Positions 1 through 46,750 of a stretch of DNA of 46,750 nt are shown piece by piece (the stretch's first letter is position 1; each line of letters begins with the position of its first letter). Origin of the DNA: Verrucomicrobiota bacterium (lineage in GTDB: Bacteria > Verrucomicrobiota > Verrucomicrobiia > Palsa-1439). A program made the position numbers and the translations under genes. The stretch lies in the NCBI GenBank assembly GCA_003152315.1, contig PLZV01000056.1:1-46750 (forward strand). Direction: 5' to 3'. The notes under the pieces were generated by a model that did no database searches, had not been told where the DNA came from, and worked only from the letters and a program-made list of their open reading frames with translations.

Positions 1-436
1 GGATCCCGCAGAATTGCGGGACTTGTCGAAGGATCTCTGCCGCGCCGTAGCCGCAGCGAAGGCAAATCCCCCGCAAACTACTTCGCCGAATTCCGACACT
101 CGCATTCCGAACGTATTCATATTACGTCACTTAACCGGGGAGTTCGTTTCGCAGAAACATCTATCGGGCCCGAGTTGCGCACAGCAGCGAGTCGCGCCAT
201 AGCTCGGAGAGCGACGGCGGATGCTCCGAATCGTTTTCGAAGGTCAGAACTCATCTTTCCGCCATTATACCCGCCCGGGAACAGCATGTCCAGCAGATTT
301 ATCAACTACCGATATGCGACCATGCTTGTTGAGCCCTAACTTTGGCGAAGGTTGATTCCCCTCCTCGGAGCGGATACAGGGGCGATCGCCGCCCGAGTGT
401 TGTTCCGTAATCGGTTAGTACGGGGAGAACAGGAGT
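1..436. other. Gene-free left edge
   Basis: I see no convincing gene here. Frame 1 is open from the edge to a stop near 342, but its translation is Arg/Ser-rich, has no recognisable motif and looks like chance. Bases 4-21 form a perfect 7-bp hairpin (TCCCGCA, loop GAAT, TGCGGGA), possibly the end of a terminator or an extragenic palindrome. The CGAAGG-type motifs near 28-60 and 345-352 resemble short motifs in the spacers near 17.7, 18.05 and 24.3 kb. The sequence begins with GGATCC, so the left edge could be a BamHI cloning boundary. Confidence 0.4.
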
Positions 437-1636
437 TCAGTGTTCGCTGCGCGGAGAGTTGAGGGAAAAAGAGAGTTTAAAAATCGTGCCGCCGTATGCG
501 CTCAACCCGTGTGTATCGCCTCCAATATGAGTCGTCCCGTAGAAAGAGCTGTCGCTGCCCTGAACGAGGCCCGCTAACGGGAAAGCACCGCTACCCTTGA
601 AGCCGTCGAACTGCAAAAGAGTGGTCAGCGTACCCATCGGGGTAAGCTTGAACACGGTGCCTTGACCCTTTCCTCCTTGGTAGGTTGTGCCGTAAAAGTT
701 GCCGTCACTGCCCTGGATGAGGCTGTTTGGGTTTCTGCCGTCTGCACCGCTGAATTGGTAGAGGGTGGTTAAGGTACCGGCAGGGCTAATCTTAAACACC
801 GCACCCAAGTTGTTAGTACCCCCTGAGTAGGTGATCCCGTAGAAACTGCCGTCCCTCTCTTGAAGAAGGCTGCCTGGTCTTGGTCGTTCTCCATCGCCGA
901 GCCCAAATTGATACACCGTGGTCAAGGTACCAGTAGGACTGATCTTGAAGATGGTGCCTAGGCCGTTGCTCCCGCCCATAAGAGTGGTTCCATAGAAGCT
1001 GTTGTCGGTACTCTGGACAAGACGAGCCGACGGGCAAGCACCGTCAGGTTGGGTGCCGGGGGTACCATCGAAGTCGCTGAATTGCCACAGGGTTGTTAAA
1101 GCGCCGACTGTGTTGATTCTGAAGACGGTGCCTTTGTTCTTCTTTCCTCCGAAAACGGTGGTCCCATATAAGAAGCCGTCACTAGCTTGCAGAAGCTCAG
1201 CTTCAGGTTCCCTGCCAGCAGCGGCGCCACTAAAGTGGTACAGGATGGTTAAGGCGCCGGCAGGACTGATCTTGAAGATGGCGCCGGAGTTGTTCGTGCC
1301 TTCTGCGGCGGTGCTGCCGTAGAAATTTCCGTCGTCGGCGCGGGTAAGTCCGGCTGCAGGGTCAGTACCACCGCTAAACCGATGGAGGGTTGTCAGTTTG
1401 CCTGTGGGGGTGATGCTGAACACGGTGCCGCCCGTGTGGTTTGTCTCCCACGGCCCGTGCTTCGTCGTCCCGTAAAAACTGCCGTCGCTAGCTTGCACAA
1501 GCGCGCCATTGGGGATACCGAAGTCCGCATCCTGACCGAAGTGGTATAATGTGGTCAGCATCTGCCCGCTTGCTCTATCAGATAGGGTATCCAGAGCTAC
1601 GAAGACAACCGCGAGTACGATGCAGGAAGCTCTCAT
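437..1636 (-). CDS. Exported GloVer tandem-repeat protein
   Basis: The 399-residue product starts with a hydrophobic signal-like segment (residues 1-25, ending near ASGQ). It then has seven repeats of about 45-55 residues. Each repeat runs LTTLYxFSG, then LxQxSDGNFYGTT, GG, and GTVFKxxPxGT. This is the Gloeobacter/Verrucomicrobia (GloVer) repeat, usually found on secreted proteins and thought to build a beta-propeller-like fold. Seven repeats would close one ring. There is no PEP-CTERM anchor at the C-terminus, which ends shortly after the last repeat. The ATG at 1636 is chosen because it sits directly before the signal segment. The exact role is unknown; extracellular binding or surface structure is inferred. 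The gene stands alone, divergent from the next one. Confidence 0.8.
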   Translation of the reverse strand: MRASCIVLAVVFVALDTLSDRASGQMLTTLYHFGQDADFGIPNGALVQASDGSFYGTTKHGPWETNHTGGTVFSITPTGKLTTLHRFSGGTDPAAGLTRADDGNFYGSTAAEGTNNSGAIFKISPAGALTILYHFSGAAAGREPEAELLQASDGFLYGTTVFGGKKNKGTVFRINTVGALTTLWQFSDFDGTPGTQPDGACPSARLVQSTDNSFYGTTLMGGSNGLGTIFKISPTGTLTTVYQFGLGDGERPRPGSLLQERDGSFYGITYSGGTNNLGAVFKISPAGTLTTLYQFSGADGRNPNSLIQGSDGNFYGTTYQGGKGQGTVFKLTPMGTLTTLLQFDGFKGSGAFPLAGLVQGSDSSFYGTTHIGGDTHGLSAYGGTIFKLSFSLNSPRSEH

Positions 1637-1889
1637 GGCACGTTACTGCCCTTAGTTCGGACGCAGTAGAACACAATTACGGTGGTAGTGTCGAGCAGAG
1701 TTAGTTTGTGGTCACTATGAGGTGTTTCGCGAGAGCTCAAACCGGAAGATTCGCAAAGCGCCCTCCCATGACAAGGACTTTCCATTCAGGGAACGAGAGA
1801 CCACCCAGGGATGTGTTACCAACCTCGCTCACGCCTCCCCAAGACAATTTTATTGAGTCTCCTGGAGCAACATATTACCGTGTCGGAAT

Positions 1890-2276
1890 ATGAGCGACCC
1901 GATTCCGGTTCCGGCCATCGTCATCGAAAAGACGTACGTGGGAAAGGTCGCCTTCCCGGCATCCGTGCCCGAACGGGTTGTCGAGCACCTGCGCTTTCCA
2001 GAAGACCTGTACGAGCACGTGGAAAAAATGGGCTTAAACCAACGGACGGTAAAATTCCTGCTCGGGGCGCTCAATGGCCGGTGGTCGCTCACCGCCTCGG
2101 CCGACCTCCAGGACATCGCCATCAAGACGGCCATGCAGTACGCGGAAATGGACGCCATCGTCCGCGATCTCATTGAGAAGAACTACGCGACCCTTGGCAA
2201 GCGCCTCGACCTCTATCGCTTCTGGATTGTCCTGCTCCACGTGAAGGGCATCCGCTTCGAAGAAGCCGAGGAGTAG
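1890..2276 (+). CDS. Small conserved-looking protein, possible winged-helix fold
   Basis: This 128-residue soluble protein has no signal peptide or membrane segment. The middle (about residues 48-100) is predicted helical by eye, running LGALNGRWSL, then DLQDIAIKT, then MDAIVRDLIEKNYATLG. That pattern of two helices and a short turn resembles a winged helix-turn-helix, but I do not recognise the family. The C-terminus is acidic. It lies 170 bp upstream of ribBA, separated by a palindromic repeat, so a shared transcript is uncertain. The start is the ATG at 1890; no strong Shine-Dalgarno is seen. A DNA-binding role is only a guess. Confidence 0.6.
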   Translation: MSDPIPVPAIVIEKTYVGKVAFPASVPERVVEHLRFPEDLYEHVEKMGLNQRTVKFLLGALNGRWSLTASADLQDIAIKTAMQYAEMDAIVRDLIEKNYATLGKRLDLYRFWIVLLHVKGIRFEEAEE

Positions 2277-2293
2277 GCTCGCAGTGCTGTCGT

Positions 2294-2371
2294 AATTTGG
2301 AGGGCCACGCTCTGTCGTGGCCGTCTGAATTGTTAATGGCAGCGGACGCGACGGAGCGCGTCCCTCCAATT
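2294..2371. repeat. REP-like double palindrome (type 1)
   Basis: The element is bounded by the inverted ends AATTTGGAGGG and CCCTCCAATT. Inside are two hairpins: GGCCACG/CGTGGCC (2303-2322) and GGACGCG/CGCGTCC (2344-2363), both with six-base loops. Partial copies of the left half occur at 17401-17430 and 24387-24417. It has the layout of a bacterial interspersed mosaic element, sitting in the spacer before ribBA. Confidence 0.75.
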
Positions 2372-2447
2372 CGGAAATCAACGCATCACCAGCCTCGCAG
2401 GGCGTTTGCCTTCCGCAACGGTTGCTGGTATCCTGCAAGTAGTGGTC

Positions 2448-3668
2448 ATGAATGAGCCAATCCATACGCAGTCGTTCCGCTTCAATTCAATTGAAGAGTG
2501 CCTCGACGATATCCGTCAGGGGCGCATGATCATCGTCACCGACGACGAGGACCGCGAGAATGAAGGCGACCTCATCATGGCTGCCGAAAAGGTCACGCCC
2601 GAAACTGTCAATTTCATGACGAAACACGGGCGCGGGCTGATCTGCGTGCCCACCACCGAATCGCGCCTTAAGGCCCTCGGCATTGGCCGCATGGTCGCTG
2701 AGAACCGCGAAAGCTTCAAAACCGACTTCATGGTCAGCGTCGATGCGCGTGACGGCGTCACTACGGGTATCAGCGCCCCGGATCGCGCGCGTAGCATCCG
2801 TGTTCTCGCCGATCCAAACTCTGCTCCCAAGGACCTTGTCTCGCCGGGGCATATCTTTCCGCTCCAGGCCCGCGAAGGTGGTGTCCTTCGTCGCGCCGGC
2901 CACACCGAAGCTTCCGTGGACCTCGTGAAGATGGCGGGACTGTTTCCGGTCGCGGTCCTTTGCGAAATTCTGAATGAAGACGGCACCATGGCGCGGTTGC
3001 CCGACCTGATGAAATTCAAGGAGCAGTTTAAGCTCAAAGCCTGCACGATTCGCGATTTTATCGAGTATCGCCGCGTCCGCGAGAAACTGGTCGCGAAAGA
3101 GCAGGAGGTCTCGCTGCCGACCGCCTACGGCGAATTCAAGTTGCATCTCTACCGCTCGCTCGTCGATGGCCAACATCATGCCGCGCTGGTGATGGGAGAC
3201 GTGCGCGGCAAGGAGAACGTTCTCGTCCGCGTTCACAGCGAGTGCCTGACGGGCGATGTGTTCGGCTCGCTGCGTTGCGACTGCGGCCCGCAATTGCAAG
3301 ACGCTTTGAAACGCATCGCGGAAGAGGGTGAAGGCGTTCTGGTTTACATGCGGCAAGAGGGGCGGGGGATCGGTTTCGCCAATAAAATCCACGCCTACGC
3401 TCTCCAGGAGAATGGACTCGACACGGTCGAAGCCAACGAAAGGCTCGGTTTCAAGCCTGACTTGCGCGAATACGGTATCGGTGCGCAGATTCTGGTCGAT
3501 CTCGGCTTGCACAGCATTCGTTTGCTCACGAATAATCCAAAAAAGGTCGTGGGATTGGAAGGCTTCAATCTCGAGATCGTGGAACAGGTACCGATTCGCT
3601 CCGAGCCGACCCCGCATAACGTCAAATACCTCGAAACCAAGAAGACAAAAATGGGCCACGCGCTCTAG
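2448..3668 (+). CDS. ribBA: RibBA: DHBP synthase / GTP cyclohydrolase II
   Basis: This bifunctional enzyme of about 406 residues feeds both branches of riboflavin synthesis. The N-terminal half (about 1-205) is 3,4-dihydroxy-2-butanone-4-phosphate synthase, with the acidic DDEDRENEGD motif and RAGHTEASVD. The C-terminal half is GTP cyclohydrolase II, with the zinc cysteines in SECLTGDVFGSLRCDC and the substrate motif RQEGRGIGFANK. Length fits the family. The ATG at 2448 is chosen over an in-frame one at 2406 because the DHBP domain starts right after it. It is followed 2 bp later by ribH, so the two are almost certainly co-transcribed. No FMN riboswitch was recognised upstream. Confidence 0.97.
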   Translation: MNEPIHTQSFRFNSIEECLDDIRQGRMIIVTDDEDRENEGDLIMAAEKVTPETVNFMTKHGRGLICVPTTESRLKALGIGRMVAENRESFKTDFMVSVDARDGVTTGISAPDRARSIRVLADPNSAPKDLVSPGHIFPLQAREGGVLRRAGHTEASVDLVKMAGLFPVAVLCEILNEDGTMARLPDLMKFKEQFKLKACTIRDFIEYRRVREKLVAKEQEVSLPTAYGEFKLHLYRSLVDGQHHAALVMGDVRGKENVLVRVHSECLTGDVFGSLRCDCGPQLQDALKRIAEEGEGVLVYMRQEGRGIGFANKIHAYALQENGLDTVEANERLGFKPDLREYGIGAQILVDLGLHSIRLLTNNPKKVVGLEGFNLEIVEQVPIRSEPTPHNVKYLETKKTKMGHAL

Positions 3669-3670
3669 CC

Positions 3671-4141
3671 ATGCTACGCGCAAAGAAAATCGAACAACGC
3701 CTGTCTGCCGCCGGCCTGCGCTTCGGCATTGCCGCCGCGCGGTATAACACCGACCTCTCCGACGCGCTGCTCGCAAACTGCGTCGACACCCTGGCGAAAG
3801 CCGGGGCGGACACGCGCGACATCAAAGTACTGCGCGTTCCCGGCACATTCGAAGTCACCGCGGCTGCGGCTCGGCTCGCCAAGGATGGCAAGTATGATTG
3901 CGTTATTGGTCTCGGAATCTTGCTGGAAGGCGAAACACGTCACGCGCACCTCATCGGCAACGCCGTGGCCCATGGCCTCACAACCATCGCGATTCACACC
4001 GGCGTGCCGACGATCTTTGGCATTGTTGCAGCGAACAAGATGAAACAAGCGCGTGTGCGTTGCCTCGGCAAGAAACACAACCGCGGTCAAGAGGCAGCCT
4101 TGACCGCCATTGAAATGGCTCGGCTATGGAAAAACCTGTAA
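3671..4141 (+). CDS. ribH: 6,7-dimethyl-8-ribityllumazine synthase
   Basis: The 156-residue enzyme condenses the ribityl-pyrimidine with dihydroxybutanone phosphate, the penultimate riboflavin step. It shows RVPGTFEVTAAAARL, the catalytic-His region EGETRHAHLIG, GVPTIFGIV and the final GQEAALTAIEMA helix. The usual VIRGxTxH motif reads LLEGETRHA here, so the normally conserved IRG is LEG while the Thr and His are kept. It starts 2 bp after ribBA and overlaps nusB by 16 bp, giving tight coupling. The first residues (LRAKKIEQRLSAAG) are slightly longer than typical. Confidence 0.93.
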   Translation: MLRAKKIEQRLSAAGLRFGIAAARYNTDLSDALLANCVDTLAKAGADTRDIKVLRVPGTFEVTAAAARLAKDGKYDCVIGLGILLEGETRHAHLIGNAVAHGLTTIAIHTGVPTIFGIVAANKMKQARVRCLGKKHNRGQEAALTAIEMARLWKNL

Positions 4142-4584
4142 AGCCATCGGGAAAGCGCCGCATCGCCCGCGAGTTGGCCGTGCAATTCCTCTATCAATAT
4201 GATCTCAGCGGTGGACCATTGGAGGAAGCGCTGCCGTTGTTCTGGGAGACGCAGGCGGAAGTCAGCGAAGACGGTCGCAAGTTCACCGAGGAACTCGTTC
4301 AGGGCGTGGTCGGGCATCGCGTGGCCATCGACGAGCGGATTGCGAAGTACACGGAGAATTGGGATTTGCCGCGCATCGCCGCCGTTGACCGCAACATCCT
4401 GAGGCTGGCCATGTACGAGATGCTGTTTCGCGACGATATCCCCCCCGTGGTCAGCATCAATGAAGCGGTCGACATCGCGAAGAAGTTTTCCACGCGCGAA
4501 TCCGGCGCGTTCGTCAACGGGATTCTCGACCGCCTGAAGGCTGACCTGACCCGACCCTCGCGCACGGCCGCGTCTGCGCAATGA
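4126..4584 (+). CDS. nusB: Transcription antitermination factor NusB
   Basis: This 152-residue, mostly helical RNA-binding protein acts with NusE (S10) at boxA during rRNA transcription. Typical NusB blocks are visible: RRIARELAVQFLYQYD near the N-terminus, DRNILRLAMYEMLF in the middle, and PPVVSINEAVDIAKKFS followed by FVNGILDRL at the end. The gene overlaps the end of ribH and shares an ATGA with the PHP gene downstream. A ribH-nusB order is common in bacteria, which supports both calls. Confidence 0.95.
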   Translation: MEKPVKPSGKRRIARELAVQFLYQYDLSGGPLEEALPLFWETQAEVSEDGRKFTEELVQGVVGHRVAIDERIAKYTENWDLPRIAAVDRNILRLAMYEMLFRDDIPPVVSINEAVDIAKKFSTRESGAFVNGILDRLKADLTRPSRTAASAQ

Positions 4585-5432
4585 CTCCTGCCGCGAATCC
4601 ATCGCGCTTCGCGGATCTGCATCTGCACACGCGCTACTCCGACGGCACGTTCACCCCGCGCGAACTCGTCGAACACGCCGTCAAACTTGGCTTTACCGCC
4701 ATTGCCGTTACCGACCACGACACACTCGACGCAATTCCCGAAGCGCTGGCGGCCGGCCAGGAACTGGGCATCGAAGTCATCCCCGGCGTCGAAATCACCA
4801 GCCGCATCGACACGCAGGAACTTCACATGCTCGCCTACCTGTTCGGCGATTCGTGGCACGATCCGAATCTGCTTTCAGTACTGAATCACGCCACACGCAT
4901 CCGCAAGGAACGTGTCGAACAGTTCGTGGCAAAGTTGAACGAGTTGGGTGTCGCGTTGACAGTCGAAGATGTATACGCGTGCTCCGATTGCGGCACGGTC
5001 GGTCGCCCGCATGTCGCCCAGGCACTGCTGAAGCGTGGCTTCGTCACCAGCGTGGATGAAGCCTTCACCCGCTTTCTGAAACGTGGCAAGCCAGCCTACG
5101 TGGAGCGGTATCGCATGGAGGCCTCCGAAACCATCGGCCACATCAAGCGCGCAGGTGGCGTGGCTGTGATCGCGCACCCGGGCTTGAACCACCTCGACAA
5201 GCGCCTTCACGAAATGGTCGATCAGGGCATGAGCGGCATCGAAGTGTGGCATTCACGCCATACACCCGCGCAGATCGAGCACTACGAGAAAATGACGGTA
5301 ACGCTCGGCGTCTGCGCCACCGGCGGCAGTGACTGCCACGGCCTCGGGCGTGACGGCATGCTTCTGGGCAGGATCAAATTGCCTTACGAACGTGTCGAGT
5401 CATTGAAAGCCCGCGCACCAGCGAAACTGTAA
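4581..5432 (+). CDS. PHP-domain phosphoesterase
   Basis: This 283-residue PHP-family metal hydrolase shows the expected metal-binding blocks in order: DLHLHTRYSDG (about 10-20), VTDHDTLDAIPEA, PGVEITS, VIAHPG, the GIEVWHSRH region, and GGSDCHG near the end. The architecture matches the YciV/RNase AM-like group (3',5'-nucleoside bisphosphate phosphatases and 5' exonucleases). It shares ATGA with nusB and one base with ftsY, so it belongs to the same operon. No HAD phosphatase for the riboflavin pathway is seen nearby, so this enzyme is a speculative candidate for that step. The family call is strong; the exact substrate is unknown. Confidence 0.88.
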   Translation: MTPAANPSRFADLHLHTRYSDGTFTPRELVEHAVKLGFTAIAVTDHDTLDAIPEALAAGQELGIEVIPGVEITSRIDTQELHMLAYLFGDSWHDPNLLSVLNHATRIRKERVEQFVAKLNELGVALTVEDVYACSDCGTVGRPHVAQALLKRGFVTSVDEAFTRFLKRGKPAYVERYRMEASETIGHIKRAGGVAVIAHPGLNHLDKRLHEMVDQGMSGIEVWHSRHTPAQIEHYEKMTVTLGVCATGGSDCHGLGRDGMLLGRIKLPYERVESLKARAPAKL

Positions 5433-6346
5433 TGGGTCTCTTCCAGAAATTCCGCGACGGTCTGCGCAAGACGCAACAAAAACTCGCCACCGAGATCACG
5501 CGCATCGTCACCCGCGCGCCAAAACTCGATGCCGATTCCCTCGAAGAACTCGAAGCCGTCCTTATCTCAACGGACATCGGCATCGACACCGCCGTCAAGA
5601 TCGTCGAGCAGACCAAAGAAGCCGCCAGGCAATCCGGCCAGGTCGACGTCTTCGCCATCGCCCGCGCAGAAATCGAACGCGAACTGGGTGTATCATCGCA
5701 CGGACTGGTCAAAGCCCCCACGCCGCCAACAGTCATTCTAGTGGCGGGCGTCAATGGCACAGGCAAAACCACATCGACCGCGAAACTGGCTCATTGGTTG
5801 AAGGGGCAGGGGAACACGGTGTTATTGGCCGCGTGCGACACGTTCCGCGCGGCTGCCATTGAGCAGTTGAAAATCTGGGGACAACGTGTCGGTTGTGAAG
5901 TGATCGCCGGTCAATACGGCGCCGACTCCGCCGCAATCGCGTACGATGCGCTGGAAGCCGCCATTAATCGCCATGTTGATTACCTGATCATCGATACCGC
6001 CGGTCGCTTGCACACGAAGAAGAATCTCATGGAAGAGATGAAGAAAATGCACCGTTCGCTGCAAAAGAAAGTGCCCACCGCGCCACATGAGATTCTCCTG
6101 GTGCTCGACTCCACCACCGGCTCAAACGCCTTGAATCAAGCCCGCGAATTTCACCAGACACTCGGCGTCACCGGGCTCGTAGTCACCAAGCTCGACGGCA
6201 CCGCCAAAGGCGGTATCGTCGTCGCCATCGCACGCGAATTGAAAATCCCCGTAAAGTTCATTGGCCTCGGTGAGCAAGCCGACGACCTCCAGCCATTCGA
6301 CCCAAAGCAGTTTGCCGAAGCGCTGTTCGTCGAGAGTGATTCCTGA
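5432..6346 (+). CDS. ftsY: Signal recognition particle receptor FtsY
   Basis: This 304-residue SRP-receptor GTPase docks ribosome-SRP complexes at the membrane. A short helical N domain (about 1-85) precedes the G domain, with P-loop GVNGTGKT (106-113), DTFRAAAIEQL, DTAGRLH, TKLDGTAKGG and the closing GLGEQADDLQPF. The acidic A domain of E. coli FtsY is absent, as in many bacteria. The start overlaps the PHP stop by one base (TAATG). Its position between nusB and ribD places a secretion gene inside an otherwise riboflavin-centred operon. Confidence 0.97.
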   Translation: MGLFQKFRDGLRKTQQKLATEITRIVTRAPKLDADSLEELEAVLISTDIGIDTAVKIVEQTKEAARQSGQVDVFAIARAEIERELGVSSHGLVKAPTPPTVILVAGVNGTGKTTSTAKLAHWLKGQGNTVLLAACDTFRAAAIEQLKIWGQRVGCEVIAGQYGADSAAIAYDALEAAINRHVDYLIIDTAGRLHTKKNLMEEMKKMHRSLQKKVPTAPHEILLVLDSTTGSNALNQAREFHQTLGVTGLVVTKLDGTAKGGIVVAIARELKIPVKFIGLGEQADDLQPFDPKQFAEALFVESDS

Positions 6347-6390
6347 AGAAGTCGGTGCACGCAGAATGACAAACTGATAAAGTTCTCACC

Positions 6391-7494
6391 ATGGCTTTCA
6401 CTCCACGAGATGAACGATTCATGCGGCGGGCGCTGACGCTGGCACGGCGAGGGTTGGGAAAAACAAGCCCGAATCCCGCGGTTGGTGCAGTGCTTGTTCG
6501 CAACGGGCGTATCGTCGCCGAAGGATGGCACAAGCGCGCCGGTGGGCCGCATGCCGAGGTGTTTGCATTACGCGGCGTGAAGGCGCGGGGTGCCACGCTA
6601 TTTGTAACGATGGAACCATGCTCCACGTGGGGGAAGACGCCGCCATGCACGGAGGCGATCATTGCGGCGGGCGTGAAGCGCGTGGTTGTAGCAGCTCGCG
6701 ACCCAAATCCCAAACACAACGGACGCGGACTGAAGTTATTGCGCCGCGCGGGAATTCACGTCGAAGCCGGCTTGTTGGCTGACGAGGCAACAGCGATGAA
6801 TGAGCCCTTCAACAAATGGATCACAACAAAGATGCCGTTGGTGATTGCCAAGGCGGGGATGAGTTTGGACGGCAAGATTGCAACCCGCACGGGCGATTCA
6901 AAGTGGATTACAGGCGAAGCGGCGCGTCGGGAAGGGCACAAAGTGCGGGCGACCGTGGACGCAATCATGGCCGGCGCGAACACGGTGATCCACGACGATC
7001 CGCGTTTGACGGTGCGGCACGGCGTGCGGGGCAAACAACCCTGGCGCGTGGTTGTCGATGGCCGTGGGCGTTCTCCTCGCACCGCAAAATTATTTACCGA
7101 TGCGCATCGTCAACGTACCATTGTTCTCACAACGCCCCGCTCCTCGGCTAGCTGGCGAAAGAACCTTGGTCAGTCAGGTGTCCATGTATTCGTCATAAAG
7201 GGAAGCGCGGGCCGCTTGGACATGCGTGCAGCTCTTCGGGCACTCGGCAAGATGGACATCACGAGCGTGTTGGTGGAAGGAGGCGGCGAATTGCTTGGGT
7301 CCCTTTTCGACAAACGGCTGGTTGATAAGGTCGCCTTATTTTACGCGCCGATCGTCATCGGCGGGCGGGATGGGGTTACCGCAGTCGGAGGCGAAGGTTC
7401 GTCAAAAGTTAAGCACTCCGTGCGTTTACTGGACTGTCGCTGGCGACGAATCGGCAAGGATGAAATGCTTGTCGAAGCAAGGGTCAAGAGATGA
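6391..7494 (+). CDS. ribD: RibD: pyrimidine deaminase/reductase
   Basis: This 367-residue bifunctional enzyme does the second and third steps of the pyrimidine branch. The N-terminal deaminase has zinc ligands H54 and E56 (HAEVFAL) with C77 and C86 (EPCSTWGKTPPC). The C-terminal reductase has AGMSLDGKIATRTGDSKWIT and DDPRLTVR, with a nucleotide-binding LVEGGGELLG. Length is normal. It follows ftsY after 44 bp and overlaps the PfkB gene by 4 bp. Confidence 0.97.
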   Translation: MAFTPRDERFMRRALTLARRGLGKTSPNPAVGAVLVRNGRIVAEGWHKRAGGPHAEVFALRGVKARGATLFVTMEPCSTWGKTPPCTEAIIAAGVKRVVVAARDPNPKHNGRGLKLLRRAGIHVEAGLLADEATAMNEPFNKWITTKMPLVIAKAGMSLDGKIATRTGDSKWITGEAARREGHKVRATVDAIMAGANTVIHDDPRLTVRHGVRGKQPWRVVVDGRGRSPRTAKLFTDAHRQRTIVLTTPRSSASWRKNLGQSGVHVFVIKGSAGRLDMRAALRALGKMDITSVLVEGGGELLGSLFDKRLVDKVALFYAPIVIGGRDGVTAVGGEGSSKVKHSVRLLDCRWRRIGKDEMLVEARVKR

Positions 7495-8426
7495 TCTTGG
7501 TTGTTGGCTTGTCTCCTGCGTGGCAGCGGACACTCGAGTTTGAGAAGATTGTCCCCGGCAAGGTCAACCGCGCTGCGCGAGTTAGCGAGACTGCGTCCGG
7601 CAAGGGTGTAAATGTGGCTCGCGTCGCGTCAATCCTCGGCGCCGACGTGAAACTGCTGACCGTCGCGGGTGGCCAACGTGGACGGTTGTTGAAGGCCCAG
7701 TTGAAACGGCAGGGATTAACCGCGCGCGTCGTACTCGTGAAGGCGGAAACGCGGATTTGCCAAACCCTTCTCTCCGGCGGGACGACGACCGAGTTGGTGG
7801 AAGAAGCGGAGCCCCTTACTCCCACGGAAGTCAGGGAAGTGCTGCGGGCATTTACACTGGCCGTGCGAAAGGCCGACCTGGTTGTCTTGACCGGTACGGT
7901 GCCGAAAGGCTGCGGTCATGATTTCTATGCGCGTCTGGTCGACGAGTCCGCGCGTCGCGGGGTGCGGGTATTGATCGACACGCAAAAAGCGCAACTTCGG
8001 ATTGCTCTCAAGCGGGAGCCCTTTCTCGTCAGGATAAATCGAGATGAACTAACGGCGGCCACCGGCATCGAATGCGCGGGACGAAAGGGCATTTTGCCCG
8101 CACTCCGTAAATTGATGACGCGCGGTCCACGTTGGGCCGTGATCAGTGATGGCGCGAGAAGCATTTATGTGAGCGAGGAGTCCGGCGCGCGCGCGTCGAC
8201 ATTCTCACCGCCGCGGGTGCAAACAAAGAACCCGGTTGGCTCCGGGGATGCCATGATGGCAGGCATCGCGGTCGGACTCGTGCGTGGTCAGTCGGTTCTC
8301 GAAGCCGTGCGGTTTGGCGCGGCCTGCGGCGCCGCCAACGCGATGACTGCCGTTCCCGGTTTCATACAAACGGCGGATGTGCGAAGACTTTGCTGGACAC
8401 TCAACAGACGCGACTTTATCGTCTAG
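7491..8426 (+). CDS. PfkB-family sugar kinase (1-phosphofructokinase-like)
   Basis: This 311-residue ribokinase-fold kinase has the early substrate motif SGKGVNVARVASILGA and the late catalytic motif NPVGSGDAMMAGIA, whose Asp is the general base. The overall layout matches the 1-phosphofructokinase/tagatose-6-phosphate kinase group. It overlaps ribD by 4 bp and lies 3 bp before ribE, so it is translated with riboflavin genes although no known riboflavin step needs it. It may phosphorylate a sugar phosphate of central metabolism, or a pathway-related ribityl or ribosyl compound. The substrate cannot be read from the sequence. Confidence 0.88.
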   Translation: MILVVGLSPAWQRTLEFEKIVPGKVNRAARVSETASGKGVNVARVASILGADVKLLTVAGGQRGRLLKAQLKRQGLTARVVLVKAETRICQTLLSGGTTTELVEEAEPLTPTEVREVLRAFTLAVRKADLVVLTGTVPKGCGHDFYARLVDESARRGVRVLIDTQKAQLRIALKREPFLVRINRDELTAATGIECAGRKGILPALRKLMTRGPRWAVISDGARSIYVSEESGARASTFSPPRVQTKNPVGSGDAMMAGIAVGLVRGQSVLEAVRFGAACGAANAMTAVPGFIQTADVRRLCWTLNRRDFIV

Positions 8427-8429
8427 GGC

Positions 8430-9035
8430 ATGTTCACGGGAATTGTTGAAGAGGCCGGCCAGGTTGTGAGTATTCGTTCCGGCAAACGGTCAACGGAACT
8501 GACGGTTCGCGCCCCCAGGATTGGCCAATCGTTGCATATTGGGAACAGCGTGGCCGTCAACGGCGCGTGTCTGACCGTGGTTGCCAGACGCCGAGGCGCG
8601 CTTCGATTTGATGTGCTTAACGAAACTCTTCAGCGGACGAATCTTGAATTCGTGCAGGAAGGTTCCCTGGTGAATCTCGAACGCCCGCTCCGCGCGAATG
8701 CACGGCTTGACGGCCACTTTGTGCTCGGTCACGTCGACGGGCGTGGAAAAGTCCGGGCTTTCAAGCGTGAGGGCAAGGATTACGTGCTCGACGTCGAAGC
8801 ACCGCCAGCGGTCATGCGGTACGTCGTTGAGAAAGGCTCCATCGCCATTGATGGAATCAGCCTGACCGTCGCTGGCGTTCATCGAAATTGGTTTCGCATT
8901 TGGATCATTCCGCACACCTGTGAGATCACGAACTTGCAGGCATGTCGCGCCGGCGACCGGGTCAATCTTGAGGCGGATATTCTTGGCAAGTATGTCGAGC
9001 AATTGATGCGGAGGCCGCCGCGGGCGCGACGTTGA
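8430..9035 (+). CDS. ribE: Riboflavin synthase alpha chain
   Basis: This 201-residue enzyme makes riboflavin from two lumazine molecules. Two internal lumazine-binding repeats are visible: MFTGIVEEAGQV with SVAVNGACLTVV and DVLNETLQRT, then GHFVLGHVDGRG with GSIAIDGISLTV and IIPHTCEITNL. The length is standard. The ATG gives the canonical MFTGI start, 3 bp after the PfkB stop. It closes the rib series that began with ribBA at 2448; ribF is not in the window. Confidence 0.97.
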   Translation: MFTGIVEEAGQVVSIRSGKRSTELTVRAPRIGQSLHIGNSVAVNGACLTVVARRRGALRFDVLNETLQRTNLEFVQEGSLVNLERPLRANARLDGHFVLGHVDGRGKVRAFKREGKDYVLDVEAPPAVMRYVVEKGSIAIDGISLTVAGVHRNWFRIWIIPHTCEITNLQACRAGDRVNLEADILGKYVEQLMRRPPRARR

Positions 9036-9060
9036 CACTCCGCGTGCCGCCCTTTACACT
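9032..9060 (+). promoter_or_regulatory. Sigma-70-like promoter for zinc-ribbon gene
   Basis: TTGACA (9032-9037), a 17-bp spacer and TACACT (9055-9060) give a near-consensus promoter. The -35 box overlaps the ribE stop codon. Predicted start is near 9067, about 14 bases before the next ATG. It would let the zinc-ribbon gene be made independently of the rib operon. Confidence 0.7.
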
Positions 9061-9080
9061 AAATTGTAGAAAGAGAATTC

Positions 9081-9788
9081 ATGCTGCCTGTCATTGAAAA
9101 GTTGTTGGTACTGCAGGACCGTGACCGTCGCATCGCCCAGCTCAAGGCCGAGCGCACACGCATCCCCGAGCAGACCGCAGCCACGGAGCAAAGCCTGAAG
9201 GCTGGGTCCGCGCGCCTCGATTCGTTGCGCGACCAGGCCAAACATATCGAGGCCGACCGCAAAAAACTGGAGATTGATGTCGAGGCCAAGCGCGCTCAGA
9301 TCGCAAAATACCGGACGCAACTTTCCTTGATCAAGTCGAACACCGAATACCAGGCGTTGCTCAAGGAAATAGCCAAGGCCGAGCAGGAGATCGATGTGAT
9401 CGAGACTCACGAACTGGAAGTGATGGAGAAGAGCGATCAACTTCAGCCAGCCGTGAAGCAAGAGCAGGCCGCATTGAAAGAAATCACCGTGAAGGCGGAA
9501 GCTGAACGCGCGGAATTGCAGAAGCGCAGCGCGATGATCGAACAGGAACTGGTGAAACTGCAGACGGAACGCGGGACACTTGTGCAGGATGCCGATCCGG
9601 ATGCGCTTTACCGTTACGAACGCCTCATGCATAGCAAAAGTGATTTTGCGATTGTCCCCATCCGCAATGGCAACTGCGGTGGTTGTCACCTGAATATTCC
9701 ACCGCAACTCGTGCACAACGCCAAAAACGGAACCACGTTGACCAGTTGCGACTACTGCGGACGCATCTTATATTGGCAGCCAGAGTGA
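9081..9788 (+). CDS. Coiled-coil zinc-ribbon protein (CdsZ/DUF164-like)
   Basis: The 235-residue protein has a long Glu/Lys/Gln-rich coiled-coil hairpin (about 10-175) and a C-terminal zinc ribbon. The ribbon has two pairs of cysteines, CGGCHLNIPP and SCDYCGRILYW. This is the family of C4-type zinc ribbon proteins widespread in bacteria, including chlamydial CdsZ; its general role is poorly defined. It has its own promoter and an AGAAAGAG ribosome site. It ends about 60 bp before the RNase P RNA. The family call is firm; a molecular function is not claimed. Confidence 0.88.
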   Translation: MLPVIEKLLVLQDRDRRIAQLKAERTRIPEQTAATEQSLKAGSARLDSLRDQAKHIEADRKKLEIDVEAKRAQIAKYRTQLSLIKSNTEYQALLKEIAKAEQEIDVIETHELEVMEKSDQLQPAVKQEQAALKEITVKAEAERAELQKRSAMIEQELVKLQTERGTLVQDADPDALYRYERLMHSKSDFAIVPIRNGNCGGCHLNIPPQLVHNAKNGTTLTSCDYCGRILYWQPE

Positions 9789-9848
9789 TGAGCCACCGGA
9801 CCGCTGATGCGGGCGGCTGGCGCTTGTTGTTTGATTTCTATCAGTTTT

Positions 9849-10212
9849 GGAAGGGCGGATAGCCGCTGCCCCGGAAGTTCTCGGGGTGGAGGAAAGTCCA
9901 GACTCCATAGGGCGCGATGCCTTTCGCAAGCGAGGGCAGCTCGATGTAATGTCGGGTTGACAGACAGTGCCACAGAAAACAAACCGCCTGCCTCGTCAGC
10001 TTCTGGGGCGGGTAAGGGTGAAAAGGCGGGGTAAGAGCCCACCGCGCCGATAGCAATGTCGGCGGCACGGAAAACCTCATCGGGAGCAAGACCAAATAGG
10101 CGGCGAGACGCGGCCCGCGTCAATGCTCCGAAGCGATTCGGGGTGAGAGCTGCGGGTACAGGTCGCATAGATAAATGGCTATCAATAACAGAATCTGGCT
10201 TATAGCCCTTCC
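9849..10212 (+). ncRNA. rnpB: RNase P RNA (class A)
   Basis: The RNA of about 364 nt processes tRNA 5' ends. The 5' end GGAAGGGC can pair with the 3' end GCCCTTCC to form helix P1. The conserved core GAGGAAAGTCCAGACTCC is at about 9889-9906. The universal 3' part (ATCTGGCTTATAGCCC) precedes the P1 partner, and ACAG-type core bases are present. Exact ends are approximate, set by P1 pairing. It lies on the same strand between the zinc-ribbon and siroheme genes. No strong promoter was found in the 60 bp upstream. Confidence 0.95.
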
Positions 10213-10224
10213 AATGAACGGACG

Positions 10225-10252
10225 GCGGGGGTGACGATGGCGTCACCCCCGC
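10225..10252 (+). terminator. Perfect GC hairpin after rnpB
   Basis: A 12-bp perfect stem (GCGGGGGTGACG, loop ATGG, CGTCACCCCCGC) starts 12 bases after the RNase P RNA. It probably ends or stabilises that RNA. The T-run afterwards is weak (AATTTCG), so it is not a textbook terminator. It also buries the in-frame GTG (10231) and ATG (10237) codons upstream of the next gene. Confidence 0.65.
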
Positions 10253-10266
10253 AACCAATTTCGTTA

Positions 10267-10767
10267 ATGCGTTACCCACTTTTTCTCGACCTCACCAATC
10301 AATCCGCTGTCGTCATCGGCGCGGGCAGTGTCGCCGCGCGTAAAATTCGCACACTGCTCAGGGCCGAGGCGGTGGTGACGGTCATCAGCCCCCAAGTCAC
10401 CCAGTCCATCCGCCGACTCGCACAAACGAAACGTGTGCGCTGGGTCCGGAGACGCTACCGTCAGGGCGATCTTCGCGGTGCGCGACTGGCGATTGCCGCC
10501 ACCGATGACCTTGCGGTGAACCAGATCATCTGCGCCGAGGCAAAGCGCCGCAAGCTGCTGGTGAACTGTATCGTGCCGCCCTCTGCGGGCAACTTCTTCG
10601 TACCCTCACTGGTACGGCGCGGCGGAATCTCGCTGGCAATCTCCACGGGTGGCGCCAGTCCCGCCTTCGCCAAACGCCTGCGCCGCGATCTTGAACACTT
10701 TCTCGGCGACGAGTATCCTCGACTTCTGAAAGCGATGAGCGCGGCCCGCCGCGCGAAGAAGGCATAA
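10267..10767 (+). CDS. Precorrin-2 dehydrogenase (CysG N-domain/Met8-like)
   Basis: This 166-residue enzyme oxidises precorrin-2 to sirohydrochlorin for siroheme, and may chelate iron. It has the NAD-binding start YPLFLDLTNQSAVVIGAGSVAARK, then ATDDLAVNQ and the conserved NFFVPSLVRRGGISLAISTGGASPAFAKRLR block. The usual N-V-D-D motif is altered to VNCIVPPSAG. The ATG at 10267 fits the family start; in-frame GTG/ATG codons at 10231 and 10237 lie inside the hairpin. It abuts the HemX-like gene (TAAATG), heading a tetrapyrrole operon. Methylase partner is the CobA domain downstream. Confidence 0.9.
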   Translation: MRYPLFLDLTNQSAVVIGAGSVAARKIRTLLRAEAVVTVISPQVTQSIRRLAQTKRVRWVRRRYRQGDLRGARLAIAATDDLAVNQIICAEAKRRKLLVNCIVPPSAGNFFVPSLVRRGGISLAISTGGASPAFAKRLRRDLEHFLGDEYPRLLKAMSAARRAKKA

Positions 10768-11565
10768 ATGACTGACCGTACATTTCTCTGGCTCGCACAA
10801 GTGTTCTACGCCGTGAGTTGCGTCCTGACCCTGCGCCGAATGCGCGCCGGCAACAGCGGGGCGACGCTGCAACGTCTGAACTATGCGGCGATGGCGGTGG
10901 GCTTTGCACTACATACCGTCTTCCTCTATCTGCGCGGCAAGGCGGACGGGCGCTGCCCCTTGACGAACCTTTTCGAGACACAGGCATTTATCGCGTGGGC
11001 GGCCGTCTTGTTTTTCCTGCTCATCGGTCCGTCGTATCGTGTCTCGTTTCTCGGGGCGTTCACCGCACCCCTCGTGTTACTGATTTGCCTCGCGGCGTTG
11101 ATTCTACTCGTCGATGTGGTACAGGCGCATCCGGCGACGCGCAGCGCGTGGGTTGAATTTCATGCGGCGATTGCCATTCTCGCTTCGGGGGCATTCGCAT
11201 TGGCGTTTGTCACGGGCGCGATGTACTTGCACCAGGAGCGACAACTGAAGCGACGACGGCTCTCGTCGTCGTTCCTGCTTTTGCCGTCCATCGAGCAACT
11301 CGACACCATCAATATCCGGCTCTTGATCCTGGGATTTGTGATGCTAACCGCGGGAATGCTCGGCGGCCTTGTCTCGTACCACATCGTCGGACATTGGACG
11401 AAACCGAAAATCATCTGGGCGGTATCGGTGTGGATACTGTACGGCGCGCTGGTCTTGGGGCGAGGATTATGGGCCCTTCGCGGACGGAAGGTCGCGGTCG
11501 CCTCCATGGCGTCGTTCGTGCTCATGCTCGCCGGCTTCTGGGGAGTGAGCCTCCTCTGGCCATGA
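10768..11565 (+). CDS. HemX/CcsA-like membrane protein
   Basis: This 265-residue integral membrane protein has about eight hydrophobic segments, including the runs near residues 68-90, 98-118, 125-150 and 185-205. It belongs to the CcsA/HemX cytochrome c assembly superfamily, and HemX genes commonly sit directly before hemA, as here (the stop and the hemA ATG share ATGA). It may help with haem delivery or limit glutamyl-tRNA reductase levels; both roles are family knowledge, not shown here. No cytochrome c synthase WWD motif was recognised. Confidence 0.85.
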   Translation: MTDRTFLWLAQVFYAVSCVLTLRRMRAGNSGATLQRLNYAAMAVGFALHTVFLYLRGKADGRCPLTNLFETQAFIAWAAVLFFLLIGPSYRVSFLGAFTAPLVLLICLAALILLVDVVQAHPATRSAWVEFHAAIAILASGAFALAFVTGAMYLHQERQLKRRRLSSSFLLLPSIEQLDTINIRLLILGFVMLTAGMLGGLVSYHIVGHWTKPKIIWAVSVWILYGALVLGRGLWALRGRKVAVASMASFVLMLAGFWGVSLLWP

Positions 11566-12656
11566 ACCTGATCGTCATCGGCTTGAATCATCGCAGCGCG
11601 CCTGTGGAAGTACGCGAACGACTGGCTTTCGCAGCAGGCGGACTCGGTGAAGCGACGCGAGCACTTCTCAACGCCGCGCCCCTGCACGAAGCGGCGATTC
11701 TCTCCACTTGCAACCGCGTTGAGATCTACTGTCTGGCCACTAGCGCCGCTGAGGCCACGCAAGCCGCGCGTCAATTCCTCCACGACCACCACAAACTGAC
11801 GGATTCGGTTGACGCGTACCTCTACGAGCACCATGACCAGGAATGTATTCAACATCTTCTCGAGGTCGCCTGCGGGCTCGACTCAATGGTACTGGGGGAG
11901 ACGGAGATTCTCGGTCAGGTTAAGGACGCCTACCAGGTCGCCCAACAAGCCGGGGCGACGGGCGTTGTCCTCAACCGTCTTTTCCAGAAAGCTTTCTCCG
12001 CAGCCAAGCACATTCGTTCCAGCACTGCCATCACACGCGGTTCCACTTCCGTCGGTACCGTTGCCGTCGATCTCGCAGGAAAAATCTTCGGCAACCTCGG
12101 TAAATGCACGGTCATGGTCATCGGCACGGGTGAGATGAGCGGCGCGACCGCACGCGCCTTGCAGAGCCGGGGCGCGGGTACGATCCTGGTCTGCAGCCGC
12201 ACGCACGAGCGCGCTGAGGCATTGGCCACGCAACTGCAAGGACGTGCGATTTCGTACGATCAGTGGCCGACCGAATTTCCCGCCGTTGATATCGTCATTA
12301 GCTCAACGGCTGCGCCGCATCCGATTGTTACGAAGGAGAAGCTCATCCCGCTTATGAAAACGCGGCGCCAGCGCCCGCTGTTCCTCATCGACATTGCCGT
12401 GCCGCGTGATATTGAGCGAGCGTGCGGCGAACTAGAGAGCGTGTACCTTTATGACATTGACGATTTACAGCAAATTGCGCGCGAAAATATGACCGCTCGT
12501 GAACGGGAGATTGCCGCGTGCCAGGTCTTGATTGCCCAGCACCTCCAGCGCTTCGCCATTTGGCTGGAAAGCAACCGCACAGCGCTCGAGGAGCGCTATC
12601 GCAAGCGCACGGACGCGTCCCCCTTGTCGAAACCCGTACATACTCACGCGTCATGA
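11562..12656 (+). CDS. hemA: Glutamyl-tRNA reductase
   Basis: This 364-residue enzyme starts C5 tetrapyrrole synthesis by reducing glutamyl-tRNA to glutamate-1-semialdehyde. It has LNHRSAPVEVRERLAF, the active-site Cys in STCNRVEIY, GETEILGQVKDAY, the NADPH fold VMVIGTGEMSG and FLIDIAVPRDIE. It is somewhat shorter than the usual 410-430 residues, because the C-terminal dimerisation helix region is trimmed. The ATG at 11562 starts exactly at the conserved N-terminus and overlaps the previous stop. It overlaps hemC by 4 bp. Confidence 0.95.
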   Translation: MNLIVIGLNHRSAPVEVRERLAFAAGGLGEATRALLNAAPLHEAAILSTCNRVEIYCLATSAAEATQAARQFLHDHHKLTDSVDAYLYEHHDQECIQHLLEVACGLDSMVLGETEILGQVKDAYQVAQQAGATGVVLNRLFQKAFSAAKHIRSSTAITRGSTSVGTVAVDLAGKIFGNLGKCTVMVIGTGEMSGATARALQSRGAGTILVCSRTHERAEALATQLQGRAISYDQWPTEFPAVDIVISSTAAPHPIVTKEKLIPLMKTRRQRPLFLIDIAVPRDIERACGELESVYLYDIDDLQQIARENMTAREREIAACQVLIAQHLQRFAIWLESNRTALEERYRKRTDASPLSKPVHTHAS

Positions 12657-13552
12657 AGTCATTGACTATTGGCACACGGGGCAGCCCGCTTGCACTTGCG
12701 CAGGTGCAGATCATCCGCGATCTGCTGCAAAAAGCCTGCCCGGCCCTTCCTGTCGAAACGAAGATCATTAGCACGAGCGGCGATAACTTTACGAATCTCT
12801 CACTTACCACGGGCGGCGGCAAGGGATTGTTCACGAAGGAAATTGAGGACCAGCTTCTCCGCGGTGAAATTCACGTTGCAGTGCACAGCTTGAAGGATTT
12901 GCCCACAATTTTACCAGCGGGCTTGATGATTGGCGCCGTGCCATCGCGAGAGGATGTGCATGACGCGTTTATCTCGAAAAGGTTCGGGTCAATCCATGAG
13001 CTACCGAACGGCGCCCATGTGGCGACGAGCAGCATTCGACGGCGCGCGCAACTGCTGGCAAATCGGCCCGACCTGCAGATCGGGGAAATCCGCGGCAACG
13101 TGGAAACGCGGTTGCGCAAGCTTGCGGAAAACAGTTCGCTGGATGCGCTCATTCTCGCGGCGGCCGGCCTGCGCCGACTGGGGCTTTGGAAGACCTATGG
13201 CAATTTTCAGTGGCAGGAGATTGATTTTACGATCATGATTCCTGCCGTGGGGCAGGGAGCCATCGCCTGTGAAGTTCGGGAGTCCGACACAGTGACTTGT
13301 GAAACCATGGCACGCATCAACGATCCCGGCACGGCCGCGTGTACGACCGCGGAACGAGTGTTCCTGCAAGCGCTGGGCGGTGGCTGTCAGGTGCCGTATG
13401 CGGCGCACGCGACGGTGGAAGGCGAACACCTGCGTATGGTTGGCGCAACATTCAGTCCTGACGGGAAGAAAGTCAGCCGCGTTGAGATCGTCGGGTCAAA
13501 GAATGATCCATGTGACGTTGGGGAGCGAGCGGCGAAGCAGGTTCTTGGATGA
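12653..13552 (+). CDS. hemC: Hydroxymethylbilane synthase
   Basis: This 299-residue porphobilinogen deaminase links four porphobilinogens. It shows IGTRGSPLALAQ, STSGDNF, KGLFTKEIEDQL, AVHSLKDLPT, the Arg-rich TSSIRRRAQLL, RGNVETRLRKL and PAVGQGAIACE. The dipyrromethane-cofactor cysteine is in ALGGGCQVPYAAHA. Length is normal. It overlaps hemA and the cobA-hemD fusion by 4 bp each (ATGA), indicating translational coupling. Confidence 0.97.
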   Translation: MKSLTIGTRGSPLALAQVQIIRDLLQKACPALPVETKIISTSGDNFTNLSLTTGGGKGLFTKEIEDQLLRGEIHVAVHSLKDLPTILPAGLMIGAVPSREDVHDAFISKRFGSIHELPNGAHVATSSIRRRAQLLANRPDLQIGEIRGNVETRLRKLAENSSLDALILAAAGLRRLGLWKTYGNFQWQEIDFTIMIPAVGQGAIACEVRESDTVTCETMARINDPGTAACTTAERVFLQALGGGCQVPYAAHATVEGEHLRMVGATFSPDGKKVSRVEIVGSKNDPCDVGERAAKQVLG

Positions 13553-15075
13553 AGAACAAAGGCAAAGTCTATCTGGTAGGAGCGGGACCTGGCGACGCTG
13601 GTTTGATTACCGTGCGCGGTGTGGAATGCATTCAGGCGGCGGACGTGATTTTGTACGATAACCTGGTTAATGCCTCGCTGCTTCGCCATGCGCGGCCGGA
13701 TGCGGAACTGATTTTCGCGGGGAAGACAGCCAACAAGCACACACTCACGCAGGATGAGATCAATGCGTTGCTTGTCGAGAACGCCCGCGAAGGCCAGGTT
13801 GTCACGCGCTTGAAAGGTGGCGATCCGTTTGTCTTCGGTCGTGGCGGAGAAGAGGCGGAAGAACTGCAGAAGGCCGGGTTCGAATTCGAAGTTGTTCCGG
13901 GCATCAGTTCGTCGATTGCCGCGCCGGCATACGCGGGGATTCCCGTGACCCACCGGGGCGTGGCGACGGCATTTATGGTGATCACGGGGCACGAGGATCC
14001 GACGAAGGAAGAATCGCAAGTGGATTGGGCGAGCGTGGCGAAGTTTTTCGGGACGCGCGTGATCTTGATGGGTGTCGAGCGCATCGGAACAATTGCGGAC
14101 GAACTGATACGACATGGCGCGACGCCGGAAACGCCCGTGGCGATGGTGCGCTGGGGCACGACCGGGAAACAGCAGACGATTCAGGGTACGCTGGCCACCA
14201 TCGCCGGCGTCGCTGCGAAGGTGGATTTCAAGCCACCGGCCGTCACCGTTATCGGTGAGGTGGTTCGATTGCGCGAGAACCTGAATTGGTTCGAGCGCCG
14301 GCCGCTCTTTGGCAAGCGGATTGTCGTGACGCGCAGTCGTGAGCAGTCCAGTGACCTGGTGCGCCTGCTCGCTGACCTCGGCGCCGATGTGCTGGAGATT
14401 CCGACGATTCGCATCCAGCCGCCAAAGAAGGTCGCGCCATTACGCGAAGCGATCGCCGGCATTGGCGTATATGATTGGTTGGTCTTTACGAGCCCGAACG
14501 GCGTAGACGCGTTCTTCCGCGAATTCTTCGCGCGCTACAAGGACATTCGCGGGATCGGCGCCGTGAAAATCGCGACCATTGGCGCGGTGACAGCCCAGAA
14601 GGTCAGTGAATTAAACCTCGAAGTGGACTTGCAGCCCGAAGAGTTTACCACCGAGTCGCTGTTGGCTGAGTTCAAGAAGTCGGTGAGTTGCGACAATCTG
14701 AAAATGCTGCTGCCTCGCGCCGATCTGGCCGACGAGCGGCTGGCGCGCGGACTGGAGGATCAGGGTGCGATCGTCGACGATCTGGATGCCTACCAGACCG
14801 TGCCCGACACGGAGGACCGTAACGGTCATCGCGCGCGGCTACACAGCGAGGGCGCTGATCTGGTAACATTCACGAGTTCATCGACCGTAATAAATTTCTG
14901 CAATCTGTTGGACGTGCCCGGATTGCGCGCGAAATTTCCGCAGATGCGGTTTGTCAGTATTGGGCCGCAAACGTCGCTGGCGGCACGCGACAAAGGTCTG
15001 GAAATTGCCGTGGAAGCAAACGTGCATACAATCCCCGGTCTGGTGGACGCGATCATGACGCTCGCGATAAAGTAA
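13549..15075 (+). CDS. cobA/hemD: CobA-HemD fusion: uroporphyrinogen methylase/synthase
   Basis: The 508-residue protein has two enzymes. Residues 1 to about 245 are a SAM-dependent uroporphyrinogen-III C-methyltransferase, with VYLVGAGPGDAGLITVRG, GGDPFVFGRGGEEAE, the PGISSSIAAPAYAGIPVTHR block and VTVIGEVVRLR. Residues from about 255 are uroporphyrinogen-III synthase, with RIVVTRSREQSSDL, DWLVFTSPNGVDAFF and LVTFTSSSTVINF. The fusion makes uroporphyrinogen III and diverts it to siroheme. This arrangement is known in several phyla. It overlaps hemC by 4 bp and the DUF1992 gene by 1 bp. Confidence 0.96.
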   Translation: MKNKGKVYLVGAGPGDAGLITVRGVECIQAADVILYDNLVNASLLRHARPDAELIFAGKTANKHTLTQDEINALLVENAREGQVVTRLKGGDPFVFGRGGEEAEELQKAGFEFEVVPGISSSIAAPAYAGIPVTHRGVATAFMVITGHEDPTKEESQVDWASVAKFFGTRVILMGVERIGTIADELIRHGATPETPVAMVRWGTTGKQQTIQGTLATIAGVAAKVDFKPPAVTVIGEVVRLRENLNWFERRPLFGKRIVVTRSREQSSDLVRLLADLGADVLEIPTIRIQPPKKVAPLREAIAGIGVYDWLVFTSPNGVDAFFREFFARYKDIRGIGAVKIATIGAVTAQKVSELNLEVDLQPEEFTTESLLAEFKKSVSCDNLKMLLPRADLADERLARGLEDQGAIVDDLDAYQTVPDTEDRNGHRARLHSEGADLVTFTSSSTVINFCNLLDVPGLRAKFPQMRFVSIGPQTSLAARDKGLEIAVEANVHTIPGLVDAIMTLAIK

Positions 15076-15302
15076 TGCTCGGCGCAATTCCAATTATCGC
15101 CGACAACCGGATCCGCGCTGCGATGGAGCAGGGGGAGTTTGAACACCTCGAAGGCGCCGGCCAACCGCTTCGGTATCTCGACGGCCATTACGATCCCGAC
15201 TGGTGGCTCAAGCAAATGCTGCAACGCGAGCAGCTAACAGCCGACGACGTGTCAATCGCCCGCGAAAAATTGAAGCAGGCGCGCTCACAAAGGAACCCAT
15301 GA
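15075..15302 (+). CDS. DUF1992 (DnaJC28-like) small protein
   Basis: This 75-residue protein carries the DUF1992 signature: ADNRIRAAMEQGEFEHLEGAG followed by QPL and, later, WWLKQMLQREQL. The family occurs in bacteria and in DnaJC28 of animals; its role is unknown. It overlaps the cobA-hemD stop by one base (TAATG) and the TPR gene by 4 bp. It therefore looks like a passenger of the tetrapyrrole operon rather than a pathway enzyme. Confidence 0.8.
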   Translation: MLGAIPIIADNRIRAAMEQGEFEHLEGAGQPLRYLDGHYDPDWWLKQMLQREQLTADDVSIAREKLKQARSQRNP

Positions 15303-15646
15303 CCAAGGAAGAACACTACGACCAGGGAATGGCAGAGTTCGCGATGGCCGAGTACGAGAAGGCCATCGAGTGCTATCGGAAAGCCGTGGAACTCGCTCCG
15401 GATTATTTCGACGCGTGGCACGCGCTCGGGATGGCCTATCTGCGCGCCAACAAAATTCCCGATGCGATCGAAGCCGGCAAACGCGCCGTCGCAATCAATC
15501 CAAACGACATGCTCGCGCACACCAGCCTCTCGATGTACTACATGAAAGCGGGCGACAAGGCCACCGCTGAGAAAGAAAAAGGCCTGGCGACCGTGCTCTC
15601 GTGGGGTGGAAAAATTGATCAGCTAAAGGACCCGCCGAAACCGTAG
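15299..15646 (+). CDS. Small TPR protein
   Basis: This 115-residue soluble protein has two or three tetratricopeptide repeats. Examples are YDQGMAEFAMAEYEKAIECY with KAVELAPDYF, then AWHALGMAYLRAN, IPDAIEAGKRAVAINPND, then AHTSLSMYYMKAGD. TPRs mediate protein-protein contact. The ATG at 15299 overlaps the DUF1992 stop by 4 bp, which decides the start over an earlier in-frame ATG at 15203. It is the last gene of the forward operon and faces sppA across 6 bp. Confidence 0.85.
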   Translation: MTKEEHYDQGMAEFAMAEYEKAIECYRKAVELAPDYFDAWHALGMAYLRANKIPDAIEAGKRAVAINPNDMLAHTSLSMYYMKAGDKATAEKEKGLATVLSWGGKIDQLKDPPKP

Positions 15647-15652
15647 CCGCGC

Positions 15653-16702
15653 TCACTGGAACATGTACGACGGCAGGAAGTACAACTTCCCCGACTGCAC
15701 CTTGAATTGATTCGGCGTCAGCTGAATCTGAATCTTCGCCCGGTCATTCTTGCCCCACAACCGCAGCAGGTTGCGAATCGAAAACGGCTCCGCGTAGCGA
15801 ATGACCCGCGCCTTCTTGATCTTGGCCAGATCCTCGGCCTTGTCGATGGCATCGTCGAAATAACCCACCCCGTCCACAAAGCCCGCCTCCAGCGCCTGTT
15901 TGCCCGAAAGAATCCGCCCATCCGCCAGGCCGTTCTTCAGCTCATCAACTTTCATATCCCGCTCATCGGCCACGATGCCGACGAACTTCTCGTACACTTC
16001 CATGATCAATCCCTGCACCAGCGCCTTCTCGTCCTCCGTCGGCTCCCGCGCGGGATTCATGATGTCTTTGTACTTGCCCGACTTGAACGTATAAAACTTG
16101 ATCCCAATCTTGTCCGCCAACTCGCCATACGTGAAGCTCTCCATAATCACCCCAATGCTCCCGGTGATGCTCAGCTCATTCGCCATCAAATAATCCGCGC
16201 CGACCGCAATGTAATACGCGCCCGATGCCCCCACCGTGTCGATGCTCGCGACGACCGGCTTCTTGTCGCGCGCCGCCACGACCGCCTGGTAAATCTCATC
16301 CGACGCCACCACTTCGCCGCCCGGCGAATTGATCCGCAAAATAATTGCCTTCACGTGCTTGTCATCCACGGCTTGCTGAAGCTGGTCTTCGATGTCCGCC
16401 ACCATCCCGCCCTCGCCGGCGGCGCTGTCCTCCGACGAACTGATCACCCCCGACACATAGATCACCGCAATCTTGTCTTTCGCATCTTCCTCGCCATCCA
16501 CAAACTGCTCTTCGTAACGGCTGCGCTGGCTCACGCTGAGCCCGCCACCATGGCCTTTGCCAAACCAAAAACCAAACAACGCCAGGTTCGCCAGCACACT
16601 CAGGAAAAGGAAGAGGGTGATAATGACCGCGTAAACAATCCAGCCCCACCGCCTGCGTGGCGGCGGACTCTGGCTGGCCTGATAAAGCGGGGGTGCGTCC
16701 AC
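15653..16702 (-). CDS. sppA: Signal peptide peptidase SppA (S49)
   Basis: This membrane-anchored serine peptidase of about 349 residues degrades cleaved signal peptides. An N-terminal membrane segment ([20 protein letters not shown]) leads to the S49 domain with [15 protein letters not shown], the nucleophile Ser in [21 protein letters not shown] and the catalytic Lys region [12 protein letters not shown]. One catalytic domain only, so it is the short single-domain type. An ATG further upstream would overlap trpG on the other strand, so I prefer the GTG at 16702; the true start is uncertain. It is divergent from trpG and converges on the TPR gene. Confidence 0.92.
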
Positions 16703-16802
16703 GAACAGTACATTGCACAACGAATTCAACCGCCGCAAGTGCAAAAGCAGGAAAACCTTTTTCACTTGGTCGCCACGCAAAATTGGCGTACCTTGGCGCG
16801 CC

Positions 16803-17375
16803 ATGTTGCTCGTCATCGACAACTACGACAGCTTCACCTACAACCTCGTCCAATACCTCGGCGAGTTGGGGGTGGAGATGAAAATTTCCCGCAATGACGA
16901 GATCACGATCGAACAGATCCGTCAGTTGAAACCGTCGCGCATCCTCATTTCCCCCGGCCCATGTTCCCCGCGCGAATCGGGCCTGTCCAACGACATCATC
17001 AAAACCTTCGGCCCGACCATCCCCACCTTCGGCGTCTGCCTCGGCCACCAATGCATGGGCCACGTCTTCGGCGGCGAAGTCGTCCGCGCCGACCGTCTCA
17101 TGCACGGCAAAACCTCGCCGATCTACCACAACGGCCGCGACCTCTTCGCCGGCATGCCCAACCCTTTCACCGCCACGCGCTATCACTCCCTCCTCATCAA
17201 ACGCGACACCTTGCCGGAAACCCTCGAGATCACCGCCGAAACCAAACCCGAAGGCGAAATCATGGGCATCCGTCACAAAACGCACCCCATCTGGGGCGTC
17301 CAATTCCACCCCGAATCCATCTTGACGCAAGAGGGCAGAACCATCCTCTCCAACTTCCTCAGATTGACGAAGTAG
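16803..17375 (+). CDS. trpG: Anthranilate/aminodeoxychorismate synthase glutaminase
   Basis: This 190-residue class-I glutamine amidotransferase supplies ammonia to the TrpE or PabB partner. The triad is visible: nucleophile C79 in FGVCLGHQ, with H169 and E171 in FHPES. The start [15 protein letters not shown] is diagnostic of the TrpG/PabA group. Which of the two it serves cannot be decided, since neither trpE nor pabB is nearby. The ATG at 16803 is used; in-frame upstream codons belong to the divergent sppA leader. Confidence 0.93.
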
Positions 17376-17400
17376 TCTGGTGCGGAGTAGGGAACACCCG

Positions 17401-17430
17401 TGGAGGGCCACGCTCCGTCGTGGCCGTCTG
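17401..17430. repeat. REP-like palindrome (type 1, half copy)
   Basis: TGGAGGGCCACGCTCCGTCG continues to TGGCCGTCTG. The stem is GGCCACG/CGTGGCC (17406-17425) with loop CTCCGT. It matches the left half of the element at 2294 with one loop change. Confidence 0.7.
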
Positions 17431-17573
17431 CGTTCGTCAATTACCACCCCCCTGTCCACCACGTCCATTCTGTCCATTCCATCCGTGTTCGTCTGTGTAG
17501 GTCCGTGTTTTTGCCCCGAAACCAACCCAATTTCCCTCTCCGAAGCCCCTCGCGCCCTCATTTGCCCCTCCCG

Positions 17574-17608
17574 GTGGGTTCGTTTTCCAAAACGAACCCA
17601 CAGTTTTT
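17574..17608 (+). terminator. T-tailed perfect hairpin
   Basis: A 13-bp perfect stem (GTGGGTTCGTTTT and AAAACGAACCCAC, two-base loop CC) is followed by AGTTTTT. It looks like an intrinsic terminator about 200 bp after trpG. A direct partial copy of the left arm at 17676 suggests it may also be part of a dispersed repeat. Confidence 0.6.
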
Positions 17609-17943
17609 CCAGAGTTTTTTCCTCCATAACGTATTCTCCCTACGGTAGATAGACCCTGTTTTCCATCACAAAATCGGTGGGTTCGTTTGGTAAAATGGCA
17701 TATTTCATTCAAAGATACCCTTGGCGAAGGCGGTACTTGCCATCCACAGCGTCCTCGTAACGGGGGATAGGTTAACTGCAAAGAATGAACGACTGCCCCA
17801 CCACCCAACCGCTTCTTCTCCTGGTTAGCGAACATGCGGGGCACTATACCACTATCGTTAAACGATGTATAGAGGAAATATCGGGTAGTAATATCCGACT
17901 CCGAAGTCTGTCATCCTGTGCTTGCCGGGGACCGCGACTGTCC

Positions 17944-17994
17944 TGTAGCCGCAGGCTTCAGCCTGCGTTCTAGCCACGCCGCTCTGTCGGCGTG
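17944..17994. repeat. REP-like palindromes (type 2)
   Basis: TGTAGC is followed by the hairpin CGCAGGCT-TC-AGCCTGCG, minus one base (17950-17967), then a second hairpin CACGCCG-CTCTGT-CGGCGTG (17975-17994). The first hairpin is shared with the element at 28996-29041. Confidence 0.65.
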
Positions 17995-18282
17995 CTCCGC
18001 TCTACGGTCAGAGCTGGTGGGGTGGGTAGCTTGGCCGTAGTCTCGTCGCGCCGTAGCGGTCTCGCGAAGGCGGAAGCGTCCTCGCGAAGTAGGCTCCCGC
18101 CCGCCGCCGTTCGCCTACTTTGTTGTAGCGGCAGTCGGCGCCTGCCCTGAGTCAGACCGAAGGGACCGCCGTCCGTCTACGACGGACTCAACCGCCGGCG
18201 AATTCCCAGTGCCCGCAGTTGGACGTTGAGCGTTGTGCGTTGAACGTTAAGGTGTTATTCCTCCGCCTAAAGGAGCTAACTC

Positions 18283-18420
18283 ATGGCCATCGAATTGACC
18301 AAGGAAGAGGTCGCCGACATCATCCCTTCTCTCCGTCGATATTTCCGGGAAGAACTGGAACTGTAACTCAGCGAAATGCGGGCGAAGTTTCTGCTCAACT
18401 ACTTTTTGAAGGAGATCAAC
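18283..18420 (+). pseudogene. Broken DUF2164-like gene
   Basis: A good ribosome site (AAAGGAG, 18269-18275) precedes an ATG. The frame reads MAIELTKEEVADIIPSLRRY then FREELEL, followed by an in-frame TAA (18364-18366), and resumes as SEMRAKFLLNYFLKEIN. The parts match the usual DUF2164 layout of a basic-acidic helix, RYF, and LLxFFLxEI. After residue 45 the expected ending is lost. A recent nonsense mutation plus 3' decay is the simplest reading. The family assignment is from pattern memory. Confidence 0.55.
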
Positions 18421-18457
18421 ACTTGCTCCACATCACCAACTGAGCCATGTTCGCCAC

Positions 18458-19027
18458 ATGAAGACCTACACCAAAAAAGACTTCCCGGTTTCCGGGATCC
18501 GGCAGCTCCTCGAACCGGGACCCGTCGTCCTGGTCAGTTCCGCTTGGAAGGGGAAACGCAATATCATGACCATGGGCTGGCATACGGTCATCGAATTTAC
18601 CCCGTCGCTCGTCGGTTGCATCATCGCCGACGACAATGTCAGCTTCGCGATGATTCGGAAGAGCCGGGAATGCGTAATCAATGTTCCGACGGCTGACCTG
18701 GTTGATAAAGTAGTCGGCATCGGTAATTGCGATGGGGATATGGTCGATAAATTTGAACGCTTTCACCTGACTCCCGTGACCGCCGCGAAAGTCGCCGCAC
18801 CGCTGATCCGGGAATGTTTCGCGAACTTGGAATGTCGCATTGCCGACACGCGTCTGGTGAAGACCTACAATTTCTTCATCTTCGAAGTGCTGAAAGCCCA
18901 CGTGGCCACCGCACCGAAATATCCTCAAACGCTCCACTACCGCGGCAAAGGGATCTTCATCAAGAGCGGCGGCGTAGTAGACAAGCGCCAGAAATTTACC
19001 AAGTGGAAAAACACCCCCAATTTTTGA
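18458..19027 (+). CDS. Flavin reductase-like FMN-binding protein
   Basis: This 189-residue protein has the split-barrel flavin-reductase pattern: PGPVVLVSSAWKGKRNIMTMGWHTV near the start (FMN-binding Ser/Thr region), SLVGCIIADDNVS, and ECVINVPTADLVDKV. It probably binds FMN and reduces flavin or uses it as a cofactor; the partner is unknown. No strong Shine-Dalgarno is visible before the ATG. It stands as an intact gene inside a repeat-rich, decaying stretch. Confidence 0.82.
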   Translation: MKTYTKKDFPVSGIRQLLEPGPVVLVSSAWKGKRNIMTMGWHTVIEFTPSLVGCIIADDNVSFAMIRKSRECVINVPTADLVDKVVGIGNCDGDMVDKFERFHLTPVTAAKVAAPLIRECFANLECRIADTRLVKTYNFFIFEVLKAHVATAPKYPQTLHYRGKGIFIKSGGVVDKRQKFTKWKNTPNF

Positions 19028-19141
19028 AAGAGACGCTCCATCGTTTGCATTAGTCCTATCGGTCCCATCCGTCCTATTCCGCGCCATGAGACTTCCCACT
19101 TCCCCCTTCTGACCTCTCGCTTCGCACGCCGCCTCTGCCCC

Positions 19142-19249
19142 TCAAGGCGCTTGCAACCATTTGGTGAAGAGCGGCCCCGCCGGGACCCAACGCGCCTCCG
19201 TCCATTGCTTCGCGTTGGCGCTCACCATTACGACGCTTTCCGCCACCAT
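19142..19249 (-). repeat. Duplicated 3' gene fragment, copy A
   Basis: On the minus strand this is an intact 35-codon frame with stop. It begins MVAESVVMVSANAKQWTEAR and ends GPLFTKWLQAP. It matches the last 31 residues of the membrane protein at 22527-23282 (ESVVMVSANAKQWTEARW). It differs from copy B by four synonymous and two replacement codons. Confidence 0.8.
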
Positions 19250-19316
19250 TAGGGTCAACTCTTCTGGGAAAGGGGTCAAGGCTTGACTCTTGACGCTTAC
19301 CATCACCGGCCGGCCC

Positions 19317-19424
19317 TCAAGGCATTTGCAACCATTTCGTAAAGAGCGGCCCTGCCGGAATCCAACGCGCCTCCGTCCATTGCTTCGCGTTGGCGCTCAC
19401 CATCACGACGCTTTCCGCCACCAT
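19317..19424 (-). repeat. Duplicated 3' gene fragment, copy B
   Basis: A second intact 35-codon frame has the same MVAESVV start and ends GPLFTKWLQMP. It is in the same orientation as copy A, 67 bp away, and next to the GGTCAACTC motif. Both break from the full gene at the same codon (AES versus SES), which points to duplication of an already truncated unit. Confidence 0.8.
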
Positions 19425-19440
19425 TAAGGTCAACTCTTCA

Positions 19441-19560
19441 GAGGCCGTTGAAAAACCCTGAATCCCCGCCGCGTGTGGGCTCACGGCCTACAACTTCACA
19501 AGGAAATCCACCGGCGTTATAGGCCCGTCGCCTTCAGCGGGCGTCTTTTTTAACAGCCTC
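19441..19560. mobile_element. MITE-like element, copy 1
   Basis: This 120-bp non-coding unit has terminal inverted repeats GAGGCCGTTGAAAAA and TTTTTTAACAGCCTC (13 of 15 match). An inverted copy of the whole unit is at 23346-23467. IS-like ends without a transposase suggest a miniature inverted-repeat element moved in trans. It sits directly after a GGTCAACTCTTCA motif. Confidence 0.75.
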
Positions 19561-19787
19561 TCCACAGAGCACGCTTGCGAGCACACCTTCCAAGCGCTGG
19601 CAGCTTCAAGAACAACTTAACCGTCTTCCACGCTGATTTGTCACGAGTGGTGAGCTGACCCCGACGACTCAATTGATATTAGTTCCGCCAAAGTGGTCTC
19701 TCTATGTCAGATTAGTATTTTGACGGTACGGGCGACCAGACTACTCGCCCTCCCTCCGATTAGGCATTATGGCTCAATCTCGAGAAA

Positions 19788-20006
19788 TTACTTCATATTC
19801 TCGAAGGGTATTTTACCCGGCGCGGACTCAAAATGAGTCATTTCTGAATGTGGTTCGGTAATGGATTCAGTCTCCACAATCGAAGTCACTTCGCCGAGGG
19901 GATTTTTGTAGACGGTCACGGTCTTGGTGTAGCCCATTTGAACACAACCGCTGAGGAGGCCTAAGGCTCCCACGACGACAACAACGAGTCCGATTTCTCT
20001 CTTCAT
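19788..20006 (-). CDS. Small lipoprotein
   Basis: This 72-residue protein has a positively charged start (MKREIG), a hydrophobic segment and the lipobox LSGC (Cys at about 21), so it should be lipidated and exported. The mature part (QMGYTKTVTVYKNPLGEVTS) shows no domain I recognise. An AAGGAG site lies 12 bases before the ATG. It has no clear operon partner. Confidence 0.75.
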   Translation of the reverse strand: MKREIGLVVVVVGALGLLSGCVQMGYTKTVTVYKNPLGEVTSIVETESITEPHSEMTHFESAPGKIPFENMK

Positions 20007-20380
20007 GTTAACTTTCCACTCCTTCGGTCATATTGTTTTTTGGATGTCGTCAAACATCCGCATACGACAAGGATGACCGACCCTGCCGTAAATCCATTTT
20101 TCGTACAAAACTGGATCTTATTGCTGATAAACTCTTACACCCCGTTGAGGCAGCCCTTTGTTGAGAAAATAAAAATGGGCAGCATTCTGAACTGACATTT
20201 CCCTTATGATTTACCTCCACAACCATCGCGGGGTGTTGAATTTCAAGTATTGTCATTTTATCCTCTCTGAGGTTGTCCGCAAGTTTAATTCTCCCATCAC
20301 CAGACCGGATTGTCGCCTCCTGCGTCATCCGGGGTCATCCGGGGTCACATCTCTGTTTTCTACACTTCGCTCCGGGGCCC

Positions 20381-20480
20381 TCAAGGCATTTGCAACTATT
20401 TCGTGAAGAGAGGACCTGCAGGGATCCACCGCGCCTCCGTCCATTGCTACGGGTTTGTGCTCACCATCACGACGCTTTCC
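20381..20480 (-). repeat. Duplicated 3' gene fragment, copy C (decayed)
   Basis: It is the same fragment as copies A and B on the same strand, but with in-frame stops: ESVVMVSTNP then a stop, and later a TAG in place of the TGG of FTKW. This copy is clearly non-functional, unlike A and B. Confidence 0.75.
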
Positions 20481-20484
20481 GGAA

Positions 20485-20587
20485 GGGGTCAGGGCTTGAC
20501 TCTTGACAGCACATCCCTCGCGCCGCATTCCGTCTGTCATCGGGGGTCAACTCAGTACTCTTGACACATTGTCGAGGGGGTCAACGC
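20485..20587. repeat. GGGGTCAACTC / TTGACTCTTGAC motif cluster
   Basis: Two units occur here: GGGGTCAGGGCTTGACTCTT at 20485 and GGGGTCAACTCAGTACTCTT at 20543, then GGGGGTCAACG at 20577. Related units lie at 19251, 19275, 19427, 21688, 21986, 22454 and 23331. GTCAA and TTGAC are inverse complements, so each unit can fold. It looks like a REP family confined to 19.2-23.5 kb. Confidence 0.65.
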
Positions 20588-20594
20588 CTGAAAT

Positions 20595-21284
20595 TTACAC
20601 GTGCCGCCGCTTGCGCCGCAACAATCCCGCGCCCACACACAATCCCACCGCCGCCAGCGCCAGCGTGTCTGGCTCCGGGACGGCATCGAAGGTGAAGTTG
20701 TCGAAGGCCACTCCCGTACTGAAGTTTTGCGCGCCAGTGTAGGTGAAACGAACGGACGCAATATCCGCCGTCGCGTGGCTAAACGACCAGGGCGTCGCCA
20801 ACGCATCGCCGGTGTGCGCCGTGTTGGTGTCCAGCACCAGCGTGTCCACCACGTGATTCAGCGAATCGAGTGCGCGGATCGTCCACGCCTCGTTATTATC
20901 AATGTCCAGCACCACGCCGCCGACGCTCGATGCCAGGGAGCTGTAACCGACAATCAAATCGCTATGCGGACCGGTCGCGCTGATCGTCAGGAAAAACGAG
21001 CCACAATTTTCCCCCGGCGCCGGCGTGTCGTCGCCATACGCGCTGGTAAAACCGACACCGGGTGATCCCGCTTGGACGATAATCGGGAATGAGCCGTCGG
21101 AATTCGCGAAACGCATCCCGAAACTGGCCTGATATTGGTTGCTGATGTTCATGCTTTCCGTCGGCGGGCCACCCCCCGGCAACGTTTCAAAATCCAGCGT
21201 CGCCGCCCGTGTCCGCAACGCGGAAAGGCAGACCAACGCGACCCCGACAAACACAAAACGACCGACCGCAAATCCGTTTTTCAT
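20595..21284 (-). CDS. PEP-CTERM sorting-domain exported protein
   Basis: The 229-residue protein has a signal peptide (VGRFVFVGVALVCLSALRTRA) and a C-terminal PEP-CTERM tail: VPEPDTLALAAVGLCVGAGL then RRKRR. Such proteins are exported and processed by an exosortase. The middle (DFETLPGGGPPTES ... FTYTGAQNFSTGVAFDNFTFD) resembles beta-sandwich extracellular domains. The start at 21284 is chosen for its AGAGGAG ribosome site 7 bases away. No exosortase gene is in the window. Confidence 0.88.
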   Translation of the reverse strand: MKNGFAVGRFVFVGVALVCLSALRTRAATLDFETLPGGGPPTESMNISNQYQASFGMRFANSDGSFPIIVQAGSPGVGFTSAYGDDTPAPGENCGSFFLTISATGPHSDLIVGYSSLASSVGGVVLDIDNNEAWTIRALDSLNHVVDTLVLDTNTAHTGDALATPWSFSHATADIASVRFTYTGAQNFSTGVAFDNFTFDAVPEPDTLALAAVGLCVGAGLLRRKRRHV

Positions 21285-21361
21285 GGAAGCTCCTCTCGCC
21301 ACTGCTGAGGATACTAAAGACACTCCCACTTAGTCAATAAAGAGGTCAGTCCGGTAGTGAC

Positions 21362-21574
21362 CTAATTTGGATGTCGCCCCGACCTGGCCATCAGATAATG
21401 ATAGAACACCAATGCGATCAGAAGAAAGCTGAAGAGGAATACCGTGCCTGACATACTACGGCCCGCACGTGTTGGGAAATTCTGCCTTATCCACACACCA
21501 AAGTAGAAACCGAATCCTGCGAGCGCAAACCCAAGGATATAGTCCTATAGCTGTTGGCCGGTAATGTGCATCAT
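21362..21574 (-). pseudogene. Small membrane protein gene with in-frame TAG
   Basis: A GAAGG site precedes MMHITGQQL, then an in-frame TAG (21545-21547). The same frame continues for 60 codons as DYILGFALAGFGFYFGVWIR ... GTVFLFSFLLIALVFYHYLM and ends at a TAG. Two hydrophobic segments make a sensible small membrane protein. The retained downstream frame implies a recent nonsense change, or a sequencing error. Confidence 0.6.
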
Positions 21575-22126
21575 AACACCTTCGTGTCTATTTCTGCGCC
21601 TCGCTCGCAATAGCCGCCCGTACAGCCGTTTGTGGCGATTCGACAGGCGGAAGCTCCAAAACAGTGATATAGCGCGTCGTGGTCATTGGGGTCAACTCCG
21701 TACTCTGGACACAACTGACTCACACGATCTGACACGCCTCGGCAAAGCTGAGACGCGGGCCGCGCGCGGATGGAGCTTGCTCGCATCGCCGTGGCCGAGG
21801 TTACAGAGGAAGTTCGATTTGACCGTCGTCCCCGCAAAAAACGCCGCATCCATCACGTTTCACCAACTTCACACCCGCCTGGCCATGCACCCCCAAACGC
21901 AATTCCAATCGCCCTCGCTGGCTTGGCCAGATACATGGTACTACCATGTATTGCGATGGAAAAGGTCACAGCTTCACACTCATTGGGGTCAACTCTCCCC
22001 TCCGGCCACATTGTCTTGTCGGCGTGGCTGCGCTTGACGGAAATTGAAGGGGTTAATACATCACCGGTGTTATAATCTGCGGATGCTTTCCCCCGGAATA
22101 CGTGCGGTGTTTATTCTTCTTGAAGT
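21575..22126. other. Gene-poor stretch
   Basis: I see no supported gene in 552 bp. Overlapping reading frames of 92-157 codons exist on both strands, but none has a recognisable motif and they run through the extragenic motif units at 21688 and 21986. A promoter-like extended -10 lies at its right end. Confidence 0.5.
22068..22076 (+). promoter_or_regulatory. Extended -10 promoter element
   Basis: TGTTATAAT is a perfect extended -10 (TGNTATAAT). No -35 box at 17 bp is convincing, as expected for extended -10 promoters. It lies 84 bp upstream of the small membrane protein ATG at 22160. Confidence 0.5.
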
Positions 22127-22159
22127 GTGTCTATCTTCTTGCTGAACTCTCCGAACCTC

Positions 22160-22429
22160 ATGGCAGATCTCGTATTCAACATTGGTCTCGGCATCATCAG
22201 TTGGTTTATCGCCCGGAAAAAAGGCTACAACCCCTGGTGTTGGTTGATAGCGATGGGAATACTGGGCTTAATCCTCGTAATGTGTTTGCCCTCTGCCAAT
22301 GCTGTTGGGATTGATCCTGTGAAACAGCAGAAACGGAAAAGTCTGGCCCGCACAGTAGGAACGTCACTATCCTTCCTCTTTTGTGTAATTCTCTTCGCGG
22401 AAATACTCGCCAAGGTGGTCAGACAATAG
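22160..22429 (+). CDS. Small two-segment membrane protein
   Basis: This protein of 89 residues has hydrophobic segments at about 3-18 (LVFNIGLGIISWFIA), 27-46 (WCWLIAMGILGLILVMCL) and 66-86 (GTSLSFLFCVILFAEIL). The motif ARKKGYNPWCW between the first two resembles small membrane proteins of unknown role with an RKKGxNPW linker. A GTG at 22127 is an alternative start adding 11 residues. It stands alone in the accessory stretch, with the extended -10 element upstream. Confidence 0.6.
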   Translation: MADLVFNIGLGIISWFIARKKGYNPWCWLIAMGILGLILVMCLPSANAVGIDPVKQQKRKSLARTVGTSLSFLFCVILFAEILAKVVRQ

Positions 22430-22526
22430 GGAAAGTCATGCAGCTTGTTGTTCGGGTCAACTTTCCACACAGCACACTCCATTGGTCCACGGGCTGCGCT
22501 CGCTGGTAATCGCCGTCTCCGACCCC

Positions 22527-23282
22527 TCAAGGCGTCTGCAACCATTTCGTGAAGAGCGGACCCGCCGGAATCCACCGCGCCTCCGTCCATTGCTTCGCGT
22601 TGGCGCTCACCATCACGACGCTCTCCGACAGATAGACCGGGCCCGATGGATCAGCGTAAACTTTCGGATAATAAATCATCCCGGGCAGTTGGTCGCTGTA
22701 GAGCCAGACGCCATAGAGATTGCTGACGCTGCCTGCGGCGAGCGAAGAGGAGGGGATAGGGGTTCCATCCCGCATGGCACTCACCACCTCTTCAATCAAT
22801 GCCGGATCTGTCGTGCGTTTGTGCGACGCTGGACCTACCGGCGCGGTATACTCCATCGTCTGGAACTTCGCGTGACGCCAGTCGAACGGCGGGAGTTGAC
22901 TGTTTCGGAAGACCGCATACGCCGGCATCTCCGAGCCCTCATCTACCGAAATATAATCCGTCACCTTCTGCCCCGGAATCGTGTAAACCATCTTGCCGCC
23001 GATCGGCCCGCGCCCAATCGCATTCTTCGGCTCGACGTCCTGCAACGCCAACGCATATTCATCATAGTCACTCACAAAGACCGACGTCCCCGACTTCACC
23101 GTTGTGCGAAGAAAACCCGGATGAGCCGACGCCGTTTGCTCAATGCTATAAACCGGCAGCCAACCGTCCACCCCCACATTGCCCAAGCCAAAGAACCAAG
23201 CGACGATCACGATCGCCACCATCGTCACACAGACCGCCATTCCCAGCGCAATCAGTATCAACCATTTTTTCTTCGTGGACAT
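22527..23282 (-). CDS. Membrane-anchored protein, source of the repeated tail
   Basis: The 251-residue protein has a lysine-rich start and one membrane segment (WLILIALGMAVCVTMVAIVI), then a large outer domain I do not recognise. Features include GWLPVYSIEQTASAHPGFLR, YTIPGQKVTDYIS and a C-terminal SESVVMVSANAKQWTEARW. That last block is repeated as separate 36-codon fragments at 19142, 19317 and 20381. The start ATG at 23282 follows a GGAAGGAGAC-like site. Function unknown; an envelope role is inferred. Confidence 0.7.
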   Translation of the reverse strand: MSTKKKWLILIALGMAVCVTMVAIVIVAWFFGLGNVGVDGWLPVYSIEQTASAHPGFLRTTVKSGTSVFVSDYDEYALALQDVEPKNAIGRGPIGGKMVYTIPGQKVTDYISVDEGSEMPAYAVFRNSQLPPFDWRHAKFQTMEYTAPVGPASHKRTTDPALIEEVVSAMRDGTPIPSSSLAAGSVSNLYGVWLYSDQLPGMIYYPKVYADPSGPVYLSESVVMVSANAKQWTEARWIPAGPLFTKWLQTP

Positions 23283-23345
23283 TCTCGTCTCCTTCCAACC
23301 TCAATCTGATTTCTATCCAAAGAAATCACTAGGGTCAACTCTCCA

Positions 23346-23467
23346 GAGGCTGTTGAAAAAGACGCCCGCTGAAGGCGACGGGCCTATAACGCCGCGGCGG
23401 ATTTCCTTGTGAAGTTGTAGGCCGCGTGCCCCCACGCGGCGGGGATTCAGGGTTTTTCAACGGCCTC
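23346..23467. mobile_element. MITE-like element, copy 2 (inverted)
   Basis: This 122-bp unit has terminal inverted repeats GAGGCTGTTGAAAAA and TTTTTCAACGGCCTC (14 of 15). Its sequence is the reverse complement of 19441-19560 with few changes. It follows GGGTCAACTCTCCA and precedes GTGACTCTTGAAA, so it seems inserted inside one of the GGGTCAACTC motif units. Confidence 0.78.
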
Positions 23468-23544
23468 GTGACTCTTGAAATTTTCAAAGTGTCTTCATTT
23501 TGAAACTCATTGACTCACTACCACCAACGTCGTACATCAGAACC

Positions 23545-23796
23545 ATGGCGCTTGACTACGTAGAGTGGTGCCACGAGAACGGTTTCGACTGCAACAAAGT
23601 CGACCATCACGAGGCCTGGCACCGATACATGGACGCCGAGTTGCGCGAACCAGCACCTACCTCCACGGGTCGCCTGAGCGGCAGAATCACCCGCACTTGG
23701 ATGCAAGATCGCGAAGCCGAACTCCGCCGCCGCTCCTATCAACGCCATTGGCAAATAATCTGGCCGCGCCAACCCCTGCGCATCGTCTCACTATAA
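23545..23796 (+). CDS. Small hypothetical protein
   Basis: A possible 83-residue product starts MALDYVEWCHENGFDCNKVD and becomes Arg-rich (MQDREAELRRRSYQRHW). The first half reads like a real folded protein; no family is recognised. A TTG start at 23500 would add 15 residues. No clear ribosome site supports the ATG. It may be a decayed remnant. Confidence 0.35.
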   Translation: MALDYVEWCHENGFDCNKVDHHEAWHRYMDAELREPAPTSTGRLSGRITRTWMQDREAELRRRSYQRHWQIIWPRQPLRIVSL

Positions 23797-23951
23797 TTCC
23801 ATCCCCAGCCGACCGAGCCAGTTCCGCCATCCGCTCCCGCATGCGCCTTGCGACAGCGTCGCCCGTATCATCACAATAACTTGACACCCATGGTGTTTAT
23901 GGAACAGTGAGGGTGAACTACATGATTCAATCGTCAACCGGAAAGAACGCC

Positions 23952-24113
23952 ATGCCAAAGAGCCCGGTCGTCCTCGCTGTGCGAATGTGCCTTCTGTTCC
24001 TGCTCATATCTTCCGCGCTCTTGGTAACCGGTTGCGCGAACGTGAGCCCGGAAGACCGCGCTTTCTACTATAGCGGATGGGTCAACCCAAACTCCCAGCC
24101 GCCAAGCCATTAA
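23952..24113 (+). CDS. Very small lipoprotein
   Basis: This 53-residue product has a hydrophobic signal (CLLFLLISSALLV) and lipobox VTGC, then a short mature tail, NVSPEDRAFYYSGWVNPNSQ. A GGAAAG site sits just upstream of the ATG at 23952; in-frame upstream codons lack one. Only about 20 residues follow the lipidated Cys. Role unknown. Confidence 0.65.
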   Translation: MPKSPVVLAVRMCLLFLLISSALLVTGCANVSPEDRAFYYSGWVNPNSQPPSH

Positions 24114-24483
24114 CGTGGCGTGTAGAAGATGCCACTGCCTATCCAGTTATAGATAGTGCCATCTATACGAGCCAGTTCCGCCCGCCCGTTTCTATTGGGT
24201 AGACTGCACCGCGCTGTAATGATCGGACAATCATTCCGTCCCCAACGCCGTCCACATCGTCCATTTCGTCCATGCCATGGCCTTCGTCTCGTCCTCTAAA
24301 ACCTTGGCGAAGGTACGATGTCCAAGATCATGCCGTACAATACCACTATCGGAAGCCGATGTCCACAAAAAAGGCAGCCTCTTAAAATTGGAGGGCCTCG
24401 CTCCGTCGTGGCCGTCTGTGATAGTCAGGAGCGTCCCGCCCGTGGCTTCTCCGCCATTGTCCGCTTGCCATTAGATTGCTAGG
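24114..24483. other. Repeat-bearing spacer
   Basis: It contains no gene I can support. It holds GTCC-periodic bases (24236-24275), a TTGGCGAAGG motif at 24303, an ATCGG/CCGAT palindrome within a TACCACTATCG context (24339-24362) that resembles 17845-17871, and a type-1 REP half (24387-24417). Confidence 0.55.
24387..24417. repeat. REP-like palindrome (type 1, half copy)
   Basis: ATTGGAGGGCCTCGCTCCGT continues CGTGGCCGTCTG. It is the third copy of the left half of the 2294 element; here the stem has one mismatch (GGCCTCG against CGTGGCC). Confidence 0.7.
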
Positions 24484-25326
24484 ATGCCTTCCGTGAGACG
24501 AACCACCGTCTGGGCACTTGCGGCGATTGCGGCCATCGGCCTACTCGCCATGGTTGCCGGGCCGTTCGTAGTTCGTGAAGCCTTTCGTTATTACGCGGTG
24601 CAGAAAGCCCTCAGTAAAATTCCATATGCAGAGGAACGCCTCGCCGTCTTCCCAAAAACAAGGACGCTCACCGCCTCGACGCCGGTCCAGCCCGTAAATC
24701 TCGGCTATGCCACCTTCGATATGGGAACGAACGGCCCAATCTATATCGCAGCCGATGGGGGCCGTGGAATGGTGGTTATCACCAATGCCGATTTCGGATT
24801 TCGACTCACAGCCCCATACGCTATCGATGGACTGACGAATATCGCCATCGCGGCTGATGCATCGGGTAGTTCCCACCTCGCTAGTTTTGTCGAAATGGAA
24901 GCAACCGATATGGTCGCCGCTCAAGTCGAGGTGGAGAAAACGCGCATCCTTCCCATTTTCCAAATCGCACTGATGTCCAAGGACGACTTCTCTCTTTATA
25001 CCTTCAAGCTGATTAGCAAGGCCGCGCTCACTTGGGGCAATAAAGAAACCTGGTCCTTCATGACACCACACATCAAAGGAATCGCGCGCGTAGGGATGGG
25101 GCCTGATGATCGTGAGCATGTTTGGGTAAACTTCGCTTCTCTGGATGGAACACGGAATCTCGCAATGGAGGTTTTTCTGCTCCATGGCTCCCACAAAGAT
25201 GTCGTGCCCGCGCTCGACCCAATCCTCGCCTCGTTCCAGTTCACCATAGACAAAATCTATGACCGTGACGAGATTACGCGACTCATTTTGCAGGCGGGTA
25301 TTCCAATGCGCCCGACCAAACACTAG
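24484..25326 (+). CDS. Exported or membrane-anchored hypothetical protein
   Basis: This 280-residue protein starts with a membrane or signal segment (VWALAAIAAIGLLAMVAGPF). The rest is soluble, with alternating beta-like stretches such as GPIYIAADGGRGMVVITNAD and, near the end, DPILASFQFTIDKI. I do not recognise the family. No lipobox is seen. It converges with the LuxC-like gene and overlaps it by 4 bp at the stop codons, so it is not in that operon. The start is the ATG at 24484, right after the repeat-bearing spacer; no strong Shine-Dalgarno is visible. Confidence 0.7.
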   Translation: MPSVRRTTVWALAAIAAIGLLAMVAGPFVVREAFRYYAVQKALSKIPYAEERLAVFPKTRTLTASTPVQPVNLGYATFDMGTNGPIYIAADGGRGMVVITNADFGFRLTAPYAIDGLTNIAIAADASGSSHLASFVEMEATDMVAAQVEVEKTRILPIFQIALMSKDDFSLYTFKLISKAALTWGNKETWSFMTPHIKGIARVGMGPDDREHVWVNFASLDGTRNLAMEVFLLHGSHKDVVPALDPILASFQFTIDKIYDRDEITRLILQAGIPMRPTKH

Positions 25327-26624
25327 CCAAGATCAGTCCAACTAACCAAATCCGCCAGATTCGGCCGTCCATCATGGTGCCACGACAAGGGCGGACGCTG
25401 CATCTGGCCGATGGGGCATACTCGATGCACGCCCATCCTGGCGAGGTCACCGGCGAATCCTGCGGCTCGCTCATGCATCGGCGCGACTCCCACCGTTGAG
25501 ACGTTGGAGGCAATCTTCTGGATGGCATCAAGGACGCGTTTGTAGCCATCCGTGGGCTTGACGAAGATCGTGCGATTGAGACAGGAGGGGATGAAGGAGG
25601 GGCTATCGTCGTAGATCACCGTCCAGTCATTGCCGGCAGCACTGCTCCACACGACGAATCGTTTGTCCGATGCGGCGCGAAACTCATAACTGGAACGGAA
25701 CTTGGCGATCTGCGCCGCTTCCTCGACCGAAAGTTGCCCGCGCGGGACGCGCGCTTGGTACGCCGCCATTGCGTCGGCCAGTGCCGCGGCAAACTTCCGC
25801 GGACCAAGCTGCCCGCGTTCCTCCACATAATAAACGTGCGGCGAAAGGCAACCCAATTGGTCATACACCGACGCGTCGAACGCCGCCGCCTGCGCTAACT
25901 GCGGCAGGTTCTCCTCCGTCATCGCCTCTTTCGCCACCACGGCGAAGCTGAGTTTGTGGCCGTAACCGAGAAACCGGGCCTGCGGCGTCGCAAGTTGTCG
26001 CAACGCGGAAATCGTATGATCGTCGCCATATGCGATCACCGCGTCGGCGTCTTCCAGCGCCGTCTGCGTCAGCGCCAGCTCGCCGCGCGACCAATCAGTC
26101 GACGCCGCGCAATCCGCCAATTCCGCGTCCACCTCGCGCACCGACTCGATGAAAAGGGAAGGGAATACCGGATCGCGCGGCGAGACTTTCACCAGGTTCG
26201 CCGTGCGCAGCAGCAATCCGCAACAAATGCTGACGATCCCCGGCATCGGGACGTTCCCCGCCAGAAAATGAACCAGCAAACGCGGCGCGATGGCTCGCGA
26301 CTGCACACGCCCGCGTAGGCAGAACTCGTCGAGCACGCGCCGGTTCCCCAATTCACGGTCCAGCAGCTCGCCGAGCGACTCGTAGTTGATCGCCCCGAAA
26401 GTAAGATCGATGGCCTCCTGCACCATCGCCTCTGAAAAACCCGAGTGCCTTGGGGCGTACTCGACAGCACGCTTCCGCCACGGACTGTTTGGATCGAGCC
26501 AGTTCTTCGCCGTCTGCGTCAAAACGCCGATGACCGCGTCAGTGCTGCGATGCTGCTGCACCCGCTCACGCGCTTCCCGGGTCCGGCTGACCGCCTCCCG
26601 AATCGTCTCAATTGTTGCGCTCAT
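25323..26624 (-). CDS. luxC: LuxC-family acyl-CoA/acyl-protein reductase
   Basis: This 433-residue reductase of the aldehyde-dehydrogenase superfamily reduces activated acyl groups to aldehydes with NADPH. The family features are HFLAGNVPMPG (nucleotide-domain start), LLLRTANLVKVSPRDP, AVIAYGDDHTI, and the catalytic cysteine C259 in YDQLGCLSPHVYYVEE. The start at 26624 shares ATGA with the LuxE-like gene, deciding it over an earlier in-frame ATG. It is last in an aminotransferase-LuxE-LuxC operon. No luxAB or luxD is present, so a light-emitting role is not supported. Confidence 0.9.
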   Translation of the reverse strand: MSATIETIREAVSRTREARERVQQHRSTDAVIGVLTQTAKNWLDPNSPWRKRAVEYAPRHSGFSEAMVQEAIDLTFGAINYESLGELLDRELGNRRVLDEFCLRGRVQSRAIAPRLLVHFLAGNVPMPGIVSICCGLLLRTANLVKVSPRDPVFPSLFIESVREVDAELADCAASTDWSRGELALTQTALEDADAVIAYGDDHTISALRQLATPQARFLGYGHKLSFAVVAKEAMTEENLPQLAQAAAFDASVYDQLGCLSPHVYYVEERGQLGPRKFAAALADAMAAYQARVPRGQLSVEEAAQIAKFRSSYEFRAASDKRFVVWSSAAGNDWTVIYDDSPSFIPSCLNRTIFVKPTDGYKRVLDAIQKIASNVSTVGVAPMHERAAGFAGDLARMGVHRVCPIGQMQRPPLSWHHDGRPNLADLVSWTDLG

Positions 26625-27751
26625 TCCACTACGATATTCTCCGCGTTCAACGAGCAACCGCGCACTTCTGCGCCAGCCGCTCGCCCCAACACTTCAAATT
26701 CCATCACACCCGACTCACTCACCCGACGAATCCCCAAATCCTCCGTTTGCACACACATCATACTCCACAGGTTCGCGAGGTCAAAGATCCGGATCAGGCC
26801 ACGCTCATTCCCAGCAGCCTCCCTGCCAGTGTTCGGGTCGATGACCAGCACCCGCGCCCACGGTGGAACGGTCTTGCCATCCGTCCGCTTGCCAACCAGC
26901 ATCGTCGCATCATAAAACTGCGTGCTCAATTCCGTCATCCCGTATTCATTGACGACGCGCGTCGTTGGAATCCCCAACACCCGCTCAAACAGCGCGTAAA
27001 GGTCGGCCTTCGACAGTTCACGAGATCGTCCTTTGAACCCGCCCGTTTCCATCACGCGACTGCCTTCTGACATATCAAATTTTAAATTCTGCTGATCGAG
27101 ATGATCAAACAAGTGGACAAACGCGAACGCCGTCCCGAGCAGAAACACGGGCTCGTGCGCCCATTGCAACTCGCACAAGTCGCGCACCAACTTCTCAAGC
27201 AGCAATTGTCCGCCCTCGACATAATACGCGCTGTCGTCCGCCCCGAACTCCTCCATCACCACCCCCATCATATGCGACAACGACGAATGGGGTGCCTCCT
27301 CCGGCGACGGCGTCAATATCATCATCGGCAACGTAGAACGGGCGTCCCGCCCGTTCATCTCCGCATTCTCATCCAGCAAATGCGCCGCAAAGCTCACACC
27401 AATCGCCGCATGGTAAAGCTCCAACGTCTCCAGAAAATGTTTACCCGCCTGCTCGCGCGTCGTCCCGCTCGTGTGAAATTCCGCCACGGCTTGCTCCACG
27501 GGAAAACACGTCAACGCAAAATCCTTAAACGCACTCGTCGGCGTCGCCGGAATCTCCTTCCAATGCGCCACCGACTGCGGCGTCTGCTTCCGCCGATCGC
27601 AATAAGCTCGATACACCTCACACCGTTCGTACTGAAACGCGAAAACATCCCGCGCCAACCAATCAAACTCCTCATCGGTCGTCGCCTGTGCCACCCCGCG
27701 CGAGATCAGCGCGAGCACCCGTTGCTGGAGATCAGAAGCGACTTTATCCAT
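26621..27751 (-). CDS. luxE: LuxE-family acyl-protein synthetase
   Basis: This protein of about 376 residues activates a carboxylate with ATP and passes the acyl group to itself or its LuxC partner. It shows FHTSGTTREQAG and NEYGMTELSTQFYD, typical of LuxE within the adenylating superfamily. The ATG at 27751 overlaps the aminotransferase gene by 8 bp. Around residues 131-139 the peptide MNGRDARST is encoded by a perfect extragenic-type palindrome (27333-27356), in frame. The natural acyl substrate is unknown. Confidence 0.88.
   Translation of the reverse strand: MDKVASDLQQRVLALISRGVAQATTDEEFDWLARDVFAFQYERCEVYRAYCDRRKQTPQSVAHWKEIPATPTSAFKDFALTCFPVEQAVAEFHTSGTTREQAGKHFLETLELYHAAIGVSFAAHLLDENAEMNGRDARSTLPMMILTPSPEEAPHSSLSHMMGVVMEEFGADDSAYYVEGGQLLLEKLVRDLCELQWAHEPVFLLGTAFAFVHLFDHLDQQNLKFDMSEGSRVMETGGFKGRSRELSKADLYALFERVLGIPTTRVVNEYGMTELSTQFYDATMLVGKRTDGKTVPPWARVLVIDPNTGREAAGNERGLIRIFDLANLWSMMCVQTEDLGIRRVSESGVMEFEVLGRAAGAEVRGCSLNAENIVVE
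27333..27356. repeat. REP-like palindrome inside the LuxE gene
   Basis: GTA is followed by the hairpin GAACGGGCG-TCC-CGCCCGTTC, a 9-bp perfect stem with a 3-base loop. In the coding strand it reads N-G-R-D-A-R-S. Its form is that of an extragenic palindrome, not of ordinary codons. Confidence 0.65.
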
Positions 27752-28982
27752 GTGAAATCGAATCACCCAACGCAACCAAACAATGATCCAGTTGCCGTTT
27801 CGTAATCACCAGCGGCGGGGTCAGGCCAAGAACTTCACTCTGGCTGCCTTCGGGCAGGGCGAGAACGCCGCGCTGTAGAAGCTTCTCGATGATGGGAACT
27901 GCGTTGTCCACTTCAAGTCCCAACATCAAACCTCGACCTCGCACCTTCCCGATGCGGGCCAGCCGCGCCGCTAGCCAGTCGCCCAACTCACGACTGCGAG
28001 CGTCCAGCTTGAGCCGCTTCATCTCGCCGACCGACGCGAGCGCCGCCGCGCAACCGAGCGGGTTGCCCATAAACGTGCTCGTATGAATTGCTTCGCCTCG
28101 CGATTCGGGCCAGCTATCCATGACCTTCGCGCTACCGATGCACGCCGAAATTGGAAAGCCGCCCGCCATGGCCTTCCCGACGCAAACAAGGTCCGGCACC
28201 ACTCCCGAATGCTCGCAAGCGAACCAACGTCCCGTCCGACAAAACCCCGTATAGATTTCGTCCAGAATCAATACCAAGCCGTGGTCGTCGCAGAACCGTC
28301 GCAACCTAGGCAGAAAATCGTTCGGCGGAACAACAATCCCTCCGCGCCCCTGAATCGGCTCCACGATGACCGCGCCGAAATCCTGAATTTTCGCCACATC
28401 CGGCAAACGCCCAAACGGAACGTGCGCGGTGAAGTGGCCAAGCTGCTTTGAAAAAGGGGAACGAAAGTCCGCCCGCCACGTCGTGTCGAGCGCGCCGTAC
28501 GTGAGTCCGTGATACGCGCCCTCAAAGGCAATGATGCCGGGCCGCTTCGTGTGGATCGCCGCTGTCTTGGTTGCAACTTCCACCGCCTCCGCACCAGAGT
28601 TCGCGAAGATAACCCGTCCCTCCGATTTGTTCCACCGCCCAAACGTCAGGCCCACCAATTCACGCGCCAGCTTCAACTTCAATTCGTTCGGATGCACGTC
28701 GCCCATCGCATGCAACAGCTGTCCCGCCTGTTTCTGAATTGCCGCCACTACGCGTGGGTTGGTATGCCCGACGTTCGTGACGCCAAACGCCGCCGTGAGA
28801 TCGATGTACCGATTGCCATCGACATCCCACACGTTGGCCCCCGCCGCGCGCTGCCAAAAAATCGGCCAGTGATCGGAGACGTACGTAATGTTGCGCGATT
28901 CGTAATGACGCAGTTGGCGGGCGAGGGCGCGGGACTTCGGACCGGGAATACGGGTCTTCAGCAGTGGCAGCAGATCTTTCAC
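27744..28982 (-). CDS. Class-III PLP aminotransferase
   Basis: This 412-residue PLP enzyme moves amino groups to or from aldehydes or keto acids. It has the glycine-rich FANSGAEAVEVATKTA (phosphate binding), AYHGLTYGALDTT, the cofactor Asp in LVLILDEIYTGFCRTG (D241) and the Schiff-base Lys K270 in VGKAMAGGFPIS. It starts at GTG 28982. It overlaps the LuxE gene by 8 bp. Next to an acid-to-aldehyde module it could aminate the aldehyde; this is inference. The upstream spacer holds a double hairpin. Confidence 0.92.
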   Translation of the reverse strand: MKDLLPLLKTRIPGPKSRALARQLRHYESRNITYVSDHWPIFWQRAAGANVWDVDGNRYIDLTAAFGVTNVGHTNPRVVAAIQKQAGQLLHAMGDVHPNELKLKLARELVGLTFGRWNKSEGRVIFANSGAEAVEVATKTAAIHTKRPGIIAFEGAYHGLTYGALDTTWRADFRSPFSKQLGHFTAHVPFGRLPDVAKIQDFGAVIVEPIQGRGGIVVPPNDFLPRLRRFCDDHGLVLILDEIYTGFCRTGRWFACEHSGVVPDLVCVGKAMAGGFPISACIGSAKVMDSWPESRGEAIHTSTFMGNPLGCAAALASVGEMKRLKLDARSRELGDWLAARLARIGKVRGRGLMLGLEVDNAVPIIEKLLQRGVLALPEGSQSEVLGLTPPLVITKRQLDHCLVALGDSISHG

Positions 28983-28995
28983 ACTTTATTTCCGG

Positions 28996-29041
28996 TGTAG
29001 CCGCACCCTTCAGGGTGCGCAGGCTGAAGCCTGCGACTACA
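28996..29041. repeat. REP-like double hairpin (type 2)
   Basis: Outer TGTAG and CTACA enclose two adjacent hairpins: CGCACCCT-TC-AGGGTGCG (29002-29019) and CGCAGGCT-GA-AGCCTGCG (29018-29035). The second matches 17950-17967. It lies between two minus-strand genes and could also end or stabilise a transcript. Confidence 0.72.
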
Positions 29042-29059
29042 GGGGCCGACTCATTCAGG

Positions 29060-29302
29060 CTAGCCGTGTTGGACGAACTTGTGAAACGTCTTCCCGGCTT
29101 CCTGGTCCACAAGCAGCACGAGGTGATTGGCCTTCATGGTTTCGACCAGCTCATCGATGTTCAGGGTCTCGTAATCGGCCTTGTCGCCATCGAAGAGCAC
29201 CGCGAGGTCGCTGTCGGTGTTGCGACGGCGGGCGGGCCGGCCGCTGCGTTCGTCGATCCAACCGCGGATTTGCGCCGACTTGATGATGATGCGAAGTGAC
29301 AT
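29060..29302 (-). CDS. Small conserved-looking protein next to queE
   Basis: This 80-residue protein starts MSLRIIIKSAQIRGWIDERS and has no signal or membrane segment. I do not recognise it. The ATG has a GAGGAG site. It starts 5 bp after the queE stop, so the two are probably co-transcribed. The charged, repeat-free sequence could be a small adaptor or regulator; no function is claimed. Confidence 0.6.
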   Translation of the reverse strand: MSLRIIIKSAQIRGWIDERSGRPARRRNTDSDLAVLFDGDKADYETLNIDELVETMKANHLVLLVDQEAGKTFHKFVQHG

Positions 29303-29307
29303 GGTGC

Positions 29308-29955
29308 TTACACTCCTCGGGTTTCCGGCCCCCAAATCTGTTTGTGCCACTGGGTCTGCATGCGGACGGGCAGTCTATCCGCTAGAATCCATTCGGCAAG
29401 CGTTTTGAGTGGCAGCTTGCCCCAGACGGGTGAGAACAGAACGGTGCAGCCATTGGCCAACTGATGCTCGCCGATCATCTGCTTCGCCCAATCATAATCC
29501 GCGCGGTCGGCAATGACGAACTTCACCTCGTCCTTCTTGTCGAGATGGCGAATGTTGTCGTAGAGGTTCTTGTCAACCTCACCGCTGCCGGGACATTTCA
29601 AGTCCATGATCTTCACCACGCGTGGGTCAACCCGCGACACATCCACCGAACCGCTCGTCTCCAGCAACACCCTCTTCCCCAAATCACAAAGCCGCGCCAT
29701 CAACGGAAAAACGTTTGGCTGCAACAGAGGTTCCCCGCCAGTGATCTCAACCAGCGGGCAGTTGTACTCCAGTACCTTCACAATCACATCGCCGAGTTTC
29801 ATCGGCGCGCCCTCATGAAACGAGTACGTCGTATCACACCACGTGCAGCGCAGATTGCAAGCGGTCAGCCGCACAAACACGCAAGGCAACCCCGCAAACG
29901 AGGATTCGCCCTGAATGCTGTGAAAAATCTCGTTAATGACAAGGGTATCGGCCAC
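29308..29955 (-). CDS. queE: 7-carboxy-7-deazaguanine synthase
   Basis: This 215-residue radical-SAM enzyme makes the deazaguanine ring for queuosine. It has the CX3CX2C cluster motif CNLRCTWC (C33, C37, C40), FHSIQGESSFAG before it and the glycine motif EITGGEPLLQP. The start is GTG 29955. queC, queD and queF are not in the window, so the rest of the pathway is elsewhere. The 80-residue gene follows closely. Confidence 0.95.
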   Translation of the reverse strand: MADTLVINEIFHSIQGESSFAGLPCVFVRLTACNLRCTWCDTTYSFHEGAPMKLGDVIVKVLEYNCPLVEITGGEPLLQPNVFPLMARLCDLGKRVLLETSGSVDVSRVDPRVVKIMDLKCPGSGEVDKNLYDNIRHLDKKDEVKFVIADRADYDWAKQMIGEHQLANGCTVLFSPVWGKLPLKTLAEWILADRLPVRMQTQWHKQIWGPETRGV

Positions 29956-30019
29956 TCGAAGAACTTAACAAACCCACGCCGCCACGTCAATTTGCAGGGT
30001 AGAGGATTGCCCCACCATA

Positions 30020-30048
30020 TTGACACCCGCCCAATAGCTGACTACTCT
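30020..30048 (+). promoter_or_regulatory. Sigma-70-like promoter
   Basis: TTGACA (30020-30025), a 17-bp spacer and TACTCT (30043-30048) lie 37 bp upstream of the exported-protein ATG at 30085. It sits in the spacer between divergent queE and this gene. Confidence 0.6.
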
Positions 30049-30084
30049 CCCAATGTGCCTCCAAGCTATCGGAAGGAGTTTCGT

Positions 30085-30642
30085 ATGAAGCCAAAGTTTA
30101 CTTCGAGCGCCTTCTTAACATGGACAGTAATTACTACCACTGTGCTTGCCCTTGGATACGGAAATGTTTTCGGGCTCGGGGGCAATTATCCAAATGACAA
30201 GCCTGTTCGCGGCGGCTCGTCGTGGCCCCCCGGAATGGAGAGCCTGATAAACGTCATGAACCGGGTCTACGGTGCCTCCGATAACGCAGAGGATTTCTTT
30301 TTCTACTCCGGTACCGCAACCGATTTCACCGCCTTTCTTCGAGACTACTCAGCAATTCAGGCAATTGAAAAACACCGCTTGATTCTTCACGATGGTGTTG
30401 GGGAAGCCAAATTGTTTTATGATAAGAAAGGACTGCCGTGCGATTGGGAGTTGTACGGGTGTCCCCGGTCGTGGCTCAAAGCGGGCGCACTAATGCGACA
30501 AGGAACAAATTCGCTCGAAACGGTGCGGGCCGCAGGGAAAGACACCAATTACGTCCTGGAGATTCATCTGTGGATCGGCGGACACGTTGCTCTAAGCCAG
30601 CTTACCATCCCTCAGAATGTAGAAGTCAGCAAAGAGAAGTAA
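30085..30642 (+). CDS. Exported hypothetical protein
   Basis: This 185-residue protein starts with a signal-like segment (AFLTWTVITTTVLALGYGNV), so it should be exported. The ATG has a strong GGAAGGAG site; longer in-frame readings back to 29464 run antisense through queE and are rejected. Distinct blocks are DFFFYSGTATDFTAFL, near the middle, and LEIHLWIGGHVALSQLTIP at the end. I recall similar unnamed proteins in PVC bacteria but cannot name a family. It has its own promoter. The function is unknown. Confidence 0.75.
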   Translation: MKPKFTSSAFLTWTVITTTVLALGYGNVFGLGGNYPNDKPVRGGSSWPPGMESLINVMNRVYGASDNAEDFFFYSGTATDFTAFLRDYSAIQAIEKHRLILHDGVGEAKLFYDKKGLPCDWELYGCPRSWLKAGALMRQGTNSLETVRAAGKDTNYVLEIHLWIGGHVALSQLTIPQNVEVSKEK

Positions 30643-30678
30643 CTGCCACCTGCGACGCTGCTACTGACCAGCGGCGGC

Positions 30679-31680
30679 CTATTCTGCTTCGACTTTGGCC
30701 GGTCGTCCCGTCCTTGCGGACTCATACAAGGCCTCCATCAGCAGGGCCTGCCGCAATCCCCAGATTGCCGGCGCCGGGTCTTCCGCTTTCCCCAGCACGC
30801 AGTCGATAAACCATTGCTGCAACGTCGGCACGGCGGGCACCACCGGATACCGCAACAGCTTGCCGTCCGCGCCCCATTGCTGAAGTCGTCCGCCATGGAT
30901 GCCCGTTTGAAATTCGCCGCGCGTTGTCGAAATCCGCACGCCTTCGTCCCAACCGACCACGGACTCGCCATTGATGAGCACGGTGCCGAGCGCGCCGTTC
31001 TCGTATCGGATGCTGGCACTACAGGTGATATCGACGGGCGCGCCGCGGTTATTGGTCCATGCGAAGACTTCGCGGGGACGAACGTCCGTCAGATAAAGGA
31101 TCGCGTTGAATGCATGCGCGCCGCTGTCGTACGCGTGTCCGCCGCCGGCCGCCTCTGGTTCCTGCCGCCAGGTTCCCTTCGTTCCTTTCTTCCACGCTTG
31201 CGCGACAAACGCATCCGCTGCGATCACGTCGCCGAGCGCCCCGCTCTTGAGCAAGTCATGTATGTATTGAAACTCCGGCGAGAACGTACCCGGAAACGCC
31301 ACGCTCAGGATACGTTTGGCTTTGGACGCGTGCTTGATGAGCTTGCGGGCGTGCTCGACTTTCACCACCATCGGCTTTTCGACCAACACGTGGCAGCCCG
31401 CATCCAGTGAGGCGCTGACCTGCTCGAAGTGCTGGTTGTGCGGGGTGACAATGAGCACCGCGTCCAACTCCACCTTGGCCAGCATGACCTTGTAATCGGC
31501 ATATGTCGGCGGCTTTTTCTTGATGGGATCGAATATCTCCCGCTGATAGCGGTTCAGGTTGTCTTTAAGTGGGTCGCAAAGCGCGACAATCTCCGCATCC
31601 GGCACCTGTGTTGTATAAACCCGTCCATGATAGCGGCTCATGCTGCCACAGCCGACGATCCCAAGGCGTACCTTCTTCAT
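30679..31680 (-). CDS. Gfo/Idh/MocA-family oxidoreductase
   Basis: This 333-residue NAD(P)-dependent oxidoreductase probably acts on a sugar or cyclitol. The N-terminal Rossmann motif is GIVGCGSMSRYHG; the EKP motif of the family appears in VLVEKPMV; and a conserved Asp/His block reads AYDSGAHAFNAILYL. No signal peptide is seen. It diverges from the M14-like gene across 60 bp. The substrate is unknown and no sugar-catabolic partner is adjacent. Confidence 0.92.
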   Translation of the reverse strand: MKKVRLGIVGCGSMSRYHGRVYTTQVPDAEIVALCDPLKDNLNRYQREIFDPIKKKPPTYADYKVMLAKVELDAVLIVTPHNQHFEQVSASLDAGCHVLVEKPMVVKVEHARKLIKHASKAKRILSVAFPGTFSPEFQYIHDLLKSGALGDVIAADAFVAQAWKKGTKGTWRQEPEAAGGGHAYDSGAHAFNAILYLTDVRPREVFAWTNNRGAPVDITCSASIRYENGALGTVLINGESVVGWDEGVRISTTRGEFQTGIHGGRLQQWGADGKLLRYPVVPAVPTLQQWFIDCVLGKAEDPAPAIWGLRQALLMEALYESARTGRPAKVEAE

Positions 31681-31740
31681 AATGCACGAAGCCTAGCAAA
31701 TGGGCTTGCCCCCGGCAAACTATCCGGCAACGATGCGGGG

Positions 31741-32697
31741 GTGACGAGATTGACGCCAGAACAGTTTGCCATCGTTGTGCGCGAGGTGGAACTGATGATG
31801 GGGGAAGGGGAGCGCGACGAAACGTGGCGCGTACTCAAGATGTTTGCGGACGGCCGCTTTCAGCACACGTTGCAGGATTTCCCGCCAACGCTTCAGTCCG
31901 AGTTCCACAGTATGGGTGCGTCGCGGCAAAAAGATTACGGCTCCCTTGTCGCCGCTACCCGCATCCTTGGGAAAGAGGTGTTTGACGTTCAGGGAATCGG
32001 CCATCTGAATTTCGGGGGAAGGGAATACGAACTCTTGAAAATCGTCAGCCGTCCCGCGCTTTCGCCGTACGCGGTGCAAGTGCCGATCTGTCTCGTGGCG
32101 GGCGTGCATGGCGACGAACCGGACGGCATTCTCGCCGCGCTGGAATTGGCGCGCCGCTTCGCGGGAAGCCCGCAACTCCTCTCCAACTATTCGCTGACGA
32201 TTTACCCCTGCGTGAATCCCGTGGGGTACGAACGCATGACGCGCGAGAACGGCGCTGGCAAAGACCTGAACCGCGAGTTCTTCCTCAACAGCGCGGAAGA
32301 GGAGGTCGTTGTCATGGAGCGCGAGTTGCGCGCGCACGAATTCATCGGATTCATCAGCGGGCACAGCGACTACGAGTCGTTTGGCATGTATGCCTACGCC
32401 ACCGGCGCGATCCTGAGTGAACGCCTGGCGAAACCCGCGCTTTTCCAGGCGAGCAGCGTCATCCCGATCAATACCGACACCGTGATCGACGGCCATCCTG
32501 CACAACACGGTATCATCAACCAGAAATTTCCCGGCTCGCTTGGCCCGTTGTCAAAGGGCACAACCGAGCCGTTCGATATCACCATCGAAACCCCGAATCT
32601 CTTCGCCCTCAGCAAGCGCGTTGAAGCCCAGGCAATCGCCTTCGAAACCATCCTCCACGAATACCGTGCTGTTGCAGCCGAAGCCGTTAACCTGTAG
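31741..32697 (+). CDS. M14-like zinc carboxypeptidase/deacylase
   Basis: This protein of about 318 residues has the M14/succinylglutamate-desuccinylase pattern: zinc ligands His and Glu in VHGDEPDG, then NPVGYERMTREN, and a third His in SGHSDYESFG. It likely cuts a C-terminal residue or an amide. No signal peptide is visible, so it acts in the cytoplasm. The GTG at 31741 is used because earlier in-frame codons overlap the divergent oxidoreductase; the exact start is uncertain. Substrate unknown. Confidence 0.78.
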   Translation: MTRLTPEQFAIVVREVELMMGEGERDETWRVLKMFADGRFQHTLQDFPPTLQSEFHSMGASRQKDYGSLVAATRILGKEVFDVQGIGHLNFGGREYELLKIVSRPALSPYAVQVPICLVAGVHGDEPDGILAALELARRFAGSPQLLSNYSLTIYPCVNPVGYERMTRENGAGKDLNREFFLNSAEEEVVVMERELRAHEFIGFISGHSDYESFGMYAYATGAILSERLAKPALFQASSVIPINTDTVIDGHPAQHGIINQKFPGSLGPLSKGTTEPFDITIETPNLFALSKRVEAQAIAFETILHEYRAVAAEAVNL

Positions 32698-32713
32698 GCT
32701 GGATTCTTGCAAA

Positions 32714-33403
32714 ATGAATAAGTCCATCGTGCTGGTCCTATGCAGTGTCCTCGCCGCCCTGGCTGCCCATGGTCAGCCGCCGAAATCCGACCGCGATTTC
32801 GACGGGCTCAAGGGCAAGGTGCATCAGGTGAGCCATGGCAATCAAATGCCGTCGATGCAGGGCAAATCGCACAGCGGCGAATCGGAGACCTATGACGAGC
32901 AGGGCAATCTGATCGCCAGCGTCGCGGTGGGGGCCGACTCTTACCTCCGCCACACGTACGTACGTGTCGATGCGCGAACGGTATTGGAATACTGGAGCGA
33001 GACGCCGTCGCTTCCCGGCAGCAAGGAAGACGACTCCAGACTGTCTGCGAAATTTGTCTACAAGTGCGATGGGAAGGGTAACCGCATCGAGAAATCGATC
33101 TTCAACAAGGACGGCTTGCTCGCTTCCAAGCAGGAGTACACGTACGACCCCAAGGGACGGCGGATCTCTGAGTCCACGGAAGTCGGCAAGGAGGTGCGCG
33201 AAGAATTGAAATTCATCTGCGATAAGGCAGGCAACGTCATCGTTCAAACCAACGGCACGCAAAAAACAACTTATCGCTACACCCAATTTGATTCCACGGG
33301 AAACTGGATCAAACGGATCGTCAGTAGTCTGGGGATCAAAGAGGGGGAAACAGAGCCCACCATGCAGAATTCTCCCGAAGAGCGATTTATTACCTACTAC
33401 TGA
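32714..33403 (+). CDS. Exported protein with RHS/YD-like repeats
   Basis: This 229-residue protein has a signal peptide (IVLVLCSVLAALAAHG) and a body of tyrosine/aspartate motifs such as TYDEQGNLIASV, KCDGKGNRIEKSIF, TYDPKGRRISES and DSTGNWIKRIV. These resemble single RHS/YD units used in extracellular beta-structures. It lies 16 bp after the M14-like gene and may be co-transcribed. Its role is unknown. Confidence 0.7.
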   Translation: MNKSIVLVLCSVLAALAAHGQPPKSDRDFDGLKGKVHQVSHGNQMPSMQGKSHSGESETYDEQGNLIASVAVGADSYLRHTYVRVDARTVLEYWSETPSLPGSKEDDSRLSAKFVYKCDGKGNRIEKSIFNKDGLLASKQEYTYDPKGRRISESTEVGKEVREELKFICDKAGNVIVQTNGTQKTTYRYTQFDSTGNWIKRIVSSLGIKEGETEPTMQNSPEERFITYY

Positions 33404-33442
33404 TCGCCCCGTCAGCCCGGAAGAGAAGTATTACCGCTCCAC

Positions 33443-33471
33443 TTGACATGGGACGTCTAGACGTCTAACAT
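33443..33471 (+). promoter_or_regulatory. Methyltransferase promoter with palindromic operator
   Basis: TTGACA (33443-33448), a 17-bp spacer and TAACAT (33466-33471) form a strong promoter. The spacer ends in the perfect palindrome GACGTCTAGACGTC (33452-33465), which reads as tandem octamers GACGTCTA at 33452 and 33460. One register, AGACGTCT (33459-33466), equals the met-box consensus bound by MetJ. The predicted start (about 33478) is almost at the ATG (33480), so the mRNA may be leaderless. Confidence 0.75.
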
Positions 33472-33479
33472 CCATAGCC

Positions 33480-34628
33480 ATGAGCGAGACCGAGACTAGG
33501 TATGCACCGGGACGGGTCCGTGATGCCATTCTTCAAGTATTATCTCTAAGCTCAAAACCTCTCTCGATCAAACAAATTCAAGAACGCGTGTCACAGGTCA
33601 TTGGGCCGACACCCACATCGTCCGTCCGTTCCTACCTCCGCCTGAATACTCCGAAGAGTTTCGTGAGACAAGATTGGGGCGTTTACAGTGTGCGCCATGG
33701 GGCAACGCTTGGAGTTCAGCGAAGTCTGTTGGACAAAGAAGCCTGGCAGCCCCCTTTGCATATCGGGCGCGCTCAACTCATTCATGCCGACTGCTTTGAT
33801 TGGCTTGAGCAGCAGGTGGATAACAGTTTTCAAGCTGTCCTCACTGATCCTCCGTATGGGCTGCATGAATACACCGCCGAGCAGCAATCGAAACTTCGGA
33901 GTGGAAAGGGGGGAGTTTGGCGAATTCCGCCGTCCTTCGATGGTCACATCAGATCTCCACTTCCTCGTTTCACTACTCTGACCGCGCAGCAGCTTGAAGA
34001 ATTGCGGAGCTTCTTCTTTGTGTGGACACGGTTGCTGCTGCCGAAACTTGTACCGGGCGCGCACGTCGTTGTCGCGTCCAATCCACTACTATCTTACATC
34101 GTGGCCGGGGCATTGGCGGATGCGGGTCTTGAACGCAGGGGGGAGATCATCAGACTGGTCATGACCATGCGTGGTGGAGACCGCCCCAAAGCCGCGCATA
34201 AGGAGTTTTGCGATGTGAGCGTAATGCCGCGTTCGATGTGGGAGCCATGGCTGGTATATCGAAAACCGCTGGAAGGCCGGGCCCAGGACAACCTGAGGAA
34301 ATGGAAAACGGGCGGACTTCGGCGTCCTGCTCCCGATAAGCCATTCGGCGATGTAATTCCATCATCTCCAACACGAAAGAGCGAGCGCTCTCTCGCCCCT
34401 CATCCCAGCCTCAAGCCACAGGCATTCCTACGGCAAGTTGTCCGAGCGCTCCTGCCTTTGGGCGAGGGAACTGTGCTGGACCCCTTCGCTGGCGCTGGAT
34501 CTACGTTGGCGGCGGCCGAGGCAATTGGCTACACCAGTATCGGGGTAGAAAAGGACAGGTACTATTTCGATATCGCAGCCCGGGCCATTCCCAAGCTCGT
34601 ACGGTTTCACGCTAACGGAAGTCTTTAG
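33480..34628 (+). CDS. Beta-class DNA methyltransferase
   Basis: This 382-residue enzyme has a winged-helix-like N-terminus (about 10-75, VRDAILQVLSLSSKPLSIKQ), possibly a HARE-HTH-like domain, then catalytic motif IV TDPPYG (122-127), and SAM-binding motif I DPFAGAG near the end (334-340). IV before I is the beta-class order. DPPY suggests N6-adenine, but N4-cytosine cannot be excluded. It converges on the putative endonuclease, overlapping by 4 bp. The promoter carries a tandem-octamer operator. Confidence 0.88.
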   Translation: MSETETRYAPGRVRDAILQVLSLSSKPLSIKQIQERVSQVIGPTPTSSVRSYLRLNTPKSFVRQDWGVYSVRHGATLGVQRSLLDKEAWQPPLHIGRAQLIHADCFDWLEQQVDNSFQAVLTDPPYGLHEYTAEQQSKLRSGKGGVWRIPPSFDGHIRSPLPRFTTLTAQQLEELRSFFFVWTRLLLPKLVPGAHVVVASNPLLSYIVAGALADAGLERRGEIIRLVMTMRGGDRPKAAHKEFCDVSVMPRSMWEPWLVYRKPLEGRAQDNLRKWKTGGLRRPAPDKPFGDVIPSSPTRKSERSLAPHPSLKPQAFLRQVVRALLPLGEGTVLDPFAGAGSTLAAAEAIGYTSIGVEKDRYYFDIAARAIPKLVRFHANGSL

Positions 34629-35236
34629 AGTCGGTAGATCCAGTTTTCCCGGAGTTTCTTGATCCCCTCGCGATGAAGTGTGGCAGTCCGTGTGCCCAAT
34701 TCACCTCGGGGATTCTTTCGAAAATCTTTGATCGTAACCTTACCCAAATAGATCTCGGTGAATGTCATCGGGTGGCGATCACGGGCCGGTTCTGTTTCCG
34801 AGTCAGTGTCGTAGACAAACACACACATCCATTGCTCTCTGGCGCCGTGGGTATCGACCGCGCCGCCGGATTTTCGCGTTGTCTTGATCTCAATGCCGTC
34901 GGTGCCAGCCTTGACTGCGTTGTCTGCATAGACTCCCTGCACAATCAGGTCGGGATGACCGTTGAAATACCTATTCTCGGTCAGGACGCGGGAATGCTTT
35001 GCCAGACTGGCCGTGAGCATATCCGATAGCACACCAGACATGATCGCGGGGCGTAGCATATCGTCCAGTCGCTGCAATCCTTTCTTGGCCAGGTGCGCGT
35101 TTACATCATAAAAGAAGTCATAAACATCCTGCACGGCCATTTGAAAATCGTGCAACCTTAGTTCGTAGGGAAGCTGTGCCGCCCGGTTGAACTTTGCCTC
35201 GTCCACAGTGTTGTGAATGGTGGCCATGATTGTCAT
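34625..35236 (-). CDS. Putative PD-(D/E)XK restriction endonuclease
   Basis: The 203-residue protein has PD at 95-96 (NGHPDLIVQG) and EIK at 116-118 (DGIEIKTT), with the spacing of the PD-(D/E)XK nuclease fold. A tract GAVDTHGAREQW follows, then RGELGTRTATL near the end. Its tail-to-tail overlap with the methyltransferase is the classic restriction-modification layout. The start at 35236 has a GGAGGG site. The recognition sequence and subfamily are unknown to me. Confidence 0.72.
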   Translation of the reverse strand: MTIMATIHNTVDEAKFNRAAQLPYELRLHDFQMAVQDVYDFFYDVNAHLAKKGLQRLDDMLRPAIMSGVLSDMLTASLAKHSRVLTENRYFNGHPDLIVQGVYADNAVKAGTDGIEIKTTRKSGGAVDTHGAREQWMCVFVYDTDSETEPARDRHPMTFTEIYLGKVTIKDFRKNPRGELGTRTATLHREGIKKLRENWIYRL

Positions 35237-35424
35237 TCATAGCCCTCCGCGACGCGGAATTTCAAGTATTCCTTTCCACAAGTGTGTCCGGTTGCGTCGT
35301 CAAAACGAAGGGCCAACGATCTTGGCCAAGAAAATACCCGGAAATAACGGTTGATTCTTGGCGCGAAGGAATCAATATTGGTGGTGTTGACCACAATCGT
35401 TGCTTCAGCGGACGATTCGAACAA
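35233..35424 (-). CDS. Possible small gene coupled to the endonuclease
   Basis: A 63-codon frame from a TTG start ends at a TGA that shares ATGA with the endonuclease start. Its C-terminal half (FRVFSWPRSLALRFDDATGH) reads like real protein. It does not resemble a helix-turn-helix controller protein. The lack of an ATG or clear ribosome site keeps confidence low; an internal GTG is also possible. Confidence 0.35.
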   Translation of the reverse strand: MFESSAEATIVVNTTNIDSFAPRINRYFRVFSWPRSLALRFDDATGHTCGKEYLKFRVAEGYE

Positions 35425-35450
35425 GGAGGCAGTGTGAATCGAGGTAAGTC

Positions 35451-37091
35451 ATGAAGGCGCTAAAAATCTGTTTCGGTGTAATACTTTTCGGGACGCTCAT
35501 CGCAGTCGTTCAACTTGCCGATCCGCCCCAGGATACTCCCGCCGCGAAATTTCAACGATTGCCGGATGTCAGCCTCGTCAGCGCGGCGTCGGCCGAGTGG
35601 GCCGCCGGGCGGAGCGGCGTCGCGCTGCTGTTGCTGGATTACGTCATCGAAAACGATCTGCCCGAAAAGGCGTCAGCCACCAAGCTTCGTGGGGAAGTCT
35701 TCGCGCAACTGGCGGCCGAACACACCCCCGTCAGCCGTCTCAAGGCCACGGGTTGGGCCGCCACGCTGGTGGGGGGGAATTCATTCGAGAGCCTGGCCGG
35801 CAGCACCGTGGCCGACGCCGTTTTGTACGGGGATATTTCTCAAGTGGCTCGCGACGGCGGGTTCGAGGGTTATCAGGATACCTTTACCGCTGCGCTAAAC
35901 AACATCCTCGGCATGGCCAATGTATTTCCGCCGGCCGCCGGCGCGATCACGCTGATCAAGGCCGCGCGCCGCACCAGTGCTCTCAACGAACCACTCACCC
36001 AACAATTGAGCTCGCTGCTGGACCTCATGCAGGCCGACCCGAAGTCGGCGCTCGCGGTGGAGAAGTTCAAGGACAATTTCATGCCGATGTTTGAATTGGC
36101 CAGGCACTGCCGCACTTGGGGGGAATTCGAAACGATCCTCCGGCAGGCCGACAGCCCTGACCAGATGAAGGTGTTGACCAAAATGGCCTCCGTCACGCCC
36201 GCCGCGTCGAAGCGTCTGGCTCAGGTTCTGGCGGTTGCCGCCCGTGATGGCCGTCCGTCGGCGTCCGCATGCATCGACCTGATTCTGCGCCAGGGACCCA
36301 GCGGGTTGGACACGTTATACGCCGCCATCGGCAAGGGAGCGGCGGGACTGCGATTTGTGGCCGAGCATCCCGAGTTGACGCCGCGGAATCTGGGGCGGGT
36401 GGCGAAAGCGCACCCGTCGGTACTGGATTTGATGCAGGAAAAATACCAGTCGCTCCGTTACCAGTACGGGTCGAGTGTGCCGTTCTTGAAATACCTGGTG
36501 ATCGCGATTCTCTGCGGCCTGCTGGTCCTTGTGCTTGTGCCCGGCCAGTACCTGGAAAAGTTGATTGCCCGACCGGGCAGCACGCTTGCCGCCCCAAGCC
36601 CGATTCATTTCTTGCTCTCGGCGCTGGCGGTGGGAGTCGTGGTGGCAGTTTTGGCGTATCTACTGTCGCTCGTGGTGCGTCCCGCCATGGAGCCATCGGC
36701 GATTACCGCGGTGGCCGGCGACGCGAGCGCGCCCGCCGTTGGCGAAAGAACCGATAGCGCCGTCTTGTCGGGAACGGTTGTGTTGATTTCACTGGTGATT
36801 CACGTAATCGTTTGGTTCGTCGTGAGAGGCAAGATCCGCCAGGTCGAAGACGATGAGCAGGCGAAGCCGTTGTTGCGCCTGAAGCGCCTGGAGAACCTCG
36901 ATGTCTTCCTGGATCTGCCGTTGTTTACCGGGTTGGCGTTGACGGTCTTCGCCTTCATCCTCATCACGCTGGATGCGGGCATGAGTCGGCATTTCGCTTA
37001 TACCTCCACCGTGGTCGGCATTCTGTCAGCAGTGTCGTTGCGGATCTGGTATCAATACCCGTTGAAGGAGCGTCTCATTCAGATGGAGTAG
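35451..37091 (+). CDS. MotA/TolQ/ExbB-like membrane protein with large periplasmic domain
   Basis: This 546-residue protein has an N-terminal membrane segment (about 4-21), a soluble helical domain (about 35-340) and C-terminal segments at about 345-364, 386-409, 438-458, 490-508 and 515-532. The last two read GLALTVFAFI and YTSTVVGILSAV, recalling the two pore helices of MotA, TolQ and ExbB. A GAGGTAAG site and an upstream mini-frame whose TGA shares ATGA with this start suggest coupled translation. It is followed after 13 bp by its likely partner. I do not recognise the soluble domain. Confidence 0.62.
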   Translation: MKALKICFGVILFGTLIAVVQLADPPQDTPAAKFQRLPDVSLVSAASAEWAAGRSGVALLLLDYVIENDLPEKASATKLRGEVFAQLAAEHTPVSRLKATGWAATLVGGNSFESLAGSTVADAVLYGDISQVARDGGFEGYQDTFTAALNNILGMANVFPPAAGAITLIKAARRTSALNEPLTQQLSSLLDLMQADPKSALAVEKFKDNFMPMFELARHCRTWGEFETILRQADSPDQMKVLTKMASVTPAASKRLAQVLAVAARDGRPSASACIDLILRQGPSGLDTLYAAIGKGAAGLRFVAEHPELTPRNLGRVAKAHPSVLDLMQEKYQSLRYQYGSSVPFLKYLVIAILCGLLVLVLVPGQYLEKLIARPGSTLAAPSPIHFLLSALAVGVVVAVLAYLLSLVVRPAMEPSAITAVAGDASAPAVGERTDSAVLSGTVVLISLVIHVIVWFVVRGKIRQVEDDEQAKPLLRLKRLENLDVFLDLPLFTGLALTVFAFILITLDAGMSRHFAYTSTVVGILSAVSLRIWYQYPLKERLIQME

Positions 37092-37104
37092 GGAGCGGGA
37101 TACC

Positions 37105-38814
37105 ATGAAGACGTCCATCCTGATCGTCATGCTTGATTTTTTGGTGTGCTCACTGTTGCTGTTTGTGATCGGCACGGGCGGCAAGCAAACGCAGTTTGCC
37201 ACGTCCGCTCCACCCGCCGTTCATGAAGCGTTTTCAGTCGCGGCACTGCAAGCGCAGCAGGAAGAATGGAACCGGGACTACGAGCAGCAAGCCCTCCGCG
37301 CCCAGCTCAATACGACCACCACGGAAAACGAGCAACTCCGCGGTCGTTTGACCGAGACGAGCGCCACCCTCGCCGCCCAGGAAGCAAACCTGAAGGCGCT
37401 GGCGGAGGAGAAAGCCCGCGTCGAAGTGGCCCGGACGCAGACCGAACAAGCGCTGACCACGGTGGCCAGCCAACTCGCCCGCGCGACCGCCGAGCAATCC
37501 AAACTCCAGCAGGAAGGCGACGCCGCCAAAGAGAGTCTCGTCAAAGTCCAGACAGAGTTGACCGGTCTACAGACCGAACAGAGCAAACTCCAGACGGAAA
37601 AAACACAACTCGAGCAGCACGCCCAACAGTTGGGCCAGACGGTGGCCAGCCAACAGGCGACCATTTCCACGTTGAGCGAAGAAGTGCGCGCGTCTCAAAC
37701 CCGGGTCGAGGCGCAAATGGGTGACGTCGCCAAAGAGCAGCAGGAGATGGGCTCGACACTGGGAAGACTCGATGAGTTCGCCCGGACGTTACCGGCGACC
37801 ATTCAGAAGAACGTCGCTGGCGTTCACGATGAACAACAGGCGATGCAACAGAACGTTGCCGCGCTGGCGGAGGACGTCAAGGGCCTGCAAGCCGGCCTCA
37901 ATGCCGATGAGAAATCCCGTCTGATGCAGGCTGTCTCGGATGTCGCCAAAGGGCAGCAGGATCTCCAGTCGCGTCTGGATACCCTGATCAAGGCCGGACA
38001 AAACGATCAGATCGGGCAGAGCTTGAATACGATTGAGAGCGGCCAGGAAGCACTGCGCCAGCAAACGGCCAAGCTGGGCGATCAAATCGAGTCCATCAAG
38101 GCCCGCGGCCCTGGCCCGTTCAAGGCCGTCAAGGGCGCGCGGCTCGAGCTATTGGTTGCGATTGCAAAGCGTGATTCAGCGGAGTCCCCGACCTCCCGCT
38201 TCAAATCAGCGGCCTACCCGCCGGTGGTCAATGTGGGTGGGCACTCGTTCGTCATCGCCAATTACCAGACATTCGGGTTTGGGTGGTGGGCCTTGAGCGC
38301 CATTGGTGAAATCACCCAACTGAAGTACACCGTCGATAAGGCCGGTGAGACGCCGTGGACGGGCGCGCTGTCGGCCCCTGCCTGTGCGTTGCGCGCTGAT
38401 CCGCACGTGGTGGCAGTGGAACTAAGTGGCGCGGTGCCCGGGTTGGCCACCATGGAATTGGCCGGACCCGAAGCCGTCCTGCAAACTGACCAGCGCAAGC
38501 TGCAGGTCTTCAAAAGCACTGCCGCAGGGCTGAGCTTCGAAGCCGATACCTCTCCCGACCTGGCCGATCCCCGCTATCTGGTAGTCAAACGTCCACTGCG
38601 CGGCGTTGCCTCCTGGTTCGAGAACCCCGCCTACCGCGCCGATACCGGGGACTACGTGGTAACCAGCGACGGCAAACTGGTAGGCATCATGGTCGGACGG
38701 GAAAGGTGTTTCGTCCTCACCAAGGACAACCTGGTGAATTGCGCCGCAACCATTCCACTGGCTGACGCGCGGCAATTCCAACCCGCCGTGGAAATCTACC
38801 GCAAACTCAAATAG
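37105..38814 (+). CDS. MotB/ExbD-like anchor with long coiled coil
   Basis: This 569-residue protein has one N-terminal membrane segment (4-23) with an acidic residue in the helix, D11 in VMLDFLVCSLLLF, as in ExbD, TolR and MotB where the Asp carries protons. A very long Gln/Glu/Lys-rich coiled coil follows (about 46-335), then a C-terminal beta-rich domain (about 336-569). The end (TGDYVVTSDGKLVGIMVG) recalls the last strands of trypsin-like folds, but a GDSG motif is absent. It lies 13 bp after the channel-like gene with a GGGAGCGGG site. The pair may form a motor-like complex. Confidence 0.62.
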   Translation: MKTSILIVMLDFLVCSLLLFVIGTGGKQTQFATSAPPAVHEAFSVAALQAQQEEWNRDYEQQALRAQLNTTTTENEQLRGRLTETSATLAAQEANLKALAEEKARVEVARTQTEQALTTVASQLARATAEQSKLQQEGDAAKESLVKVQTELTGLQTEQSKLQTEKTQLEQHAQQLGQTVASQQATISTLSEEVRASQTRVEAQMGDVAKEQQEMGSTLGRLDEFARTLPATIQKNVAGVHDEQQAMQQNVAALAEDVKGLQAGLNADEKSRLMQAVSDVAKGQQDLQSRLDTLIKAGQNDQIGQSLNTIESGQEALRQQTAKLGDQIESIKARGPGPFKAVKGARLELLVAIAKRDSAESPTSRFKSAAYPPVVNVGGHSFVIANYQTFGFGWWALSAIGEITQLKYTVDKAGETPWTGALSAPACALRADPHVVAVELSGAVPGLATMELAGPEAVLQTDQRKLQVFKSTAAGLSFEADTSPDLADPRYLVVKRPLRGVASWFENPAYRADTGDYVVTSDGKLVGIMVGRERCFVLTKDNLVNCAATIPLADARQFQPAVEIYRKLK

Positions 38815-38858
38815 TCGGGGAGGTGTTTGATCGAGTTCAACCCGTGACACCGGCGCTG

Positions 38859-39851
38859 CTACCTCTTCGCTTGAACTGCACCCGTGACGGAGGGCTGCGT
38901 CGGCTCGGCAAACTTTTCTTCGAAGAACTTCATGATGCTGAGGCGGTGCGCGGGTAGCGCCAGGATTGATGTGTAGTGCCCGAGCAGAACGAAATCGGCG
39001 CGCGGTTTGCCGAGGGCTTGCCAGAGCCTGAGTTGATAGCGCGTCGGGACGGAATGGTCAAAACGCGCGATTAGCATTAACACGTCATCGCGCGGCACAT
39101 ACGGAGCCAGCTTGACCGGGTCGGTGCGGATGATGTTTTGCAGGTCCTCATAGACCTGTTTGCTGGTCAAATCATGGCCGCGACGGATGCAATTCCAATC
39201 TCGCCGCAGGCCAAGTTCGTAGGAGGAACGCATTACCCCCGCCAACGGACCGCCCGCCAGGTCGATGACATGAACCTTCACGCGCGGTTCTACGGCAGCA
39301 AGGGCCGCATCGATAATTGCGCCGTAGCTGATTCCAAAGCTGGCGACACGGTTCGGGTCCACGCCCGGTTGCTGAAGCAGCCAGTCCAGGGCCTGACGGT
39401 GGCGGATCACGGCGGTGTGAAGGGTATCTTCCACTTGCGAGAGGGGCCCGTCAGGGTCAAACTTGGAATGGGCGCGTTTGACGATGGCCGCGTGATAACC
39501 ACAACTCGCGAAGACCCTTGCACAATCGTCCACGACAACAGTGTCACTATCACGGATGGGCGAGATCAAGATGAGGGGGCGTCGTCCGGGCAGTTTTGGC
39601 GCAAACCAGATGATTTCAATTGGCTCCGAGACACCGGGCTCGGAGAGGGTGACATCCTTTACGGAGTAATCGGGATGCCGTTCCGTGGTGCGCGCGGTCA
39701 TGGCCGGCTCGAGAGATAGGTAGAGATAGTATTGCTGGATTTCCGGCGGCAGCGGAAGCGCCGCGCGTGGAGATCCGGAAGTCTGGTAGGATGCACAACC
39801 AGCACCCGTGGCCAGCGCGGCGAGCACCGCAATCATACCTGTTATCTTCAT
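38859..39851 (-). CDS. Alpha/beta-hydrolase lipoprotein
   Basis: This protein of about 330 residues has a lipoprotein signal with lipobox ATGAGC, so it should be lipid-anchored. The hydrolase core has the nucleophile elbow GISYGA (Ser), a candidate acid in ARFDHSVPT and a candidate His in LLGHYTS. It may cleave esters or peptides in the periplasm. It is on the opposite strand to the neighbours and converges with the coiled-coil gene. Two in-frame ATGs (39863, 39851) are possible. Substrate unknown. Confidence 0.8.
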   Translation of the reverse strand: MKITGMIAVLAALATGAGCASYQTSGSPRAALPLPPEIQQYYLYLSLEPAMTARTTERHPDYSVKDVTLSEPGVSEPIEIIWFAPKLPGRRPLILISPIRDSDTVVVDDCARVFASCGYHAAIVKRAHSKFDPDGPLSQVEDTLHTAVIRHRQALDWLLQQPGVDPNRVASFGISYGAIIDAALAAVEPRVKVHVIDLAGGPLAGVMRSSYELGLRRDWNCIRRGHDLTSKQVYEDLQNIIRTDPVKLAPYVPRDDVLMLIARFDHSVPTRYQLRLWQALGKPRADFVLLGHYTSILALPAHRLSIMKFFEEKFAEPTQPSVTGAVQAKR

Positions 39852-39931
39852 CCCGGATACCATAATCTAGCACAGGACGGGCCAGCCCGCCGCGCGGCCG
39901 TCATCGCCGCAAGTGGGTGGTGGACACCGCC

Positions 39932-39960
39932 TTGACAAGGTTCGGCAATCCTGCTACGTA
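39932..39960 (+). promoter_or_regulatory. Candidate promoter for the nuo operon
   Basis: TTGACA (39932-39937), a 17-bp spacer and TACGTA (39955-39960) lie 54 bp upstream of nuoA. The -35 is perfect; the -10 matches only partly. Confidence 0.4.
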
Positions 39961-40014
39961 GATTGTGAAATTTGGAACAAGCGTCGGAGGGTTGGTCGCG
40001 TTTCGGTCGCTTAC

Positions 40015-40386
40015 ATGATGGATTCATACACAAGCCAGTACCTGTTTGTCGCCGTGTTTCTCGCGGTCGCCGTCGGCTTTCCTTTGGCACCGCTGGTTAT
40101 CGCGCGCCTTGTCGCCCCGCGCCGCCCCACGCAGACAAAGAACGACATTTACGAGTGCGGTCTGGCTTCCAAGGGCGATGCCTGGTTACAGTTCCGTGTC
40201 GGCTACTACATCTACGCGCTCATCTATGTCATTTTTGCCGTCGAGACCGTGTTTCTTTACCCATGGGCCGTGGCGTTTGGCGGACTGAGCTTCGGGGCAT
40301 TCCTCGCGATGATGGTGTTCGTGTTGTTGCTGGTCGAAGGGCTCGTCTACGCGTGGGCAAAAGGCGCATTGGATTGGAAGTCATAA
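40015..40386 (+). CDS. nuoA: NADH-quinone oxidoreductase subunit A
   Basis: This 123-residue subunit of complex I has three membrane segments (QYLFVAVFLAVAVGF, VGYYIYALIYVIFAVETVFL and FGAFLAMMVFVLLLVEGLVY) with the family motif KNDIYECGL in the first loop. It heads the nuo cluster. Two adjacent ATGs (40015, 40018) are equivalent starts. It is 9 bp before nuoB. Confidence 0.95.
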   Translation: MMDSYTSQYLFVAVFLAVAVGFPLAPLVIARLVAPRRPTQTKNDIYECGLASKGDAWLQFRVGYYIYALIYVIFAVETVFLYPWAVAFGGLSFGAFLAMMVFVLLLVEGLVYAWAKGALDWKS

Positions 40387-40395
40387 GATTTCGCT

Positions 40396-41040
40396 ATGGC
40401 AATTGACGAAGGACTGAAAAGTGAGCTTCAGAAACAGGGGATTTTTGTTCTCCCGTTCGAGCAGCTTTATAATTGGGGCCGCAAATCCTCGATTTGGCCG
40501 TTGCAATTTGGCCTGGCCTGTTGCGCCATCGAGATGATCGCCAGCGCCGCTTCGCGCTACGATTTGGCCAGGTTCGGCGCGGAAGTTTTCCGCGCCACGC
40601 CGCGGCAGGCCGACTTGATGATCGTCGCGGGTACGGTCACCAAGAAAATGGCTCCACAGGTCGTCCGCCTCTATAACCAGATGCCGGAACCCAAGTATTG
40701 CATCGCCATGGGCGCCTGCGCGATCTCGGGCGGACCGTTCAAGGACGGCTACAACGTCTTGAAGGGGATCGACCGCTATATTCCCGTGGACGTGCACATT
40801 CCCGGCTGTCCGCCGCGCCCGGAGGCGTTGATCCACGCGATCATGACGTTGCAACGCAAGATCGCGAACCAGCACCTTGAGAAGGGCCAACGACCGCGAT
40901 GGTACGACAAGAATGCGGCCTCCGAGTACGCGATTCCCGCATTCGGCGAACATGATTTGCAGCCGACGGCCAATCGCGAAGTGTGGCAACCGCCGCGCGA
41001 TTACCGCGACGTGACGCTGGAGGATGTCAAGAAACCCTGA
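40396..41040 (+). CDS. nuoB: NADH-quinone oxidoreductase subunit B
   Basis: This 214-residue subunit holds Fe-S cluster N2, the last electron carrier before quinone. Ligands are visible: C42 and C43 in ACCAIEM, C108 in MGACAISGG, and C138 in [10 protein letters not shown]. The C-terminus is longer than in E. coli. nuoC starts on its last base (TGATGG overlap). Confidence 0.96.
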
Positions 41041-41636
41041 TGGAAGCGATTGAGAAAATCAAGGAGATCGCCGCGCAGGCCGTGCCGGCTGCGAAGATTG
41101 AGATCATCAACTCCACGCCCGCGGCCCAGCAGCCCGCGTTGCTCGTGGACCGCGAGCACATCTATGCGGTGGGAAAGTTTTTCAAGGAAGACCCGCGCTT
41201 CCAGATGGATTTCTGTTCGTGCGTGACAGCCGTCGATTATCTGCCCAAGGCCGACAAGTCCGGCTGCATCGAGGTCGTCTACCATCTGTATTCCGTCGCG
41301 CAGAAGCAGGGGCCCATCGTGCTGAAGGTGCGCGCACCGCGTGAACTCGATCAATGTCGCGTGCCGTCCCTGACGCCGTTGTGGCGCGCCTGCGAATTCC
41401 AGGAGCGCGAGGCGTACGACCTGTATGGCGTGAAGTTCGACGGACATCCTGATTTGCGGCGCATCCTGATGTGGGACGAATTTGTCGATCATCCGATGCG
41501 CAAGGATTACGTGCCGCCGCCGGATTACGAGTGGGAGCCGACGCCTCATGACGACACGCTGCAACGCGCTGTGGAAGAGGGCGGGATCATGCCGCCCACC
41601 GCGCGCGAGGAACTGGAGAAGGCGAAGAAGAAATGA
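41040..41636 (+). CDS. nuoC: NADH-quinone oxidoreductase subunit C
   Basis: This 198-residue peripheral subunit carries the 30-kDa signature [20 protein letters not shown], with CEFQE before it. It supports the N2 cluster domain. The ATG overlaps the nuoB stop by one base, and its own stop overlaps nuoD by 4 bp. NuoC and NuoD are separate here rather than fused as in E. coli. Confidence 0.94.
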
Positions 41637-42799
41637 TCCAGCCACTCACAGACGCGAAGCCGTACACATTGACGCCGGGTTCGAACGGTGTAATCGAGAC
41701 CCAGACGCTGGAAGTCTCCATCGGGCCGCAGCACCCGAGTACGCACGGTGTGTTCCGCATGGATTGCGTGCTGGACGGCGAATCGGTCGTCGCGCTCAAG
41801 CCCGTCATGGGCTACCTGCACCGCAATCACGAGCAACTGGCCGAGCGCATGGCCTGGCTGGGCTCGATGCCGTACACCGATCGGCTCGATTATTTCAACT
41901 CCATGACCAACAACTGGGCGTACGCGCTGGCCGTCGAGAAGCTCGCGGGCATCAAGGTTCCCGACCGCGCCGAGTATATCCGCGTGATCATGGCGGAATT
42001 GACCCGTCTGCTGAACCACTCGTGCGTGATCGGGTTCATGTTGCAGGACCTCGGCGCGTGGGGCACGCCGTTGCTGTATGCCTTCCGCGAACGCGAGCGG
42101 ATTCTCGATTTATATGAAGCCGTGAGCGGCTCGCGCATGATGTGCAATTACATGCGATTCGGCGGCGTGCGCGTGAACCTGACCGACGAAAACCTGGCGA
42201 CGGCAAAGGATATTGCAACCCGCTTTCCGAGATTTCTGGATGAGTTTGAGAAATTGCTTACCAACAACGAGGTGTTGCTCGCCCGCACGCAACGCGTGGG
42301 CGTCCTGCCGAAGGAATTGGCAATCAACGCCGGTATCAGCGGCCCGATGGCCCGGGCCAGTGGCGTGGACTACGACCTTCGCAAGGTGGACAAATACGGC
42401 GTGTACGGACGTCTCGAATTTCGTGTGCCGCTCGGCGACATTGGCGATGTGTATGACCGCTACTATATCCGCGTGCTGGAGATGCGCGAGAGCATCAAGA
42501 TCCTGCAGCAGGCCCTGCGCGATATTCCGCAAGGTCCGCATATCGCGCCCGAAGTGAAGTTGCGCAATTTCAAGATTCCGCCCGGCGATGGCTACGGTCG
42601 TATCGAGGGACCGAAGGGCGAACTGGGGTTCTATCTCGTTTCGGATGAAGGCGGCAAACAGCCGTACCGCTACCATGTGCGACCGCCGAGCTTTATCAAC
42701 CTGACGATTCTGGAGGACATGTGCGTCGGGCATAAAGTGGCTGACGTCGTGGTCATCCTCGGCAGCGTCGATATCGTGTTGGGGGAGGTGGACCGCTAA
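41633..42799 (+). CDS. nuoD: NADH-quinone oxidoreductase subunit D
   Basis: This 388-residue 49-kDa subunit forms the quinone pocket with NuoB. It has [28 protein letters not shown] and, near the C-terminus, [13 protein letters not shown]. The nickel cysteines of hydrogenases are absent, as expected. It overlaps nuoI by one base (TAATG). Confidence 0.96.
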
Positions 42800-43824
42800 T
42801 GGGCTTTATTGGCAAAGGCTTGTTCGAAGGGATGGTCGTGACCGCCCGCAATTTCGTGGGCAGTTATTTCGACAAGGAACGCCTCGTAACAGTCCAGTAT
42901 CCCGAGGAACGCGTCCAGGTCCCCGAAAACTCGCGCACATTTCCCTTCCTCGTGTTCGACAAGGACAGCGATCCCGTCGCCTCGATGCGTTGTGTGGCCT
43001 GCAAGATTTGCGAAGTGGAATGCCCGCCACAATGCATTTACATCGTCATGGATCGCGACGAGAAAGGCAAACCGCAGCAGCGCCCGAAGGTGTTCGACAT
43101 CGACATCAGCGTCTGCATGCAGTGCCAGATTTGCGTGGAGGTCTGCCCTTTCGACGCGATCAAGATGGACAACAATTACGAGAAGTCGCAGTACGGGCGC
43201 TTCGATGAACTTGTCGAGCATTTGCCCGAACTGCTGAAGTCGAACGAATTCTATAACAAGATCAAGCCCACCGAGGCTACCGCTGTTGATGCCAAGCTGA
43301 AAGCGGACGCGGAAAAGAAGGCGAAGAAAGCTGCGCCAGCCGCAAAACCCGCAGCAACAGCAGCCAAGCCGGCCGCTCCGGCGGCACCGAAGCCCGCGCC
43401 AGTGGCAGCTCCGACGGCAAAGATTGCGATTCCAGATGATGCGCCATTTACGCCCGAGCAACGTCAATGGCTCAGCGGATATCTCAGCACGGTTGCGGCT
43501 TCCGGCGTCGCGCCTGCAGCCGCAGCCCCAGTCGCCGGAACGCCGGCAGCGCCAGCCACCGAAGCGCCGGCCGGTAACTGGCCGTGGCACGATCCAGGAC
43601 TCGGGATGCAGCGGCGGCTGGATTTGGCAAAGGAAACGCCCATTGCCGACAAGCTGATGGCGGCCATGGCGCAGACCGATTGTCATGCCTGCGGTTACGA
43701 TTGTCGGGGCTACGCCGATGCGATTGCCACGGGTGCGGAGACCGATTTGTCACTATGCCTGCCCGGAGAAGCGGAAACTGCCAACATGCTCAAGAAGCTG
43801 ATGCAGGAGGCAGGGAAGTTGTAA
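42799..43824 (+). CDS. nuoI: NuoI fused to an RnfB/CysJ-type Fe-S module
   Basis: The 341-residue protein has an N-terminal NuoI part with two 4Fe-4S motifs: C65-C68-C71-C75 (CVACKICEVEC) and C106-C109-C112-C116 (CMQCQICVEVC). An Ala/Pro-rich linker (about 165-260) follows. The tail holds PFTPEQRQWLSGYL (217-230) and a four-cysteine module C295-C298-C302-C320 (CHACGYDC...CLPGE). The tail resembles the PF04060-like Fe-S domain of RnfB and the extension of some sulfite reductases, known to me from family memory. Standard NuoI is about half this size. Confidence 0.88.
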   Translation: MGFIGKGLFEGMVVTARNFVGSYFDKERLVTVQYPEERVQVPENSRTFPFLVFDKDSDPVASMRCVACKICEVECPPQCIYIVMDRDEKGKPQQRPKVFDIDISVCMQCQICVEVCPFDAIKMDNNYEKSQYGRFDELVEHLPELLKSNEFYNKIKPTEATAVDAKLKADAEKKAKKAAPAAKPAATAAKPAAPAAPKPAPVAAPTAKIAIPDDAPFTPEQRQWLSGYLSTVAASGVAPAAAAPVAGTPAAPATEAPAGNWPWHDPGLGMQRRLDLAKETPIADKLMAAMAQTDCHACGYDCRGYADAIATGAETDLSLCLPGEAETANMLKKLMQEAGKL

Positions 43825-43838
43825 ACGCGGTGTGGGGT

Positions 43839-43867
43839 TTGACAGGGGATGGGGGTTTCCCTATAAG
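43839..43867 (+). promoter_or_regulatory. Internal sigma-70-like promoter before nuoH
   Basis: TTGACA (43839-43844), a 17-bp spacer and TATAAG (43862-43867) precede nuoH by 33 bp. It lies in the largest gap of the nuo cluster (76 bp), so the membrane-arm genes could be transcribed separately. Confidence 0.72.
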
Positions 43868-43900
43868 AAGCGCGCCCGTTTTAGGGCTGACTGACGAAGC

Positions 43901-45130
43901 ATGGATCAGGTTTATAAAGTCGCACCACAATTACTGAAGTTCTTGTCCTACCTGCTGGGGTGGTTGCCCTGGATCGGGAAGCCCGTTGCCGGGTTCCTGT
44001 CCAACCCGCCGGCATGGTTCCTCCTTGCCGTGGCGATTGCGATTCCCATTCTTTTTGTCGTCTCCGTGTTTCCCGGTATTTTTGCCTATACCACGCTCGT
44101 TGAGCGCAAGGCGCTCGGTCGAATCCAGAACCGGATCGGTCCGAACCGCGTTGGCCGCTGGGGTCTCCTCCAGCCAATCGCGGATGGCGTGAAGTTGCTG
44201 ACCAAGGAAGACATAGTCCCGCGTAGTGCCGACAAATTCGTCCACTTTCTTGCGCCCGTGATCGCGGTCATTCCGTCCGTACTGCTTTTCTCGGTGGTAC
44301 CGGTTGGCGCAGGATTGGTTCCGGTGGATCTCAACATCGGCATCTTGTTTGCCTTCGCCATTAGCACGGCCAGCGTGCTGGCGCTCTTCATGGGTGGCTG
44401 GGCGTCACGGAACAAGTTCTCGCTGCTCGGTGCGATGCGCGCGGTGGCCCAGGTTGTTTCCTATGAAGTTCCCATGGTACTCGCGGCGGTGGCGGTGGTG
44501 ATGGCTGCTGGCTCACTTTCCACACTGGCCATTGCCAAAGCGCAGGGTGGGGGAATCCTCAACGTCACGCACTGGTTCGTATTTCGTCCGTGGGGATTTG
44601 TCGGGTTCATCCTCTTCACGATTGGCGCGATGGCGGAGTCGGCGCGCACGCCGTTTGACATCCCCGAAGCGGAATCGGAAATCATCGCGGGCTATCACAC
44701 CGAGTATAGCGGCTTCAAGTTCGCCCTCTTCCAACTCGGCGAGTACCTCGCGTCGATTGCGATGGCGGGGATCACGGTGACAATGTTCCTGGGCGGGTAC
44801 AATGGTCCCGGCAGCGGACCTGGTATCCTGGGCGGCCTGATTTCCATGTTTTGGTTCTTTGCCAAGCTGGGGGGCATGATTGTGTTGACCATCTGGATTC
44901 GTGGCACCTGGCCGCGCGTGCGCGTCGACCAATTGATGAGCTTTGCGTGGAAGGTGCTGCTGCCCATGTCGATCGTCAACATTGTCGCCGTCGGCATGTG
45001 GCATTATATAGCGATCCGGCCCATCGCCTGGGTGGTGACCACGTTGTGGCTCGTCCTCTGGTTTATCACCCTCTCCAAACTCGCGGCCTCCGAAAACATC
45101 GAGAAGCGTGAATACCGGTACGCCTCCTGA
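43901..45130 (+). CDS. nuoH: NADH-quinone oxidoreductase subunit H
   Basis: This 409-residue membrane subunit joins the peripheral and membrane arms near the quinone site. It shows ERKALGRIQNRIGPNRVG, GWASRNKFSLLGAMRAVAQ, SYEVPMVLA and SARTPFDIPEAESEI with YHTEYSG, all family-typical. It has many membrane segments. It is longer than usual at the N-terminus (about 60 extra residues with a first hydrophobic stretch). nuoJ follows after 5 bp. Confidence 0.95.
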   Translation: MDQVYKVAPQLLKFLSYLLGWLPWIGKPVAGFLSNPPAWFLLAVAIAIPILFVVSVFPGIFAYTTLVERKALGRIQNRIGPNRVGRWGLLQPIADGVKLLTKEDIVPRSADKFVHFLAPVIAVIPSVLLFSVVPVGAGLVPVDLNIGILFAFAISTASVLALFMGGWASRNKFSLLGAMRAVAQVVSYEVPMVLAAVAVVMAAGSLSTLAIAKAQGGGILNVTHWFVFRPWGFVGFILFTIGAMAESARTPFDIPEAESEIIAGYHTEYSGFKFALFQLGEYLASIAMAGITVTMFLGGYNGPGSGPGILGGLISMFWFFAKLGGMIVLTIWIRGTWPRVRVDQLMSFAWKVLLPMSIVNIVAVGMWHYIAIRPIAWVVTTLWLVLWFITLSKLAASENIEKREYRYAS

Positions 45131-45135
45131 TACCC

Positions 45136-45642
45136 ATGGAAATCGCCTTCTGGATTCTTTCCGCAATCACGGTCATCGGCGCCATCCTGGCGATAACGAT
45201 GCGCAATCTCGTGCACTGTGTGTTGTCGCTGATCCTGTTCTTCCTCGGCATCGCGGGGCACTACCTCCTCTTGCGCGCTGACTTTCTCTTTGCAGTACAG
45301 GTCCTCATCTATATCGGCGCGGTCGCCGTGCTGATTCTGTTCGCCATCATGTTGACGCGCCATGTCACGGGCACGGAAGGCCCGCGCGAGGTGCTGGGCG
45401 GCAAATGGTGGGCGGGCATGGGCACGGCTGTCATTATTGCCGGCCTGTTGTGGGCGATCATCCGCAAGGATCCACTCGCCGCGATGCTGCCGGCAGGCAT
45501 GGCGAGCACCTCCGTGACGGAAATCGGCAGGGCGCTCGTGGCGGATTGGCTCGTGCCGTTTGAAGCGATGGGGGTGCTGCTGACCGCCGCGTTGATCGGT
45601 GCGGTGGTCATTGCCCTCGAGGAGGTCATCCGCAAGCGATGA
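45136..45642 (+). CDS. nuoJ: NADH-quinone oxidoreductase subunit J
   Basis: This 168-residue membrane subunit has five hydrophobic segments and the family block DFLFAVQVLIYIGAVAVLILF followed by AIMLT. It helps couple quinone reduction to proton transfer. It overlaps nuoK by 4 bp (ATGA). Confidence 0.94.
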   Translation: MEIAFWILSAITVIGAILAITMRNLVHCVLSLILFFLGIAGHYLLLRADFLFAVQVLIYIGAVAVLILFAIMLTRHVTGTEGPREVLGGKWWAGMGTAVIIAGLLWAIIRKDPLAAMLPAGMASTSVTEIGRALVADWLVPFEAMGVLLTAALIGAVVIALEEVIRKR

Positions 45643-45950
45643 ACGTCTCCCTGGACCACTACTTGATGCTCTCGGCGTTCCTCTTCGCCATCGGTCTGTG
45701 CGGTGCGCTGTCGCGTAAGAACGCGATCATCGTGCTGATGGGCATCGAGATCATGTTCAACGCGGGCATACTGAACTTTGTCGCGTTCTGGCACTACAAG
45801 TACTTCGCGGTGCTGACCGCGCAGATGTTTGCGATCTTCGCAATTTCCATCGCCGCGGCGGAGTCGGCCATCGGTCTGGCGCTGGTGATTGCCGTGTATC
45901 GGCACTACCAGTCGATTGACGTCGATGAGATGAGGAGCTTGAAAGGGTAG
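45639..45950 (+). CDS. nuoK: NADH-quinone oxidoreductase subunit K
   Basis: This 103-residue three-helix subunit has the conserved glutamate in LMGIEIMFNAG and a second in AAAESAIGLAL, both used in the proton path. The stop is followed at once by the nuoL ATG. Confidence 0.95.
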   Translation: MNVSLDHYLMLSAFLFAIGLCGALSRKNAIIVLMGIEIMFNAGILNFVAFWHYKYFAVLTAQMFAIFAISIAAAESAIGLALVIAVYRHYQSIDVDEMRSLKG

Positions 45951-46750
45951 ATGAACGAGGCTCGGTACATCGACGAGTTGGTCCGGCAGCAGTGGTTGAT
46001 TCCATTCTTCCCGCTGGTGGCGGCCGCCATCCAGTCGCTACTGAAGCGGCCCAATCGCAAACTCTCGGCGACGCTTACCATCGGCGCGATGGGCTTATCC
46101 TGCTTTTTCGCGTTGCGCGCTTTTTCTGCCACACTCGGCGGAGGCGAGCACACGGAAGTCCAGCGGGCGACTTGGAATTTCACCTGGTTCAAGTTCGGCA
46201 ATACGAGTCTCGATCTCGGACTTATCCTCGATCCGTTGACGGCCGGCATGGCGGTCATGGTGTCGTTCGTCGGCTTCTGGATTTTCGTGAATGCGACGGG
46301 CTACATGCACGACGACGACAATTTTACCCGGTTCTTCTGTTTCCTGTCCTTATTCGCCGCCTCGATGCTGGGCCTGGTCATATCTAACAACCTCCTGCTC
46401 CTGTTCATGTGTTGGGAACTGGTCGGCTTGTGTAGCTACCTGCTAATCGGTTTCTGGTATTTTAAACCGTCGGCTGCGGCCGCGATGAAAAAGGCGTTCA
46501 TCACCACGCGCATAGGCGACGTGGGGTTCTTCCTTGGCATCCTGATGCTGTACTGGAAGACGGGGACATTGAATCTGTACGCGGCGGACGGCACCGGTGC
46601 GTTGCAACAGGCTGGTAGTCTGGCTCACCTGGCAGGCTGGTGGGGCCTATCAGCCGCGAGCACCATTGCGTTCCTGCTGTTCATCGGCGCGATGGGTAAG
46701 AGCGCGCAATTCCCGCTGCACGTCTGGTTGCCCGACGCGATGGAAGGCCC
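45951..46750 (+). CDS. nuoL: NADH-quinone oxidoreductase subunit L (5' part)
   Basis: The frame starts at the ATG directly after the nuoK stop and stays open to the window edge (266 complete codons). It shows LDLGLILDPLTAGMAVMVSF, LFMCWELVGLCSYLLIGFWY, MKKAFITTRIGDVGFFLGI and KSAQFPLHVWLPDAMEGP, all NuoL blocks. The conserved Glu of MCWELVG and Lys of MGKSAQFP belong to the antiporter-like proton channel. The C-terminal half with the long lateral helix is outside the window. Confidence 0.95.
   Translation, partial: MNEARYIDELVRQQWLIPFFPLVAAAIQSLLKRPNRKLSATLTIGAMGLSCFFALRAFSATLGGGEHTEVQRATWNFTWFKFGNTSLDLGLILDPLTAGMAVMVSFVGFWIFVNATGYMHDDDNFTRFFCFLSLFAASMLGLVISNNLLLLFMCWELVGLCSYLLIGFWYFKPSAAAAMKKAFITTRIGDVGFFLGILMLYWKTGTLNLYAADGTGALQQAGSLAHLAGWWGLSAASTIAFLLFIGAMGKSAQFPLHVWLPDAMEG

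Follow-up and report, generated by a model that had tools for sequence, protein, structure and literature searches.

Bacterial ion-driven motors power flagella and the TonB/Tol systems, and two adjacent genes in a Verrucomicrobia genome raise the question of whether they encode another such machine. The genes lie in the window, the 46,750-nucleotide stretch of contig PLZV01000056.1 that we analysed, which comes from an uncultured Verrucomicrobia genome whose genus- and family-level relatives are Verrucomicrobia or Verrucomicrobiia bacteria. An earlier note on this DNA had proposed a motor-like pair, formed by a 546-residue channel protein and a 569-residue partner, here called the anchor. Both proteins are real: the channel open reading frame occupies 35451–37091 and the anchor open reading frame, which the co-occurrence described below also supports, 37105–38814, both on the + strand and separated by 13 bases.

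The channel is a channel-like membrane protein with six predicted transmembrane helices. AlphaFold2, using a 58-row alignment, modelled all 546 residues with a mean pLDDT of 86.8, placing helices at residues 2–20, 342–362, 384–413, 434–467, 489–507 and 514–545 and a solenoid at residues ~30–340. Hydropathy marks five clear hydrophobic segments (residues 4–22, 345–363, 391–409, 440–458 and 489–507), and the sixth long helix, 514–545, is predicted by the AlphaFold2 model. The N-terminal helix, or signal anchor (residues 2–22, 35454–35516), is followed by the helical solenoid (35538–36470), which is predicted to be periplasmic and has pLDDT values mostly of 90–98. Model and hydropathy then agree on helices at residues 342–363 (36474–36539), 384–413 (36600–36689), the probable equivalent of MotA TM1, and 434–467 (36750–36851), a long helix at the position of MotA TM2 and TolQ TM1. 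The segment between core helices 2 and 3, predicted to be cytoplasmic, is short, at about 20 residues (468–488, 36852–36914), and is modelled with one broken helix at 473–487 (473–482 and 484–487). Two predicted pore helices complete the chain, one at residues 489–507 (36915–36971), carrying G494 and T498, and one at residues 514–545 (36990–37085), carrying Y517, T520 and G523; these contain the two segments quoted by the earlier note, GLALTVFAFI at residues 494–503 and YTSTVVGILSAV at residues 517–528. Loop charges in the channel obey the positive-inside rule only partly.

The anchor has a single N-terminal hydrophobic helix (residues 5–23, 37117–37173, by hydropathy) with Asp11 (37135–37137) within it, and the roughly 290 residues that follow are nearly devoid of Pro and aromatics and have a coiled-coil composition, which bears out the helix and the coiled coil originally described. 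This coiled coil (residues ~45–335, 37237–38109) is predicted to be periplasmic, and in Pfam and NCBIfam the window anchor gave coiled-coil-only matches, to SMC-type models. The C-terminal domain (residues ~340–569, 38122–38811), which reads as beta-rich from its sequence, is private to the system: in the class sample its profile matched once in each of 73 genomes, with G515-D516 invariant. No ExbD, MotB or OmpA model in Pfam matched the window anchor, and none matched any of 42 anchor C-terminal domains; membership of the partner in the ExbD/MotB family by profile was thus not borne out. A profile of the anchor end also gave no meaningful match among PDB sequences. When the domain was aligned by hhalign with the trypsin-like family PF13365, GDYVVTSDGKLVGIMV fell on the GNSGGPLV region (P 0.065, with 1 of 100 shuffles scoring higher) and the catalytic position held no Ser in the anchor domain; a trypsin-like fold for this end is at most a lead.

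If the two proteins work together, their genes might be expected to keep company in other genomes, as the earlier note anticipated, and they do. Of 286 genomes sampled from the window's class, 74 matched a channel profile and 73 of these matches were genuine, giving the system a frequency of about a quarter in the class; the other match, G260, was rejected as a channel-only genome, being a fragment with stops and without the core. An independent profile, built from the anchor C-terminal domain and having nothing in common with that of the channel, found 73 of the same 286 genomes, all among the channel's 74. Both genes are present, each in a single copy, in all 73 class genomes that carry either, and in 71 of these the anchor lies directly downstream of the channel on the same strand. 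In the other two, G270 and G280, channel and anchor are unlinked (C6 and C20 in G270, C2 in G280), yet both are retained; the G280 channel is followed by an acyltransferase-like gene (MIHPTAVIEDGV). The 73 carriers are related to one another, which keeps a hypergeometric value for the co-occurrence from being a fair measure of chance, but the pattern is clear despite this kinship, and the channel and anchor form one conserved two-gene system.

The system extends beyond this class, with the channel profile matching 76 of 195 genomes (~40%) in a sample of the phylum. Most channels from other classes (Lentisphaeria, Victivallales) are short, at about 170–230 residues (~180), and match the C-terminal core only; these short relatives lack the solenoid and have the same anchor-type partner gene. 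Patterns derived from this family, which members in other phyla may have escaped, were scanned against 84,980 species genomes and picked out records from Verrucomicrobia, Kiritimatiellaeota and Lentisphaerae and a few others. Carriers in the scan include the cultured Victivallis vadensis DSM 14823 (L234) and two strains with complete genomes, Lentisphaerae bacterium WC36 (L212) and strain zth2 (L242).

Conservation of Asp11, on which the proposal of a motor depended, was found throughout. The residue, counted by patterns or by reading, was present in 63 of 63 anchors in a first set and in 75 of 75 in a second, for which the pattern permitted other residues at that position. It is kept where the remaining anchor sequence is only 12–25% identical, and loci that the patterns missed have it too, wherever they are readable. 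Typical anchor N-termini read MNRSILIVICDFLVLS and MNKTLLLIICDFLLL, and the unlinked anchor of G280 still carries MSKSIMIVICDFLLL. An Asp-less anchor might in principle escape the patterns, but an Asp-bearing one adjoins the channel at almost all distinct loci, which leaves little room for such cases.

In the channel, D488 at the end of the short predicted cytoplasmic segment, together with G494, Y517 and G523 in the predicted pore helices, is invariant across 120 distinct sequences. T498 gives way to Ser in 8 of them, the other 112 having Thr, and T520 to Asn in 15, the other 105 having Thr. Comparison by hhalign with 30 MotA_ExbB-family proteins of the same class placed GLxGTV on GLLGTV and AYSSTxxGI on the ALxTTAAGL of ExbB/TolQ. 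The match is weak, with P = 0.009 for the core in a first alignment and 0.018 in a deeper, 120-row alignment that did not improve the score, and a few column-shuffled controls score as high as, or above, the real core alignment. In the numbering of E. coli ExbB, this register puts T498 at Thr148 and T520 at Thr181. ExbB Thr148 and Thr181 and ExbD Asp25 are described as essential in a 2026 review (PMC12905483). Membership of the channel in PF01618 by profile did not hold, since Pfam MotA_ExbB is absent from the families matched by 62 members. The window channel itself had no MotA_ExbB match in Pfam at E up to 10 and no NCBIfam match, and a channel-core profile found no meaningful match among PDB sequences. 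Because the profile test fails, we do not file the pair under PF01618 or PF02472/PF13677.

We then turned to structure comparison, for which the last 200 channel residues were modelled separately with AlphaFold2 (overall pLDDT 78, but above 90 for most of the three-helix core). Foldseek, searching with this model against the whole PDB (~350,000 chains), ranked E. coli TolQ first at E 1.7, a value at which the rank is not significant alone; 7 of the best 50 rows were TolQ/ExbB chains, and no match fell below E 1. Among the best 50 entries from VIA, 12 were TolQ, ExbB, PomA or MotA, with Z of 6.5–9.2: TolQ at 9.2 (111 residues, rmsd 4.5), ExbB at 8.1, PomA at 7.3 and Campylobacter jejuni MotA at 6.5 with 22% identity. 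The VIA alignment covers about 110 of the 200 residues over a range spanning nearly the whole TolQ chain, a pattern that fits a match of the modelled core skipping the cytoplasmic domain. With the full-length channel model, VIA placed MotA 8ucs (8ucs_G) second (Z 7.0, rmsd 3.6, 97 residues), channel residues 448–546 matching MotA 35–214. Foldseek with the whole 546-residue model returned a list filled by designed helical repeats, and the absence of TolQ and ExbB from it is no evidence against them.

How much weight this likeness can bear depends on what else resembles the model. Only 17 distinct sequences in the PDB, in about 41 entries, match the ExbB/TolQ/MotA profile, and these proteins are greatly over-represented among the structural matches though rare in the database. 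Unrelated three-helix bundles and CorA reach a Z of 9–10.3, with spectrin repeats and designed bundles equal or higher, which makes the fold match supportive rather than decisive. The claim of a motor-type channel core is upheld in part. In its favour are the first rank of TolQ, the 12 motor proteins among 50 VIA entries and the pore Gly and Thr residues in register; against it are the missing Pfam match in 62 members, the hhalign P of ~0.01–0.02 and the helical bundles that tie on Z. We regard a TolQ/ExbB/MotA-like channel core as a prediction with moderate support, short of proof. The earlier note's wording, that the known families use 'exactly this pore plus Asp-bearing anchor logic', is an interpretation when applied to the pair.

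Given these data, we consider it fairly likely that the two proteins form a divergent ion-driven motor, working by analogy like MotAB, TolQR, ExbBD and GldLM. It is the best reading because the pair shares with those systems the order of the partners, an Asp-bearing N-terminal helix, the pore Gly/Thr motifs and the order of the helices. The channel-then-anchor arrangement in 71 of 73 genomes favours it, and an A-then-B gene order is usual among MotAB homologues (Puente-Lelievre et al., PMC12505986). Also in its favour, another class encodes the core by itself, at about 180 residues, and together with the same partner. Against it weigh the failure of the anchor to match an ExbD or MotB model, the brevity of the predicted cytoplasmic segment and the partial fit of the loop charges to the positive-inside rule. 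The two-gene unit, the invariant Asp11 and the conserved pore motifs are established here, and the topology and TolQ/ExbB/MotA-like core are predicted; from these we infer ion flow, a 5:2 stoichiometry, rotation, the periplasmic placement of the large domains, and the function set out below.

In such a motor, several channel copies (five, by analogy) would ring the N-terminal helices of two dimerised anchors, and periplasmic protons or sodium ions would reach Asp11 along a route that T498 and T520 line. Cyclic neutralisation of Asp11 could then turn or shift one part against the other, and the coiled coil, acting as a shaft or arm, would convey this motion across the periplasm to the C-terminal domain, the putative effector on some envelope target. 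The channel's periplasmic solenoid, where the long form has it, may hold the shaft in place.

The same observations can be read in other ways. The likeness to TolQ and MotA might be no more than the generic look of long membrane helices, in which case the pair would be an unrelated two-part scaffold without ion flow. The ties on Z with CorA, spectrin repeats and designed bundles would be expected from this, as would an hhalign match not clearly above shuffled controls and the missing Pfam match. We nevertheless judge it quite improbable, since the helix order, the Asp at the partner's N-terminus and the Gly/Thr motifs all stand where a motor model requires them, and chance likeness does not readily give TolQ, ExbB and MotA such prominence among structural matches when they are so scarce in the PDB.

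A different alternative comes from the neighbouring genes, which differ between genera beyond the pair itself. By motif count, 29 of 72 testable loci (~40%), from a set that is mainly Lentisphaeria, have a Ser/Thr kinase gene next after the pair, and in G007, from the window's family, an FHA-kinase gene begins 41 bases past the anchor; no kinase directly adjoins the pair in the window. The pair could thus be an envelope sensor, in which the coiled coil and C-terminal domain monitor the periplasm or cell wall and the membrane part relays the state to a Ser/Thr kinase, with Asp11 as a structural or gating residue. The adjoining kinases, including that of this family-level relative, speak for a sensor, but most long-form loci lack one, and a kinase could equally serve as the output or regulator of a motor. 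An invariant Asp with two pore Thr positions also suits ion coupling better than plain scaffolding, and we think a sensor, and with it such a role for Asp11, unlikely. Two of these kinases, when scanned with Pfam, were fusions with an FGE-sulfatase-like domain; such fusions (L076:7357-9945, L078:7414-10011 and similar loci) lie directly after the anchor in many Lentisphaeria.

Several known motors offer points of comparison for the proposed one. Like TolQR and ExbBD, it has the A-then-B order, a predicted three-helix core with GLxGTV and AxxxTxxG and an Asp in the partner's single N-terminal helix; its predicted cytoplasmic segment of ~20 residues may be a condensed form of their cytoplasmic domain of two or more helices. 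Unlike them, it is below detection by the family profiles (PF01618, PF02472), its channel has extra helices and a 310-residue helical solenoid, and its partner ends in a private domain after about 290 coiled-coil residues; neither a TolA nor a TonB gene was noticed adjoining the pair. The four predicted helices at 384–545 follow the TM1–TM4 order of MotA, but the torque-generating cytoplasmic domain and the OmpA-like peptidoglycan domain of MotAB/PomAB are missing. ZorAB, of the Zorya defence system, is comparable as a distant homologue of the motors that carries a long helical extension; PADLOC ZorA3 matched the anchor's coiled coil only and not the channel. GldLM, of type IX secretion and gliding, is a 5:2 motor without obvious sequence homology to MotAB, in which a long periplasmic shaft replaces the wall anchor (PMC9389320). 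It therefore offers a precedent for a profile-invisible motor with a long periplasmic shaft, although the GldM shaft consists of four folded domains in series rather than a coiled coil. GldL and GldM were not among the matches listed in the Pfam, Foldseek and VIA searches, and no gliding or secretion genes were noticed adjoining the pair.

The suggestion that this architecture is unlike that of any described member is supported as far as we searched, in family libraries and in papers. Identity with a named family in Pfam, NCBIfam or PADLOC was rejected, the anchor giving coiled-coil noise only and the channel nothing; in PADLOC, the channel matched 0 families and the anchor coiled coils only. 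Puente-Lelievre et al. (PMC12505986) surveyed MotA homologues of 205 genomes and split the non-flagellar ones by type of cytoplasmic domain, and a system of this architecture was not found described in the available portion of that paper; among open-licence full texts, we found no paper describing this gene-pair family. We advance tentatively, as quite possible rather than probable, the fuller proposal of an undescribed 5:2-type class of ion motor in Verrucomicrobia, Kiritimatiellae and Lentisphaeria, which escapes all family profiles, drives a coiled-coil shaft across the periplasm to a private effector domain and, in many Lentisphaeria, is coupled to a membrane Ser/Thr kinase. Whatever its action, a system this common (73 of 286 class and 76 of 195 phylum genomes, with Victivallis vadensis among the carriers) is unnamed by any family library searched. 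If it is a motor, it would extend the range of ion-driven motors past sequence-profile detection, provide an independent case in which the indispensable residues are a partner Asp and two pore Thr, and tie an ion-driven motor to kinase signalling.

Elsewhere in the window, NADH dehydrogenase (complex I) subunit genes lie downstream, at about 40396–45130; similar genes adjoin the pair in two genomes of the same genus, and this neighbourhood is accordingly genus-level synteny. Upstream, an N6_N4_Mtase-type DNA methylase gene (33480–34628, +) meets a gene on the opposite strand (34625–35236) for a 203-residue protein without a Pfam match and with a nuclease-like reading (GIEIKTTRKSGG), and the two are possibly a restriction-modification pair beside the motor-like genes.
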